Below are positions 1-64,000 of a DNA stretch of 64,000 nucleotides, in pieces; position 1 is the first letter of the stretch, and every line of letters starts with the position of its first letter. The translations under genes were made by a program, and so were the position numbers. The notes beneath the pieces are model-generated. The model saw nothing but the letters and a program-made list of their open reading frames with translations. It was not told the origin of the DNA and did not search any database. Source of the DNA: Polyangium mundeleinium. GTDB lineage: Bacteria; Myxococcota_A; Polyangia; Polyangiales; Polyangiaceae. The stretch lies in the NCBI RefSeq assembly GCF_028369105.1, contig NZ_JAQNDO010000001.1, forward strand, positions 8,402,501 to 8,466,500, read 5' to 3'.

Positions 1-411
1 CTGCTCATCGTCCCCCCGCTCGAGCAAGCGCGGCCCGATTACGTCTTCCTCACGCCCGACAAATACGCATTCGATTACATCTCGATCGTCGTGCCCGCGG
101 ACCAGGGCGTCCTGCTCGACGAGATCCTCATGGGCCCCGATAGCTGCGAGGTCGAGGCGGCCGACGGCCTCACGACCGAGGAGCGCGGCGGCGAGCCGCC
201 CACATACCTCGTCTACAACTGCCAGCTCAGCTTCCCCCTCATCGAAGCGCTCGCGAACTTCGTGATCACCCTGCCGGGCAAGCAAAACGACGGTGTCCAC
301 CGGGTCGTCGCCGGCGTGCCGGTCCTCGTGACCGTGGGCGGGTTCGATTCGTACGTGAGTTATTCGTACGCGGCGGGCACCGATCTCCGGGCGATCGCGC
401 TGCCGGAGTGA
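1..411 (+). CDS. IgGFc-binding-like protein, C-terminal fragment (5' end outside window)
   Basis: The reading frame is open from the first base and ends at TGA 409-411, so only about 136 C-terminal residues are present. The end of the fragment (VHRVVAG-x-PVLVTVGGFD followed by SYVSYSYAAGTDL) matches the closing strand pattern of the IgGFc-binding N-terminal-like domain found in large secreted or lipid-anchored surface proteins of myxobacteria. A second, complete member of this family lies at 12473-14281. No catalytic role is known for this domain in bacteria; an extracellular or adhesive role is inference. The internal ATG at 112 region is not needed as a start because the frame is open upstream. 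Confidence 0.6.
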   Translation: MLIVPPLEQARPDYVFLTPDKYAFDYISIVVPADQGVLLDEILMGPDSCEVEAADGLTTEERGGEPPTYLVYNCQLSFPLIEALANFVITLPGKQNDGVHRVVAGVPVLVTVGGFDSYVSYSYAAGTDLRAIALPE

Positions 412-469
412 GCCGCGCGCCGGGGGCTTCGCTCGGCGCTGGCGAGCCGAGCCCCCGGCGGCCTTCGTT

Positions 470-2929
470 TCAGGTCTTCGTGAGCAGATCGTTGAGCTGC
501 CCCACCACCTGCTTTGCGGACGCGCCCGGATTGTTGTCTTTGTACGTCGTGTCGGCGAGGCCGGCGAAGACACTCGTGATGTCGTGGTCGACCTTGCCCG
601 GCTCTGCCCAGGACGCGACCGTCGGAATCGTCATGTACACCGAGAACGCGCGGTGCTCGCTGCCCGGCCGCTCGCCGATGATGTGCACGATGGCCCGCCT
701 GCTCTTCGCATCCGCGAGTTTTCCGTAAAGAACCTCGCCGAGGTGATACCCCGCACGCACGCGGCCGGAGGTGCAGACGACGTGCTCGGGCGCGACCTTG
801 TACCCCGCCGCTTCGAGCTCCGCGCGCAGCGCCGGCAGGAACTTGTCGACGTGGCCCGGATCCGAGATCGAGAAGGCGTTGAGGCCCTCGGAAATCATGA
901 TCTGCACGTCGTACTTGCCCGCGTGCGTCTCGCGCAGCTTCTCGACCTCGCGAACCGCGTCGTCCTTGATCTGCTCGCCCGTCGGCGGGTGCAGGATGTA
1001 ATCATCGCGATCCTTCGCGCCCGTCCAGACCTTCACCACGTTCGGGATCGTCGCGACGAACGCCGGAGCGAGCTCGGCGAGGATGCTCTTCTTGCCGTCG
1101 GCCACGAGCTCGCGGATGTACTTGTCGAGCTCGGGGTTCAGATCCCACGGGTTCGCCCCGTGGCCCTCGGCGATGAACACACCGCGCTTCTTCACGGCGT
1201 CGAGCGCGTCGAGCGTCTCCTGCGCATTCATGATCTCGTCCACGGTGCGCATGTCGGCCGGGTTCTTCGCCTTCACGTACTTCGCATAGACGTACTTCAC
1301 GTTGCCGAAGTACTGCGTGGGCTTCCCCATGGCGTCGATCACGCCGAGCTCCTTGAAAAACGCCCACATCTTGTCGTCGACCTTGTAGCCGAACTTGTCG
1401 CGGATCCGGACGTGGTCCTGGAACGCGGTCGTCAGGTACGAGAGCATCGGATCGTTCTTCGTGGGCAAACCCATGAGGTAGGCCGGGTTCGCCGGCATGA
1501 TCTGGTCGATGCACCAGTCGAGATCATCGAGATCCACCGACATGTGCAGCGTCGAGCAGATGTCGAGGCCGATGGGCAGCCCGTGGAGCTTGCCCATCGC
1601 GATGTCCTCCAGACAGCAGCGCACGAGCTGCTCCTTCGTGCGGAAGACCTCGGGGCCGATGAAGCCGGCCACGTCGTTCAGATGCACCCACGGCGCCTCG
1701 GGGATGCCTGCGGCTTTTTGCGCCTCGGCCACCCTCTTCTTCAGCGCGCGCGCAAAGCCGTACTTGCGCGACTCGTGCACGACCATGTCGAAGCCCGCGC
1801 CGTGGCCGTTCGTCGCGTCCGCGCCCTGGCCCGTCTCGAAGTAGAGGCCGTACTTGCCCGAGCGCGTGGCCGCGTGGTTCAGCATCTTCTCCACGGTCAC
1901 GTCGAACGTCGCGTTCGCGTCGACCGTGCTGCCGAGGCTCTGGAACCAGAGCGCCGTCGACCCCGGGAACTGCTTCTCCACCTCGGCCTGCACGTCGATG
2001 TGCGCGAGACAGCAATGCGGCATCGTGTCTTCGAGCTTGAACGTGACGAGCACGTCCTTCAGCACCTCCTCGATGGCGTGCACGCTCGCGACCTCGCTCG
2101 ACACGGGGTTGTTGCCGAGCACGACGTCGCCGACCGCGAAGGCAAAGCCGTTCATGACCTGCCAGAGGATGTCGGTCGTGTCGTCCGTGGGCGAGTTCGG
2201 CTGGATACGCGCGCCCATGTAGCCCTTGGCGCCGAGGTTCGATCCCGGCAGCGGGTTGAACACCGTCTGGCCGACCTTGATGAGCTCGGCGTTGTTCATG
2301 AGCTTCACGATCATGCCGATGATGTCGCTCGGCAGGCCCACCATGACGGCCTTGATCTCGTCCTCGGTCTTTTCGAGCAAGAACGATTTGAGCTCCGACA
2401 TTTTCCACGCGCGCACGCCGTCGAGCGCGGCCGTGTCGGTCGCCTTCATGACGAGGTCGTACACCGCGTCTTCGAGCATCGGGCGATCCACGAGATCGCC
2501 GATCTTCGTGTTCGAAAGCAGCTTGCGCGCGTTCTCGCGCGACAGGTCGTCGGCGGCTGCGATCCCGAGGGCCTCGTCGCCTTCCTTGAAATCGTTCGCG
2601 GCGCCGATCACGGCCTTGTAGAACTCGTGGTCGTACTTGCCCTTGACGCGGGTCACGTACGCGATGACGTCCTCGCCGTCCCCGATTTCGGGGATGGATA
2701 CGCCGGAAGGCGCGGTGGGCGGCGCCGGCGCGACGGGATCGGAGCCGCACCCTGCCGCGAACGTCGCGGCGACGCCGCCCAGGAGCCCCATCATGAAGGT
2801 GCGACGGCGGAGCGCGAGGCGCGCCGCTGCGGGGAGCGCCGCGGCCGCCACCCGAATCTGCCGAGGTCTACGAGGACGAGTGAGCTCGTTTGTCAGCTTC
2901 TTCATGCGATCGTGCTCCCAAGCAACCAT
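470..2929 (-). CDS. Tat-exported lipoprotein fusing ethanolamine ammonia-lyase large (EutB) and small (EutC) subunits
   Basis: Predicted 819-residue protein. Residues 41-61 form a twin-arginine lipoprotein signal (RRRTFMMGLLGG, then AAGC with Cys61). Residues about 80-590 resemble EutB, the adenosylcobalamin-dependent lyase that converts ethanolamine to acetaldehyde and ammonia: A-R-I-Q-P-N-S-P-T-D-D at 240-250, VLGNNP near 270, YFETGQG at 363-369, GFIGPE at 422-427 and a D-x-M-L-S-Y-x-T-T-A-F-Q-D segment near 493. Residues about 640-790 resemble EutC (ISEGLNAFSISD, then HIIGERPGSEHR). The R-x-Q pair and the Glu of GFIGPE correspond to ethanolamine-binding residues known for the E. coli enzyme. 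EutB and EutC are normally separate cytoplasmic proteins, often microcompartment cargo; a fused, exported form is unusual. No eut shell, reactivase or aldehyde dehydrogenase gene is nearby. An internal ATG at 2905 would also keep the signal. Family call is strong; the present substrate is inference. Confidence 0.85.
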   Translation of the reverse strand: MVAWEHDRMKKLTNELTRPRRPRQIRVAAAALPAAARLALRRRTFMMGLLGGVAATFAAGCGSDPVAPAPPTAPSGVSIPEIGDGEDVIAYVTRVKGKYDHEFYKAVIGAANDFKEGDEALGIAAADDLSRENARKLLSNTKIGDLVDRPMLEDAVYDLVMKATDTAALDGVRAWKMSELKSFLLEKTEDEIKAVMVGLPSDIIGMIVKLMNNAELIKVGQTVFNPLPGSNLGAKGYMGARIQPNSPTDDTTDILWQVMNGFAFAVGDVVLGNNPVSSEVASVHAIEEVLKDVLVTFKLEDTMPHCCLAHIDVQAEVEKQFPGSTALWFQSLGSTVDANATFDVTVEKMLNHAATRSGKYGLYFETGQGADATNGHGAGFDMVVHESRKYGFARALKKRVAEAQKAAGIPEAPWVHLNDVAGFIGPEVFRTKEQLVRCCLEDIAMGKLHGLPIGLDICSTLHMSVDLDDLDWCIDQIMPANPAYLMGLPTKNDPMLSYLTTAFQDHVRIRDKFGYKVDDKMWAFFKELGVIDAMGKPTQYFGNVKYVYAKYVKAKNPADMRTVDEIMNAQETLDALDAVKKRGVFIAEGHGANPWDLNPELDKYIRELVADGKKSILAELAPAFVATIPNVVKVWTGAKDRDDYILHPPTGEQIKDDAVREVEKLRETHAGKYDVQIMISEGLNAFSISDPGHVDKFLPALRAELEAAGYKVAPEHVVCTSGRVRAGYHLGEVLYGKLADAKSRRAIVHIIGERPGSEHRAFSVYMTIPTVASWAEPGKVDHDITSVFAGLADTTYKDNNPGASAKQVVGQLNDLLTKT

Positions 2930-3086
2930 CCAAAGAGTGCGTCACCCGCATAACGGCGAGCCGCATGGAGCGGCCCGCCACCCGCGGAAGGTACCTTTCG
3001 AATAAAGGCGCCCCGAATCAATTGTAGGCCGAGCATCCTCGCTCTGGCAACGCCCCTCGTCGTGGATCGGGTATGGTGGTCACAAA

Positions 3087-4136
3087 ATGAGGCACGACAT
3101 GGCTTCCAAGCGGTGGTTCTGGAATTTCGTAGGGCTCTTCGCGCTTTTGGGCGGATGCCAGGTCGTTGGCAGCATCGAGCCGGAGCTCGTCCTCGCGTCC
3201 GGGGACGAGATTTGCGGCGACGGCGTGGACGACGACGGCGACGGCCTCGCCGATTGCGACGACCCCGATTGTGGCACGACCCTTTGCGTCCCGAACGCTC
3301 CGCCCGGCTGGGAAGGCCCGTTCTGGGTCCGGCGCGCGCCCTGGGATGGCGTGTCCGGGCCCTCGTGCCCCGCGGGCATCCCGGGCACTGCCCATTACAT
3401 GTCCCCCGCGCCCGCGGCCTGCACGCCCTGCGCGTGCAGCGACGTCCAGGGCGGCGCTTGCAACCCGCCGAAATTCCGCTGCTGGACCACCAAGAACTGC
3501 TCGGGAGAAGCCATCAACACGACGCTCACCAACGTCGGGCAATGCGACGCACCCTTGGGCGGGTTCCCGTTTCCGTCCGCGAGTTGCCGCATCATCGGCC
3601 CGGGCGCCGTGCAATCGGAGGGCGCGTGCGCCCCGAGCGGCGGAGAGCTCACGGAGCCGCAGCTCTTCCAACAGATCGTCTCGGCCTGCGCGCTCGGCGC
3701 GGGGCTGGGCTGCGCGGAGGGCGCGACCTGCGCGCCGCCACTCGAAGTCGGCGCGCGTCTCTGCGTGCGGAGCAGCGGCGCCGGCGTATGCCCAACAGGT
3801 TGGGATGGAGAAACGCTGACGGCCTTTGCAGGTGGGCAGGAGGCGCGAACCTGCAGCGCTTGCACGTGCACCCTCGAGGGCGCCGGATGCGAGGGTGGCG
3901 CTTATCGTGTGTTCGATTCGAACAACTGCAAGGTGCCCGCATCAGGAGCCGACGCGGCTCCCCCGATCGACATCACGGGCGACACCTGCGTCGACGTCTC
4001 CGCGCTCGCCGATTCCGGCACCTTTTCGATCGAGGCCCTCGAAGCCAGCGTCTACACGGGCGCCTGCACCTCCGCGGGCGGCGCGCCGAGCGGCGCGGTG
4101 CTGCTCGAGGGCGCCGTCAAGTATTGCTGCCGTTAG
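3087..4136 (+). CDS. Cysteine-rich lipoprotein of unknown function
   Basis: Predicted 349 residues. The N-terminus has a hydrophobic signal ending in LLGGC (Cys24), a lipobox. Just after it comes a D/G-rich CGDGVDDDGDGLADCDDPDC-type motif, common in myxobacterial surface lipoproteins and possibly calcium-binding. The rest is rich in paired cysteines (about 30), including repeated A-C-T-P-C-A-C and T-C-S-A-C-T-C segments that suggest disulfide-stabilised small modules. A second ATG at 3099 is possible. Transcribed divergently from the EutBC-like gene and convergent with the GH5-like gene; its stop codon (4134-4136) directly abuts that gene's stop. No enzymatic motif recognised. Confidence 0.75.
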   Translation: MRHDMASKRWFWNFVGLFALLGGCQVVGSIEPELVLASGDEICGDGVDDDGDGLADCDDPDCGTTLCVPNAPPGWEGPFWVRRAPWDGVSGPSCPAGIPGTAHYMSPAPAACTPCACSDVQGGACNPPKFRCWTTKNCSGEAINTTLTNVGQCDAPLGGFPFPSASCRIIGPGAVQSEGACAPSGGELTEPQLFQQIVSACALGAGLGCAEGATCAPPLEVGARLCVRSSGAGVCPTGWDGETLTAFAGGQEARTCSACTCTLEGAGCEGGAYRVFDSNNCKVPASGADAAPPIDITGDTCVDVSALADSGTFSIEALEASVYTGACTSAGGAPSGAVLLEGAVKYCCR

Positions 4137-5543
4137 TCATTCCACACGAAATCGAGGATCCTCGCGGATCTCGCGGATCCGCTCGCGCGCCGCGGGTTCG
4201 TCCGGGCCGATGTCTGCCGAGTCGCCGCCCGCGCCGATCGAGATACGCCGCCCGCCTTCGACGTCGAGATCACAGAGCCCCTCGCCCCACAGGATCGCGG
4301 CCTCGATCGGGCGCCGCTCGGCGCGTGGCCCGGCCGGGCCGAGCACGGCATCGAAGAGCTGGCCGAGGTCGTGCCGAGCGCCGCCCTGGCAGAAACGCGG
4401 GGCGCTCCTCGGCACGTGCTGGCCGAGCTCGCCGAGCAGGAAAGGCAAACCGAGGCTCCGCGCGATCGTGAGGTCTTTCTCGAGCTTCCACGTCGCGCGG
4501 GCGAACGAGGGGTCGTTCACCGAAGGCGCGACGGTCGTGTACACGTGCGCCGTCCAGACAAACCGCGCCCGGAGGGAAGCGGGCAGCGCCTCGATCCACG
4601 TGCGCTGGAAGGACACGTAGGCCGCCTCGTGCCCGCGCAGGTCGCCGAGCAGGATCGGGTGCGGCAAACGCTCGCCGAGCAGGCGCAACGCGGGCTGCAC
4701 GAACTCGCTCACCCAGACACCCGCCTCGGGGCCGTCCCAGGTCCCGCGGGCGACGTTCCGGAAGGTGTCGAGTTCGTTGACGAGCTCGAAGGCCAGGATC
4801 GCGCGATCCTCCGCGATGGCGGGCCTCGCCGCGAAGGCCTCGATACGCTCGGCGAGGGACCCGGCGCCTGTTTGTTTCCAGCCGCCTTCGAGATAAAAAC
4901 GCCGGGCGAAGAAGGGGCTCTTGGGATCCTGGTCGTCGAGCGAGCGCGTGCTGTCCGGGGCGCCGTAGCCGGCCTGGTGGTTCTGCAGCGTGACGATGAA
5001 ACGCAAAGGCTGCTCGCGGCGCGCGTTTTCGTCGAGCAGGAGCGCGAGCATATCGGCGGCGTGTTTGATCTCGGTCGACGAGCCGGTTTGCTTCAACGAA
5101 CCCCACAGGCGCACGACGGGCGCGCCGCTCCTGGCGACCGCGTCGAGCGCGATGCAGGCGACTCGGCGGCGATCGAGCTCGGTCGGCCCTCCTTCGTAGA
5201 GGAGTTTGTCGAGAAGATCGAACAGGTGTGCCCCGACGAACCGCAGCCGAACGGGGCGACCGGCAAAGTCCTGTTCGAGGTGACCGAGCGCTCCGGGTTT
5301 GGCAGGGACGACCCGCGCGAACCCGTCCGGGCGCGGCCAGATCCCGGGAATGTCACGCGTCTCGGAGCACGCCGGATGCGGACGCGCAACCGGAGGTGAA
5401 GGCAGATCCGCGTGCAGATTCGAAGGCGAAGGCGAATCCGGCGCCGTCGGCGGATTCGTGAGCGGCGCGGGAAGAACCGCGTCGGGGCGTGACGGCGCGT
5501 CACATGCGGCGACAATGAAAAAGAATGCCAGGAAAAGACGCAT
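4137..5543 (-). CDS. GH5-like glycoside hydrolase lipoprotein (cellulase/mannanase fold)
   Basis: Predicted 468 residues. ATG 5543 is chosen because it begins a short lipoprotein signal (MRLFLAFFFIVAAC, Cys14); upstream in-frame codons add no export signal. A proline/serine-rich linker precedes the domain. Features of a clan-A (beta/alpha)8 glycosidase: R-L-W-G after an early strand, LAFELVNELD near residue 254 (acid/base Glu of the N-E motif), V-W-T-A-H-V-Y-T, and FLLGELGQH near residue 369 (nucleophile Glu position). This fits the GH5 family, which cleaves beta-1,4-glycans, or a related mannanase. The substrate cannot be read from the sequence. Probably anchored in the outer membrane facing out. 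Confidence 0.65.
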   Translation of the reverse strand: MRLFLAFFFIVAACDAPSRPDAVLPAPLTNPPTAPDSPSPSNLHADLPSPPVARPHPACSETRDIPGIWPRPDGFARVVPAKPGALGHLEQDFAGRPVRLRFVGAHLFDLLDKLLYEGGPTELDRRRVACIALDAVARSGAPVVRLWGSLKQTGSSTEIKHAADMLALLLDENARREQPLRFIVTLQNHQAGYGAPDSTRSLDDQDPKSPFFARRFYLEGGWKQTGAGSLAERIEAFAARPAIAEDRAILAFELVNELDTFRNVARGTWDGPEAGVWVSEFVQPALRLLGERLPHPILLGDLRGHEAAYVSFQRTWIEALPASLRARFVWTAHVYTTVAPSVNDPSFARATWKLEKDLTIARSLGLPFLLGELGQHVPRSAPRFCQGGARHDLGQLFDAVLGPAGPRAERRPIEAAILWGEGLCDLDVEGGRRISIGAGGDSADIGPDEPAARERIREIREDPRFRVE

Positions 5544-5593
5544 GCGGGACCGAGGAGACCTCGTACCCTCGACGAGGCTCCCACCCCCCGAAA

Positions 5594-5959
5594 TCACGAA
5601 AATAAAGTGGGGAGGAACTGCTGCATTTGCTTGGCCTGCGCCTCGGCGCGGGCACGGCAGGCTTCGAGGCGGGCGCGCAGCGGGCCGTCCGCGTCCCGCG
5701 CGCCCCGGCGAAAGACCTCGGCCGCGCGCTCGTGCGTGAGCTTCAGCAAAGGCGCGAGGCTCTTCTGATCAACGCGCATCGGGGTGTCGAGGAGCACGAT
5801 GCACGCTTCGGCCGCATCCCGCAGATCCGATGCGTCGAGGGCGTCCGCGACCGGGAGAAGCTCGACGAGCGACTGCCTGAGTGTGTCTCGCCCACCTATG
5901 GGAATCGCGCTGGACATGAGGATGCGGTCCAGGATAGCGGAGGAATTCGTTTCGGCCAT
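5594..5959 (-). CDS. Small hypothetical protein
   Basis: Predicted 121 residues from ATG 5959 (MAETNSSAILDRILM). The frame is open further upstream to 6109, but that extension is low-complexity and unconvincing. Mostly alpha-helical, leucine- and alanine-rich: repeated L-x-x-x-L patterns over residues 25-70, then a basic/acidic segment ending LPTLFS. No signal peptide or membrane segment. I do not recognise the family. It lies upstream of the GH5-like gene on the same strand with a 50-bp gap, so co-transcription is possible. Confidence 0.5.
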   Translation of the reverse strand: MAETNSSAILDRILMSSAIPIGGRDTLRQSLVELLPVADALDASDLRDAAEACIVLLDTPMRVDQKSLAPLLKLTHERAAEVFRRGARDADGPLRARLEACRARAEAQAKQMQQFLPTLFS

Positions 5960-6283
5960 CCGGGGCGTTATTTGTCGCGTCGCAGCATGCGCGTTGGACA
6001 TCCGCCACGCTTCGAAGCGCCAAGATCGTGCCGCAGCACGTGCAACCAGGACGTGTGATTTCGACAAGACCGGCGCTCCGGGCGTCCCTGGACCCGGGTG
6101 TCCCGACAAACGAAAAACGAGCGAGAGGCGCGATCAGTGCGCCCCTCGCTCGCGAGAGCAGCAGCGTCCCCCCCGAGCCGCTGCCTGCTCTCCTGCCCGA
6201 TCCTACCCCGCGCCCGCCAAAAATCCCCACGTCCGGAGAGCAATCCCCTGTGGGGATGTCGGTTTTCGGGCAGACGCAAATCC

Positions 6284-8746
6284 CTAGCTGGAATGGACCG
6301 AGGCGCCCTCGGGCAAATCGAGCTCCGGCACGGTCGGGCGTTCACCGATGGGCGTGACGCGGTCGCCCGGCAACGGCTCGGGGCGAGGCTCGGCGAGCCG
6401 GGTCGGCCGCCGCGCCGCAGGGACGAGCACGGCAGCGAGGAGCACGGACGCCCCGCCGCAGAGCACGGCGGCGCTGTAGCCGAAACAGAGCGCGAGCAAG
6501 GCGCCGCCAAAGAGCGCGAACGCGGCGAAGGCTCCGGCGACGGCCATCGAGAGAGGGAGCGCGCGGTCGGCGATCGAGGACGCGATCCGCGTGCCGAGCG
6601 CGAGGAGCGCGCCGAGGCCCAGGCCGATCACGCCGAGGATCACGGCCACGACGCCGAGCCGCGCCGGCAGCGTGAGCCCGAGGGCCAACCCGAGCGCCGC
6701 ATCGAGCCCCATCGCGAGGGGCGCGAGGACGAACACGAGCGCGAGCGACCAGCGCTGCGCGGCGCCACGCGCGGACACGTCCCACGGCCGATGCCCGAGC
6801 CCGAAGCCCACGCCGAGCGCGAGCAAAAAGACGAGCGGCAGCACGAGCGCCACGAGATCGGCCCGGCCCACGACCACGCCCAGCCGCGGAAAGAGCGCTC
6901 CGCCGATGAGCGAGACGCCCGCCGCAGAGAAACCGAGCGCGAGCGCCGCGCGCAGGATCGATCCACGCGAAGCGCCGTCGAGCGTCCGCCGCGCCGCGAC
7001 GAGCGGCCCGAGCAGCGCGACGAACGCCGCGAGCGCGGTCACCACGAGGCCGGCGACAATCGTCAAGAGCCCGCGCTGGTTCTCCTTCAGCCCGCGCACG
7101 TCGAGGAGCGTCTTCTTCAGCTCGCCCGGCGCGACCGTGGAGAACCAGAAGGGACGATCGTCCGTCGGCGGCCTTAGATCCGTGCCTTGCCGCGCCGAGA
7201 GCTCGGCCGGATCGGCGCCCTCGACGAGCAAACGACGAAGGTTTCCTTTGGGCGCCTCCGCCATGAGCAGCTCGGCGAACTTGTGCCGCCGGCAGTGCGA
7301 CCGGAGGTTCGTGAGCTCCTCGGCGCTGAGCGGCGTGCGCTTGAGGAGCAGCGTGGTGATCCTGTCCTTCGTGCAGCCGAAGAGGTGCATCGCAGGCGCC
7401 TCGGCCCCCGCCTCGCGCAGCGCGCGCGTCGCGAGCGCGACGAGCCGATCCGCCTCCACCTCGGGCCGCGAGAGCGTCACGGTGCCCTCGGGCACGACCG
7501 CTAGCAGCAAATCCCGCACGGCCTGCGTCGTGAAGAGCGGGCTCGGCGTGGCCGCGACGGCGCCGACCGGCGAAGGCGCGAAGGCGTCGAAGTACCCGAC
7601 GACGATGCTGCGATAAGGCACGGGTGGGCGCCGGAGGTACCCGCGCGGCCCCTCGACGGTGAGCCGGATCTCGGGTTTGTCGTAGAGCTCCCCGCTCCAC
7701 GCGCGCGACTCGCCGCGCATGATCTCGTGCACGATGGCCGGGTCCGGCTCGACCGCGTGAATCTCTTTCTGGTTCTGCCGGAGCGCGGACCGGAGCTCGC
7801 GCCCGCCGGCGGCTCCCACGACGAGCACGGGGCCCTTGTCCTTGTGCAGGACGTAGCCGAGCTCGTCCGGTGAGGCCGGGGGATTCTGCTTCCCCTCGTA
7901 GATCTGCGTGCCCATCGTGCCGTCCGCGCGCAACCACGCGGCGCCCGCCGTGGGTTTGTCCACGGTGAGCAGGGCGCGGTTCGTCCAGCGCTGGAAGGAG
8001 ACACGCTCGATCTGGATCCACCGGATGGCCGCAAGCTTGAGGTACGGCGCGCCGATCTCGCCCGCGAGCAGCACCGAAGAGCCGAGCACGAACGTCATGA
8101 CGATCCCGAGGTGGACCCGCGGCGGCTCCGCTTCGCCGGACGAACCCTCGCCCTCGGCCTCGACGACCTCACGCCGCGCAGCGACCGCGAAGAGCGCCGC
8201 CGCGAGGCTCGCCGCGATGGCCGCGCCGAGCCCCACCCGCGCAGGCCCGAAGCGCAGGACGAACGCCGCGACGACGACGCCACACGCCGCGCCGAGGAGC
8301 CCGCTCTTGCCGACGTCGGCCACGCGCCGCCGCGCCACGCCGAGGGCGCCCGCGAGCGTCACGCCCGCGAGCAGGAAGGGCAGGAGCGAGGTGCCGAGGA
8401 AGATCGCGAGCTGGCCGAGCGCCGCACGATCGAAGGTGTCGACCGAGCGAGCGCGCACCCCGACCACGACCGAGACGGCCATCGCGCCCGCGGAGAGCGC
8501 GGCGAAATGCGCGACCGGCGCGGCGCTACGTGGCGGCTTGCCGATGCCCCGCAAGGCCCCGGCGAACCACGCGCCGACGCCAAGCCCGAGCGGCAGGAGC
8601 GCAATCCACACGAGCTCGAAGTGAGGCCCGAGCAAGGCGGAGAACATCCGCACGAGCGCGATCGAGAGCACCACGAACGCGGCGAGGTAAAGCGCGATTC
8701 CCCCGGCGAGGGCCCTCGACTGGCTGACCGACATTGCGAGGGACAT
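6284..8746 (-). CDS. Multi-pass membrane protein with spermidine-synthase-like domain
   Basis: Predicted 820 residues in three parts: about seven hydrophobic helices (residues 15-250), a soluble Rossmann-like domain (about 280-480), and about seven more helices (550-790). The central domain has a nucleotide/SAM-binding glycine motif (LVVGAAGGRE, near residue 305), an acidic strand end (HAVEPDP) and an R-G-Y-L-R turn, as in spermidine synthase and related methyltransferase-fold proteins. Membrane-fused members of this superfamily are common in myxobacteria and are usually annotated as fused spermidine synthases, though polyamine activity is rarely shown. The usual catalytic D of spermidine synthase is not clearly conserved (VVGYFDAFAPS is the candidate region). 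A second ATG lies at 8734. Confidence 0.7.
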   Translation of the reverse strand: MSLAMSVSQSRALAGGIALYLAAFVVLSIALVRMFSALLGPHFELVWIALLPLGLGVGAWFAGALRGIGKPPRSAAPVAHFAALSAGAMAVSVVVGVRARSVDTFDRAALGQLAIFLGTSLLPFLLAGVTLAGALGVARRRVADVGKSGLLGAACGVVVAAFVLRFGPARVGLGAAIAASLAAALFAVAARREVVEAEGEGSSGEAEPPRVHLGIVMTFVLGSSVLLAGEIGAPYLKLAAIRWIQIERVSFQRWTNRALLTVDKPTAGAAWLRADGTMGTQIYEGKQNPPASPDELGYVLHKDKGPVLVVGAAGGRELRSALRQNQKEIHAVEPDPAIVHEIMRGESRAWSGELYDKPEIRLTVEGPRGYLRRPPVPYRSIVVGYFDAFAPSPVGAVAATPSPLFTTQAVRDLLLAVVPEGTVTLSRPEVEADRLVALATRALREAGAEAPAMHLFGCTKDRITTLLLKRTPLSAEELTNLRSHCRRHKFAELLMAEAPKGNLRRLLVEGADPAELSARQGTDLRPPTDDRPFWFSTVAPGELKKTLLDVRGLKENQRGLLTIVAGLVVTALAAFVALLGPLVAARRTLDGASRGSILRAALALGFSAAGVSLIGGALFPRLGVVVGRADLVALVLPLVFLLALGVGFGLGHRPWDVSARGAAQRWSLALVFVLAPLAMGLDAALGLALGLTLPARLGVVAVILGVIGLGLGALLALGTRIASSIADRALPLSMAVAGAFAAFALFGGALLALCFGYSAAVLCGGASVLLAAVLVPAARRPTRLAEPRPEPLPGDRVTPIGERPTVPELDLPEGASVHSS

Positions 8747-8809
8747 CGTCTAGCACGGGTCGAAGCTCGTTGACCCGCCGAATCTCTCGCTGCCTTCTGC
8801 TCGTACGGC

Positions 8810-10669
8810 TCAGCGTTCCTTGCCGAGCGGAGCGAGCGGCCACGGGCGCAAGAGGGGCACGGCCGCCGTCGGGCCGCTTTGCCGCAGCGCGCGCGCGCAC
8901 TCGTCGACGAGCAGGCGGCGCGGCCCGAACGCCGTCCCGTTCGCGGCATCGGCGTCCATGAGCCGCGTCGGCGTGTCACGGCCGAAGTCGTCGGGATGGC
9001 CGGGATCGTCGAGCAGCACGTGCCCGAGCTCGTGCGCGAGGGCGAAGCTCGCGCGGTCGGCCCGGAGCGCGGCGCGATCCGTGATGAGCACGTTGCGCAC
9101 CGCGCCGCCGTCGGCGCCGATGAAGCTCTCGCCGATGCGGCCGCTGCCCGCAAAGCTCGGCACCACGATCACCTCGATGGTCGAGGGATCGCCGTCGTCG
9201 AGGGCCTTGATGAGCGCGCGCTCCTCGACCGTGCCCGCGATCGCGTCGATGTCGTTGAAATGTTGCAGCCCATCTTCGAGCTCGACGCGCCCGATGCACG
9301 CTGTGAGCAGCGCGTCCGTGCTGACCGGCCCCGACGCAGGCGGCTCGACAAGCGCCGGCTCGCCGCTTTTGCGCCGCACGAGCACGTCCGAGCTGCCGCG
9401 CGCGCCAGCCGCGATCGTCGCGTTGTCCGAGACGCGCGCCACGAAGCCCGCCGCGGCGATCGCCGTCGCGAGCACGCGCGCCGCGCCCGAGGGCGTCGTG
9501 CCCTTCTCGAGCGTCACCGCGACCTCGCGCCCGTCCACGCGCACGCGCACCTTGCCTCCGCCCGCCGCTGGCAAGCCGTGATCACAGCCGAGCGCCACGA
9601 GGTGCGGGCGCGGCGGATCCACGATCGTGATCTCCGTCTCTGCAGGCGGCCCGAAGCTCACGCCACACGCGCCCCAGAGCGTACTCGCCTGCGCCACGTC
9701 CGCGCGCGCCAGCACCATCGCGCCCGCGTCGTCCCCGCCCACGGGCGGCGGCCCACCCGGCCGCGGGCGCACCAGAAAGACGCGCAGCACGCCGCGGTAT
9801 CGCACGAGTGGCCCGAGCGGCGACGCGCGCGGCCCCGCGACGCGCAGCCCCCCGAGCTTGCGCACATCGCTGATCAGCGCGAGCTCCACCGCGCCGCCGA
9901 CCTCCGCGCGCACGGATCGATCCCGCACCGTGGGGTGGTTCCGATCGATCTCGTCCGGCACCACGCGGATCGGCGCGGTCGAGGCGCACGCGAGCGACGC
10001 GCCCACGCCGTCGGGACATGCAACCGCGCCGAGCATCAACGGCTCCAGCCGATCGACGATCGCGCCCGACGGCGCGCGGCCCGTCACGCGCACGACCGGA
10101 GGCAGATCCTCCGGCGTCGCCACAACGACGAACCGCACCGCGTCGGGGTTCGTGGTGTTCGCATACGGATCCGCGGGCAGCCGCTCGGGCGGCGTGCGCT
10201 CGAGCGAAGCGTGCGAGCGCGCCGGATCCACGAGCCGGCCCTGCCCGTCGATCGGCCGCACGTCGATCGCCGCGATCATACGCGTTCGTCCGAACGCCTT
10301 CACCTCACCACGCCCCGCGCGTACGGCCTGCAGCGCGACACGCTTCGCGCCTGCGGGGATCACGCTCCCCGCGAACGGCCGCCCGTCCACGAGCAGGCGC
10401 GCCACGTCGCCGCGAATCTCGATCGTTCGATCCTTGCCCTTCGGCAGCACGAGTTCGAACAGATCTGTGGATGGCGCGACGACGTCCTGCTCTGCGTCGG
10501 GACGACCATCGACGTCGTCGTCGTCGCGATCGACGCCGAGCACGATCCGATCATCGGCCTGCGCCGCGAGCAGGCTCTCCGGGCTGCCCTGTCCCGCGGC
10601 GGCGAGGACGACCCCGAGGGCGAGCGCGCGCCCGAAGGGCCGTCCGCGCGCGCCCCGGGGGGGGCTCAC
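8810..10669 (-). CDS. Secreted metzincin-like metalloprotease, coupled to the upstream OmpA gene
   Basis: Predicted 619 residues. The start is a GTG at 10669 that overlaps the TGA of the upstream OmpA gene (GTGA), a classic translational-coupling arrangement. Residues about 10-30 are a hydrophobic signal segment. The middle has beta-rich, Asp/Pro-rich domains, including a D-x-D-D-D-D-V-D-G segment near residue 42 that may bind calcium. The C-terminus has HELGH at 546-550, a third His at 558 (P-G-H) and an R-L-M-D Met-turn candidate at 570-573. This ordering resembles metzincins, but the spacing after HELGH is longer than the standard HExxHxxGxxH, so exact family is uncertain. Likely exported with or processed at the cell surface. 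Confidence 0.65.
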   Translation of the reverse strand: MSPPRGARGRPFGRALALGVVLAAAGQGSPESLLAAQADDRIVLGVDRDDDDVDGRPDAEQDVVAPSTDLFELVLPKGKDRTIEIRGDVARLLVDGRPFAGSVIPAGAKRVALQAVRAGRGEVKAFGRTRMIAAIDVRPIDGQGRLVDPARSHASLERTPPERLPADPYANTTNPDAVRFVVVATPEDLPPVVRVTGRAPSGAIVDRLEPLMLGAVACPDGVGASLACASTAPIRVVPDEIDRNHPTVRDRSVRAEVGGAVELALISDVRKLGGLRVAGPRASPLGPLVRYRGVLRVFLVRPRPGGPPPVGGDDAGAMVLARADVAQASTLWGACGVSFGPPAETEITIVDPPRPHLVALGCDHGLPAAGGGKVRVRVDGREVAVTLEKGTTPSGAARVLATAIAAAGFVARVSDNATIAAGARGSSDVLVRRKSGEPALVEPPASGPVSTDALLTACIGRVELEDGLQHFNDIDAIAGTVEERALIKALDDGDPSTIEVIVVPSFAGSGRIGESFIGADGGAVRNVLITDRAALRADRASFALAHELGHVLLDDPGHPDDFGRDTPTRLMDADAANGTAFGPRRLLVDECARALRQSGPTAAVPLLRPWPLAPLGKER

Positions 10670-12375
10670 CGCCCCTCGATCGCCTGCGTGACGATGTGGA
10701 ACTCGACGCGACGGTTGCGCGCCTGCCCCTCGGGCGTCGCGTTGCTCCCGACCGGCTTGCGCGCGCCAAAACCCTTCGATTCGAGCCGGTTCGCCGCGAT
10801 GCCGCCCTTGTCGATCAGGTACATGCGCACGGCCGCCGCGCGGTTCGCCGAGAGCTTGTCGTTGTACTCGGGCTTGCCGATGTCGTCGGTGTGCCCTTCG
10901 ACGCTGACGAGCTTGATCTCGGGGTTCGCCTTGAGCAGGCGCACGACCTCGTCGAGGATTGGATAGCTCTTCGGCAGGATCACGTTGCTGTCGAACTCGA
11001 ACTCGACCTGCTTCGTGATCTGAATCTCGCTCGATCCGCTGATGCGGCGGACGAACTGCGGGCAACCTTCCTTCTCGGGATCGTCGCCGCGCATGCCCGG
11101 CTCCTTCGGGCACTTGTCCTCGGCGTCGGGCACCGTGTCCTGATCGGCATCGTCCTCGGGGCAGCCATCGCGATCGTCGATGCCGTCCTTGTCCTCGGGG
11201 TTGGCCGGACACTTGTCGACGTTGTCGGGGATGCCGTCCTTGTCGAGATCGGACATCGTCGGGCAGCCGTCGTCGGGGTTCGGCGGCGCCTTGTCTTCCT
11301 TGTCGACGGGGCACATGTCGACGAGGTCCGGGAAGCCGTCCTTGTCCGTGTCGACGTCGTCGCGGAACTGGTACCGCGCCGAGCCCGCGCCAACCTCGGT
11401 GTCCTTGAGCTGGAAGGCGCCGCCGACGACGGCGACGATGCGCAGATCGGGCGCGTAGCCGCCCGTGAGGCGCGAGCCGACCGAAAGGCCCGCCCACGAA
11501 AGTTTCTTCGCGTCGAGCGCCATGCGACCCGAGAGCGACCACTCGACCGGCGCGGCGTCGAGCTCGCCGAGCGTCTCGGGCAGCATGCCCAAGGAGCCGA
11601 AGATCTCGGCCCCGATGCGCAGGCGATCCTGCATGAGCGGCACATAGCCGCCGACGCCGTAGGTGAGCTCGCGACCGACCGTGAGCTCGTGCAGCTGCGC
11701 GGTGGGCCGGATGGAGAAACCCGCGTTCAGGGTCAAGAAAAATTTCTTCGCGTCGTACTCGGTGGCGAGGCCGACGGTGCCCCACGCTTCCTTGTCACCG
11801 CCGAAGGAGAACTCGTCGCCAGTCGGCAGGAACGCCGCCGCGCGCAGGCCGAGCTTGAAGGACTTGTCCTCCGTGCGGAACAAGATGAAGCGACCATCGA
11901 GCCGCAGATCCATCGGCGCGAAGGCTTGCATGTTGACGTTCTGGTTGAGCCCGGCCGCTGCGTTCCCCGTGGGGTTGCCGCTCTGGTAGAGCGCGAGCGG
12001 GAGCGTCACCTGCACGGCGCCGCGCTCGAGGATCTCGGCGCCGGCCGTGATGTACGCCGCGAGCTGGTTCGCGACGGGCGGACCTTTCAGCGTCCCGGCC
12101 TTCTCGATGTTGTCGACGTGGTTGTCGACGCGCAGCGGGTTCAGCGAGAAGCCGAGCCCGAACTGGCCGTAGAGGCGCGTCTGCCCGATGTCGGGGCGCC
12201 AGACCGCGAGGCCATCCGCGGGCGCGCCGCCGATCTGCAGCCGGTCGAGGTAAAATGTCTTGTCCTGCGCGTTCGCCGCAAGCGGCACGAGCAAGGTCGC
12301 AAGGAGGGTGGCGCCGGGCAAAAGGGTCTTTTTCGCCCGCGTTGCCCATGCGGGTCCCATAGGTCGTCGAACCAT
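10666..12375 (-). CDS. OmpA-family outer-membrane protein with thrombospondin type-3 repeats
   Basis: Predicted 569 residues. ATG 12375 is preferred over an adjacent GTG because a GAGGA lies about 9 nt upstream. Signal peptide (hydrophobic stretch ending AANAQ), then about 310 residues of amphipathic beta-barrel-like sequence, then four to five D-x-D-x-D-G TSP3 calcium-binding repeats (residues about 345-440), then a C-terminal OmpA domain (455-565) with VEGHTDDIG, N-x-x-L-S-x-N-R-A and NRRVEFHI, the peptidoglycan-binding core. Such proteins link the outer membrane to the cell wall. The gene overlaps the start of the metalloprotease gene by 4 bases, suggesting the two products are made together. 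Confidence 0.85.
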   Translation of the reverse strand: MVRRPMGPAWATRAKKTLLPGATLLATLLVPLAANAQDKTFYLDRLQIGGAPADGLAVWRPDIGQTRLYGQFGLGFSLNPLRVDNHVDNIEKAGTLKGPPVANQLAAYITAGAEILERGAVQVTLPLALYQSGNPTGNAAAGLNQNVNMQAFAPMDLRLDGRFILFRTEDKSFKLGLRAAAFLPTGDEFSFGGDKEAWGTVGLATEYDAKKFFLTLNAGFSIRPTAQLHELTVGRELTYGVGGYVPLMQDRLRIGAEIFGSLGMLPETLGELDAAPVEWSLSGRMALDAKKLSWAGLSVGSRLTGGYAPDLRIVAVVGGAFQLKDTEVGAGSARYQFRDDVDTDKDGFPDLVDMCPVDKEDKAPPNPDDGCPTMSDLDKDGIPDNVDKCPANPEDKDGIDDRDGCPEDDADQDTVPDAEDKCPKEPGMRGDDPEKEGCPQFVRRISGSSEIQITKQVEFEFDSNVILPKSYPILDEVVRLLKANPEIKLVSVEGHTDDIGKPEYNDKLSANRAAAVRMYLIDKGGIAANRLESKGFGARKPVGSNATPEGQARNRRVEFHIVTQAIEGR

Positions 12376-12472
12376 CACGCGATGTCCTCTGTATCATTGT
12401 CCCGGCCAGACCGGGTGGCCGTCGCGCGCCCCTCCTTCACTTCGCGCGCGGCCACCCGAGTGTCGTGGACGG

Positions 12473-14281
12473 TCACTTCGGCGTCGGCGGAACGACGATC
12501 TCGTTGATGGGCAGGAATCCGGCGCCCGCCGGATAGGCGTACGACACGCGGAGGGTCTGCTGCGTCGTGCCCCAGCCCCATACGGTGGCACCGAAGGGCT
12601 GCGTGCTCGACATCTCCTGCGGCCCGTTCGTGCAGCCGTCGACGCCCTGGAAGTCGCCCTTCACGAGGTCCACGCGGGTGAACTCATAGTCGCCGACGGC
12701 CTGCCAGCCGTCGAGCTCGCCCTTGCACTTGAGCGTGACGGGGGCAAAGTCGCCGGTCGTCTTCGACTTGACGCGCACCACAACCAGGCTCGTCTCCGGG
12801 TACGTCGGGTCCGTGAAGAGGACGTAGCGCTTCAGGAACTGCTGCGGCGGCACCACATTGACCCAGTCCGGATCGCCGACGTTCGCGAACGGCGCGCCAC
12901 CCGTCATGTAGGCGCCCAAGTAGAACGGGTGCTGCACGTCCTGGCTGCGCACGACAAACGGCCCCGGATCCTCGAACTCGAGCACCTGGCCCTGGTTGAT
13001 CATCGCGGGCGCGCCCGCGGGCTTCGTGGGCGTCCAGGTGAGGACCGTCCCGTCGACCGCGCCGACGAGCCGCCACCGCGACGACTCCTCGGTCGCCGCC
13101 GAACGGCTCTTGTACCGCACGGCCGCGTATTCGTTGCCGAGCGCGCGCACCGGCGCGAGCTGCTGCTGGCCCGAATCGCAGTCGTCCTGCATCGACGGCA
13201 CGTTCATGCATTTCGACGCGCCGAACACGGCGATCGGCTTGTCCGAACCGATCGGGCTGCCCGTGAGCTCCTCGGGCTGCGTGATCTGCAGGAACTGGCC
13301 CGCGTTCAACATGTACTCGGCGGGCTTGTTCGCCTCGGACGCGGGGATGCCGCCGCCGCCGACGACCGCCACGTTCGGCAGGAGCGTGACCTTCGTGTTG
13401 TCCTGGTGCGCGAGGATCGCCATCGAGGGCCAGGCGTCGGGGAAGACCTCGCTCGCCTTGTACGCGTTGATGGCGAGATAGTTGGTGTCCCAAGCGCTCG
13501 TCGGGAGCAGCAGCGTGGCCGAGCTGACGTACGCCTGACCGCCGCCGTACGGCGAGATCTGGTAGGCCACGACGGGGTAGTCCGTGGTGATGTGGAAGGC
13601 GTCGCCCTTGCCCGTGTCGATCACGCCGGTGTCGAGGTTCAGCGCCGCGGGCTTCGGGCAGTCGACGACGCTCGCGCCCGCCGACTTGCGCGACAGGAAC
13701 AGGATCGCCACCTGCCCCACGTCGATGCCCGTCGCCTCGTTGTAGGCGTCGTACTGGATCGTGCCGTTCGCGCCGATGCTCGGGATGTACGCGAACGTCG
13801 CCGGATCGAGCGACGAGCCCTTCCGCGAGACCTGGAGGTGCACCGGCTTCGACCAGGTATTCGCTACGAATGCGGCGAAACACGCGCCGTCGGCCTGCGG
13901 CCGGAGCGCCGTCTTGAGCGCCCAGTAATCGCAGCCGTACGAGCTCTTCGACTCCTCCGCGGCCTGGCAGGGGTCGTTGATGCACTTCGCATTCGCGCAG
14001 CCCTGGTCCGGGGTGCATTGCACCTTGACCTGGCCATAACAATCGACGACCGCCGTGAGGTCGTTCGAGCACGTGTCATCGCAGCCGACACCGCTGTCGG
14101 TATCGATGATGACGCCGCCGGAGCCGCCGTCGCCGCCCGTTCCACCCGGCCCTCCCGGCCCCGTGCCGGCGCCCGACGCCTCCGGGTCCTGGTATGAATC
14201 GGTGCACGCGGCATAAGCCGTGGCGGCGAGGAGCGCCGAGATCGCGAGCGAAAAGCTCGAAGCCCAGCTGGACTTTTTCAC
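12473..14281 (-). CDS. IgGFc-binding-like surface protein
   Basis: Predicted 602 residues from GTG 14281, chosen because GGGAGG stands 5 nt upstream and the product then starts with a Lys-Lys signal peptide (VKKSSWASS, hydrophobic core, A-A-C). The Cys sits in a weak lipobox (YAAC). A glycine-rich linker (residues about 35-60) and a Cys-rich module (C-D-D-T-C-S-N-D-L, C-T-P-D-Q-G-C-A-N) follow. The remaining 480 residues carry the IgGFc-binding N-terminal domain pattern seen in myxobacterial surface proteins. Upstream of the OmpA-metalloprotease pair on the same strand (97-bp gap). No enzymatic residues recognised; adhesion or matrix binding is inference. Confidence 0.7.
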   Translation of the reverse strand: MKKSSWASSFSLAISALLAATAYAACTDSYQDPEASGAGTGPGGPGGTGGDGGSGGVIIDTDSGVGCDDTCSNDLTAVVDCYGQVKVQCTPDQGCANAKCINDPCQAAEESKSSYGCDYWALKTALRPQADGACFAAFVANTWSKPVHLQVSRKGSSLDPATFAYIPSIGANGTIQYDAYNEATGIDVGQVAILFLSRKSAGASVVDCPKPAALNLDTGVIDTGKGDAFHITTDYPVVAYQISPYGGGQAYVSSATLLLPTSAWDTNYLAINAYKASEVFPDAWPSMAILAHQDNTKVTLLPNVAVVGGGGIPASEANKPAEYMLNAGQFLQITQPEELTGSPIGSDKPIAVFGASKCMNVPSMQDDCDSGQQQLAPVRALGNEYAAVRYKSRSAATEESSRWRLVGAVDGTVLTWTPTKPAGAPAMINQGQVLEFEDPGPFVVRSQDVQHPFYLGAYMTGGAPFANVGDPDWVNVVPPQQFLKRYVLFTDPTYPETSLVVVRVKSKTTGDFAPVTLKCKGELDGWQAVGDYEFTRVDLVKGDFQGVDGCTNGPQEMSSTQPFGATVWGWGTTQQTLRVSYAYPAGAGFLPINEIVVPPTPK

Positions 14282-14716
14282 GCAAACCTCCCTTTCCGGC
14301 AATCGGTCACGAGGGTACCACGATCAGCAGGCTTCGGTACGGGGACAAACCCCGACTTCTTCCGCGTCTTCCCGGACGAACGCCCTCGCGGAGCGAGGGC
14401 CACGCGGAACGCGCGCAGCGAGGCCGGATCCATACGTCCATTCGAATGCGCCCGTTCCTTTCCGTATCACAACCCACGCTTTGGGCTGCTCGCCCGCTCG
14501 ACGAACGGCCGGTCTCGACCTGCCCTCGTCGGCGGCACCAACGATCCGTGTCGGTGGTGTGTCCTCTATAACCTTTGGATGGTAAGAAACAGGCCGATCC
14601 TAGCCGACGGCGAAAAGGCCCGTCAAGGTCCGCCTCGCCGCGATCTTGCCAACCACGCGCGAAGGCGTGGGCCTGACGCCCGTGGCGCACGGACCGAGCG
14701 ACGACGTTATGACGGT
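14282..14716. other. Intergenic region, no gene seen
   Basis: About 435 bp between the IgGFc-binding-like gene and rubredoxin, both on the minus strand. Reading frames here lack any family signal. It holds one perfect 7-bp stem-loop (14382-14400, GCCCTCG / CGAGGGC, 5-nt loop) without a T-run; it could be a terminator for the rubredoxin transcript or simply a repeat. The promoter of the downstream gene should lie near 14300-14400 but no clear hexamers are visible. Confidence 0.5.
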
Positions 14717-14887
14717 TCAATCGTCCATCTGCTCGAAATCGGCCTTCGTCGCTCCGCATTCGGGGCAATACCAGTCGTCTGGGATGTCCGCGAACGCCGT
14801 GCCCGGCGCGACGCCGCTGTCCGGATCGCCGATCGCCGGATCGTAGACGTGGGCGCACACGAGGCAGCGGTATTTCTTATTCTTCAT
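14717..14887 (-). CDS. Rubredoxin
   Basis: Predicted 56 residues, the normal rubredoxin length. Both iron-binding loops are intact: [10 protein letters not shown] (Cys8, Cys11) and [12 protein letters not shown] (Cys41, Cys44). It also has the conserved aromatic W before the second loop ([10 protein letters not shown]). A one-electron carrier in the cytoplasm. ATG 14887 is chosen because a GAGGGA stands about 8 nt upstream; an in-frame ATG two codons earlier (14893) sits too close to it. No partner oxidoreductase is adjacent, so the electron donor and acceptor are unknown. Confidence 0.95.
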
Positions 14888-15189
14888 CGGCATCGTCCCT
14901 CGGGAAGGGGCCCTTATATCCTCGACCCGTCGCGAAGGGTAGCCTCGTGAAAGCCGAGGCTTCGCCACGAGCAGAGCGAGAGGCGCGCCCGCCGCGCCGA
15001 TTGGAAGGCAAGGGGAACCCGCGGATCCTTCGGCCTCCAACGAAGGATCCGCAGGGTCCTCCGCAACACGCTCGCTCTGGCTGGCGATGCTCCGGATGCA
15101 TGCGCCACACCTCGCGCTCGTGTTCGCGGTGGCGCTCGGCCTGCACCTCGCCGACAGGCTGCTCGGCGTGTTCTGGCGCCGAACGACCT
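14888..15189. other. Intergenic region with strong stem-loops
   Basis: About 300 bp between the DegT aminotransferase and rubredoxin genes. It has a perfect 12-bp inverted repeat with an 8-nt loop (15021-15052) and smaller nested stems at 14942-14971 (CTCGTG/CACGAG and GCCTCG/CGAGGC). A short plus-strand frame at 15087-15284 begins with a hydrophobic stretch but runs into the aminotransferase gene on the other strand and is not called. Confidence 0.5.
15021..15052. terminator. Perfect 12-bp stem-loop (possible factor-assisted terminator)
   Basis: GCGGATCCTTCG (15021-15032) pairs perfectly with CGAAGGATCCGC (15041-15052) around an 8-nt loop. It lies downstream of the DegT aminotransferase stop on the minus strand. 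No T-run follows on either side, so an intrinsic terminator role is only possible. Confidence 0.4.
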
Positions 15190-16350
15190 TCAGCCCGGAA
15201 CCACTTCGCGCAGCGACGCGTCGAGCGCCGTGCACACCTCGTCGACCTGCGCGTCGGTCATGCGCGGGTAGAGCGGGAGCGTGATCTCGCGGGGGGCAAA
15301 CGCGTCCGTGCGGGCGAGGTTGTCTCGACGCACACGCTCGGTGGTGCCGTGGAACGAGAAGGCGTGGATCGGCTTGTAATGCACGCTCGTCTGGATCCCA
15401 CGGGCCTTCATCGCGGCCATCACGGCCTCGCGCGGCGTGCCCTCGGGCAGGAGCACGGGCATGATGTGGTAGGCGCCCTCCCCTACCCCGCGCGCCTCAA
15501 AATCGCGGAACGGGACGTGCACACGGCTGATCGCGCCGAGGCGCTCGCGGTAGCGCGTCACGACGGCGCGGCGCATGCGGTTGCCCTCCGCGAGGCGCCC
15601 GAGCTGCACGAGGCCGATCGCGCTGCGGATCTCGTCGATGCGGTAGTTCTGCCCCGCGAGGACCACGTCGTAGGAGAACGCGTGCCCCTTGTGGCGCTCG
15701 AGCGTGAGCGTCGTCATCCCGTGCGATCGCAGGAGCTTGCAGCGCTGGCGAAGCTCCTCGGTGCGCGCGGCGACCGCGCCGCCCTCCCCGGTCGAGAGGT
15801 TCTTGTTCGAGAAGAAGCTGTAGCAGCCGACGTCGCCGATCGTCCCGAGGGCGCGGCCCTTCCAGGTCGCGAGCGGCGCGTGCGCCGCGTCCTCGATCAC
15901 CGCGACGCCGTGCCGCTCCGCAATCGCGAGGATCGCGTCCATGTCGCACGGGAAGCCGGCGTAATGCACGACCGTGATCGCCTTCGTGCGCTTCGTGATC
16001 TTCCGCTCGACGTCCGCGGGATCGATCGTGAGATCGTCCGGCCCGACGATGTCGGCGAGCACGACGTCCGCACCCGTCGTGAGCGCGGCGTTCGCCGTCG
16101 CCACGAACGTGAGGCTCGGGCAGATCACCTCGTCGCCGGGCCCGACGCCCACGGCGAGGTAGGCGAGGTGCAGCGCCGCCGTGCAGTTCGTCATGGCGAG
16201 CACGCCCGTCGTGCCGAACGCCTCGCCGAGCGCTCGCTCGAAGGCCTGCGTGCGCTCGCCCATCGTGAGCCAACCCGAGGCCACGACGTCGGCCGCGGCT
16301 TGGATCTCTTCAGGGCCAAAATGAAGGTCGCAGAGGGGGATCTTCCACAT
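15190..16350 (-). CDS. DegT/DnrJ/EryC1/StrS-family sugar aminotransferase
   Basis: Predicted 386 residues, typical length. PLP-dependent fold type I enzyme that aminates a keto-sugar nucleotide, usually using glutamate. Motifs: G-W-L-T-M-G near residue 26, N-C-T-A-A-L-H-L (phosphate-binding), D-P-A-D-V-E, V-H-Y-A-G-F-P, IEDAAHA, and [14 protein letters not shown], whose Lys carries PLP. Immediately downstream (12-bp gap) of a sugar 4,6-dehydratase-like gene on the same strand, so the pair probably makes an amino sugar for a surface glycan. The exact sugar is not determined. Confidence 0.88.
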
Positions 16351-16362
16351 GCTCGGATCCGA

Positions 16363-17364
16363 TCAGATCGCGTACTCGTCCGGCCGATAGTCGGCGATGC
16401 GCTCGAGGACGTACGCCCACGTCTTCTGGAGCCCTTCTTCGAGGGTCACGCGCGGCTCGTATCCGACGAGGTCCTTGGCCTTGCGTCCATCGGCAAGCAG
16501 GAGTTCGACCTCGCTCGCGTCGGGCCGCACGCGCGCGTCGTCCGTCTCGAGGCGCGCCGGTTTGCCCGAGATCGTGAAGATGAGCTGGGCGAGCTCGCCC
16601 ATGGAGATCGTCCGGCCGCTGCCCACGTTGATCACCTGCCCGAGGGCCCGATCACTCGCGCCGACCGCGAGGAACCCCGCCACGGTGTCCTCGACGAAGT
16701 TGAGGTCGCGCTTCGGCCGCGTGCTGCCCACGCGCACGACGTCGCGGCCGGCCGCGAGCTGCTTCATCACGCTCGGGATGAACGCGCGCGACGACTGGCG
16801 CGGGCCGTACGTGTTGAAGGGGCGGATCGTGGCGACGGGCGTGCCGAACGAGAGGAAATAACTTTCGGCGAGTTTGTCCGCGGCGATCTTCGTCGCCGAG
16901 TAAGGCGACTGCCCCGTGAGCGGGTGCGCCTCGTCGATCGGCGCATACCGCGCCGATCCGTAGGTCTCGCTCGTCGACGTGTGCACCATGCGGGCGCCGT
17001 GCTCGCGCGCCGCTTCGAGCACGTTCAACGTGCCCGACACGTTCGTCGCGACGTACTGGTGCGGGGCCACGTACGAGTAGGGGATCCCGATCAACGCAGC
17101 GAGGTGGAAGACCACGTCCGCGCCCCGCACGAGCTTGCGCACGCAGGCGGCATCCTCGACGTTGCCGAGGACGACCTCCACGTTCCCAAGCACGCTCGCG
17201 GGGACGCGATCGAGGTGGCCGCGCTGCGAGCTCGACGTGTAGCGGACGAGCGCGCGCACGCTCGCGCCCTCGCGCACGAGGGCCTCCACGAGGTGGCTGC
17301 CGATGAAGCCCCCCGCGCCGGTCACGACCACGCGCTTGCCTGCGTAAAACGAGCTCGCTTCCAT
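16363..17364 (-). CDS. LegB-like NAD-dependent sugar-nucleotide 4,6-dehydratase/epimerase
   Basis: Predicted 333 residues from ATG 17364 (a GTG directly before it is possible). Extended short-chain dehydrogenase: V-V-V-T-G-A-G-G-F-I-G-S-H near residue 11 (NAD-binding), the TSTSETYG segment with catalytic Thr, and Y-S-A-T-K (catalytic Tyr/Lys). The stretch S-P-Y-S-A-T-K-I-A-A-D-K-L and R-P-F-N-T-Y-G-P-R-Q is very like the LegB branch of UDP-GlcNAc 4,6-dehydratases, which start legionaminic acid synthesis. The next gene is a DegT aminotransferase, the expected next step. No LegI/LegF-type synthase is in the window, so the end product may be another amino sugar. Confidence 0.85.
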   Translation of the reverse strand: MEASSFYAGKRVVVTGAGGFIGSHLVEALVREGASVRALVRYTSSSQRGHLDRVPASVLGNVEVVLGNVEDAACVRKLVRGADVVFHLAALIGIPYSYVAPHQYVATNVSGTLNVLEAAREHGARMVHTSTSETYGSARYAPIDEAHPLTGQSPYSATKIAADKLAESYFLSFGTPVATIRPFNTYGPRQSSRAFIPSVMKQLAAGRDVVRVGSTRPKRDLNFVEDTVAGFLAVGASDRALGQVINVGSGRTISMGELAQLIFTISGKPARLETDDARVRPDASEVELLLADGRKAKDLVGYEPRVTLEEGLQKTWAYVLERIADYRPDEYAI

Positions 17365-17383
17365 CACGAGATCCTGCGGCCCC

Positions 17384-17764
17384 TCACTTCACGATGATGT
17401 CGCCGGCCGGCGCGCCCGCGCCTTCGGGCGTGCCCTTGTGGCGGTGCACGCAGAGGCCCTGCTTGCAGTAGCTCTCGGGCGGCGTGGAGCACTGGACCTT
17501 GGGCTCCTCGCACTGGCCCTTCTTGTAGTTCTCGGCCATCGGCTTGATCGTGTCGAGCGTCTGCCCGTTCACGGGCTTCGCGCAGCCGGGCCAATCGCTC
17601 TGCTTGCAGTCGCCGTCGACGTTGCAGTGCTGTGCCTTGTTGAGGAGGTCGAAGGCCTCCCCCCGGATCTTGTCGCACTCCTTCGGATCCATCTTGCTCG
17701 AACACCCGAGCGACGAGAAAAGGGCCAAGCAGGCCAGGGCTCCCAGGGTCACGACGCGTTTCAT
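17384..17764 (-). CDS. Small cysteine-rich lipoprotein
   Basis: Predicted 126 residues. Signal peptide with lipobox S-L-G-C (Cys21), then about 100 residues with about eight further cysteines (C-D-K-I, H-C-N-V-D-G-D-C, C-A-K-P, Q-C-E-E, Q-C-S-T, Y-C-K-Q-G-L-C), an arrangement seen in many unnamed myxobacterial lipoproteins. Located 19 bp upstream of the sugar dehydratase on the same strand, so the three genes may be one transcript, though a functional link is not evident. Confidence 0.75.
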   Translation of the reverse strand: MKRVVTLGALACLALFSSLGCSSKMDPKECDKIRGEAFDLLNKAQHCNVDGDCKQSDWPGCAKPVNGQTLDTIKPMAENYKKGQCEEPKVQCSTPPESYCKQGLCVHRHKGTPEGAGAPAGDIIVK

Positions 17765-17988
17765 CGCCTCCGTCCTTTCCCTTCGACGCTTGGGGCTGCG
17801 CTCGGACGAGCCGAGCTACGCCCCAAACCCCGTTTCGAGCGCCTTGCTACCACGGCTCGACGCGCACGTCTCGGTCAGCCACGGAGGCCGCGCCCGCGCG
17901 CGCGCTCGGAAGACCGAAAAAATTACGCGGCGCGACGCCCCCTCGGCCGCTCGCCTGAGCCGCCATCGTGGCGTAGCCCGGAAGGAGC

Positions 17989-18813
17989 ATGGAACGGCTG
18001 CGCGTCCTCACGCTCAACATCTGGAACAAGAAAGGCCCCTGGGAGCGGCGGCTCGAGCTCATCCGCGAAGGGATCCGCCGCCTCTCGCCGGACGTCATCG
18101 GGCTGCAAGAGGTCATCCTCTACAACGATCGCACGCAGGCCGACGAGATCCGCGAGGGCCTCGGCTACGACGCCGCCTTCGGCATGGCCCACGATCTCGG
18201 CGACGGCATGCATTTCGGCAACGCCGTGCTCTCGCGCTTCCCGATCGAGAAACGCTCGGTGCTGCCGCTGCCCACGGCCGGCGACGAGGAGCGGCGCGCG
18301 CTGCTCCACGCGCGCATCCGCACGCCCGCGGGCTCCCTCCCGTTTTTCGTGACGCACCTCAACTGGAAGTTCCACGACGGCGTGGCGCGCGAAGCCCAGG
18401 TCCTCTCCATCGCCGAGCACGTGATGCACGAGGCCCCGGTCGGCGCGGATCTTCCTGCGGTGCTCGTCGGCGACTTCAACGCCGTGTCGCACTCGGCGGA
18501 GATGCGATTTTTGCTCGGGCTCCAGTCGCTCGGGGGCAAGAGCGTGCACTTCACCGACTGCTTCGAGCACCTCGGCGCGCCCCCGGGCAACACGTTCGAC
18601 TCGGAGAAGAACCCATACGCCGCGCTGACGCACGAGTTCCCGCGCCGCATCGATTACATCCTCGTGCGCGGGCCTGAGCTCGGCACGGGCCGCGGCAAGC
18701 CGCTCTCGGCGGAGGTCGTGATGACGGAGAACCAGGACGGCGTCGCGCCCTCCGATCACTACGGCGTGTTCGCGGAGATCAACGTCCGCGAGCTCGGCCA
18801 GCGACTGTACTAG
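17989..18813 (+). CDS. Endonuclease/exonuclease/phosphatase-fold protein
   Basis: Predicted 274 residues with a strong GGAAGGAGC ribosome-binding site. The EEP fold motifs are all present: L-N-I-W-N near residue 10, G-L-Q-E (metal-binding Glu), V-T-H-L-N-W near residue 122, G-D-F-N-A (metal/catalytic), R-I-D-Y-I and S-D-H-Y-G (catalytic His). No signal peptide. The family includes phosphodiesterases, DNases and sphingomyelinases, and substrate cannot be told here. Transcribed alone, convergent with the enoyl-CoA hydratase. Confidence 0.85.
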   Translation: MERLRVLTLNIWNKKGPWERRLELIREGIRRLSPDVIGLQEVILYNDRTQADEIREGLGYDAAFGMAHDLGDGMHFGNAVLSRFPIEKRSVLPLPTAGDEERRALLHARIRTPAGSLPFFVTHLNWKFHDGVAREAQVLSIAEHVMHEAPVGADLPAVLVGDFNAVSHSAEMRFLLGLQSLGGKSVHFTDCFEHLGAPPGNTFDSEKNPYAALTHEFPRRIDYILVRGPELGTGRGKPLSAEVVMTENQDGVAPSDHYGVFAEINVRELGQRLY

Positions 18814-18849
18814 AGCATCGATCGGGCGCCCCGGCGCGCGGGGCTCCGA

Positions 18850-19635
18850 TCACTTGCCCTGAAACGAAGGCTCGCGCTTCTCCATCCAGGCGAGCACGCC
18901 CTCCATGCAGTCGGCCGACTGCAGGAGCTTCACCTGCCCGGCCTTCTCGCGATCGAGCGCCTCGTCGATCGTGCTGCCGAGGCTCTTCCGGACGGCGCTC
19001 TTGATCTCGGCATACGCGAGCGGCGGCCCCTTCGCGAGGCGCGCGGCGAGCTTCATCGTCTCCCCGCGGAGCTCGGCCGACGGGAGGACGTGGTTCGCGA
19101 GGCCGAGCGAGACGGCGTGATCGGCCGTGATGCGATCGCCCGTCAGCATGATCTCCATCGCGCGCCCGAGGCCGACGAGGCGCGGGAGCCAGAACGAGCC
19201 ACCGCCGTCCGGCATGAGCCCGATCTTCACGAAGCGCTCCTCCAGGTAGGCGTCCTGGCCGAACATCCGAAGATCACACGCGAGCGCGAGATCACAGCCG
19301 AAGCCCACGGCCGGGCCCTCGACCATCGCGACGAACGGCTTCGGCGCGTTCACGATCGCGCGAATGATCCCGTGGTAGCGATCCATGATCGCGTCGAAGC
19401 CGCCCGCGGCCTGCAGGCTGCCCATCGCGTTCTTGAGATCCGCGCCCGCGCAGAACGCGCCGCCCGCGCCCGTCAGCACCACCGCGCGCACCGACGCGTC
19501 TGCGCCGAGCCGCGGCAACGTCTCGAGGAGCGCGCCGAGGAGCTCCGCGTCGAGCGCATTTTTCGCCCGGGGCCTGTTCAACGTGACGACGGCGACGGGG
19601 CCTTCGTGCTCGACCAAGAGGACCTGTTCGGACAT
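18850..19635 (-). CDS. Enoyl-CoA hydratase/isomerase family protein
   Basis: Predicted 261 residues, the usual crotonase length. It has G-A-G-G-A-F-C-A-G-A-D-L-K near residue 60, the CoA-binding/oxyanion region, and a V-E-G-P-A-V-G-F-G-C-D-L-A-L-A-C-D second oxyanion segment near 110. The Glu residues typical of hydratases are expected near 114 and 134; the second is E-E-R-F here. Likely acts on fatty-acyl-CoA or amino-acid-derived acyl-CoA. It follows the MazG gene by only 5 bp on the same strand, suggesting joint transcription. Confidence 0.85.
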   Translation of the reverse strand: MSEQVLLVEHEGPVAVVTLNRPRAKNALDAELLGALLETLPRLGADASVRAVVLTGAGGAFCAGADLKNAMGSLQAAGGFDAIMDRYHGIIRAIVNAPKPFVAMVEGPAVGFGCDLALACDLRMFGQDAYLEERFVKIGLMPDGGGSFWLPRLVGLGRAMEIMLTGDRITADHAVSLGLANHVLPSAELRGETMKLAARLAKGPPLAYAEIKSAVRKSLGSTIDEALDREKAGQVKLLQSADCMEGVLAWMEKREPSFQGK

Positions 19636-19640
19636 GCGCT

Positions 19641-20486
19641 TTACCTACCCGATTTCTTGGACTCCTCCCAGTAGACGTCGAGCTCCTGCAACGTGAGGTG
19701 ATCCTCCCCGCCCGGATCGGGCCAGCCGCCGTGGCGCTCGCGGACGCGGGCTTCGACGTGGTCGAAGCGGCGCGTGAACTTGTCGATCGTGCGACGCAGC
19801 GCGCTCTCGGCGTCCACGTTCACGTGCCGCGCGAGGTTCACCAGCGCGAAGAGCGCATCGCCGAGCTCCGCCTCGATCTCCCCGGCGTCGCCCGTCGCGA
19901 TCGCCTCGTCGAGCTCGCGGATCTCCTCGGCCACCTTGGCCCGTGATCCCGCGACGTCCGGCCAGTCGAAGCCCACGCGCGCGACCTTCTCCCCGATGCG
20001 CTGCGCCCGCACGAGCGCCGGCAAGCTGCGCGGCACGCCCGAGAGAATCCCTTGCTTGGGCTTGTCCGCGCGCTCTTTCGCCTTGATGAGCTCCCAGTTG
20101 CGCAAGACCTCGTCCGCGTCCTCGACCGTCGTGTCCGCGAAGACGTGCGGATGCCGCCGCACGAGCTTCTCGCAAATCGCGGCGACCACGTCGTCGGGAC
20201 CAAACGCCCCCTCCGCGCGCCCGAGCTCCGCCTGGAACACGACCTGCAGGAGCAGATCCCCGAGCTCGCCGCGCAGCTCGCCGCGATCCCCGGTGTCGAT
20301 CGCGTCGATCACCTCGCACGCCTCTTCGAGCACGTACTTGCGCAGCGTCTCGAACGACTGCTTTCGGTCCCACGGGCAGCCGTCCGGCGCGAGCAGGCGT
20401 TGCATGAGCTCGACGAGGCGGGGGAAGGTCTGACCACGCTGCTCTGCGAGCGGGGGGACGACGACAGGATCAAAAGGCCTGGCCAT
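19641..20486 (-). CDS. mazG: MazG-type nucleoside triphosphate pyrophosphohydrolase
   Basis: Predicted 281 residues from ATG 20486 (M-A-R-P-F-D). Two tandem MazG domains: the first has G-C-P-W-D-R-K-Q, L-E-E-A-C-E-V and E-L-G-D-L-L-L-Q-V-V-F; the second has R-V-G-F-D-W, K-V-A-E-E-I-R-E-L and E-L-G-D-A-L-F-A-L-V-N. The ExxE and ExxD metal-binding helices are intact in both. The enzyme hydrolyses (d)NTPs to NMP and PPi, cleaning the pool or lowering alarmone effects. An open frame upstream on the same strand (to 21659) is only a shadow of the opposite gene. Confidence 0.9.
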   Translation of the reverse strand: MARPFDPVVVPPLAEQRGQTFPRLVELMQRLLAPDGCPWDRKQSFETLRKYVLEEACEVIDAIDTGDRGELRGELGDLLLQVVFQAELGRAEGAFGPDDVVAAICEKLVRRHPHVFADTTVEDADEVLRNWELIKAKERADKPKQGILSGVPRSLPALVRAQRIGEKVARVGFDWPDVAGSRAKVAEEIRELDEAIATGDAGEIEAELGDALFALVNLARHVNVDAESALRRTIDKFTRRFDHVEARVRERHGGWPDPGGEDHLTLQELDVYWEESKKSGR

Positions 20487-20561
20487 GACGAACCCGTAGC
20501 ACGCGCGGCCTGCGCCGGCCGTCCTCCTTCCCTCGCCCGCGTCAGCCCGAGGCCGGTTAGC

Positions 20562-21728
20562 ATGCCGCGCGTGAACGCCTCGAAACGACCTTCGCCCGCG
20601 CCGGCACGCCCGTGGCGCTGGGCCATCCTCGTCGTCCTCGTCGCCCAGGCCGCGTTTCTCTTTTCCCGAACGCGCCAGGAGGAAGAGCGCGCCTGGGACC
20701 CGTTGCGAATGACAAACCCGGGCGTCCATCAACCGATGATCCAGGATCGGGGCATGCTCGGCACGCGCGCGCCTGCGCAGCCTGGGGATCTCGTGGTCTC
20801 GCAAGGCAAGGCGCTCGTCGCGGGCCTCGCGACCGACGGGAAACGTGTCTACTTCGGCGAGTCGCTGCTCGGGCAGCGGATCCTCTCGGTCCCCGTGATG
20901 GGCGGCGCGGAGACCCTTCTCGGATCGGGGCGCATGCCGCTCGACGTCGCGCTCGGCAAGGACGTGCTCGTCGTCGTGGATGGGGGCGGCCTCATGGTCG
21001 ACGGGCAAGGTACGATCACGGCTTTCCCGCTCGACGGATCGGGCGAGCCGCGCGTGCTCGCCTCGAGGATCGTGAATCCGACCGCGATGGCGATCTCTGC
21101 GACACACGTGTACTGGCTCGACGGGGGCAACGTGGATCGCGACTACGTCGACGGCTTCGTGGCGGGCGCGCCGCTCGCGGGCGGAGCGCACAAGGTGCTC
21201 GCGGCGGGCGAGCGCCAGCCGAACGGGCTCGCCGTGGACGCGACGCACGTGTACTGGTCGCGGCGCGACGTGTACAAGCAGGGCGAGGTCGTGCGGATGC
21301 CGATCGCGGGGGGCCCGATCGAGGTCGTCTCCCCCGGCCAGGATTGGGTCAAACGCATCACGATCGTCGGCACGGACGTGTACTGGATCTCGGCGAAGGA
21401 TCTCGCGGGCACGCGCGCCGTCGTGCGAAAGGCGCCCGTCAAAGGCGGCCCGGCGCTCGACGTGGCGGTCGCCGACACGCAAATGTGCGGGATGGCGATC
21501 GACGGCGACGCGGTCTACTGGACGGATCCGGGCAACGTCGGAGGAACGAACGCGAGCACGGGCGGGCGCATCCTGAAGCAGCGCCTCACGGGCGGTGAGC
21601 CGATCGTCCTCGCGAGCGGGCAGGATCGGCCGTGTTACATCGCGGTCGACGCGACGCACGTCTACTTCAGCACGCGGAGCCTGGAGCGGGTGAAGCGGGC
21701 GCCGAAGGACATCGCCTCGGTGCCCTGA
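20562..21728 (+). CDS. Membrane-anchored beta-propeller-like protein
   Basis: Predicted 388 residues from ATG 20562 (M-P-R-V-N; a GTG three codons on is possible). One N-terminal transmembrane helix (residues about 20-35, W-A-I-L-V-V-L-V-A), then repeats of about 45 residues each carrying a T-H-V-Y-W or D-V-Y-W motif (A-T-H-V-Y-W-L-D, A-T-H-V-Y-W-S-R, T-D-V-Y-W-I-S, D-A-V-Y-W-T-D, A-T-H-V-Y-F-S-T). Such V-Y-W repeats form a six- or seven-bladed propeller, as in DUF5050 proteins. Many copies are found in myxobacteria. No catalytic site seen. Divergent from mazG. Confidence 0.75.
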   Translation: MPRVNASKRPSPAPARPWRWAILVVLVAQAAFLFSRTRQEEERAWDPLRMTNPGVHQPMIQDRGMLGTRAPAQPGDLVVSQGKALVAGLATDGKRVYFGESLLGQRILSVPVMGGAETLLGSGRMPLDVALGKDVLVVVDGGGLMVDGQGTITAFPLDGSGEPRVLASRIVNPTAMAISATHVYWLDGGNVDRDYVDGFVAGAPLAGGAHKVLAAGERQPNGLAVDATHVYWSRRDVYKQGEVVRMPIAGGPIEVVSPGQDWVKRITIVGTDVYWISAKDLAGTRAVVRKAPVKGGPALDVAVADTQMCGMAIDGDAVYWTDPGNVGGTNASTGGRILKQRLTGGEPIVLASGQDRPCYIAVDATHVYFSTRSLERVKRAPKDIASVP

Positions 21729-21731
21729 GGC

Positions 21732-21757
21732 GCCCCTCTCCCGCGCGGGAGAGGGGC
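21732..21757. repeat. 26-bp palindrome, dispersed REP-like repeat (copy 1)
   Basis: GCCCCTCTCCCGC followed immediately by its exact complement, then C-CTGGGGGTGAGG up to about 21770. The same family occurs in opposite orientation at 60807-60844. It sits 3 bp past the propeller gene stop, between convergent genes, where it may act as a bidirectional terminator. Confidence 0.8.
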
Positions 21758-21779
21758 CTGGGGGTGAGGACGTCGTCCT

Positions 21780-22418
21780 CTACAGCGTCTTGGCGAGCTC
21801 GGCGGCGCGCCCGACGGCCGCGTCGAGCGCCTCTTTCCCGACCTTCGGGCCCATGAGGCCCATCGGCTCGGCGATGATCTCGTGGAACGGGCCGAGGCCC
21901 ATGAGCCCGAGGATCGTCTTCAGGTAGGGGACTTGAAAATCCCAGGACGCGAACGGCGAGCCCGGCGGATACGCGCCGTCACGCGAGACGAGCAGGACGA
22001 CGGGGCGCCCGCCGAGCAGGCCCTTGAACTCGCCCTTTTGGACCTCGAACGTGAGGCGCGCCTGCACGACCGCGTCGATCCAGCGCTTGAGCTGCCACGG
22101 GATCGAGAGGTTCCACATGGGCGTGGAGAGCACGATCAGGTTCGCCTGGTGGAGCTGATCGGTCCACCGGCTGAGCGCGTTCCAGCGCGTGGCCATCTCC
22201 TCGTCGAGGTTGCCCTCGCCGTACAGCATCTCGAACTTGGTCTGGACGTCCCACTCGTCCCAGGCCGGCAGCTTCTCCGCGTCCTTCACGAGGTCGACCT
22301 CGACGCGGTGCGCGTCGGGGTTCTTTTCCAGATAAGCGCTGAAAAACGCATCACGAAGCTTGCGCGTCCGCGAGCGCTCGGCCCGCGGAAGCGCGAACAA
22401 GTCCAGCACGATCCCCAT
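21780..22418 (-). CDS. AzoR-like FMN-dependent NADH-azoreductase / flavodoxin-fold oxidoreductase
   Basis: Predicted 212 residues, the size of AzoR-type flavoenzymes. Flavodoxin-like fold with a shortened N-terminal phosphate loop (L-P-R-A-E-R-S-R-T-R), S-T-P-M-W-N-L-S-I-P-W near residue 98 (FMN-binding P-M-x-N-F-x-x-P-x-x-L-K of AzoR), L-K-R-W-I-D-A-V, and a later S-R-D-G-A-Y-P-P-G-S turn. The family reduces quinones, azo dyes and nitro compounds using NADH and FMN. No operon partner; convergent with the beta-propeller gene. Confidence 0.8.
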   Translation of the reverse strand: MGIVLDLFALPRAERSRTRKLRDAFFSAYLEKNPDAHRVEVDLVKDAEKLPAWDEWDVQTKFEMLYGEGNLDEEMATRWNALSRWTDQLHQANLIVLSTPMWNLSIPWQLKRWIDAVVQARLTFEVQKGEFKGLLGGRPVVLLVSRDGAYPPGSPFASWDFQVPYLKTILGLMGLGPFHEIIAEPMGLMGPKVGKEALDAAVGRAAELAKTL

Positions 22419-22469
22419 GACGTTTTTCTCTTCCCCTTGTTCGCGAGATTCGCGAGGCGAGCCCGACGG

Positions 22470-23075
22470 TCAGGCGACGGCCGCCCACTCGACGTCGAAC
22501 TCGAGCTGCGATCCTTGCGCGCCGGAGGTGCTCCGGAGACCTCGCGCCAGGTTGCGCACGCCCGCGAGCAGCGGCTCGTTCGACGTGGAGAGCCACGCGC
22601 CGCCAATCGCCACCTGCCCGTCGATGTGCACGCGGAAGCTCACCTTCTCGCGCGCCGCCGAGATCTCGAACGTGCCGGCGCCGCGCGTGAGCGCGAAGCG
22701 GGCCAGGTCCGAGACGGCCGACTGCAGGAGCATGCCTCGGTTCCACTCCATCCCGAGGTAGACACAGAGGTACCGGACGTAGTTGCGCAGCGTGATCACC
22801 GAGATGTCGTCCTTCACGACGATCGTCTTCATCGGCTTCGGCACGGCGCCCATCTCGCGGAGCAGCTTGCGCTCGAGCTCGGTGGCCTCTTCCACGCTGA
22901 GCTCGCGGAGGTTGCGCACGAGGAAGCTGATCAGGCTCGCCTTGCCTTCGGAATCCAGCGCGTCGACGTCCTTGTCGGCACGCGCTCCCAGTACCTCCAC
23001 AGCGGCGTCGAGAGACGAGGCATCGACGTACTTCGTCGCCACTCGCCGCGCTGCCTGGGAAAAGCTCACACCCAT
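22470..23075 (-). CDS. Degenerate RsbT/HATPase-like protein of unknown function
   Basis: Predicted 201 residues. The segment I-V-V-K-D-D-I-S-V-I-T-L-R-N near residue 85 followed by L-L-Q-S-A-V-S-D-L-A-R-F resembles the start of the anti-sigma/RsbT-type histidine-kinase-like ATPase fold (normally D-I-V-x-A-R ... T-A-V-S-E-L-A-R-N). The ATP-binding Asn of that helix is replaced (F at the end of L-A-R-F) and the later D-x-G-x-G box is not seen, so ATP binding is doubtful. The N-terminal 70 residues are helical and unassigned. A regulatory or scaffold role is inference. Confidence 0.55.
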   Translation of the reverse strand: MGVSFSQAARRVATKYVDASSLDAAVEVLGARADKDVDALDSEGKASLISFLVRNLRELSVEEATELERKLLREMGAVPKPMKTIVVKDDISVITLRNYVRYLCVYLGMEWNRGMLLQSAVSDLARFALTRGAGTFEISAAREKVSFRVHIDGQVAIGGAWLSTSNEPLLAGVRNLARGLRSTSGAQGSQLEFDVEWAAVA

Positions 23076-23275
23076 GGTGTACTCCCTAGGTCCGTTCTAT
23101 TTCGGGATTCAACGAGGCTACGACAGATTCCATCACCCGTAAAGCAAACGGGCTCGTGTGTCCGTCCTGGCCGTTTCGACGGGCGATCCCGATGCGTAAG
23201 GCGACCCTGTCCTCGCGGTAACTTTTGTTCGCTCCCTTGCCGCTCCGTCTCGCGCGCACTAACCACGACGCCATC

Positions 23276-24463
<1,188 letters not shown>

Positions 24464-24512
24464 ATCGACCGCGCTTGACGTCTCGCGGTCCCACGCGCAC
24501 ATCGCTGGGACC

Positions 24513-25907
24513 GTGTTCGAAAAGATCCTCATCGCCAACCGCGGCGAGATCGCCTGCCGCGTCGCCCGCACCTGCAAACGCCTCGGGATTGCCGTCGTCG
24601 CCGTCTACTCGGACGCCGACGCGAACGCCCCGCACGTCCGCATGGCCGACGAAGCCGTGCGGATCGGACCGCCGCCCGTCAAGGACAGCTATCTCTCGAT
24701 GGACGCGGTCATCGCCGCGGCCAAGCAGACCGGCGCGCGCGCGATCCACCCCGGCTACGGCCTGCTCAGCGAGAAAGAGGCCTTCTGCCGCGCCGTGAAC
24801 GACGCCGGCATCGTCTTCATCGGCCCGCGCCCCGAGGCGCTCGACGCCTTCGGCGACAAGATCAAGGCGCGCGAGGTGGCCAAGCGCGTCGGCGTCTCGC
24901 CGCCGCCGGGCACGGACGGGCCGATCGCCGCGGACGACGTGGAGTTCGCCACGCGCGAGGCCGAGCGCATCGGCCTGCCGATCCTGGTCAAGGCCGCGGG
25001 CGGCGGCGGCGGCATCGGGATGCAGATCGTCGAGGACCTCGGAAAACTCCCGCGCGCGCTCACGGCTTGCTCGGATCGCGGCAAGAGCGCGTTTGGCGAC
25101 GCGCGCGTTTACCTCGAGCGGTACATGCGCGCGCCCAAGCACATCGAGGTGCAGATCCTGGCCGACACGCACGGCAACGTGGTCGCGCTCGGCGAGCGCG
25201 AGTGCAGCGTGCAGCGCCGGCACCAGAAGATCGTGGAGGAGAGCCCCTCGCCGGCGCCGTTTTTCCAGGGCGAAGCGGGCGAGGCCAAACGGAAGGATCT
25301 CTTCGAGCAGGCCAAGCGGATCGTGCAGAGCGTCGGGTACGTCGGCGCCGGCACGGTCGAGTTCGTCGCTTCGGGCGACGGTGAAATCTTCTTCCTCGAG
25401 GTCAACGCGCGGCTCCAGGTCGAGCACTGCGTGACCGAGATGGTCTGGGGGATCGACCTCGTCGAGCAGCAGATCCGCGTCGCCGCCGGGGAGCGCCTCG
25501 CGCCCGAGGTGCTCGCGGCCGAGGGGCGAGGGCACTCGATCGAGGCGCGCGTCTACGCCGAGGATCCTGCGAAAAAGTTCGCCCCGCAGCCCGGGCGTAT
25601 CGCCAAGCTCGTGTGGGCTCCGGCCGGCGGGGATTTGCGGATCGAGACCGGGGTCGAGGAGGGCTCGGAGGTCACGCCCTTCTACGATCCGATGATCGCC
25701 AAGGTCGTCGCGTCCGGCCGGAGCCGCGCCGAGGCGATCGCCCGGCTCGACGAGGCGCTCGCCCTGACCACGCTCGAGCTCGTGGGGCCTGCCGGGCAGG
25801 CGGCGACGAACCTGCCGTTCCTGCGCCAGGTGCTGGCGTCGGAGGCGTTCGTGGGCGGCCGGTACGACACGCTCTTCGCGGAGGCGCTCGCGAAAGAGAA
25901 GCGGTGA
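24513..25907 (+). CDS. Biotin carboxylase (acetyl/acyl-CoA carboxylase subunit, no fused biotin carrier)
   Basis: Predicted 464 residues from GTG 24513 (V-F-E-K-I-L-I-A-N-R-G-E), with a CTGGGA 6 nt upstream. This is the ATP-grasp biotin carboxylase that charges biotin with CO2: I-A-N-R-G-E-I-A, K-A-A-G-G-G-G-G-I-G-M (ATP lid), E-R-E-C-S-V-Q-R-R-H-Q-K (catalytic), E-V-N-A-R-L-Q-V-E-H and the C-terminal domain. It ends at about 464 residues, so unlike propionyl- or pyruvate carboxylase it lacks a biotin-carrier domain; that partner and the carboxyltransferase are not adjacent. Could be an accC-type or a separate acyl-CoA carboxylase subunit. Confidence 0.88.
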   Translation: MFEKILIANRGEIACRVARTCKRLGIAVVAVYSDADANAPHVRMADEAVRIGPPPVKDSYLSMDAVIAAAKQTGARAIHPGYGLLSEKEAFCRAVNDAGIVFIGPRPEALDAFGDKIKAREVAKRVGVSPPPGTDGPIAADDVEFATREAERIGLPILVKAAGGGGGIGMQIVEDLGKLPRALTACSDRGKSAFGDARVYLERYMRAPKHIEVQILADTHGNVVALGERECSVQRRHQKIVEESPSPAPFFQGEAGEAKRKDLFEQAKRIVQSVGYVGAGTVEFVASGDGEIFFLEVNARLQVEHCVTEMVWGIDLVEQQIRVAAGERLAPEVLAAEGRGHSIEARVYAEDPAKKFAPQPGRIAKLVWAPAGGDLRIETGVEEGSEVTPFYDPMIAKVVASGRSRAEAIARLDEALALTTLELVGPAGQAATNLPFLRQVLASEAFVGGRYDTLFAEALAKEKR

Positions 25908-25923
25908 TACAACTCTCCGCACG

Positions 25924-27726
25924 ATGACCGACCTCCTCCCGCGCGCCCAACGCTGGCTCGAAGCCGACCCCGATCCCGAGACCCGCGCCGAGCTCACCCG
26001 CCTGACGGAGCTCGCCTCCTCCGCCGAAGATCCGGCGCAGAAGGCGAGCGCGCTACGGGAGCTCGCCGAGCGCTTCGCGGGCCCGCTCGAGTTCGGCACG
26101 GCTGGGCTCCGAGGCGTCATCGGCGCGGGCGAGACGCGCATGAACCGCGCGGTCGTATTGCGGACGTCGGCCGGGCTCGCGCGGTATCTCCTCGCGGCGG
26201 ACGAGGCTGCCGCGCGCGCGCGAGGGGTCGTGATTGGCTACGACGGCCGGCGGATGAGCCGCGAGTTCGCCGAGGACACCGCGTGCACCCTCGCCGCGGC
26301 GGGCATCCCGGCGATCCTCTCGCCGATCCCCTGCCCCACGCCCGTCACGGCGTACGCGGTGAATGAGCTCGGGGCTGTGGCCGGCGTCATGATCACGGCC
26401 AGCCACAACCCGCCCGAGTACAACGGCTACAAGGTCTACTGGGGCAACGGCGCGCAGATCATCCCGCCGCACGACAAGGGCATCGCGGCCGCGATCGACG
26501 CTTCCCCGGCGGCGAAGGACGTGCCTCGGATGGACCTCGACGAGGCCCGCGCGAAGGGGCTCGTTCGTTCGTTCCCGAACGATCTCGACGATCGGTATCT
26601 TGCCGCGATCGCCGCGCTCTCCGTGCGGGGCGACGGGGATCGTTCGCTCGCGATCGTGTACACGCCGCTGCACGGCGTGGGGAATCGGCTCGTGCGGGCG
26701 GCGCTCGCGGCGGCGGGGTTTTCCCGGGTCACGACCGTGCCCGAGCAGGCGGAGCCGGACGGCGCGTTCCCGACCGTGGCGTTCCCGAACCCCGAGGAGA
26801 AGGGCGCGATGGATCTGTCCTTCGCGCTCGCGGAGCGTGAGGGCGCGACGCTCATCCTGGCGAACGATCCCGACGTCGATCGCCTCGCCGTCGCCGTGCG
26901 CCGCCCCGAGGGCGGATACACGCAGCTCACGGGCAACCAGGTCGGCACGCTGCTCGGCCATTACCTGCTCACGCGCACGCCGGCTTGTTTGTCGGACGAT
27001 GCCCCTGTCGAGGGCGCTCAGAAGAAGCTCGTGATCGCGTCGATCGTCTCGTCGCCCATGCTTGGCGCGATCGCGCGCGCGCACGGGGTTCGGTACGAGG
27101 AGACGCTGACCGGCTTCAAGTGGATCGCGAATCGCGCGATGGATCTCGAACGCGCGGAGGGCGCGGCGTTCGTCTTCGGGTACGAGGAGGCGCTCGGGTA
27201 CACGGTGGGCACGCTCGTGCGTGACAAGGATGGCATTGGCGCGGCGCTCGTCTTTGCCGAGCTCGCGAGCGTGATTCAGGCCGGCGGCAAGAGCGTGCTC
27301 GACGAGCTCGAAGCCCTCTCGCGCCGGTATGGCCTCTACGCGAGTGGGCAGCGCTCGGTGACCTTGCCGGGCACCGAGGGCGTTGCGCAGATCCAGGCCG
27401 CGATGGATCGGCTGCGTGCGTCGAAGCCCTCGCGCGTTGGCGCGCTCGCCGTGCTTGCGCTCTCGGATTTCCAGGCGCAGGTCCGCACGTTCCCGGACGG
27501 CCGCACCGAGCCGCTCACGCTCCCGAAGAGCAACATGATCGCGCTGGATCTCGAGGGTGGCAGCCGCATCATCGCGCGACCGAGCGGGACCGAGCCCAAG
27601 ATCAAATTCTACTTCGACATCCGCGAGCCCATCACGCCGGGCGAGGCCATCTCCGCGGCCGAAGAACGCGCGAAGACGCGCATGACCGACCTCGAAAAAG
27701 CGCTCTCCGCCCTCGTCGGCATCTGA
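25924..27726 (+). CDS. Alpha-D-phosphohexomutase (phosphoglucomutase/phosphomannomutase-like)
   Basis: Predicted 600 residues, the longer class that includes phosphoglucomutase/glucose-1,6-bisphosphate-type enzymes. F-G-T-A-G-L-R-G starts the fold; M-I-T-A-S-H-N-P carries the phosphoserine; N-D-P-D-V-D-R-L is the Mg site; G-Y-E-E-A-L-G-Y reads the sugar; R-P-S-G-T-E-P-K near the C-terminus binds phosphate. It interconverts hexose 1- and 6-phosphates. It begins 16 bp after the biotin carboxylase gene on the same strand, so they may be co-transcribed though they belong to different pathways. Confidence 0.9.
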   Translation: MTDLLPRAQRWLEADPDPETRAELTRLTELASSAEDPAQKASALRELAERFAGPLEFGTAGLRGVIGAGETRMNRAVVLRTSAGLARYLLAADEAAARARGVVIGYDGRRMSREFAEDTACTLAAAGIPAILSPIPCPTPVTAYAVNELGAVAGVMITASHNPPEYNGYKVYWGNGAQIIPPHDKGIAAAIDASPAAKDVPRMDLDEARAKGLVRSFPNDLDDRYLAAIAALSVRGDGDRSLAIVYTPLHGVGNRLVRAALAAAGFSRVTTVPEQAEPDGAFPTVAFPNPEEKGAMDLSFALAEREGATLILANDPDVDRLAVAVRRPEGGYTQLTGNQVGTLLGHYLLTRTPACLSDDAPVEGAQKKLVIASIVSSPMLGAIARAHGVRYEETLTGFKWIANRAMDLERAEGAAFVFGYEEALGYTVGTLVRDKDGIGAALVFAELASVIQAGGKSVLDELEALSRRYGLYASGQRSVTLPGTEGVAQIQAAMDRLRASKPSRVGALAVLALSDFQAQVRTFPDGRTEPLTLPKSNMIALDLEGGSRIIARPSGTEPKIKFYFDIREPITPGEAISAAEERAKTRMTDLEKALSALVGI

Positions 27727-27759
27727 CCTGCCATCGGTCTCATCTGGGAAGCGCCGCCG

Positions 27760-27873
27760 CCGGGGCGCCGCCCCGGACCCCGCGAGGGGCTGTCCGCCCC
27801 CTCGACCCCGGACCAGCCAGGGGCTGGACCCAGGGTTGAAAAACTGCGCGGTGCGCAGTTTTTCAAACAGGCC
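27760..27873 (+). repeat. Left arm of the inverted repeat
   Basis: Contains, in order, a CCGGGG..CCCCGG palindrome, a GAGGGG..CCCCTC stem, a CCAGCC..GGCTGG stem, and a perfect 14-bp stem (27836-27866) around a 3-nt loop, reading TTGAAAAACTGCGC then GGT. Its complement forms the right arm at 28482-28592 with a few mismatches, mostly in loops (GGT here, GGA there). Confidence 0.85.
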
Positions 27874-28000
27874 GACGAAGAAGCCGGGGTGCCAGCAGAG
27901 GCCGCAGCGCTGACAGGTCGGCGGCCAACGCCTCGTCGCATGACGTCGTGTCGTGACGTGATGGCCTCAAGTGCCAAACAGCACGGCTCCGTCCCACCAC

Positions 28001-28064
28001 GTGATGGAGCCGTAGGTCTTCGGTGATGGGGCCGTAGGTCTAAGGCGATGAGCCTATGGTCTCC
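28001..28064. repeat. 22-bp direct repeats, three copies
   Basis: GTGATGGAGCCGTAGGTCTT (28001), GTGATGGGGCCGTAGGTCTA (28023) and a degenerate third copy at 28045 recur every 22 bp. Period 22 does not preserve frame, so it is non-coding. Confidence 0.75.
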
Positions 28065-28121
28065 CGCATCGTGCCCATCTCTCGACGCCACGAGCCCGCC
28101 GCGCCTTCCATCGCCCCCGTT

Positions 28122-28278
28122 CCTCCAAGGCACGGCCTCGTACCTCCGGAGGCTCGGCCGCACGCCCCAGAGACACGTCCCCGTCCCTCCAAGGCACGGC
28201 CTCGTACCTCCGGAGGCTCGGCCGCATGCCCCAGAGACACGTCCCCGTCCCTCCAAGGCACGGCCTCGTACCTCCGGA
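28122..28278. repeat. 64-bp tandem repeat, about 2.5 copies plus a degenerate tail
   Basis: The string CCTCCAAGGCACGGCCTCG recurs at 28122, 28186 and 28250, an exact period of 64. The unit continues with TACCTCCGGAGGCTCGGCCG, then an A-rich cap near GAGACACGTCCCCGT. The third copy is partial and a diverged tail (ACACGTCCCCGTC) follows near 28301. Copies 1 and 2 differ at one or two positions. Period 64 shifts frame each copy, so it is not coding. Confidence 0.9.
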
Positions 28279-28355
28279 CCATGCCCCCCATCCCTCGCAC
28301 ACACGTCCCCGTCGCCTTTTGGCTCGGCCCCCCAAGCTTGAAGACACGGCCTCAT

Positions 28356-28384
28356 CGATGAACTGCGTATCGCGCAGCTCATCG
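28356..28384. repeat. Internal stem-loop, 12 bp with one mismatch
   Basis: CGATGAACTGCG pairs with CGCAGCTCATCG around a 5-nt loop. It resembles a diverged version of the arms' ACTGCGC..GCGCAGT hairpin. Confidence 0.6.
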
Positions 28385-28481
28385 AACCGACGCCAGCGAA
28401 CCCCCCCATGGTCTTGCCAACGGCCCCCTGGACGGCCACGCGCCTGTCTCGGTTGGCAACCCCGCTGCTGGTCTTGCCCGG

Positions 28482-28592
28482 GCCTGTTTGAAAAACTGCG
28501 CGGAGCGCAGTTTTTCAACCCTGGGTCCAGCCCCTGGCTGGTCCGGGTCGAGGGGCGGACAGCCCCTCGTCGGGTCCGGGGTGAAACCCCGG
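28482..28592 (-). repeat. Right arm of the inverted repeat
   Basis: Reverse complement of the left arm (27760-27873). It has the 14-bp hairpin at 28488-28518 with loop GGA and ends in a CCGGGG-TGAAA-CCCCGG palindrome. It stops about 20 bp short of the regulator's stop codon. Confidence 0.85.
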
Positions 28593-28611
28593 CGCTACGC
28601 TCCCCCAAACC

Positions 28612-30051
28612 TCATCGCTTCGGCGTGGGCCCGAAAAAGCTCACGCCGCGCAGGTTCTCGTCGATCCGGAGGGGGTGCTGCATCGGCGGGAAGACGCGTT
28701 GCTCGCAGTCGTGGTGCTCGCAGAGCCTGCACGTCACGCCTACGGGAACGAGGGCTTCGTGGCTCTCCACGTCGACGCCGTCGGAATACACGAGCTCTTT
28801 GGCGAACCTTGCCTCGCAGCCGATGCTCACGGAGAGCATCGAGTGGGGCGCGTGGTAGCCGCCGCGATCGTTGCGCACGGTCCTTGCGACGCAGAAGTAC
28901 CTCGTCCCGTCGGTCATGCGGGAGAGCTGCACCCGGATCATCCCTGGGGTCAGGAACGCCGTGTGGACGGCCCAGCGAGGGCAGGCGCCGTTGAAGCGCG
29001 CGAAGCGGATGCCGGAGCCGCTGAAGCGTTTGGAGATGTTGCCGGCGATGTCGATGCGCAGGAAGTGGAAGGGCACGCCCTCGGCGCTTGGCCGGCGCAG
29101 GGTGGTCAGGCGGTGGCAGACTTGCTCGAAGCTCGTGCCGAAGCGGTGGGCCAGGAGCTCGATGTCGTATCGCTCGGCGCGCGCGGCCTCGTAGAACGGC
29201 ACGTAGGGCATGAGCAGCGCGGCGGCGAAGTAGTTGGCGAGTGCTACGCGGGCGAGCGCGCGTGATTCCGGGTTGGAGAGACCGCTCTCGCTTTCGAGCA
29301 GCCTGTCGATGGTGTCGCTTGCCGAGAGCAGGCCGATCTGGTGCGCGAGCTGGAAGCGCCGGCTGCGCGGCGGCAGAAGCTCGGACAGACTGAGGCGCCG
29401 TGCTTCGCGATCGTAGCGGCGCATGGCCTTGCGTTCGTCGGCGACGTGCAGCAGGCGGACATCGACGCCGTGCTCCTGATCGAGGTAGCGCACGAGCGAA
29501 CGGTAGACGTCGTCGGATTCGAGCCTGCTGCGGGCGCGGACTTCGTCGGCGGCGTCCTCGAGCGTGGGGAAGTGGTTCATGTGCCGCTGGATCAGGTCGT
29601 TGACCTCTTCCGTGGGCAATCGCGTGGGCTCCATGCCGGCCACGCCTTCGCCTCCTTCGAGCCGCTCGGACAGTGTTTCGGCGGATTCTCGGGTATCGCG
29701 ATAGGCGCGATAGAGGGCGATGACGGCTTTTGCGAGGGCGGGCGAGCTGCCTGCGAGCTCCTTCAGATCGCTCGTCGTCACGTTGTGGTTGTCGAAGAGC
29801 GGATCACCGAAGGCTTCGCGTAGATCCGAGACGATCGAGACGTCTCCGCTTGTCCCGAACGTGGACAGGTCGAGTTCGAAGAGCTGCGCCAGCTTGATGA
29901 GCATGGGCGCTGTGAGGGGGCGCCGGTTGTTCTCGATCAGGTTGAGGTAGCTCGGAGAGATCCCCAGCCGATCGGCCAGTTGCCCCTGCGTCATGTTTTC
30001 GCGTCGACGCAGCGCCCTCACCTTTCCGCCCAGCATCGTATTTTCGGCCAT
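28612..30051 (-). CDS. XRE-family RamB/ScfR-type transcriptional regulator
   Basis: Predicted 479 residues from ATG 30051 (M-A-E-N-T-M). An N-terminal XRE helix-turn-helix (residues about 10-65, L-R-R-R-E-N-M-T-Q-G-Q-L-A-D-R-L and S-Y-L-N-L-I-E-N-N-R-R) is followed by a long ScfR/RamB-type domain (short-chain fatty-acid regulator, DUF2083-like), ending in a C-terminal cysteine cluster C-R-L-C-E-H-H-D-C. In Corynebacterium and mycobacteria, RamB controls aceA/aceB and acetate genes. Here it is divergent from aceB-aceA (201-bp shared region), so the same job is very likely, though sensing a small acyl-CoA is inference. It is placed between the repeat element and the operon it probably controls. 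Confidence 0.85.
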   Translation of the reverse strand: MAENTMLGGKVRALRRRENMTQGQLADRLGISPSYLNLIENNRRPLTAPMLIKLAQLFELDLSTFGTSGDVSIVSDLREAFGDPLFDNHNVTTSDLKELAGSSPALAKAVIALYRAYRDTRESAETLSERLEGGEGVAGMEPTRLPTEEVNDLIQRHMNHFPTLEDAADEVRARSRLESDDVYRSLVRYLDQEHGVDVRLLHVADERKAMRRYDREARRLSLSELLPPRSRRFQLAHQIGLLSASDTIDRLLESESGLSNPESRALARVALANYFAAALLMPYVPFYEAARAERYDIELLAHRFGTSFEQVCHRLTTLRRPSAEGVPFHFLRIDIAGNISKRFSGSGIRFARFNGACPRWAVHTAFLTPGMIRVQLSRMTDGTRYFCVARTVRNDRGGYHAPHSMLSVSIGCEARFAKELVYSDGVDVESHEALVPVGVTCRLCEHHDCEQRVFPPMQHPLRIDENLRGVSFFGPTPKR

Positions 30052-30102
30052 AGCGCAAAGCGGCGGAGCTCTTGCGGTTTGCTCGGTGACCGCCAAAGGG
30101 AG

Positions 30103-30118
30103 TTTACAATCTTTACAA
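30103..30118. promoter_or_regulatory. Candidate operator: tandem TTTACAA in the regulator/aceB region
   Basis: TTTACAA occurs at 30103-30109 and 30112-30118, a direct repeat with 9-bp periodicity, close to a full helical turn. A GACT-GCA-AGTC inverted repeat (30123-30133) follows. TTTGC cores, as in published RamB sites, occur at 30055-30059 (minus) and 30078-30082. The assignment to this regulator is inference. Confidence 0.35.
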
Positions 30119-30180
30119 GCGTGACTGCAAGTCAAACGTTGGAACCGTACATACGTAACATCATGAATTTGTTTCGTTCA

Positions 30181-30209
30181 TTGACGACAGAAGGCAAACG
30201 CCAAATAGT
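30181..30209 (+). promoter_or_regulatory. Candidate sigma-70 promoter for aceB
   Basis: TTGACG (30181-30186) and AATAGT (30204-30209) are spaced by 17 bp, about 45 bp upstream of the aceB ATG. The -35 matches 5 of 6 consensus bases and the -10 matches 4 of 6. A GGAG lies 9 nt before the ATG. Confidence 0.45.
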
Positions 30210-30252
30210 TCTTATGTCACGACGCGCAGCGTTGGACGCGGAGCGTTGAGCC

Positions 30253-31893
<1,641 letters not shown>

Positions 31894-31914
31894 ACCGCTG
31901 AAGGAGAGAGACCC

Positions 31915-33201
31915 ATGTCCGTCGCGTATCCGCTTCCCGTTCGATCGTCCGCTGTCCCCAGCAACGGCCTCGTGCCGAACCGCTGGGAAGGCATCGCCCG
32001 TCCGTACACGGAGGCCGACGTCGAGCGCCTGCGCGGCTCGTTCCACATCGAGCACACGATCGCGAAGCTCGGCGCGCAGCGGCTCTGGGAGCTCTTGCAC
32101 ACCGAGGACTACGTGGCAGCGCTCGGCGCCCTGACGGGCAACCAGGCCATGCAGCAGGTGCGCGCCGGGCTGAAGGCGATCTACCTGAGCGGCTGGCAGG
32201 TCGCGGCGGACGCAAACCTCGCAGGCGAGATGTACCCGGATCAGAGCCTCTACCCGGCCAACAGCGTCCCGAGCGTGGTGCGACGGATCAACCAAGCCCT
32301 GCTCCGCGCCGACCAGATCGAGCACGCCGAGGGCAAACGAGAGCGGCACTGGCTCGCGCCGATCGTGGCCGACGCAGAGGCCGGCTTCGGCGGGCCGCTG
32401 AACGCCTTCGAGCTGATGAAGGGGATGATCGAGGCCGGCGCCGCAGGCGTGCATTTCGAGGACCAGCTCGCCTCGGAGAAGAAGTGCGGCCACATGGGCG
32501 GCAAGGTGCTGGTGCCGACGAGCCAGTTCGTCCGGACGCTCGTGGCCGCGCGGCTCGCGTCGGACGTGATGGGCGTGCCAACGCTCCTCGTGGCCCGCAC
32601 GGACGCCGACAGCGCGAAGCTGCTGACGAGCGACGTGGATCCGCGAGATCGCCCGTTCCTGACAGGGCAGCGCACGCCCGAGGGATTCTTCCAGTTCAAG
32701 GGCGGGCTCGACGCAGCCATCGCGCGCGCGCTCGCCTACGCGCCCTACGCAGACATGATCTGGTGCGAGACGAGCACGCCGGACCTCGACGAAGCGCGCA
32801 AGTTCGCCGAGAGCGTCCACGAAAAGTTCCCGGGCAAGCTGCTCGCCTACAACTGCTCGCCGTCCTTCAACTGGAAGAAGAATCTCGACGATCTGACGAT
32901 CGCAAAGTTCCAGCGCGAGCTCGGCGCGCTGGGCTACAAGTTCCAGTTCGTCACGCTGGCCGGCTTCCACGCGCTGAACCACGGGATGTACGAGCTCGCC
33001 CGCGAGTACAAAGTGCGCGGCATGAGCGCCTACTCGGAGCTGCAGCAAGCCGAGTTCGCCGCAGAGAAAGCCGGCTACACGGCCACGCGCCACCAACGCG
33101 AGGTAGGCACAGGCTACTTCGATCAGGTCGCGCAGGTCGTCTCAGGCGGCCTCGCCTCGACACTCGCGCTGAACGAGTCGACCGAAGCCCACCAGTTCTA
33201 G
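31915..33201 (+). CDS. aceA: Isocitrate lyase
   Basis: Predicted 428 residues. Cleaves isocitrate to glyoxylate and succinate. The signature [11 protein letters not shown] carries the catalytic Cys; [10 protein letters not shown] and A-R-T-D-A bind Mg and substrate; F-N-W-K-K-N-L and the C-terminal lid follow. A GAAGGAGAGAGA ribosome-binding site lies 7 nt upstream. Second gene of the aceBA operon. Confidence 0.96.
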
Positions 33202-33215
33202 AAGGACGAAGGCTT

Positions 33216-34043
33216 CTAAAGATCGATCTGGTGCACGTCGCCGAGTGGTTCGCCCAAGAATCGCTCGGCGACGGTGGAAAAGCTCTTCGGGAGATCCGTC
33301 ACGAAGAGCTCGAGCTTGCCCCGCGTCGTCCGCGTCGTCCGTTGTCCTCGCTCCGCGAGGAACGTCGAGACGTCGTCCGCCGTCGCCGACGCGCTGTCCA
33401 CAATCGGAATCGGCTTGCCCGCGATCGAGGCCGCTTCAGCCTCGATCACCTGTTGGAGCAGGGGGAAATGCGTGCATCCGAGCACCACGCAGCGCGCCCC
33501 CGCGCGCACCAGCGGTTCGAGGTAACGCTGCGAGACGAGCCGCGGCACCTCGCCTTCGAGCCACCCCTCCTCCGCCAGCGAGACGAGCAGCGGCGCAGGC
33601 TGGCCAAACACCTCGGTCCGCGTAGAGAGCGAAGCAACCGCGCGCGGATACGCGCCCGAGGTGATCGTCCCCGTCGTGCCGAGCACACCCACCGCCCCGC
33701 CCTCCGCCGCCGCGACCGCCGCCCGCGCGCCCGGCACGATCACGCCGAGCACGGGCCTATCGAGCTCCACGCGCAGCATGTCGAGCGCCACGGCGCTGAC
33801 CGTGTTGCACGCGACCACGATCGCCTTCACGCCGCGATTCACGAGGACCCGCGCGCACCCGAGCGCGTAACGCACGACCGTCTCCGCAGATCGCGTCCCG
33901 TAAGGCACGCGCGCCGTGTCACCGAGGTAGACGATGTCCTCCGCAGGGCACCGCGCACGAAGCGCGCGCACGACGGTCAACCCGCCGAGGCCGGAGTCGA
34001 AGACGCCAAGCGGTGCGTCGGGATCCAGGTGCGAGGTCGTCAC
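33216..34043 (-). CDS. murI: Glutamate racemase
   Basis: Predicted 275 residues from GTG 34043. It makes D-glutamate for peptidoglycan. V-F-D-S-G-L-G-G-L-T-V, G-D-T-A-R-V-P-Y-G and the two catalytic Cys motifs A-C-N-T (near residue 78) and L-G-C-T-H-F-P (near residue 193) are intact. The start overlaps the stop of the upstream homoserine dehydrogenase frame (GTGA, 34040-34043), so it is translationally coupled. Convergent with aceA. Confidence 0.93.
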   Translation of the reverse strand: MTTSHLDPDAPLGVFDSGLGGLTVVRALRARCPAEDIVYLGDTARVPYGTRSAETVVRYALGCARVLVNRGVKAIVVACNTVSAVALDMLRVELDRPVLGVIVPGARAAVAAAEGGAVGVLGTTGTITSGAYPRAVASLSTRTEVFGQPAPLLVSLAEEGWLEGEVPRLVSQRYLEPLVRAGARCVVLGCTHFPLLQQVIEAEAASIAGKPIPIVDSASATADDVSTFLAERGQRTTRTTRGKLELFVTDLPKSFSTVAERFLGEPLGDVHQIDL

Positions 34044-35385
34044 GAGACCTCGATGCGGTACAGGCGCGGCGGCGCGGCGAAGAGCCCCTCCGCGCGCATC
34101 CGTTCGAGCGCAGCCGTCACGTTCCCTTCCCGCGCCACGTGGGTGATGACCACGATGTCCACGGGATCCCCCGGCGTCGCGGGGCGCTCCGGCTGCACCA
34201 TCTGCTCCAGGCTCACGCCGAGCTCCCCGAGCCCGCCCGCAATCCGCGCCATGAGCCCCGGCCGCTCCGGCGCCGAGAGGCGCAAGTAATACCGCGTCTC
34301 GACGTCCTCCTGCGGCTTGAGCGGGCGCGGCTCCATCGCAATGCCCCGCGTGAGCAGCCCCGACGCGCCCGCCACGATCGAGCGCCCGACGTCGAGGATG
34401 TCACTCACCACGCTCACGGCCGTCGCAGATCACCAGCGCCACGGCCATAAAGCATGCACGGGCCGAGCGCGCGGCCTTCGAGCAGGATCGCGTTCAAGAC
34501 GCCCGACACGTTCGCGAGCACGCTCGTCTTCGGGATGAGCGTCGGATGCACACGGAGCTCGATCGCGTCGCCGAAATCACGGCCGATCGCGAGGTGCTTG
34601 ATCACGTAGCCGAAGCGCTCGGCATACCGATGATCCCGCTCCTCGATGCCCTCGATCCCCTCGACGTGGAGCGCGCTCGCCGGGACGCGCGCGCCGAAGG
34701 CCAGCATCGCCAGCACGCAGAGCTTGTGCGCGGCGTCGTGGCCACCGGTGTCGAGCGAGGGATCGGCCTCGGCGTAGCCCTTCGCCTGGGCCTCGCGCAC
34801 GGCCTCGTCGAGGCTGAGCCCGCCCTCGCGCATGCGCCCGAGCACGTAGTTGCAGGTGCCGTTGACGATACCCGCGAGCCGCTCGACCCAGTCGCTCGCG
34901 AACGCCTCGCGCAGGGTGCGGATGATGGGGATGCCGCCGCCGACGGCGCCCTCGAACGCGAGATCGGTCCCGCGCGCGATCGCAAGGTCGACAAGGCGCG
35001 GCCCATGCTTGGCCAGGAGCAGCTTGTTCGCCGTGACGACGCCCTTGCCCGCCGAGATCGCGCGCTCCACGAGCTCGAGCGCAGCCCCCTCGCCGCCCAT
35101 CACCTCGACGACGACGTCGATCTCCGGGTCGTCGACGACGTCCTCGGGGCGCGTGGTGATCCAGCGCGGATCACAAGCGACGACGCGCTCTTTCCGGGGA
35201 TCACGGACGAGCACGCGGCGCACTTCGAGGGGCGCGCCGACCCGGCCTTCGAGCCACCGCGCGTTCGCCGCGCAGAGCTCGAGCACGCCGCCGCCCACCG
35301 TGCCGCACCCGAGCAGGCCGAGTCGGATCGATCCACGCCGCGGAGACGTCGTCGAGGGGTCCTCGGCGTTCGCAGGGCCACGCAT
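34040..35385 (-). pseudogene. hom: Homoserine dehydrogenase, interrupted by an apparent one-base frameshift
   Basis: The N-terminal part (34414-35385) has NAD(P)-binding L-G-L-L-G-C-G-T-V-G-G-G-V, catalytic-domain I-V-N-G-T-C-N-Y-V-L-G-R-M, and ends Y-G-R-G-A-G-D-L-R-R-P-stop. The next frame (34040-34417) begins within S-V-V-S-D-I-L-D-V and holds the C-terminal ACT domain (residues about 40-125). In intact homologs the motif continues G-A-G-D-L-P-T-A-x-x-V-V-S-D-I. Adding one C after the CTG codon (34426-34428) restores exactly G-D-L-P-T-A-V-S-V-V-S-D-I and a protein of about 448 residues. No slippery heptamer is visible, so either a recent mutation or a base-calling error is likely. The enzyme is needed for threonine, methionine and isoleucine, which favours an error. 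Confidence 0.8.
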
Positions 35386-35498
35386 GGGCGCGGAGCTTAG
35401 CAGGGCCCGGCCCGCGTCAAAGAAAGCCGCGCCGCCGTGATTCAGGCCCCGCGATTGCCGCTTCTCCCGCGCGCGCTCCCCCCCTACACTTCTTGGCC

Positions 35499-37409
35499 AT
35501 GGCCGCCGAAACGAAGGGTTTCATGAAGGGTGGGATGAACTTCAACGTGGGCGAGGAGAGCCCCGAGCAAATGGAGCAGGTCGAGGGGCCGCTCCTGCCG
35601 CTCCGCGTGCTCGTCGTCGCGGATCTCTTGCCGCGCGACGAACACAACGCCGGCGCCAGCGCGCCCGAGCTCGCGGTGCGGGTCGATCCGCTCGCGTTCG
35701 ACGACCTCTTCACGCGCCTTCGCCCGCGCATCGCCCTCGAGGTGCCGAGCGTGCTCGCCGAGGGCAACCGCGCGCGCGTCGATCTCGCGCCGACGAGCCT
35801 CAAGAGCTTCCGGCCCGATGGGCTGCTCACCGAGGTCCCGCTCCTCCGCTCGCTCCTCGACGGCAAGCTGACGCTGGAGAAGCTCCGCGACGGCACCATC
35901 GATCGCGACCAGGCCCGCGTCGAGCTCGACCGGATCTGGAACTCTTCGCCCTTCGTGCGTGACGTCCTCCGCCTCGTCTCGGAGGCCGGCAGCGCGCCCC
36001 GCGCCGCAACGTTCTCCGCGCCCACGCAGAGCACGACCGACGCGTCGGTGGCCTCGATCCTCGACATGGTCGAGACCGAACCGAGCCGCGCCGAATCCGC
36101 ACCCGTCGTGCCGACGCGGCCGCAGGCCCCCGCCTCCGACGCCCGCTTCGGCGCGCTCATCTCGGCCGTCGCGAACGCCGGCAAGTCGAGCTCGGCCCGC
36201 TTCAGCCCGCAGGAGGCCATCCAGCGCGTCGAGAAGGCCATCGGCGCGCAGCTCGGCGCGATCCTCCAGCACCCCGAGGTGCGCCGCCTGGAGGAGGCCT
36301 GGCGTGGCCTCCAGCTCTTCGCCGATCGCTCGAAGGGGACGAAGGGCCTCAAGATCGACGTCGTCTGCGCGCGCCCCGAGCTCGCGGCGATGGCGCTCGA
36401 ACGCGCGGTCCGCCACAACGCCGGCGGCGAGCCCCCGGTCTCCTGCGCGATCGTGGACGTCACGATCACCGGCACCTCCGCGACGCTCGCCCAGCTCGAA
36501 GAGATCGCCCGCGTCGCCGAATCGCAGACCGTGCCCGTCGTGTTGAACGCGTCGCACGCGCTCCTCGGCCTGGATCGGCTCGGCGATCTCGAACGTCTCG
36601 ACAACAAGATCGCCCTCTTCTCCACGCCGGATCAGGTGCGCTGGCAATCGACGGCGCAGAAGCCCGCGATGCGCTGGGTGACGATGGCGATGAACGGCAT
36701 CCTCGCGCGCGCCGCCTACGACAAGTCGACCTCGCGCGTGCGCGAGGCCGTCATCAAGGAAGAGCCCGCGGACGAGGGCGCGATGGTCTGGATCGCGCCG
36801 GCCTACGGCGTGGGCGCGCTCGTCACGCAGAGCTTCCGCGAGACGCGCTGGCCATGCCGGGTCGTGGGCGCCAGGAGCGGCGGCACGCTCGAAAACCTCA
36901 CGATCCACGAGGTGCGGGGGCACGTCGACGACGCCGAGGTCGTGGCGATCCCGACGCAGGCGTTCGTCTCGACAGACTCGCAACGCGAGCTCTCCAAGGC
37001 AGGCGTGCTCCTCCTCGCATCGGCCCCGAACAGCGACGCGGTCTATGTGCTCGCAGCCCCGACGTCCTACGTCCCGCCGCCCAAGCGCACGTACGACAGC
37101 GCCTCCACGGAGCCCGAAGCGCGGCTCGAGCGGGTCTCCTTGGTCGATCAGCTCTTCGTGGCCCGGATCGTCCAGTTCCTGCGTGTCATCGCCGGCCGTT
37201 TGCCCGGGAACGTCGCGCCCTCCGAGGCGAAATCGCTCGTGGATCGCTCGCTCTGGGCGCTCTTCGAGGATGCCAAGCCCGGCAGCGTGGAGATCGTGGT
37301 CAACGCGCACGCGACCTCGGACGGCACCGCCGTCGCCGTCACGATCCGCCCGCGCCGCTTCCTCGGCGTCGCCCTGGAAGAGTTTTCCCTCGAGTTCCTC
37401 GTCGGCTGA
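35499..37409 (+). CDS. TssB-TssC fusion-like T6SS sheath protein (second sheath protein)
   Basis: Predicted 636 residues from ATG 35499. Residues about 30-160 look like TssB (P-L-R-V-L-V-V-A-D-L-L, then V-D-L-A-P-T-S-L-K-S-F-R-P-D). A linker rich in Ser, Ala and Pro spans 165-235. Residues 236-636 look like TssC (L-Q-H-P-E-V-R-R-L-E-E-A-W-R-G-L-Q near 257-272 and a matching C-terminal half). TssB and TssC form the contractile T6SS sheath and are normally two genes, both present and intact here at 37529-39510. A paralogous fusion may cap, modify or replace the sheath, or be a different contractile structure; that is inference. It is convergent with tssC across a strong terminator hairpin. Confidence 0.8.
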   Translation: MAAETKGFMKGGMNFNVGEESPEQMEQVEGPLLPLRVLVVADLLPRDEHNAGASAPELAVRVDPLAFDDLFTRLRPRIALEVPSVLAEGNRARVDLAPTSLKSFRPDGLLTEVPLLRSLLDGKLTLEKLRDGTIDRDQARVELDRIWNSSPFVRDVLRLVSEAGSAPRAATFSAPTQSTTDASVASILDMVETEPSRAESAPVVPTRPQAPASDARFGALISAVANAGKSSSARFSPQEAIQRVEKAIGAQLGAILQHPEVRRLEEAWRGLQLFADRSKGTKGLKIDVVCARPELAAMALERAVRHNAGGEPPVSCAIVDVTITGTSATLAQLEEIARVAESQTVPVVLNASHALLGLDRLGDLERLDNKIALFSTPDQVRWQSTAQKPAMRWVTMAMNGILARAAYDKSTSRVREAVIKEEPADEGAMVWIAPAYGVGALVTQSFRETRWPCRVVGARSGGTLENLTIHEVRGHVDDAEVVAIPTQAFVSTDSQRELSKAGVLLLASAPNSDAVYVLAAPTSYVPPPKRTYDSASTEPEARLERVSLVDQLFVARIVQFLRVIAGRLPGNVAPSEAKSLVDRSLWALFEDAKPGSVEIVVNAHATSDGTAVAVTIRPRRFLGVALEEFSLEFLVG

Positions 37410-37472
37410 TCGATCGCGGGGGGCCGGCGCGCTCCGGTCACCCGCCCTCGCCCACACGAATCACAAAAACAC

Positions 37473-37500
37473 GAAGGCCGGCTCTTTCGAGCCGGCCTTC
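37473..37500 (-). terminator. Intrinsic terminator, mainly of the tssABC transcript
   Basis: GAAGGCCGGCTC (37473-37484) pairs perfectly with GAGCCGGCCTTC (37489-37500), loop TTTC. On the minus strand the stem is followed by TCGTGTTTTTGTG, a T-rich tail. Located between convergent tssC and the TssBC-fusion gene, it may stop both. Confidence 0.8.
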
Positions 37501-37528
37501 AGCGTTTGTCGGAATCAGCCGAAACGGC

Positions 37529-39013
37529 TCATTCCTTGTCGAGCTTGCCGACGAGGCTCAACGTGAAGAATGCGCCCATGTACTTGAAGTGCGGGCGCAC
37601 CTGCATGTCGACCTTGTACCAACCGGCGTTGCCCTCGACCTCGGTCACGATGATACGCGCCTTGCGGAGGGGACGACGGCCGCGGATGCTCGCCGAGACG
37701 ACATCCTGATCGGCGACGAACTGCGAGATCCAGTCGTTGAGCTCCTTCTCGAGATCGGCGCGCTCCTTCCACGTACCGATCTGCTCGCGCTGCAGCACCT
37801 TCAGGTAGTGCGCGATGCGGGCCATGATGAACATGTACGGGAGCTGCGTGCCGAGGCGATAGTTGAGCTCGGCCGCGCGGCCCTCCTCGCTCTGGCCGAA
37901 GTACTTCGGCTTCTGCACGCTGTTCGCCGAGAAGAAGCACGCGTTGTCCGAGTCCTTGCGGTAGGTGAGGCCGATGAAGCCCTCCTCCGAAAGCTCGTAC
38001 TCGCGGCGCTCCGTGAGCATGATCTCGGTGGGGATCTTCGTCTGGATCTCGCCCATCGCCTCGTACTGGTGGAGCGGCAGGTTCTCGACCGAGCCGCCCG
38101 CCTGCGGGCCGATGATGTTCGGGCACCAGCGGTACTTGGCGAAGCTGTCCGCCAGGCGCGTCGCGAACGCAAAGACGGCGTTGCCCCAGCAGTACGAATC
38201 GTGCTGGCCGATGACGTTCTCCTCGTAGTTGAACTCCTTCACGGGCACGGTATTCGCGCCGTAGGGGAGGCGGAGGAGGAAGCGCGGCATCACGAGGCCG
38301 ACGTAGCGGGAGTCCTCGGTCTCGCGGAAGGCGTTGTACTTCGTGTACTGCGGGCCTTCGAAGAGCGCCTTGAGGTCCTTCAGGTTCGGCAGGTTCAGGT
38401 AGTCCTTCAGGCCGAAGAACTGCGGGCCGGCCGCGGCGATGAAGGGCGCGTGCGACATCGTCGCGACGGAGGCGCACTTCTGCAGGAGGCTGATGTCCTG
38501 CGGGCCGGGGCCGAACTCGTAGTTCGCGATGATCGCGCCGTAGGGACGGCCGCCGAACTGGCCGAACTCCGCCGAGTAGACGAGCTTGTAAAGGCCGCTC
38601 TTGGGCACCTCGGGGGCGTCCTCGAAATCGGCGAGCAGGTCTTCCTTCGAGCAGTTCAGGAGCTCGACCTTGACGTTCTCGCGGAAGTCCGTGCGGTCCA
38701 CGACGAACTTGAGGCCACGCCACGCCGACTCCAGCTTCTGGAACGTCGGGTGGTGGAGGATCTCGTCGATCTGGCGCGACAGCTTCGCGTCGATCTCCGC
38801 GATCAGCGCGTCGACGAGGGCCTTGTCGACCTTCTCGCCCTCGCGCTTCGGCGCGATGAGCTCCGCGATGAAGGCCTGGACGCCGCGCTTGGCGACCTCG
38901 TAGCCCTCATCGCCCGGAGCCATCTTGGTCTCCGAGAGGATGTCGTCGAGAAGGCTGCCACCTTCGAGCGTCTGTACGCCCGCGCCGCCTTGCGCCTGGG
39001 ACTCGGAAGCCAT
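37529..39013 (-). CDS. tssC: TssC, T6SS contractile sheath large subunit (VipB)
   Basis: Predicted 494 residues, normal length. L-H-H-P-T-F-Q-K-L-E-S-A-W-R-G-L and N-C-S-K-E-D-L-L-A-D-F-E-D are canonical TssC segments, as are G-D-Y-x-F-G-P-G-P-like N-Y-E-F-G-P-G-P-Q-D-I and the C-terminal M-Q-V-R-P-H-F-K. With TssB it forms the tube-surrounding sheath that contracts to fire. The ribosome-binding site GGGGAGGAG lies inside the last codons of tssB; gap 3 bp. Confidence 0.97.
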   Translation of the reverse strand: MASESQAQGGAGVQTLEGGSLLDDILSETKMAPGDEGYEVAKRGVQAFIAELIAPKREGEKVDKALVDALIAEIDAKLSRQIDEILHHPTFQKLESAWRGLKFVVDRTDFRENVKVELLNCSKEDLLADFEDAPEVPKSGLYKLVYSAEFGQFGGRPYGAIIANYEFGPGPQDISLLQKCASVATMSHAPFIAAAGPQFFGLKDYLNLPNLKDLKALFEGPQYTKYNAFRETEDSRYVGLVMPRFLLRLPYGANTVPVKEFNYEENVIGQHDSYCWGNAVFAFATRLADSFAKYRWCPNIIGPQAGGSVENLPLHQYEAMGEIQTKIPTEIMLTERREYELSEEGFIGLTYRKDSDNACFFSANSVQKPKYFGQSEEGRAAELNYRLGTQLPYMFIMARIAHYLKVLQREQIGTWKERADLEKELNDWISQFVADQDVVSASIRGRRPLRKARIIVTEVEGNAGWYKVDMQVRPHFKYMGAFFTLSLVGKLDKE

Positions 39014-39016
39014 CGG

Positions 39017-39508
39017 TTACTCCTCCCCCTGCTTCAGGCCGAGCTCGTTGATGAGCCGGTTGCGCTGGGCCGGATCGTTCAAGATCGTCTGAATCTTGTT
39101 GCGGAACGCCTTCTCGTTTCCGAGCGGGCCCTTCAGCGCGGTGAGCGCGGCGCGGAGCTCGAGCAGCTTCTTCAGCTCGGGCACCTGGTTGGCGATCGCC
39201 GCAGGCTCCATGTCCGACAAACGCCGGAACTTGAGGTTGACGTTGAGCTCGTTGTCCTCGTTCTCCGACAGACGATCCTTGACCGCCATGTTCAGGGACA
39301 ACTTCTGCTCCGCCATCACCTTCTGGAAGTTGTCCTTGTCGACGTTGATGGGCTTCCGATCCTCGAGCGGCGTCGGATCGGGGCGCATCGTGTAGTCGCC
39401 AAGCATGAGGAGCTTCAGCGGGAGCTCGACCTCTTCCTTCGCGTTCCCCGTCGCTGGCTTGTACGTGATGTTCACGCGTTCTTTCGGCGCGACTGATCCT
39501 TCTTTCAT
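39017..39508 (-). CDS. tssB: TssB, T6SS contractile sheath small subunit (VipA)
   Basis: Predicted 163 residues. V-E-L-P-L-K-L-L-M-L-G-D-Y is the classic TssB start, followed by R-K-P-I-N-V-D-K-D-N-F and L-K-F-R-R-L-S-D-M-E-P. Pairs with TssC. An AAGGAG lies 9 nt upstream of the ATG. Preceded by a 195-bp gap after tssA, so tssBC may have its own promoter. Confidence 0.96.
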   Translation of the reverse strand: MKEGSVAPKERVNITYKPATGNAKEEVELPLKLLMLGDYTMRPDPTPLEDRKPINVDKDNFQKVMAEQKLSLNMAVKDRLSENEDNELNVNLKFRRLSDMEPAAIANQVPELKKLLELRAALTALKGPLGNEKAFRNKIQTILNDPAQRNRLINELGLKQGEE

Positions 39509-39703
39509 CTCGGAAGGCTCCTTTCCCCTACGCTTGGGAGCTACATGCTCCGAGCGGCCGTTCCGAGCCGCCCTACGTTGAATACGTGATTGCCGTCAGG
39601 TCGGGGCCCACCTCGACAGGCGGCCAGAGAATACCGCAAACTACCCCGACCTCGTCCATCGTTATCTTTCCGAACGAGTTCCCTCGTTTCACTACGCGGG
39701 CGC

Positions 39704-41434
39704 TCAGGTGATCGAGATGCGGAAGGCCGCCGCGGCGTCCAGCTCGCAGAGACGCTCGAACGCCTCGTTCTCGCGCTTACGCGCTTCCTCGCTCACCTCG
39801 TATCCCTGGTTCAACCCGCGGAGCGCCGTGTAGAGCGCCCCATAAAGCTCCGCGCAGAGCTCCGGATCCCACTCGTCGAGTTTGTGCTGCTTCGCCATGC
39901 GCTCGAGCCCATCGAGCTGCGCGCGCGCGATCGCGAGCTGCCCGAGCTGCAGACAAACCTGCGCGATCGCGAGCTTGCCGCGGAACTTGTCGACCGGCGT
40001 CACCGCCTGCCCCGCGACCTTCGCCACGGCCTGGATGGCCCCAAGCGGATCGCCATTCTCGATGAGGTTCCGCGCCTCGCCGATCGCCTTGTCGAGCGCG
40101 CGGAACCCCTTGCCTCCCGGCGCGCCGCCCGCCGCCGCGCCGCCGCCGCCCCCACCACCGCCCGCTCCGAGGACCGGACGAACCTCGGCGTCGATCCAGG
40201 CCTTCGTGAGATCGTCGGCGAGCGGGACGCCGTCGTTGAACGTGAAATCCACGAGCGTCGGCGCGCGCTGCAAGAGGAGCGCGACCTCGCGCAAATGCGT
40301 GAACTTCGCGTCCGCATAACCGAGTTGCTCGAGCGCATTCGAGACGTGCCGGTGCGGATCGAGCCAGAGCCGATGCTCCGACACGACCTCGTCGACCGAC
40401 GCGAGGATCCCATCCCAGTTGCTCGCCTCGGCCATGCCGTCGAACGCGCCACGCACGTGATCCGGCGGCGAAGGCAGGTAGGTTTGTCCGCCCTCGGCCG
40501 GCGGATCCTGCTGCATGAAGAGCCAGAGGCCGGTGCGGCTCATGCGATACGCGAACGCGCTCGACGGATCGGCCGCGCGCAGCGCCTCCCCCGCGCGCAT
40601 GAGCAAGGTGCTCACCTGATCGAGCACCGCGTTCGCCGAGTCCGCATCCGTGATGGCCGTTCCATCCGGCACCGAGACCTCGACCGCCGCCGTCTCCACG
40701 GCCGGCGCGGAATACGCAGGCGGCGCCGCCGGGCGCGCGACGGCCGCCGGCGGAGGCGGCGCAGCACGCTCGACGGGCGGCGGCGGAGGAGGCGGAGGAG
40801 GCGGCGGCGGTGGCGGAGGAGGCGGCGGTGGCGGAGGAGGCGGCGGCGGAGCTTCCTTCGGGACACTCGCGAGCATGCGCCGCGACGACTCGCGGAGCGA
40901 CCCCATGCCCGGGTACGCATCGCCGAGTTTGTCCCGGAGCTCTCCGTCGAGCTGGCGGCTCTGTTGATCGAGCGCGCCGACGATGTCCGCGTCCTTCGCG
41001 GTCGGGCTGAAGGTTCCGATCGCGGCCGCGACCTGATCGCCGTACCAGCTCATCAAGTTGCCGCGCGTGCGCGGGCGCTTGATCGGCGGATACATCTTGT
41101 CCCAGAACGCGGTGTTCAGCTCGTTGATGACCACGAGCCCATCGACCGCGCCCTGGATCCCGTCCGTGTGCGCCTTCGCCGCCGCGTAATACACCGCGAG
41201 GCGAAAGTCCTTCGACTTCTCGGTGAGCAGCTCCTCGGCGTTCGTCACGATCTTCGACCAGTCGATCTTGCCGCCCTCGAGGGACTGCGCCTTGTCGACC
41301 TCGGCCTTGATCGCTTCGAAGAGCTCGTCGTACGAGACGTCCTGCCCAACACCCCCCGAGATCGGCTCGATCAACGCCGACACTCGGTTCTTTGCAGCTT
41401 CAACCGCGTCACTCGCCGCCATGGACGGCATCAT
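39704..41434 (-). CDS. tssA: TssA (ImpA-family) T6SS baseplate/cap protein with a 25-Pro tract
   Basis: Predicted about 576 residues (ATGs at 41434, 41431 and 41422, and GTG 41440, are all possible). Residues about 1-140 form the ImpA N-terminal domain (I-E-P-I-S-G-G-V-G-Q-D-V-S-Y, L-M-S-W-Y-G-D-Q-V-A-A). A linker holds 25 consecutive prolines (codons 40775-40849, residues about 196-220). The C-terminal domain ends in helical repeats (L-E-R-M-A-K-Q-H-K-L-D-E-W-D-P-E-L). A glycine run (near 40125-40165) marks a second flexible hinge. TssA primes and, in some systems, tracks the end of the sheath. Repeat length may vary between strains. Confidence 0.9.
   Translation of the reverse strand: MMPSMAASDAVEAAKNRVSALIEPISGGVGQDVSYDELFEAIKAEVDKAQSLEGGKIDWSKIVTNAEELLTEKSKDFRLAVYYAAAKAHTDGIQGAVDGLVVINELNTAFWDKMYPPIKRPRTRGNLMSWYGDQVAAAIGTFSPTAKDADIVGALDQQSRQLDGELRDKLGDAYPGMGSLRESSRRMLASVPKEAPPPPPPPPPPPPPPPPPPPPPPPPPVERAAPPPPAAVARPAAPPAYSAPAVETAAVEVSVPDGTAITDADSANAVLDQVSTLLMRAGEALRAADPSSAFAYRMSRTGLWLFMQQDPPAEGGQTYLPSPPDHVRGAFDGMAEASNWDGILASVDEVVSEHRLWLDPHRHVSNALEQLGYADAKFTHLREVALLLQRAPTLVDFTFNDGVPLADDLTKAWIDAEVRPVLGAGGGGGGGGAAAGGAPGGKGFRALDKAIGEARNLIENGDPLGAIQAVAKVAGQAVTPVDKFRGKLAIAQVCLQLGQLAIARAQLDGLERMAKQHKLDEWDPELCAELYGALYTALRGLNQGYEVSEEARKRENEAFERLCELDAAAAFRISIT
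40775..40849. repeat. Proline-codon repeat in tssA
   Basis: Plus-strand GGCGGAGGAGGCGG-type repeats encode 25 Pro on the minus strand, mixing CCG, CCT, CCA and CCC codons. Imperfect repeats of this kind are prone to slippage. Confidence 0.95.
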
Positions 41435-41509
41435 ACCCACGGGTCGCGCAGGTTCGCACCACGTGTGCGCGCCGCGAACGAAACGCGCGTCGCTCGGACG
41501 CGGGGCTCG

Positions 41510-42487
41510 TTATTGGGAGAGGCCGTCGAGGAAGCCCGAGATCGTGAGCTCCGAGCGCGCCACGAGGGCGTCGAGCTGCACGCCGAGGGCGCGGCGCGAG
41601 GTGGGCTCGTCGACCGTCGGAGGACGGCAGAGCTCCACCACGTGATCGGCATAACCCGTCGGCGCGATGAGCTCACGGAACGAGGCCACGTGCGGCGGAC
41701 CGAGGTGGAGGAGCATCGTCTGCTGCGGAACCCAGAAGGCATTGAGCAGCGTGTTCTTCCAGCGCGAGAGGCGGAGCGTCATGTCCATCCACACCGCCGC
41801 CGCGTACGCGTCGCCCGCGCCGAGCGGGAGGCGAATGCAGAGCCCCGTCTTCGGGTTCTCCTGGCCGACAAACGGCTCGACCGACGCGAAGACGTTCTGC
41901 AAGACCCAGAAGCGGCCCGCATCCGTGCCGAAGCCCGTCTCCCACAGCGCCTTCATCGACTGCGTGGTGAGCCACGAGCGATACCCGGCGCCCGCGGCGT
42001 CCGCGTCGTCGAGCGAAGGAGGAACGATGCGCGAGACGCGATCGACGAAAGCGTCGACCGGGAGCGTTCGCCCGCTCGTGGCGATCTCGTACGACGAGGC
42101 GAGCAGCGACCAGAGCGCGATCGGGAGCGACGCGCCGGCCGAGACGAGCTGGCCGTAATCGTACGAAGCAAAAACAACCATCGGGTATGTACGACCCGCG
42201 TTGTCGCCGCTCGCGGCCCAGGCGCCGACCATGCCGCGCGTGGGAGGTTCGTCGCCTTTGCCTTCACCGTGAAAGATGAAGAGCCCGACGGAAGGCTGGT
42301 ACGCCGCGTCGAACGAGGAGCCGAGCGCGCGATGCGCGAAATCGAGGCCCCCGCCGAGCCAGCGATCGAACGCCGCGAGTTCGTCTCCGCCGGCATTGAA
42401 GCGGATGAAATCACCCGTCGCAGGCAGCTTGCCGAAGCAGCCAATCTGCGGGGGGCTCGCAGGACCCTTCTTCTTTCGCCAGAACAT
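41510..42487 (-). CDS. tagF: TagF-like T6SS regulator/accessory protein
   Basis: Predicted 325 residues from ATG 42487 (M-F-W-R-K-K-K). It has G-C-F-G-K-L-P-A-T-G-D-F-I-R-F-N, the near-invariant TagF (ImpM/DUF2094) start, then F-D-R-W-L and S-V-G-L-F-I-F-H. In Pseudomonas, TagF represses T6SS after translation, in balance with the FHA/PpkA phosphorylation pathway. Here it sits between tssM and tssA. Confidence 0.93.
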   Translation of the reverse strand: MFWRKKKGPASPPQIGCFGKLPATGDFIRFNAGGDELAAFDRWLGGGLDFAHRALGSSFDAAYQPSVGLFIFHGEGKGDEPPTRGMVGAWAASGDNAGRTYPMVVFASYDYGQLVSAGASLPIALWSLLASSYEIATSGRTLPVDAFVDRVSRIVPPSLDDADAAGAGYRSWLTTQSMKALWETGFGTDAGRFWVLQNVFASVEPFVGQENPKTGLCIRLPLGAGDAYAAAVWMDMTLRLSRWKNTLLNAFWVPQQTMLLHLGPPHVASFRELIAPTGYADHVVELCRPPTVDEPTSRRALGVQLDALVARSELTISGFLDGLSQ

Positions 42488-42604
42488 CACCGGCCCGGCT
42501 CACAAATACACGAACCCCCTCTTTTTACAAGGGGGCGTGCTGCCGCGGGCGAACCCTGGGAGGGCATTCCACAGGCTGCTACGCGGCGCCTGTGGAACAC
42601 CATC

Positions 42605-45600
42605 TCAAGAGCCCTTCTTGCCGCCGAAGCTGTCGCCAATGCTCGGGGGGCAGTTGGTCGCGCGGAAGAAGCTGTTGACGAAAGGATGATTGGCGCGGGT
42701 GGGGCGCACTTCCATCGTCACCGTCACGGGAGGCGCGGTCATCTGCCACGTCACCGTGAACACGCTGTCCTTGTCCTTCTCGGCCGTCGTCGTGCCCGCC
42801 TCGAAGAGGCGGAAGATGCCCCAGGGGCCCTCCCGCACGAGCTCCTCGTCGAGCCCGCCGGCGCCACGCACGCGCAGGCGCGCGCCGGTCTGCTTTTCAC
42901 CCGGCCAGGTGAACGTGTGCCAGAACTCCTTCTCGTTCCGATACTGGCGCTTCTGGCCGTCGATCTCGAAGAGCACCTCGCTGACGATCGGGCTCACCGT
43001 CTTCAGGTTGACGTGGAACGTCACCTGCGGTTTGTCGCCGCCGCCGCTCGGCCACATGGCCTCGGTGATCTCGTGCGCCCTGTGCAGGCAGGGATAAAGC
43101 ATCGCGTTGAAGGGCGTGAACGGCTTCGCCGGCTTCGGACGCCCCTCGAGGCCGCCCTTCGGAATGAAGTCGTGGCCCACGCGGATGTGGAAGTCGTTGA
43201 GGTGCTGCTCGTAGAAGCCCCAGAGGATGCCCTCCTTCGGCTTCAAGAAGGCGACCACGTCCTCGAACGAAGCGTCACGCGACGCCGCGAGATCAAACGG
43301 ATACCGATCCTTGATGTTCTCGCGGAAGGGCGGCCAGACGACGACCTCCCAAAGCCCGCTCGCGGACCCGCCGGCGCTGCGCATGACCGCCTTGTAGGCC
43401 TGGCGAAGCGGGTTCATGAGCAGCGGCGTCATGAGCTCCTGGCCCGTCTCGTCCATCTTGAGCAGGAGCTTCTCGGTCTCGCGCACCGCCTCGCCGAACT
43501 TCTCGCGCGCGCCCTGCGTGCTCGCGCCGGGCGGAGCATCCTCGATGCCGCCCATCTCGGCCGCGAGCTGCTCGAGGTGGCCGATGTACTTCGAGAGCTC
43601 GGCCGGCGTCGGAGGCGGCGGAGCCACGCCCTCCGCCGTCTGCTTGGGCTGCTCGGGCACGCCGAAGCGCACCATCGAGCGGAACTTGTCCGGGATCGGA
43701 TCGTAGATGCCCGGCGCAGCGCCGCCGCCGAAGTTCACGAGCTGCGAGAGGCGGCCGCTCGTGCCGGTGCGCGTGCTGAACGACGAGTCGATCCGGCGCT
43801 TCACGCGCTCCTTGACCTGATCGAGCACGCCGCCGTCGTTGAGGACCTGCTGCTCGGCCTGGTTCTCGACGACGTCGAACTGCGTGTTGTCCTCGAGCGC
43901 GCGGAGCAGGCGCTGGTAGGGCCAGTCCGGCGTGGAGAGGACACGGAACTCCTCGATCGCCTCTTTGTTGTTCGGCGGGATCTCAACGAGGATGTCCCGG
44001 AAAAACTCGAGCCACTCGCGGATGTACTGCGCGTCGTAGTCCTGGCGCACGCGCGCGAGGGCCTGCGCGATCTTGTCACCCTGGCGCTCTTCTTCCTGCG
44101 TCAGCGGCACGACCCAGCGCTCGCGATCGAGGACCTTGATGCCCTCTTCGAGGCTCGCGACGACCTGCGCGTGGCCCTTCGCCGTATACGGCCCACGCAC
44201 GACGAACCACTTGCTCGTGCGCTCCTTCTGCGCGCTCCGCACCTTGCTCAGCACCTCGGGGCGATCCGAGAAGAGATCGTCGAGCGAGAGGGGCGGGTAC
44301 TTCAGGTTCTCGCGCGTGTTCGGGCCGTTCTCGTCGTACTTCTCGTCGATCAGCGCCGTGACGAACCGGTCGTAGTAACGCTGCGTGGGGCCGACGCGGG
44401 CGAGGATGTCGCGCGTGCGCTCCACGGTGCGCTTGTCGAGCTCCTCGCCCCGGATCGCGCCGCGGCGGAGGAGGTCCACGTAGTACTTCACGTGCGGCGC
44501 GAGCTTCGCCTTGAGGTCCGCCTCGGGGATGTCCGTCGTCGGGCGGAGGATGTCGGTCCAGAGCTGCAGGAGCTTGCCCGTCTCCCACGCCGTCTCGGAC
44601 TCGGGGAGCAGGTGGGTCCGGTGCTCGTCGGCGAGCAGGAGGTACGTCTTGAGGTCGTTGTACTCCTCGAGGTACTTGCCGCCGGTCGCCGCGTTGAGGC
44701 GCTCTTCGAGGCGCGCGCGCACGGGCTTGACGAAGCCCTCGCGCAAGGACGCGATGTACTGGTCCTTCGTCGGCTCGAAGAGTTTGTCGCCCTGATACAT
44801 ACCCCAGCGGTAGCTCACGGGCGCGCCCTCCTCGCGGTACTGATCGAGGAGCTGGGCGTGCGAGCGGAGGTTGTCGAGCTTCTCGACCTTCTCCAGCGGC
44901 GAGCTGCCGTCGGTCCACTTCACGCCCGCCGCCTCGCCCGAGATCCGGGACGTCTCGGCCACGAGCGCGCGGTTGTTCGCGAACGACATCACGGACGGGA
45001 TGAGCAGGACGACCGCGAGCGCCGCCGCCGCGAACGCCGCCGCGAAGCGCTGGAACCGCCGCTTCCGGACCTCGGCCGCCGTGCGCGCCGCGATGTCCTG
45101 GTCCGGGAAGATGACGTTCATGAAGACGTCGCGGAGGAAGTAGCTCTTCGCCTCCGTGGTGCCCGCCGTCGACGACTCGTCCGCGATCGCGGGGCGCAAG
45201 CCGAACGCGCTCATCATCGTGCCGAGGACGCGCTCGAGGGGTTTGCCCTCCTGCACGCCGCTCGTCATGTAGAAGCCGCGCATGATCGGCGTCGCCAGGC
45301 CCGCCGTCTTCGAGGGCTGGAACGCGACGTTCAGGAAGTGCGAGAGGTTGCCCTTGATCGCCGCGAACTCGAGCGGGAACTGGAAGACCTTCTCCTTCGT
45401 CCCACGGTTGCGCTCGGTGACCATGCGGCGGAGCGCGCGGTCGTGCATGCGCTCGACGAGCGTGTCGAACTCGGCGTCGAAGATCTTGCCCGGCTCGCTC
45501 TTGTTCGCGTCGAGCTTGACGGTCGCGCCGAAGCCCTGGCCGCGCTCGCTCTTCTTGAGATCACCGAAGAACTCGACGAACCCGGAGACGAGGTCCACCT

Positions 45601-46363
45601 TCGTGAACATCACGTAGACGGGCAGGACCATCTTGAGCGTCGACTGCATCTCGTCGATGCGCGCGCGGACCTTCTTCGCGATCGACTCGACCTGCTCCTC
45701 CGTCGCGTCGACGAGCTCCGAGATGCTCACCGCGCAGACGACGCCGTTCACAGGCTTGTCCGGGCGATACTTGAGGAGCTGCTCGAGGAAGGCCATCCAC
45801 TCGTCGTGGTCGTCGGCCTCGGTCGTGTAACGGCCGGCGGTGTCGAGGAGGATCGCCTCGTTCGTGAACCACCAGTCGCAGTTGCGCGTGCCGCCGACGC
45901 CGCGGACGCCGCCGCCCGCGGGATCGAGGTACGGGAACACGAGGCCCGAGTGGCGCAGTGCGGTCGTCTTGCCCGCGCCAGGCGGGCCGACCATCACGTA
46001 CCAGGGCAACGAGTACAGCGCGTTCGTGCCGCCCCCGAGCTTCGAGGACTTGAGCGCGTTGATGCCCTCCTGGAGCTGGCGATGCAGCTCCTGGATCTCG
46101 GCACGCCGCTCGGGCTTCGCATTGAGCGCTTGCTCCTGGGCCTGCTGCGCGATCGCCTTCTCCAGCGCGCGCGCCGCACGCGCCGCGCGGATCCGTCGAT
46201 ACACGACGAGACCCACGAGTCCGAGGACCACGACGGCCGTGATGGCGATCGGGATCCACGTCGGGAACACTTCGGCGCTCGGCCCAGGCCCTGTGGGTCT
46301 CAGGATGAACCACACGCCCCAGACCAGGGCGAGGAACAGGGCGCTCAGGATCCACAGCCACAT
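42605..46363 (-). CDS. tssM: TssM (IcmF-family) inner-membrane complex protein
   Basis: Predicted 1252 residues. Two N-terminal transmembrane helices (about 2-22 and 36-56), a cytoplasmic P-loop domain (G-P-P-G-A-G-K-T-T at 126-134, L-L-D-T-A-G at 172-177, T-K-V-D near 255), a third membrane helix near 435-460 and a large periplasmic region. It spans the envelope, joining TssL and TssJ. The Walker A motif is intact, so nucleotide binding is possible. An AGGGAG ribosome-binding site precedes the ATG. Confidence 0.96.
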   Translation of the reverse strand: MWLWILSALFLALVWGVWFILRPTGPGPSAEVFPTWIPIAITAVVVLGLVGLVVYRRIRAARAARALEKAIAQQAQEQALNAKPERRAEIQELHRQLQEGINALKSSKLGGGTNALYSLPWYVMVGPPGAGKTTALRHSGLVFPYLDPAGGGVRGVGGTRNCDWWFTNEAILLDTAGRYTTEADDHDEWMAFLEQLLKYRPDKPVNGVVCAVSISELVDATEEQVESIAKKVRARIDEMQSTLKMVLPVYVMFTKVDLVSGFVEFFGDLKKSERGQGFGATVKLDANKSEPGKIFDAEFDTLVERMHDRALRRMVTERNRGTKEKVFQFPLEFAAIKGNLSHFLNVAFQPSKTAGLATPIMRGFYMTSGVQEGKPLERVLGTMMSAFGLRPAIADESSTAGTTEAKSYFLRDVFMNVIFPDQDIAARTAAEVRKRRFQRFAAAFAAAALAVVLLIPSVMSFANNRALVAETSRISGEAAGVKWTDGSSPLEKVEKLDNLRSHAQLLDQYREEGAPVSYRWGMYQGDKLFEPTKDQYIASLREGFVKPVRARLEERLNAATGGKYLEEYNDLKTYLLLADEHRTHLLPESETAWETGKLLQLWTDILRPTTDIPEADLKAKLAPHVKYYVDLLRRGAIRGEELDKRTVERTRDILARVGPTQRYYDRFVTALIDEKYDENGPNTRENLKYPPLSLDDLFSDRPEVLSKVRSAQKERTSKWFVVRGPYTAKGHAQVVASLEEGIKVLDRERWVVPLTQEEERQGDKIAQALARVRQDYDAQYIREWLEFFRDILVEIPPNNKEAIEEFRVLSTPDWPYQRLLRALEDNTQFDVVENQAEQQVLNDGGVLDQVKERVKRRIDSSFSTRTGTSGRLSQLVNFGGGAAPGIYDPIPDKFRSMVRFGVPEQPKQTAEGVAPPPPTPAELSKYIGHLEQLAAEMGGIEDAPPGASTQGAREKFGEAVRETEKLLLKMDETGQELMTPLLMNPLRQAYKAVMRSAGGSASGLWEVVVWPPFRENIKDRYPFDLAASRDASFEDVVAFLKPKEGILWGFYEQHLNDFHIRVGHDFIPKGGLEGRPKPAKPFTPFNAMLYPCLHRAHEITEAMWPSGGGDKPQVTFHVNLKTVSPIVSEVLFEIDGQKRQYRNEKEFWHTFTWPGEKQTGARLRVRGAGGLDEELVREGPWGIFRLFEAGTTTAEKDKDSVFTVTWQMTAPPVTVTMEVRPTRANHPFVNSFFRATNCPPSIGDSFGGKKGS

Positions 46364-46402
46364 GGAACGTCTCCCTCGGTCCGGAGCTTCTTCCCCGGGA
46401 CT

Positions 46403-47080
46403 CTACTTGCCGCCGCCGAGCAGTCTCTTGATGGCTTCGGCGGTCGAGTCGGCGTTCGAGCCGATGATGAGCCAAAGGATGAAGATCACGATCAGCGCCA
46501 GGATGAGGAACCCGATCGCGATGAAGAGATACGGCAGCTCGCGACGAACGGCACCACCGCCGCCGTCCTTGCGCTCCGCGTTCGGCGAGAGCTGATCTCC
46601 CCCGCCTTCCGCCAGCGCCACATAGTTGCCGAGTCCCTCCACCACCGCCTGGAGCCCCTCCTGGTGTCGCAAACGATATTTCCCCTGAAAGCCAAGGGCC
46701 AAACAGAGGAAGTAGATTTGTGCGACGTGCGAGCGGTTGCGCTGGCCGTGCAGGTTGTCCAGGTTCACGAAGAACTGGTCGCCGGCCGTGTTGAGCTGGA
46801 AGAACTGAAGCTGCAGCGGGTTACTGAGCCACTGCGTCTTGCCCGGCCAGCTCGAGTGGTAGATGACCTCATCGGCGAAGGCCGCGAGCGCGAACTTCGC
46901 GTCGATCATGTCCTGCTCGGGGATCCGAGCCTCGCGGCCGTTCTGCATCATCGTGTCGAAGAGCTGCAGGACACGGCGCTGAAGGATGTCCGGCGCAGGC
47001 AGATCTCGAGAGTTCCTGAGCTGCAGGATCAGCGACAGGACATCCGAGCAGACCCAATACATCGACTGCGACAGGCTCAT
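46403..47080 (-). CDS. tssL: TssL (DotU/IcmH family) inner-membrane protein
   Basis: Predicted 225 residues. Cytoplasmic DotU domain (F-A-L-A-A-F-A-D-E-V-I near residue 65, P-L-Q-L-Q-F-F, C-L-A-L-G-F-Q-G-K-Y-R) with a single C-terminal transmembrane helix (about 182-208). There is no C-terminal OmpA domain, so peptidoglycan anchoring must come from another protein. Between tssK and tssM with 35-39 bp gaps. Confidence 0.94.
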   Translation of the reverse strand: MSLSQSMYWVCSDVLSLILQLRNSRDLPAPDILQRRVLQLFDTMMQNGREARIPEQDMIDAKFALAAFADEVIYHSSWPGKTQWLSNPLQLQFFQLNTAGDQFFVNLDNLHGQRNRSHVAQIYFLCLALGFQGKYRLRHQEGLQAVVEGLGNYVALAEGGGDQLSPNAERKDGGGGAVRRELPYLFIAIGFLILALIVIFILWLIIGSNADSTAEAIKRLLGGGK

Positions 47081-47115
47081 GCGCTCCCCATGATCTCAAA
47101 AGCCGCGCGCTTCAT

Positions 47116-48474
47116 TCACTTGCCGCCCTGGACCGCGATCAGCCGCAGATCGACCTTCTGCGGGTCGATCGGCTGGTAGATGGCGATCGTGCCAGAGCCG
47201 AGGATATCGTTCCAGTAATCGCCAGCCTGGTCGACGCGGAGATAGATGACGCCCGGCTTGACCGGGATCGCGCCCGGGGGCCGGTACTCGACCGCGACAC
47301 GAACGCCAGGCATGGCGGCGTTCAGGATGTAACCGATCTGCGTCCACGACCCCATCTTGAGGAGCCGCGGCAGACGCTCGCGCAGCGTCGCTTCGTCCGC
47401 GCCCTTCGCCTCGAGGAAGAGCTCGTGCGTGCGCGGGAGCTTCGGATCCTCGAACTTGCCGAGGTACATGCCGTCCTCGCGCTTCTCGAGCGGCACGACG
47501 GTGTAGTTCTCCGCGAGCACGCTGGCGACGAGCGTGAGCGCGCGATCGAAGACCGGCTCGAACACGCCCTCGAGATCGAGGTAGTTGAACTTCGGGATCG
47601 ACGTCGGATCGCCGTCCGCCGCGAACGTGCAGAGCTCGCCGATCAGCGACGCGATGAGGACGTAGCAATCCTCGGGGTGCGCGTTGCCGTGATCGACCAT
47701 GTGCGAGACGGCGGGGATGAACGCGTTCAGCGTGTGAAGCATCCAGAACTTCGCCGTGTCGGAGAACTGGAAGTCGACCGACGCCGCCGTGCGAAGCCTG
47801 CGCCCCTCGGCGAGCGACTTCTGCTTGCCCACCATCGCCGAGAGAATGCGCCGCATCCCCGACATGATGTAGTCGGAGCTGCCGATGTGCGGGATCGGCG
47901 GAATGAAGCTCTTCTTGAGGACGATCGCGCCCGTCCGATCCCGCACGAGCTGCCCGATCCGCACGGTCTGATACGCGTCGCGCGGCTCGGTGCCGAAAAG
48001 GATGCGGAGGTTGTAACGAGCCCACACGACCGAGGTGTCGTTGCGGCCCGTCGTCAAATCAGGGACCGTCGTCGACGACGCGACGAACCGGATCGCAGGG
48101 TTCGCCTTCGCCGGATCGAGCGCGACGTTCGGGTGCGTCTCACGCACGTTCGGGATCGCCACGAAGACGTCGAGCGCCTCGAGCGCCGCCGGAAACACGC
48201 CTTCGAGCGGTCGCGCCTCGACCACGTCTTCGCCGCGATCACCGACGAAGAACGGCGTGCCGTCGGGGAAGAAGCCGTGACACTTGACGAGCTTGAGTTG
48301 CCCCGCGGCGAGGGCGCGCTCGTCGAACTGCACGCCCATCACGCCCCACGGATAACTCAAAAGCGCGTTGGTCCGCGCTTGGAGCAGCGCCTCGTGGTAC
48401 TGGTCCCCTTGCTGAAGATGCTGAGGGGTCATGAAGAGCCCCTCGGTCCAGACGGGCTTGCGCGGGTGGATCAT
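47116..48474 (-). CDS. tssK: TssK T6SS baseplate protein
   Basis: Predicted 452 residues. V-W-T-E-G-L-F-M-T-P-Q-H-L-Q-Q-G-D near residue 9 is the canonical TssK start. It links the baseplate (TssEFG) to the membrane complex (TssL/TssM). Spacing to tssJ is 38 bp and to tssL 35 bp, so all are one operon. Confidence 0.96.
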   Translation of the reverse strand: MIHPRKPVWTEGLFMTPQHLQQGDQYHEALLQARTNALLSYPWGVMGVQFDERALAAGQLKLVKCHGFFPDGTPFFVGDRGEDVVEARPLEGVFPAALEALDVFVAIPNVRETHPNVALDPAKANPAIRFVASSTTVPDLTTGRNDTSVVWARYNLRILFGTEPRDAYQTVRIGQLVRDRTGAIVLKKSFIPPIPHIGSSDYIMSGMRRILSAMVGKQKSLAEGRRLRTAASVDFQFSDTAKFWMLHTLNAFIPAVSHMVDHGNAHPEDCYVLIASLIGELCTFAADGDPTSIPKFNYLDLEGVFEPVFDRALTLVASVLAENYTVVPLEKREDGMYLGKFEDPKLPRTHELFLEAKGADEATLRERLPRLLKMGSWTQIGYILNAAMPGVRVAVEYRPPGAIPVKPGVIYLRVDQAGDYWNDILGSGTIAIYQPIDPQKVDLRLIAVQGGK

Positions 48475-48512
48475 ATCGCCCGGTCAGTCTTATCAGAACT
48501 CGCCGCGCGGCC

Positions 48513-49202
48513 CTAGGGGGCCGGGGCGGCGGCCTTCGGCGGAGCGTTGCCGCCCGACGCCTTGGGGAGGTTGACCCTGCGGACCGATGTCGCGTTCGGG
48601 AACATCGATTCGTCGAATTCGCTGCCGTTGTCGATCTTCGTGGACTCGACGAAAAAGGCAGTCTTGGGGTCGGCCTGCGCACCGGCGTCGCTCTCGCGGC
48701 CGCCGCACTGGGCCTCGCCTGGCATCAAAGGAAACGCGTAGAACGTCTTCCAGCTCTGCCCCTTGGGGCTGTGGAAGAGCGCGACGCCTCCGAGCGTGCT
48801 CGCCTCCTTCGCACGCTCGAACTTCACCTCCACGAGATCGTTCGGGAAAACGCTGACTTCGTCCATCTTGACGATGTCGTCGGCGAGGACCTCCTTGTCC
48901 GAAAGGAGGACCTCGTCGTACGTCGCGTTCTGCATCCGCATCTCGTCCTTGAGCTGATACAGCCGGATGACGACGGGGCGCGGGTTCTGGTTCTCGTTCG
49001 GGTTGATGTTGTCCGCGGCGTAGATGCGAAGCGTGACGATCTGGACGTCACACGGCTTCGGCGCAGCGGGTGGCGGCGCGGATCCGCAGCCGATCGCAAA
49101 CGAGGAGAGCGCGCCGAGCCCGAGCCCGAGGAAGGAGAGAGAGGCAAGGGCCAGGGCCGCGCGCTTGCGTTTCCAGGAGGTGGTGGACGCTGAGGCCGCC
49201 AT
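48513..49202 (-). CDS. tssJ: TssJ T6SS outer-membrane lipoprotein
   Basis: Predicted 229 residues with an AGGAGG 5 nt upstream of ATG. Lipoprotein signal (A-I-G-C, Cys39), then the TssJ beta-sandwich (V-V-I-R-L-Y-Q-L-K near residue 77, F-P-N-D-L-V-E-V). A proline/alanine-rich tail of about 20 residues follows. It anchors TssM to the outer membrane. A longer leader than most TssJ proteins. Confidence 0.93.
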   Translation of the reverse strand: MAASASTTSWKRKRAALALASLSFLGLGLGALSSFAIGCGSAPPPAAPKPCDVQIVTLRIYAADNINPNENQNPRPVVIRLYQLKDEMRMQNATYDEVLLSDKEVLADDIVKMDEVSVFPNDLVEVKFERAKEASTLGGVALFHSPKGQSWKTFYAFPLMPGEAQCGGRESDAGAQADPKTAFFVESTKIDNGSEFDESMFPNATSVRRVNLPKASGGNAPPKAAAPAP

Positions 49203-49273
49203 GGCCCTCCTTTTTATCGGAAGGTGCGGCGAGTGGCCTAGATTTTTGCCGAAAGCGTCGGCCCAAAAACCAA

Positions 49274-49306
49274 AAGGCCCCCCTCGCCAAGCGCGAGAGG
49301 GGCCTT
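49274..49306 (-). terminator. Terminator after clpV (tssH)
   Basis: AAGGCCCC and AGGGGCCTT pair with an extended imperfect inner stem. On the minus strand, TTTTGGTTTTTGG follows directly. It lies in the 127-bp gap between tssH and tssJ, so tssJ-K-L-M may need its own promoter or read-through. Confidence 0.7.
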
Positions 49307-49329
49307 GACCCCGAGCGGGTCTTCCCCGG

Positions 49330-52002
<2,673 letters not shown>

Positions 52003-52037
52003 GGCCCGGGCATCCTACAGGGACCCAGGGCCCGACG

Positions 52038-53888
52038 TCACCCGCGCGATCGGCCCCGGGATCCTTTCCTTCCTTCGCTGCGACCCTTTTGCGCGTCCGT
52101 CTTCTCGGTACCGCGCGCTGCGTCGGAAGGACCCTTGTCCTTATCTTTGGTCGCGCTCGCGTTCGCGTGGGTACCGGGATCGATGATGCGACGCTGCGTT
52201 TCCTCGGCCTTGGCGCCCGCCTCACCTCCCTCGGCTGCGCCGAGATCGAGCGCACCGAGCACGCCGGGCTTGACGCGGAGCCTCAAAATGGATCCTGCGC
52301 GGAGTTTGTCCTCTTCGCCGAGGCGGTTTTCCCGCGCCACGTCTTCCACATCCATCGCGAATTGGCGCGCGATGCCGATGAGCGTGTCGCCCGGACCGAC
52401 CTTGTAAAGCAACGTCTTGCGACCCTCGCGCTTCTTGCGCGGCCGGAACGGCTCCTCGTCGCCCTCGTCGTCGTCCGCCGCGGAGCCCACGCCGGCCTGC
52501 GCCGCGAGCTCCTCGACCGGATCCCGCAGCGCGCGCCGCTTTCTGTACGAGGGCAGGAGCGAAAGCAGGCTGTCGTTGTCCCGCGTCGCCGCGCGACGCC
52601 GCACGAAATCGCGCCCGCCGAGGAGATCGACCGGATCGAGCACGGCCGCGTCCTCGGTCACGATGGGCTCGGTCTGCAAGAGAACGGGCAGCATCGTGTG
52701 CACGCGCGACAGCGACTCGGGCGGCACGTTCACGAGGAAATCACCGCGCCCCGGCGGCAGCCTGTCGCCGAGCAGATCCGGATTGAGCTGCCGCACCGTC
52801 TTCAGCGGCACGCCCGCCGCCTTGGCCAGGGTCTTGAGCGACAAACCAGGTGGCGCGGCGATCTCGGCGGTGTCGACGGGACGCACGAGCTCGACCTGAT
52901 CGAACCCGAACCGCTCCAGGTTGTTCGCGACAAGCGCCGCCGCCGCGATCTTCGGGACGTACGACGCGGTCTCGCTCGGCAGCGCTTCCTGCCGCGCGAG
53001 CTCGTTGAAGTCGGCCGTGCCGTACCGATCGATCCGATCGAGGAGCTGCTCGTAGCCCATGTTGTAGGCCGCGAGCGCGAGATCCCAGTTGCCGAAGCGC
53101 ATGTAGAGATCGCGCAGGTGGTGCGCGGCCGCGCGCGTCGCGAGCCTCGGGTTTTTCCTCTGGTCGACGTGCTTGTTCTGCTCGAGCCCGTACACCGCGC
53201 CCGTCGCAGGCATGAACTGCCAGAGACCCATCGCCCCCGCCGGCGACTTCACCCGCGCGTCGAACCCGCTCTCGATCATCGCGACCCAGATCAGATCCTC
53301 GGGCAAACGCCACTCGCGGAGCTCGCCCTGGATGAGGTCCTGATACCGGCCGCTGCGCTTGAGCCAGGTCTCGAACATCCCGCGGCCCCGATCGGTCCGC
53401 GTGAAGAAGCGGACGTACTTCAACGTGCGCCGCGTGATCGCCACCTTCAGATCCGGGAGCTGCATCCGCGACAGCGCTTCGGTGCCCGCCACGTCGAGAT
53501 CGTCGACCTCGGCCCCCTCCCCCGCCGCCGCGTCCGAGTTGAGCCGCGGCGACCGCGAGTACATCGGCCGATCGAGCGAAGACTGTTCGCCCCGCATCGC
53601 CTCCCGCATCTCGACCTCGCGCAGCCTGCCGAGGTGCTGCGACTCCGGCCCGCCCATCCGCGCCGCCGTGACACCGCCCCGCAGAGGCTCGCCCCTCAGG
53701 GGCGCCCGCGAAGGATCCACGACGAGCGGCGCCGGCACGGCCTCGGGACGAGGCGCCCCCGACGTCGGCGCGACCGCCACCACAGCGGCCTGGACCGGCG
53801 CGAGCGCCGCGTCCGGCGCGCTCATCCCCACGCCGTACCCAAACGCAAGGGCCGAAACGAGGGGCGGAATCCTGTGGAGGAGACTCAT
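52038..53888 (-). CDS. MltD-like lytic transglycosylase with LysM domain
   Basis: Predicted 616 residues with a signal peptide. Catalytic SLT/MltD domain at about residues 180-320 (M-I-E-S-G-F-D-A-R with the catalytic Glu, A-G-A-M-G-L-W-Q-F-M-P-A-T-G, A-Y-N-M-G-Y). Two LysM-like segments follow: A-P-P-G-L-S-L-K-T-L-A-K-A-A-G (about 345-390) and Y-K-V-G-P-G-D-T-L-I-G-I-A-R-Q-F (about 495-540). A highly basic, charged tail ends the protein. First gene of the minus-strand T6SS cluster, it probably cuts peptidoglycan locally to let the membrane complex assemble. Confidence 0.88.
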   Translation of the reverse strand: MSLLHRIPPLVSALAFGYGVGMSAPDAALAPVQAAVVAVAPTSGAPRPEAVPAPLVVDPSRAPLRGEPLRGGVTAARMGGPESQHLGRLREVEMREAMRGEQSSLDRPMYSRSPRLNSDAAAGEGAEVDDLDVAGTEALSRMQLPDLKVAITRRTLKYVRFFTRTDRGRGMFETWLKRSGRYQDLIQGELREWRLPEDLIWVAMIESGFDARVKSPAGAMGLWQFMPATGAVYGLEQNKHVDQRKNPRLATRAAAHHLRDLYMRFGNWDLALAAYNMGYEQLLDRIDRYGTADFNELARQEALPSETASYVPKIAAAALVANNLERFGFDQVELVRPVDTAEIAAPPGLSLKTLAKAAGVPLKTVRQLNPDLLGDRLPPGRGDFLVNVPPESLSRVHTMLPVLLQTEPIVTEDAAVLDPVDLLGGRDFVRRRAATRDNDSLLSLLPSYRKRRALRDPVEELAAQAGVGSAADDDEGDEEPFRPRKKREGRKTLLYKVGPGDTLIGIARQFAMDVEDVARENRLGEEDKLRAGSILRLRVKPGVLGALDLGAAEGGEAGAKAEETQRRIIDPGTHANASATKDKDKGPSDAARGTEKTDAQKGRSEGRKGSRGRSRG

Positions 53889-54067
53889 GTCGGTCAGGGT
53901 CGCATGATGTAGGCAAAGGTGTCAAAAAACCGGTTCGGCGCGCCGCGAGGCCCGCGAACGACGCGACGCACCCGGTGGAGAGGGCCCCCGCGGGAGTCGG
54001 AAGAGGCTTCACGGGATCGTCGCCCGCTACTTCTGGTCCCGGGACACTGTCTGCTAGTCTCGCACCC

Positions 54068-55378
54068 ATGCCGCTGGCGCTCGTGGCCCGGGTCATCGAT
54101 ACCCAGGCCAATCAAAGCTTCGACGTCACATTCGAGCGCTTCCCCATCCGCATCGGCAGAAACCAGCTCAACGACCTGCACATCGATCGGCCGTACGTCT
54201 CGCAGTTCCACCTGGCCATCGACGTCCGCGACCGGCAGATCATCGTCAAGGATCTCGGCTCGACGAACGGCACCGTGTTCGCGGGTCGGCGCCTCACGCG
54301 CGACACGCCGACGGACGTCACGAGCACGCCGGAGCTGACCATCGGCCCGATCGTGATGCGGATGCAGCTCATCGACGCGGCGCCGAAGAAACGTGAAGCC
54401 CCGAAAGACGGGACCGTCCTCGACTTCGCCCAGGAGCAATCCGGCAACGCCGCTGCGTCTTGGAGGCAGCAGCAGAAGCCGATCACGCCCGGCGCCGAGG
54501 ACGGCTACGTGCGGCAGGTCCAGCCCTACGTGGAGGCCTACCGCGCGGCCTGGGGCGGCGTCTATCGCGTGATCTACGATCACCTGCCGCGGCTCTCGCC
54601 CGAGGTGCGCCAGAACTACCTGAAGCGCATCGCGATGGAGCAGCCGACGATCGCGGCCGAGCAGGACTTCCAGAAGCTCTCGCAGTACTACGGCGTCGAT
54701 CCGCGCATGCTCGGCGAGCCGAGCCCCGCGCAGGCCGCGCACGCCGCGATGATCGAGCTCTCGCGCACGCTCGCGCCGGGCTCGAAGCCGATCGAGGACG
54801 TCGAGAGCGTGCTGACGTTCGGCCGCAAGCTCCGCGACGCGATGGAAGTGTTCCTCAAGTGCTTCGTGAGCCTGCGGAACGGCTACCAGGAGTTCGAGGC
54901 CGAGATGCTCGCGCGCGAGGTGACGCCGGACGAGAACGATCGCGTGGCCTCCGCGAAGGACGAGAAGGAGCTCGGCAACGTGCTGCTCGGCCCGCAAAGC
55001 GGCCCGGACGCGCCGCGGCAGCTCCAGGACATCTTCGTCGACGTGATGAGCCACCAGGTCGCGCTCATCAACGGCGTGATGGAAGGCGTGCGCTCGCTCC
55101 TCACGAAGCTCTCCCCGAAGACGATCGAGGAGGAGCTCGAGCGACGCGGCAAGAGAGGCGGCCTATTCTCGAACAAATTCGAAGCTCTCTGGAAGCTCTA
55201 CGAGGTCGTCCACGGCGACTACGCTGGAGAACAGAAAGAGACCTTCCTGATTATTTTTGGCCCGCAGTTCTCGCGCGCGTACGCTGCGACCGCCGGGGAT
55301 GACGAGAAAACCACCGGTGACGCGGGTGCGAAGAACCGTAGCCGCTTCACCCTCTCGGCGAATCAGATCAAACGATGA
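54068..55378 (+). CDS. TagH-like FHA-domain T6SS protein
   Basis: Predicted 436 residues from ATG 54068. N-terminal FHA domain (residues about 20-95: R-I-G-R-N, Y-V-S-Q-F-H-L and D-L-G-S-T-N-G-T, the phosphothreonine-binding loops) followed by a helical C-terminal region (about 200-400), the TagH/ImpI arrangement. In Pseudomonas, such proteins (Fha1) are scaffold targets of the PpkA kinase. No kinase or phosphatase gene is in the window. Its stop overlaps the first codon of an upstream-start option of the next gene. Confidence 0.85.
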   Translation: MPLALVARVIDTQANQSFDVTFERFPIRIGRNQLNDLHIDRPYVSQFHLAIDVRDRQIIVKDLGSTNGTVFAGRRLTRDTPTDVTSTPELTIGPIVMRMQLIDAAPKKREAPKDGTVLDFAQEQSGNAAASWRQQQKPITPGAEDGYVRQVQPYVEAYRAAWGGVYRVIYDHLPRLSPEVRQNYLKRIAMEQPTIAAEQDFQKLSQYYGVDPRMLGEPSPAQAAHAAMIELSRTLAPGSKPIEDVESVLTFGRKLRDAMEVFLKCFVSLRNGYQEFEAEMLAREVTPDENDRVASAKDEKELGNVLLGPQSGPDAPRQLQDIFVDVMSHQVALINGVMEGVRSLLTKLSPKTIEEELERRGKRGGLFSNKFEALWKLYEVVHGDYAGEQKETFLIIFGPQFSRAYAATAGDDEKTTGDAGAKNRSRFTLSANQIKR

Positions 55379-55425
55379 GCCGCGCCCGCCACGGGCGGCG
55401 CGCGGATGACGGAAGGCTCATCCGA

Positions 55426-56145
55426 ATGCGTATCAGGGAGATCGTTCTGGCCACGTTGGGCCTCGTCTCAGCCTCCTTCGCCTATTCCACGGAGGCATCC
55501 GCCCAGACCGTCCCGGCCATCGCCCCCCGCGACGAGACGTGGGGCACGGTCAGCCACGTCATGCTGGGCGTCGGCGCCGGCACGGTCTTTCTCATGCCGC
55601 GCGTGTACTACAGCGACCCGGAGTCGACGGTCGGCTGGAAGGGCCGCTGGCACTTCTCGATGTTCGCCCCGGCGATGACGATGGCCGCCGCGACGTTCCT
55701 CGTCGACGGCCCCATCCGCAACGCCCTCCAGTATCCGCGCCCTGGCTGCACCGTGGATCAGACGCTCGTCGCGAACACGGACTCGGGCTGCGAGACGTTC
55801 GGCGGGCCCTCGACACACGCCTTCGCCTCGTGGGGCGCGACGGGTGTGGGCACGGGCATCTTCCTCGTGGACACGATCAAGTTCTCGAAGGGCCGCTTCA
55901 ACGCGGGCTCGTTCATCGGGAACATCGGCGTCCCGCTCGTGGCCTCGATCCTCACGTCGGTCGGTCGCGGCGTCGAGTCGCCCGCTGTCGACGAGTTCGG
56001 CACGCAGACCCTCCCGTACGAGACCTCGAACCAGATCATCGCCGGCACGTTCGCGGGCTTCTTCACCGGCCTGCTCGTCGGCGGCGCGTACGCGCTCCTC
56101 CAGCGCCCCTCCTGCGGCTACGGCAACGCGATCTTCTGCTGGTAA
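55426..56145 (+). CDS. PAP2-like membrane protein with degenerate active site
   Basis: Predicted 239 residues from ATG 55426, chosen over 55375 because a GGAAGG precedes it and a signal peptide then starts at once (M-R-I-R-E-I-V-L ... E-A-S-A-Q). Several hydrophobic helices. R-N-A-L-Q-Y-P-R-P and G-P-S-T-H-A resemble the first two PAP2 phosphatase motifs, with Lys replaced by Arg and PSGH by P-S-T-H. The third motif's catalytic His is not seen (S-V-G-R-G-V-E-S-P-A-V-D). Coupled to the FHA gene. Role unclear; inference only. Confidence 0.6.
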   Translation: MRIREIVLATLGLVSASFAYSTEASAQTVPAIAPRDETWGTVSHVMLGVGAGTVFLMPRVYYSDPESTVGWKGRWHFSMFAPAMTMAAATFLVDGPIRNALQYPRPGCTVDQTLVANTDSGCETFGGPSTHAFASWGATGVGTGIFLVDTIKFSKGRFNAGSFIGNIGVPLVASILTSVGRGVESPAVDEFGTQTLPYETSNQIIAGTFAGFFTGLLVGGAYALLQRPSCGYGNAIFCW

Positions 56146-56153
56146 AATGGCAA

Positions 56154-56175
56154 ACGCCCCGCTTCGGCGGGGCGT
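56154..56175 (+). terminator. Stem-loop after the PAP2-like gene
   Basis: ACGCCCCGC, TTCG loop, GCGGGGCGT: a perfect 9-bp stem with a UUCG tetraloop. No T-run follows, but a second, stronger terminator is 16 bp downstream. Confidence 0.6.
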
Positions 56176-56190
56176 CTCCATCACGTCCTG

Positions 56191-56236
56191 AACCGTTGGC
56201 CCTCCGAAGTTCGGAGCACCAACGGTTTTTCTTTCT
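56191..56236 (+). terminator. Strong intrinsic terminator
   Basis: AACCGTTGG (56191-56199) pairs with CCAACGGTT (56219-56227), with a nested CTCCGA/TCGGAG stem inside, followed by TTTTCTTTCTT on the plus strand. It ends the FHA-PAP2 transcript before the convergent lipoprotein gene. Confidence 0.85.
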
Positions 56237-56242
56237 TGAACC

Positions 56243-57190
56243 TCAGTCTTGACCCACGACGCGCTCCCAGAGCGGATCGTTCGAGGAGAACAACGCGTCG
56301 CGCTCCACCTTGAGGAAACGCGAGAACTCGACCTTGCGGAGCGCGCGGTCGCTGTCTCGGTTCGGATCCTCGTAGTGGATGATGCTCACCTTCACCTGCT
56401 CGAGGAGCTGGATCCCGTTCGGCTTGTAGCTGACGTCCGTTCGAAGCTGATACCGCGCGTAGAGCCCGCGCTCGGTGACCGACGGGAGCACCTGCACGCG
56501 CTCGATGTCGACCTTCGCCGCCTCGATCAAGCGCCCGCGGCGCGCGAGAAACATGTGCGCCTGTTTGCGACAGTCGTCCGGATCGGGGCAACGCTTCGCC
56601 TCCGCCACGACGAGGTTGTCGTCGCCGAGACGAACCGGCGTGATCTGCGACTTCGCCGGCCCGCGGAAGCTCCCGATCGCGTAGATCTCGGCGCGATCGT
56701 CGACCGCACGCGCGAGGAGGATCGGGCCGCCTTCGTCGCCGTTTTCGAACTTGAGCACGCGGTACCAGAGCGTGCGCAGGCCGTTCGGGCCGGAGCGGAC
56801 GTCGACCTCCTCGACGTCGAGCTTGCGCGGCCAGCCCTTCTCCGAGATGCCCCCGCGGAGCGACTCGTTCGCGAAGGCGTAGTGACCCGTGCAGTCGACG
56901 TCCGTCGGGTTCAACCCCTTGTCCGCGTTGAACCCGGGGAACGCGATCTCGGCCCACTGATCGGGCTCGAGCGTACGAACCACGGCCTTGCCGCGGCCCC
57001 CGCGCAGCGGTGAGAGCTTCTGCGTGCAAACGGCGATCGGCGTCTGCTCGCGGGTCCTGGCCTCGAGGTGCGGCTGCTCGGGCGAGGCGCCGCAGCCCAT
57101 CGTGGAGGCGAGACCCATCGCCAGGGCGACGAGGCTCCCGCGACGTGCCGTTTTCGCTTGGTTCCGGCGGTCTTGAAGAGACGGCTTCAC
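56243..57190 (-). CDS. Lipoprotein of unknown function between T6SS genes
   Basis: Predicted 315 residues from GTG 57190. Lipobox S-T-M-G-C (Cys33). The mature part has no clear family: a mixed alpha/beta sequence with a P-D-P-D-D-C-R motif near residue 225. It lies between tagH-PAP2 and tssEFG, in the opposite direction to both, so a T6SS role is possible but not shown. Confidence 0.7.
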   Translation of the reverse strand: MKPSLQDRRNQAKTARRGSLVALAMGLASTMGCGASPEQPHLEARTREQTPIAVCTQKLSPLRGGRGKAVVRTLEPDQWAEIAFPGFNADKGLNPTDVDCTGHYAFANESLRGGISEKGWPRKLDVEEVDVRSGPNGLRTLWYRVLKFENGDEGGPILLARAVDDRAEIYAIGSFRGPAKSQITPVRLGDDNLVVAEAKRCPDPDDCRKQAHMFLARRGRLIEAAKVDIERVQVLPSVTERGLYARYQLRTDVSYKPNGIQLLEQVKVSIIHYEDPNRDSDRALRKVEFSRFLKVERDALFSSNDPLWERVVGQD

Positions 57191-57398
57191 GCCTCATTTC
57201 GTATCACGCAAGGCGCCTGCCACGAAAATTCCCTGTGGCTCGACCTCGCACGATCCGTCGCCCCGAACCCCGACAACGCCCCCTCAAAAGGGCGACGGGT
57301 GACCTTTGATACAATGGGGGCGATCCCCTGGGATGCGGAGGGCGCGGCGCGGGGTTTGGGGGCTTCTGGTCGAGCGGGGCGAGGGGTAGAATGGTCCC

Positions 57399-57815
57399 AT
57401 GGCTGCCTCCCTGCTCACGCGCATCGCCCACGCGGCCAACCCGCACTCGCTGGAGAGGCATACGTGGAAGGATCAGGATCTCGAGCAGGCCGTGATCGCG
57501 CACCTCGCGCGGATGCTGAACACGCGGCAGGGCAGCTCGCTCACCTGCCCCGATTATGGGCTGATCGAGGTGTCGGAGATGCTGCACGATTTCCCCGACG
57601 CGGTCGGGATTGTGCAGCGCGCCATCAAGAACAGCATTCAGCAGTACGAGCCGCGCCTGAAGAACGTGCAGGTCCGGCACATCAAGAACGAGGTCATGGG
57701 GACCATGTACCTCGAGTTCGAGATCACGGGGCAGCTGCATTACCCGGACGGACGCCGTTCGGGGCTTCGGTTCAGCACCTCGGTGGATCAGAGCGGCAAC
57801 GTCAAGATCGGTTGA
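57399..57815 (+). CDS. tssE: TssE, T6SS baseplate gp25-like protein
   Basis: Predicted 138 residues, typical size. L-E-Q-A-V-I-A-H-L-A-R-M-L-N-T-R-Q-G-S near residue 28 and C-P-D-Y-G-L-I-E are the gp25 lysozyme-like core. R-I-A-H-A and E-V-S-E-M are present. It forms the baseplate with TssF and TssG. First gene of the tssEFG operon (80 bp before tssF). Confidence 0.95.
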   Translation: MAASLLTRIAHAANPHSLERHTWKDQDLEQAVIAHLARMLNTRQGSSLTCPDYGLIEVSEMLHDFPDAVGIVQRAIKNSIQQYEPRLKNVQVRHIKNEVMGTMYLEFEITGQLHYPDGRRSGLRFSTSVDQSGNVKIG

Positions 57816-57895
57816 TCGGTTCGCGGAGGCGCGAACCTCTTCACGATCGTTGACACTGCCTCTCCGGAACGGTCGACTGTTCGGCGTCGGGCCCC

Positions 57896-59665
57896 ATGTT
57901 CAACAAGTACTACCAGGACGAGCTATCCTACCTGCGCGAGCTCGGGCGCGAGTTCGCGCAGGCGTACCCCGCGATCGCGCCGATGCTCGCGGAGCGCGGG
58001 GCAGATCCGGACGTCGAGCGGCTGCTCGAAGGCGTCGCGTTCCTCACGGGGAAGATCCGGCAAAAGCTCGACGACGAGCTGCCCGAGGTCATCCACTCGG
58101 TCGCGTCGCTGCTCTTCCCGCACTACCTGCGGCAGATCCCGGCGACGTCGATCGTGGAGTTCACGCCGCTGCCGAACGTGGTGCGCGAGAAGCTCATCGT
58201 CGCGCGGCATGCCGAGGTCGGCTCGGTGCCCGTCGACGGTGTGTCGTGCCGATTCCGGACCACGCAGGACGTGGAGCTCTTGCCGCTCACCGTGGAGGAC
58301 GTGCGCGTCGAGACGGGCGCGCAGCTCGCGCAGTCGCTGCGGATCGAGGTGAAGGTGACGGGCGGCGCGGCGCTCGCGGCGCTCGCGCTCTCGAGGATCC
58401 GCTTCTACATCCACGGCGAGCGGAGGCTCCAGGACGACGTCCGCGTCTGGCTCGGCGCGCACGTCGACTCCATCGCGCTCTGCGCGGTCGACGGCGCGGG
58501 CCGCGACACGGCGCTCGCGACCTTGCCCGCGCGCAACGTAAAACTCGTCGGGTTCGATGAAGACGAGGCGCTGATCCCCTACCCGCCCACGGTCTACGCG
58601 GGCTTCCGGCTGCTGCAGGAGTACTTCACGCTCCCGCAGAAGTTCGCGTTCTTCGAGGTCCAGGGGCTCGAAGCGATGCCCGCGGACAAACTTTCGGACC
58701 GGTTCGCGATCCTGATCCAGTTCAAGGACGGGCTACCCGCGGGGACACGCCTCTCGAAGGAGAACTTCCGGCTCTTCTGCTCGCCGGTCGTCAACCTGTT
58801 CGAGCACTCGAGTGATCCGATCAAGCCCGATCCGAGCAAGTACGAGTACCTCGCGCGCCCCGCCGGCTCGACGCCCGTCGCGTACGAGCTCTACAGCATC
58901 GAGAGCGTGATCGGCATCGCGCGGCGCACGAGCCAGCGCGTGAAGATCCCGCCGTTCTTCTCGTTCGAGCACGAGCTCGATCCAGAGGCGTCGGCGCGCG
59001 GCGTCTTCTACCAGACGCACATCAAGCCCGCGTCGATCGGCGACGGCGTCGACCTCTACGTCTCGTTCGGCTCGGCGCAGGACGGCGCGGCGATCCCGGA
59101 GTTCGACGTCATCAGCATCGAGGCGACGTGCACGAACCGGCGCTTGCCCGCACAGCTCAAGGTTGGCGATCTTCGCGTACCGACGGCGACGTCGCCCGCG
59201 GTCGCGAGCTTCACGAACGTCACGGGCGTGACCGCGCCCTTGCCTCCGCCAATGGGCCGCGAGCTGCAGTGGCGCGTGCTCTCGCACATGGCGATGAGTT
59301 ATCGATCGGTCACGGAGCTCGACGTGTTGCGGTCGGTCCTCGAAATCTACAACTTCCCCGCGCTCATCGATCGTCAGGCGGCGCGGGCGAACCAGCTCCG
59401 CATGCAGGCGATCAAGTCGATCCGCGTCCGCCCCACGGATCGGCTCTACCGCGGCGCGCCCGTGCGCGGCGTGGCGACGGAGGTCGAGCTCGACGAAGGG
59501 GGCTTCGCGGGTGAAGGCGAGATGTACCTCTTTGCGAGCATCCTGAACGAGATGCTCGCGGCGTACGTCTCGCTCAACTCCTTCACGCAGCTCAGCGTTA
59601 CCGGCACCAATACGCGCGTGGTTTATCGATGGGAGCCGAAGAGCGGCAGCCTCAACCTGATCTGA
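57896..59665 (+). CDS. tssF: TssF (VasA/ImpG), T6SS baseplate protein
   Basis: Predicted 589 residues. Y-Y-Q-D-E-L-S-Y-L-R-E-L-G-R-E-F-A near residue 4 and D-P-D-V-E-R-L-L-E-G-V-A-F-L are the canonical TssF start. V-R-P-T-D-R-L-Y-R-G and an F-T-Q-L-S-V-T near the C-terminus follow. Baseplate component. Overlaps tssG by 37 bases (59629-59665), so the two are translationally coupled. Confidence 0.96.
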   Translation: MFNKYYQDELSYLRELGREFAQAYPAIAPMLAERGADPDVERLLEGVAFLTGKIRQKLDDELPEVIHSVASLLFPHYLRQIPATSIVEFTPLPNVVREKLIVARHAEVGSVPVDGVSCRFRTTQDVELLPLTVEDVRVETGAQLAQSLRIEVKVTGGAALAALALSRIRFYIHGERRLQDDVRVWLGAHVDSIALCAVDGAGRDTALATLPARNVKLVGFDEDEALIPYPPTVYAGFRLLQEYFTLPQKFAFFEVQGLEAMPADKLSDRFAILIQFKDGLPAGTRLSKENFRLFCSPVVNLFEHSSDPIKPDPSKYEYLARPAGSTPVAYELYSIESVIGIARRTSQRVKIPPFFSFEHELDPEASARGVFYQTHIKPASIGDGVDLYVSFGSAQDGAAIPEFDVISIEATCTNRRLPAQLKVGDLRVPTATSPAVASFTNVTGVTAPLPPPMGRELQWRVLSHMAMSYRSVTELDVLRSVLEIYNFPALIDRQAARANQLRMQAIKSIRVRPTDRLYRGAPVRGVATEVELDEGGFAGEGEMYLFASILNEMLAAYVSLNSFTQLSVTGTNTRVVYRWEPKSGSLNLI

Positions 59666-60798
59666 GCGGCGGGCCGAACCCCGACGCCGCCTTCGCGCCG
59701 TCGCTCGATCCAGAGCGACAGGCGAAGGCGATGATCTCGGCGAAGATGGCCGAGCTCGAGCACAGCGCACGGCGCTACTCGTTCTTTCGGCTCGTCTACA
59801 TCCTCGAGCGCCTCTTCCCGGGCAGCGCGCCCGTGGGCCAGCTCGGGCCCGTGGCGACGGAGCGCATCCGTCTGCGCGGGGACACGAGCCTGATCTTCGC
59901 TTCGACGGACGTGAGCGAGCTCAAGTCCACGAAGTACCCCGACGAGATCGATCGCGCGCGCATCACGGCGGGCTTCATGGGCCTCTACGGCTCGGTCTCG
60001 CCGCTGCCGACGTACTACGTCGAGGAGCTCGCGCAGGACGACTACCAGGGCGGTCCGCAGCCGAAGCGCGAGTTCCTCGACGTCTTCAACCATCGCCTGC
60101 TGTCGCTGTTTTACCGGGCGTTCACGAAGTACCGGCACTCGGTCGGCTACCGGAAGAAGGGCGACGATCCGTTCACGCGGCGCCTGCTCTGCGCAGCGGG
60201 CGTCGATGGATTCCGCGAGCACAAGAGCCCGCTGCATCGATTCCTCTACCTGCGCTACGCGCCGCTGCTCGCGACGAAGTCCCGCAGCGCGCACGGGCTC
60301 GAGGTGGTGCTGAAGGACATCTTCGGCAGCATGGGCGTGGACATCGAGCAGTTCGTCGGGCACTGGACGCTGATCGAGAAGCCGCTGCGAAACAAGATGG
60401 GCGTGGCAAACCATCAGCTCGGCGAGAGCCTGACGATCGGCCGATGGGTCTACGACGGCACGGGGCGCTTCAAGATCAAGCTCGGGCCGCTGAAGTACGA
60501 CGAGTACATCTCGTTCCTGCCAGGCGGCTCGAACCGCTCCGTGCTCAAGGCCGCAGTCGACACACTGACGCGCGGCGCATGTGACGCGATGCTGGAGCTG
60601 CACGTCGCAACGGAAGACGCCCCGCGCTTCCAGCTCGCGTCGCCCCGCGCATCCACGCTCTCGCGCACGACGTGGCTCGGCGGCCCGGTGGGGCAAAACT
60701 TCGTGATCGAAGTACCCCTGAACGACAAACCGCAGCGCACGGGCCAGGGAGACGAAGAAGAAGAAGAGCGTCTCGACCCGCCCCCGTTGCCCTACTAG
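59629..60798 (+). CDS. tssG: TssG (VasB/ImpH), T6SS baseplate protein
   Basis: Predicted 389 residues. Y-S-F-F-R-L-V-Y-I-L-E-R-L-F near residue 50 and G-F-M-G-L-Y-G-S-V-S-P-L-P-T-Y-Y are the classic TssG segments. L-G-E-S-L-T-I-G-R-W-V near residue 262 follows. An acidic tail (D-E-E-E-E-E-R) ends it. It completes the TssE-F-G wedge. Confidence 0.95.
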   Translation: MGAEERQPQPDLSGGPNPDAAFAPSLDPERQAKAMISAKMAELEHSARRYSFFRLVYILERLFPGSAPVGQLGPVATERIRLRGDTSLIFASTDVSELKSTKYPDEIDRARITAGFMGLYGSVSPLPTYYVEELAQDDYQGGPQPKREFLDVFNHRLLSLFYRAFTKYRHSVGYRKKGDDPFTRRLLCAAGVDGFREHKSPLHRFLYLRYAPLLATKSRSAHGLEVVLKDIFGSMGVDIEQFVGHWTLIEKPLRNKMGVANHQLGESLTIGRWVYDGTGRFKIKLGPLKYDEYISFLPGGSNRSVLKAAVDTLTRGACDAMLELHVATEDAPRFQLASPRASTLSRTTWLGGPVGQNFVIEVPLNDKPQRTGQGDEEEEERLDPPPLPY

Positions 60799-60806
60799 GA
60801 CGAACC

Positions 60807-60844
60807 CCTCACCCCCATCCCCCTCTCCCTCTCGGGAGAGGGGG
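60807..60844. repeat. Dispersed REP-like repeat (copy 2)
   Basis: CCCCTCACCCCCA then a perfect 11-bp stem CCCCCTCTCCC / GGGAGAGGGGG (60819-60844) with loop TCTC. It is the opposite orientation of the repeat at 21732-21770, sharing the CCTCACCCCCA flank. Confidence 0.8.
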
Positions 60845-60963
60845 CAAGAGGCGTCGTTCCCGAACACCACTGGACGAGGCCTCAGACCGAAGCGCTCGGG
60901 GCAGCGGAACGAAGTGAAGCTGAAACGAGCGCGCGGGGGGTTAGGGGGGCAGAGGAAGGCCCG

Positions 60964-60994
60964 GCGATTCTTCGCGTAGCGAAGAATCGCTTTT
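60964..60994 (+). terminator. Intrinsic terminator of the tssEFG transcript
   Basis: GCGATTCTTCGC (60964-60975), loop GTA, GCGAAGAATCGC (60979-60990), then TTTT. Perfect 12-bp stem. It separates tssG from the convergent lipoprotein. Confidence 0.8.
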
Positions 60995-61016
60995 GGGCGG
61001 GCCGACCGGAGCCCCC

Positions 61017-61688
61017 CTAGTAGACAAGCATGCTGCGCAGCGCCGTCGCCATCTCGTCGGCGACCGACTCGATGTTCTCGCCGTGAACGACCTGCACGAG
61101 CAGGAGGCGATTGTCGCTGCGGATCAGAACTTCGTGCGCGTACGAATGGTACGCCGGCTTCGCGGGAACCTTCGTCTTCACGATGTAGCTGCGTGCTTGC
61201 GCGTTCGCCGTCGCCACCGGCATGCGGCCGGCGAGGATCTGCGCACCTTGGTCCTCGCAGTCACGCTCGTAGCGCTTCATCACGTCGGGCCAGGTGTCCT
61301 CGGGGTGATCGATCCGCTCGTAGATCGAAAAGAGGAACTGGCGCGGCGATTGGTACGAGATGAAGCGCTGACCGGGGGAGTAGTCCGCGTCGCGCACGTA
61401 CCAGTCGATCGGGCGTGCGAGGCGCACGTCTCCTTCGAGCACGCCCACGCCGACGCGGCGCGGGAGGCGCTCGTTTTCGTCGGCGTTGAGCTTTGGGAAG
61501 TAGACTTCGTAGCTCTGGTTCTTGTCGATGACCCCGCTGCCGTGCAGGTAGAACACGTCGTCTCGCTGCGGCGCTGTGGGCGAGCCACCGCAGCCGACGG
61601 AGACGATAGGCAGGGTCAGCGCGCCCAGCACGACGGCCAGGCGGCGAACAGAGCGGAGGGCGGGCGAAGAGAGGTCGACGGGCCTCAT
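61017..61688 (-). CDS. Lipoprotein of unknown function
   Basis: Predicted 223 residues from ATG 61688 (M-R-P-V-D); a further in-frame ATG lies upstream near 61735. Lipobox V-S-V-G-C (Cys33). The mature part has no recognised domain (K-N-Q-S-Y-E-V-Y-F-P-K-L-N-A and Y-E-R-D-C-E-D-Q-G-A are recognisable segments). It sits between tssG and further lipoproteins, convergent with tssG. Confidence 0.75.
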   Translation of the reverse strand: MRPVDLSSPALRSVRRLAVVLGALTLPIVSVGCGGSPTAPQRDDVFYLHGSGVIDKNQSYEVYFPKLNADENERLPRRVGVGVLEGDVRLARPIDWYVRDADYSPGQRFISYQSPRQFLFSIYERIDHPEDTWPDVMKRYERDCEDQGAQILAGRMPVATANAQARSYIVKTKVPAKPAYHSYAHEVLIRSDNRLLLVQVVHGENIESVADEMATALRSMLVY

Positions 61689-61837
61689 CACGGTTAACTT
61701 AGGATACCCTGGTCGCGGGGCCAAATGATCGCTCATGAGTTTGGCCTTCTCGCCGAGACCGTTGAATGATCGGGGCGGCTGTGGACAAGATGATGCCAGG
61801 ATCCGACGTCGCTCGCGCGACGCCTGGGGAGTGCACC

Positions 61838-62446
61838 GTGACGTATCTCGCAGAACGTAGTGTCCTTCTATCCCTCGCACTCGCGCTTGGCGGCCTCGGC
61901 TGCGTCGGGCTCGAGGCTGGCATCGACTATCCGAGCGATTTGCCTTCGCCGGATGAGCATGTGGCGACGCCGGAGGGCGAGGCGGACCCCAGCATTTCGC
62001 TGAACGGCTTCGTCATCAAGGACGAGGTCTGCAAGGAGGTCGACACCCGCCCGGTCACGCAGCGGCTCGGGCCGGAGGACTTCGCGCGGTTCCTGGAGAC
62101 CCAGGGGCTCAAGATCGAGCCTCAGAAGGCGCGCGACAACCTCTACTGGTTCGACTTCCCCACGGGCGAGAAGAAGGAGGGGGAGCCGCAGCAGTTCCTC
62201 CGGCTCCGCCTTGCCGTCCTCGACGACCACTTCGCGGCCACGCGGGATCTGCAGGAATCGCTGCTCGATCACGGTCCGGGCTGGTGGGGGGTGCGCCGCT
62301 CGAACCTCGCGGTCCTCGCGCCGAAGACGGGCCTCTCCGAGTCGGTCGCCTTCGCGCTCAAGCACAAGCTCGTTTGCTGGGGGATGTTCGCGTACTCGGG
62401 CACCGACGACGTGTACGGCGTCCCGGGGCCGTACACCGAGCTCTGA
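61838..62446 (+). CDS. Lipoprotein of unknown function
   Basis: Predicted 202 residues from GTG 61838, with GGGGAG 7 nt upstream. Signal with lipobox L-G-G-L-G-C (Cys22). The rest includes several charged segments (E-K-K-E-G-E-P-Q-Q near residue 130) and a W-W-G-V-R-R near 160. No family recognised. Divergent from the preceding lipoprotein. Confidence 0.7.
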   Translation: MTYLAERSVLLSLALALGGLGCVGLEAGIDYPSDLPSPDEHVATPEGEADPSISLNGFVIKDEVCKEVDTRPVTQRLGPEDFARFLETQGLKIEPQKARDNLYWFDFPTGEKKEGEPQQFLRLRLAVLDDHFAATRDLQESLLDHGPGWWGVRRSNLAVLAPKTGLSESVAFALKHKLVCWGMFAYSGTDDVYGVPGPYTEL

Positions 62447-62541
62447 GCGAACCGCCCTCCCCTCCCCCGAGCCGGCGCACGAGACGGGAAGGACGCGCGC
62501 GGATGTAGTCCGGATGCGTGTCGTTCACGTAAACTCGCCCC

Positions 62542-63798
62542 ATGCGCTTTCGGCTCGCCTTCGCCCTCACCGCCATCCCGACCGTCATCGGCGCGTACCT
62601 CGCCGCCTGCAGCCCCGCCGACAACCTCGATGATCTCTGCGGCTGGCTCGGCGACACGAACAACTGCTACCGCAAGTTCGCCCAGGAGGTGACGGACCGG
62701 TGTGGTGCGGTCGTCACCGACCTGAACGTCCCGCCCAACGATCCCGCCCAGCCCTCTCCGCGCCGAGGGAGCTTCCTCAAGCGCGACAAACTCGACCTCT
62801 GCGTGTTCGACAGCCCGGCCGGCGGACAGGTCATCTTCGATCCGCCGCTCGACGTCGCCGAGTTCCCCGTCACGACCGCGGCGTTTGCAATCGTCAACGG
62901 CAACGCGACGTTGTGCGGCGCGGGCGCCGTCGACGCGGATGGGGCGTTTGCGATCTCGATCGAGTCGGAGCCTTCCATCCCCGACGGCGGACCGGGCGAC
63001 GCGGGCGCCGTGGATTGCTCCTCGGAGCAGCAGATCTGCGGTGGTTCCTTCTCGGTCAAGGCCATCACGGAGCGCGAGCTCATCGATACGAAGTGCCCGA
63101 GCGGCGAAACGCATCGCTTCAACCGGCTGCAGCTCGCGAAGTGCGACGGCGATCAGGCGATCGAGCAGGACTACGACCAGCTCATGCCGCGCGCCGAGTT
63201 CCTGTCCAACCCGGGCACCGTCGGCGTGAACGGCTTCGTGCGGTTCCGCGTCTTCTACCCGCCGAGCGCGATCGACATGCCGACCGACGAGAAGACGCCG
63301 CTCAGTGGCGCGCAGCCGGTCGTGGTCGAGTACTTCGAGTGCGCTGTTCCCGGTGCGTCTGCGACCTGCTCGAACAACGTGCAGGATCCCGATGAACCCT
63401 CGACCGACTGCGGCGCGATCTGCGGCATCGGTTGTATAGAGGGCTCCCGGTGCGTGGTGAATGCCGACTGTGCCTCCCGGAACTGCGCCAAAGACAGCAT
63501 GGGGATCCTGAAGTGCGCGAAGAACCCCCTGTGCGACAACGGGAAGAAGGACTCGATCGAGGGCGACATCGACTGCGGCGTCGTCTGCGGCAACACCTGC
63601 GGCGAATGCCAGACCTGCCTCGTCAACGAAGACTGCGCCTCCAACCTCTGCGTCACTGTCGCGATGGGCGAGAAGCGCTGCCGCACCGACGCGGATGCCG
63701 GCGCGTGCACGATGCCTGACGCGGGCCCGGACGGCGCAGGTGGTGCGGGCGGCGCCGGTGGCGCCGGTGGCGCGGGCGGCGCAGGCGGCAATCCCTGA
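62542..63798 (+). CDS. Cysteine-rich lipoprotein with a Gly-Gly-Ala tail
   Basis: Predicted 418 residues. Lipobox Y-L-A-A-C (Cys23). The C-terminal third carries two disulfide-rich modules with N-x-D-C-A-S-x-x-C patterns (N-A-D-C-A-S-R-N-C; N-E-D-C-A-S-N-L-C), then about 21 residues of G-G-A repeats (DNA near 63740-63790). Such tails are found in myxobacterial surface lipoproteins, and similar modules occur at 3087-4136 in this window. Possibly binding or matrix-related. Confidence 0.75.
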   Translation: MRFRLAFALTAIPTVIGAYLAACSPADNLDDLCGWLGDTNNCYRKFAQEVTDRCGAVVTDLNVPPNDPAQPSPRRGSFLKRDKLDLCVFDSPAGGQVIFDPPLDVAEFPVTTAAFAIVNGNATLCGAGAVDADGAFAISIESEPSIPDGGPGDAGAVDCSSEQQICGGSFSVKAITERELIDTKCPSGETHRFNRLQLAKCDGDQAIEQDYDQLMPRAEFLSNPGTVGVNGFVRFRVFYPPSAIDMPTDEKTPLSGAQPVVVEYFECAVPGASATCSNNVQDPDEPSTDCGAICGIGCIEGSRCVVNADCASRNCAKDSMGILKCAKNPLCDNGKKDSIEGDIDCGVVCGNTCGECQTCLVNEDCASNLCVTVAMGEKRCRTDADAGACTMPDAGPDGAGGAGGAGGAGGAGGAGGNP

Positions 63799-63858
63799 CA
63801 CGCAACACCGCGCGCGTGGTGCACGTTCGCCCCACGCGCGCGGTTCGCTCGATTCTTT

Positions 63859-64000
63859 TCAGGACACCAGGAGCTTGACGACAAACGTCGTGCTGCCGAG
63901 GCGCAGCCGATCGTTGTCGCGGAGCTGGCGGCGATCGCCGGGCACGAGCTTCTGCTCGTTCAAGAACGTCCCGTTGCGCGAGTTGTCGTCCTCGACGAAC
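63859..64000 (-). CDS. FHA-domain protein, C-terminal fragment
   Basis: Only about 46 C-terminal residues are visible, ending at stop 63859-63861; the gene starts beyond the right edge. D-D-N-S-R-N-G-T-F-L-N near the left end of the fragment is the conserved loop of a forkhead-associated (phosphothreonine-binding) domain, followed by N-D-R-L-R-L-G-S-T-T-F. Another FHA protein is at 54068-55378, so phospho-signalling may extend past this window. Confidence 0.8.
   Translation of the reverse strand, partial: FVEDDNSRNGTFLNEQKLVPGDRRQLRDNDRLRLGSTTFVVKLLVS

Follow-up and report, generated by a model that had tools for sequence, protein, structure and literature searches.

Adenosylcobalamin-dependent radical eliminases are thought to be cytoplasmic enzymes that need reactivation, and those acting on ethanolamine are often enclosed in a protein shell against acetaldehyde; to our knowledge, ethanolamine ammonia-lyase has normally been known only inside the cell. 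A fusion of the EutB and EutC subunits of this enzyme was described in 2012 in Pelobacter carbinolicus (PMC3543383). According to the available portion of that paper, two fused copies, eutBC1 (Pcar_0491) and eutBC2 (Pcar_0467), are 70% identical to each other and belong to a cluster that includes cobalamin genes between the copies, a corrinoid-type ABC transporter, a VWA protein, an ATPase and an outer-membrane cobalamin channel. Strains of P. carbinolicus are reported there to grow on ethanolamine, and the authors propose that the presence of two EutBC may reflect separate lyases for ethanolamine and for choline. The same portion of the paper makes no mention of a signal on EutBC, its signal-peptide passages treating other proteins. 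One of the genomes analysed here (G663) is probably that of P. carbinolicus, as its two EutBC copies share 71% identity, against the published 70%, and its gene setting comprises the kinds of genes described, namely cobalamin genes between the copies, a corrinoid-type ABC transporter, a VWA protein and an ATPase. The two copies are 62-63% identical to another family member, L046, and an aldehyde:ferredoxin oxidoreductase gene lies near them. Both start with a Sec-like signal ending in AGA. Taken for the ethanolamine-growing P. carbinolicus, G663 thus holds two EutBC at the 1e-100 threshold, both of which look exported to judge from their N-termini.

Fusion of EutB and EutC is therefore already known, and the view of the initial annotation that the two are separate does not hold throughout, given the Pelobacter proteins (PMC3543383) and a second fused copy, beside EutA, in the genome considered here. 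The searched literature yielded no account of an exported adenosylcobalamin ammonia-lyase: a search for ethanolamine ammonia-lyase with a Tat or twin-arginine signal, or for its export, thin on subscription journals, returned no report, and the available portions of PMC3543383 and PMC5821096 contain none. The protein encoded in the window, by which we mean the whole 64,000-nucleotide stretch of Polyangium mundeleinium DNA that was analysed, is best explained as an exported, membrane-anchored, adenosylcobalamin-dependent ethanolamine ammonia-lyase, a reading to which we assign a probability of about 0.68.

The fused EutB-EutC frame

The host is a soil bacterium of the Polyangium kind. Its fused EutB-EutC frame occupies window positions 470-2929 of the minus strand (the initial annotation had given no strand), with 819 codons plus stop and zero internal stops. 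The true start is probably codon 9, an ATG at 2905, because GGGAG stands 9 nt upstream and the most diverged genus copy aligns from there; GGGAG precedes the ATG in five other genus copies too. The features are as follows.

470..2905, minus strand: fused EutB-EutC open reading frame (translation probably from the ATG at 2905, giving 811 codons plus stop; at its longest the frame extends to 2929)
2915..2919, minus strand: GGGAG, a possible ribosome-binding site with a spacing of 9 nt to the ATG at 2905
2747..2809, minus strand: Tat-type lipoprotein signal by pattern, RRRTFMMG, hydrophobic run and AAGC, residues 41-61
1313..2626, minus strand: EutB domain, residues 102-539 (Pfam PF06751, E 3.3e-135; fold match 3abo_A, Z 45.1)
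623..1084, minus strand: EutC domain, Pfam residues 616-769, fold match 567-819 (PF05985, E 1.3e-24; 7xrm_B, Z 21.8)

Both Pfam matches lie far beyond chance, which bears out the EutB-like and EutC-like halves that had been recognised in one frame. The PF06751 match covers profile positions 4-434 of 435, and the NCBI model NF011649 gives 589.7 bits against a cut-off of 554. The EutC half passes the PF05985 cut-off (87.3 against 25.8 bits) but covers profile positions 43-187 of 235 only, and with the NCBIfam EutC equivalog it scores 71.2 bits, under that model's cut-off of 230; by Pfam and by fold match (EutC residues 60-287) it is a EutC domain. Thus the EutB half is full, and the EutC half is a core from which the N-terminal part of EutC is missing. 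An overlapping plus-strand frame (584-2953, 789 codons) has no Pfam match in the translated part examined, and in this GC-rich DNA we regard it as an antisense shadow. Against five other genus copies, the whole EutBC frame has a dN/dS of 0.30-0.38; the stretch of residues 9-80 evolves more quickly in copies that are further removed, with pN reaching 0.29 against a pS of 0.39 (L009).

Residues 41-61 of the protein, RRRTFMMGLLGGVAATFAAGC, combine a twin-arginine motif with a hydrophobic run and with a cysteine at the lipobox position. This signal (R41-R42-R43-T-F-M-M-G...A58-A59-G60-C61), already pointed out in the initial annotation as RRRTFMMG with an AAGC lipobox, is kept in 6/6 genus genomes, the window's own counted, with a genus-wide consensus of RRR[TS]FMMGLLGG and a cysteine following A[AV]G. 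Its hydrophobic run is modest (mean 1.67), and the host genome encodes TatC (219.4 bits). By its sequence pattern (R42-R43-T-F, hydrophobic run, A58-A59-G60-C61), the window protein is a predicted Tat-exported lipoprotein.

Predicted fold and active site

An AlphaFold2 model of the window EutBC as a single chain, made from an alignment of 32 family members, has a mean pLDDT of 85.5 and a pTM of 0.83, with residues 18-74 below pLDDT 50. The EutB half matches Escherichia coli EutB (3abo_A) with Z 45.1 and rmsd 1.8 over 432 residues, and the EutC half matches 7xrm_B with Z 21.8 and rmsd 2.8 over 227 residues (EutC 60-287); Foldseek agrees with both matches. The model therefore overlays on EutB and EutC, the check that the initial annotation had proposed.

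By alignment, E. coli EutB residues R160, Q162, N193, S247 and F258 correspond to window R241, Q243, N274, S331 and F342, and E287, F329, D362 and M392 to E365, F423, D456 and M486. The R-x-Q and GFIGPE residues, which had been expected at the active site, align with E. coli R160/Q162 and F329. All nine positions, which we take to be substrate- and coenzyme-binding residues, are identical in 57/57 family rows; these rows include six identical pairs, and thus 51 distinct sequences, and the count leaves out L004, L072, L073, L075 and L085 (partial, redundant or misframed) as well as L023, L025 and L101 (frames shorter than 400 codons). The roles of EutB residues in substrate and coenzyme binding were reportedly described by Shibata and colleagues in 2010. 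E. coli EutC R206, V207 and E228, presumably cobalamin contacts, correspond to window R723, V724 and E753 and are invariant in the 32-row alignment. The putative active-site and coenzyme residues of EutB are thus identical in the window protein at nine of nine positions.

That these positions, presumed substrate contacts included, are identical in all 57 rows makes it unlikely that the protein is an exported enzyme of similar type acting on choline or another small vicinal amino alcohol, or with another corrinoid. What speaks for such a specificity is an overall identity to E. coli EutB of only about 30%, together with the idea of distinct ethanolamine and choline lyases put forward by the Pelobacter authors (in the available portion of PMC3543383). 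A text search of the available portions of PMC12670283 and PMC10440813 did not find the residue names.

Distribution of the family and its signals

The exported-type fused EutBC is not a Polyangium oddity. The fused clade reaches Bacteroidota, Acidobacteriota, Planctomycetota and Thermodesulfobacteriota, and EutB and EutC are both matched in 32/32 family members scanned. Within the window's order, close relatives (E <= 1e-70) occur in 7 of 183 genomes, namely the six of the genus and one from a different genus in the same family; four loci that match the window EutBC at 87-92% (L033, L034, L035 and L069) are letter-for-letter copies in the genus members G077, G056, G093 and G086. Matches occur in 20 of 289 genomes of the window's class at 1e-60 (two of these by ordinary EutB-like hits only), in 27 of 282 of its phylum (mostly ordinary EutB at 32-38%), in 38 of 277 of the class of G545 at 1e-100 (six with 37-39% copies only, and a few with partial copies only), and in 6 of 395 of the class of the Echinicola genome. 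A scan of the contig collection, which is a sample because it used only two short peptide patterns, gave 42 loci in Bacteroidota, Geobacteraceae and other Thermodesulfobacteriota, Acidobacteriota, Myxococcota, one Planctomycetota and one Longimicrobiales. In a tree of 76 EutB domains, unrooted and subject to a long-branch warning, a branch with 100/100 support separates the fused family from the rest; the tree was built after removal of 17 rows that were partial, duplicates or nearly so, and without the 37-39% group.

The combination of fusion and signal recurs in several phyla, and most rows carry export-type signals. Classed by pattern and by eye, the 51 distinct rows comprise 34 Tat-like, 12 Sec-like and five without a signal, so that the case foreseen in the initial annotation, in which all relatives would lack a signal, does not arise (46/51 are Tat-like or Sec-like). 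The Tat-like rows divide into 27 with RR and seven with RK, all seven in Bacteroidota, and some family signals have a lipobox-like cysteine. Under a fixed rule, an RR/RK-x-hydrophobic motif beside a hydrophobic run, 33/57 family rows and 0/35 other EutB rows are positive (among the 33 is L059, yet it was classed Sec-like by eye), and a variant with hydropathy >= 1.8 gives 25/57 against 0/35, a contrast that may favour the family because its start codons were hand-picked and those of the 35 controls, among which one gene is represented twice, were set by rule. In several Bacteroidota signals the hydrophobic run is weak (about 1.25, against 1.29 in one motif-less control), and the Tat case there therefore rests on the RRDFL motif.

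Tat-like and Sec-like signals are both present even in one class, that of G545, where G703, G704 and G813 are Tat-like among many Sec-like members. Thus the destination, and with it the cell location, seems to be conserved across the family while the export route changes. The holoenzyme export by Tat that the initial annotation thought conceivable does not cover the family, because one branch has Sec-like signals. In the tree of 76, the five rows without a signal, all of the Nannocystis group, are grouped within the family, suggesting a single loss; export is then not indispensable, and these rows count against its being obligatory. Loci L080-L084 of this group, members of the exported family without a signal, start right at the mature domain.

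The same five rows, devoid of any N-terminal extension, would also suit an ordinary cytoplasmic ethanolamine ammonia-lyase whose N-terminus is merely signal-like or serves as a membrane tether facing the cytoplasm, as would the calling of signals by pattern and eye and the faster evolution of residues 9-80 in some copies. Such an enzyme is quite improbable in view of the Tat-like or Sec-like signals of 46/51 distinct rows, the lipobox-like cysteine in some of them, the 0/35 controls with a motif beside a hydrophobic run, and the retention of the motif in 6/6 genus genomes.

Signal-free fused copies and EutA

The host genome (G000) holds a second fused EutBC at C1:4575399-4577462, in one frame and without a signal, which is 28-35% identical to the window EutBC and has EutA directly upstream (4573870-4575249). 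Alanine replaces Asp362 in this copy and its relatives (8/35 other EutB rows, two of which are the same gene), and one further non-family EutB row has isoleucine for M392. The complete E. coli-type site is thus found in the copy with the signal, and the reactivase with the other. EutA and the signal-free EutBC that follows it make up L002/L112 (G000:C1:4573870-4577462), and the change of Asp362 to alanine was seen in the related fused copies as well. Another fused EutBC group, represented by L165, L166 and L167 in the class of G545, is 37-39% identical to the exported family and falls outside it as drawn; none of the three examined has a signal.

As a partner of the exported EutBC, EutA can be set aside. 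Over 39 genomes, 37 with the family plus G763 and G779 with a signal-free relative, the EutA profile gave 30 matches over cut-off, only seven of them full-length (E < 1e-50): five in the window's genus and two in the Nannocystis group, in every case on a contig different from that of the family copy. No exported copy in the 40 genomes searched adjoins a full-length EutA. The remaining matches, which score 20-32 bits over about 45-140 profile positions, are probably FtsA-like actin-fold proteins, with which a cross-match was seen.

Gene neighbourhoods and riboswitches

Sec-type EutBC genes are followed by a cluster encoding a membrane protein, an ABC ATPase, a Peripla_BP_2 protein, a FecCD permease, MoxR and a DUF58/VWA protein; SBP_bac_6 and Gcw_chp genes often precede it. 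The transporter/MoxR cluster is present in 9/11 Sec-type loci of the contig collection with at least 3.6 kb downstream (L038, L039, L044, L046-L048, L053, L062 and L072, the last with its N-terminus cut off and its Sec type assigned from relatives), and also in the hand-chosen L162, L168 and L169. These loci are related, and so do not represent independent events. A constant association of Sec-type copies with the cluster is ruled out by its absence at L051 and L066. Beside Tat-type loci, no FecCD or Peripla_BP_2 gene was seen in the flank examined (up to about 13 kb downstream, and hardly any at the shortest); L036, L040, L071 and L104 have only a generic ABC ATPase (26-28%), and the cluster is absent at G703, G704 and G813, the Tat-type members in the class of G545. 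Because the FecCD and Peripla_BP_2 families transport iron chelates as well as B12, it is the Pelobacter paper and the clustering that tie this cluster to corrinoids. At L046:12220-14129 and L162:1193-7931, the MoxR and DUF58/VWA genes adjoin Sec-type EutBC and FecCD, and might form a cofactor-insertion module.

The flanks of the genus loci (L033-L035, L069, L104 and L105) contain no corrinoid-type ABC transporter with MoxR/VWA, and the window EutBC therefore belongs to the protein family and not to a gene cluster of the Pelobacter/Geobacter type. No B12 gene was recognised among the Polyangium-type neighbours scanned. Conserved neighbours are uninformative as a functional clue for the Polyangium type: in Polyangium fumosum two EutBC neighbours match IgGFc_binding and TIG, and five window ORFs have no Pfam match. 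Minus-strand window ORFs without a Pfam match include 4137-5597 (486 codons), which by eye resembles a lipoprotein glycoside hydrolase, 6284-8746 (820 codons), by eye a multi-spanning membrane protein with a methyltransferase-like middle, and 8810-11785 (991 codons).

Neither the window nor any of 32 family loci, Polyangium-type included, contains a cobalamin riboswitch at gathering score. Seven further loci yielded one, at L163:19088-19272 in a Pelobacter-like genome (115.3 bits), with the eutBC1 unit on one side of it and the cobalamin genes on the other, ahead of the latter and not before any eutBC start. A molybdenum/tungsten riboswitch is found at an aldehyde:ferredoxin oxidoreductase gene in a Pelobacter-like cluster (L162:836-955), and an Rfam group II intron (D1-D4) match just after EutBC in a Nannocystis MAG (L036:8532-8676).

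We give least credence to an exported corrinoid-binding protein, in which the ethanolamine ammonia-lyase fold would catch or hand over cobalamin outside the cytoplasm with catalysis secondary or lost: the Peripla_BP_2, FecCD and ABC ATPase genes by 9/11 Sec-type loci, the cobalamin riboswitch within the Pelobacter-like cluster and the outer-membrane cobalamin channel of the Pelobacter cluster (available portion of PMC3543383) would fit it, but invariant substrate-site residues would not be expected, the paralog showing that D362 can be lost, and FecCD and Peripla_BP_2 are not seen by Tat-type copies in the flank examined.

Proposed mechanism

If the window protein is, as we favour, an exported ethanolamine ammonia-lyase, the EutBC chain would fold, and probably take up cobalamin, in the cytoplasm; Tat would carry the folded protein across the inner membrane, and it would be lipid-anchored at Cys61. 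The usual radical mechanism would then yield acetaldehyde and ammonia from ethanolamine outside the cytoplasm, with neither EutA nor a microcompartment involved, and both products could cross membranes and be used. Members of the Tat branch could be exported folded with the cofactor, and those of the Sec branch would be loaded outside, or not at all. A plausible benefit would be that acetaldehyde is kept out of the cytoplasm, the periplasm standing in for the microcompartment; another may be the taking up of ethanolamine released from lipids, of prey or otherwise. Prey lipids are a possible source, but the family also occurs in Geobacter-type bacteria, for which no predatory habit is known.

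Several considerations count against an exported ethanolamine ammonia-lyase. Adenosylcobalamin enzymes of this class lose activity as they turn over and have to be reactivated at the expense of ATP, a process difficult to picture outside the cytoplasm, and a Sec branch would not leave as a folded holoenzyme. Neither a riboswitch nor a B12 gene was recognised near the Polyangium type, the hydrophobic run is modest (1.67), and the EutC half lies under the NCBI EutC cut-off (71.2 against 230 bits). Extended to the whole family, the reading becomes tentative, and taken jointly its parts are rather doubtful: that in several phyla an adenosylcobalamin radical enzyme works outside the cytoplasm with the periplasm as a substitute for the microcompartment, that the Tat branch is exported with its cofactor and the Sec branch loaded outside through the corrinoid-type transporter and MoxR/VWA, and that turnover proceeds there without the ATP-dependent EutA reactivase. 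Should the exported version prove conserved, adenosylcobalamin radical chemistry would run outside the cytoplasm, and there would be a second way to keep acetaldehyde from it. Where adenosylcobalamin is loaded and how such an enzyme manages without EutA are questions that the exported EutBC raises, and the family would provide a natural comparison of the Tat and Sec routes for a single cofactor enzyme.

Comparison with known systems

The window protein shares with Pelobacter EutBC the fused architecture and, by sequence, the family; the Pelobacter-type signals are Sec-like and cobalamin genes are clustered there, whereas the Polyangium signal is of the Tat-lipoprotein type and no cobalamin genes were recognised by the gene. 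With E. coli EutB and EutC (PDB 3abo) it has in common the fold of both parts, the nine EutB residues and EutC R206, V207 and E228, and it differs in being a single chain with an export signal, no adjacent EutA found, and the N-terminal part of EutC missing. The EutA-linked copy of its own genome likewise holds EutB and EutC in one frame, but has no signal, has EutA upstream and carries alanine for Asp362, whereas the window copy has a signal and keeps the aspartate. Although their chemistry is unrelated and involves no adenosyl radical, the respiratory reductive dehalogenases are corrinoid enzymes that carry a Tat signal and act outside the cytoplasm, and it is this pairing of corrinoid and Tat signal that the Polyangium protein would share with them.
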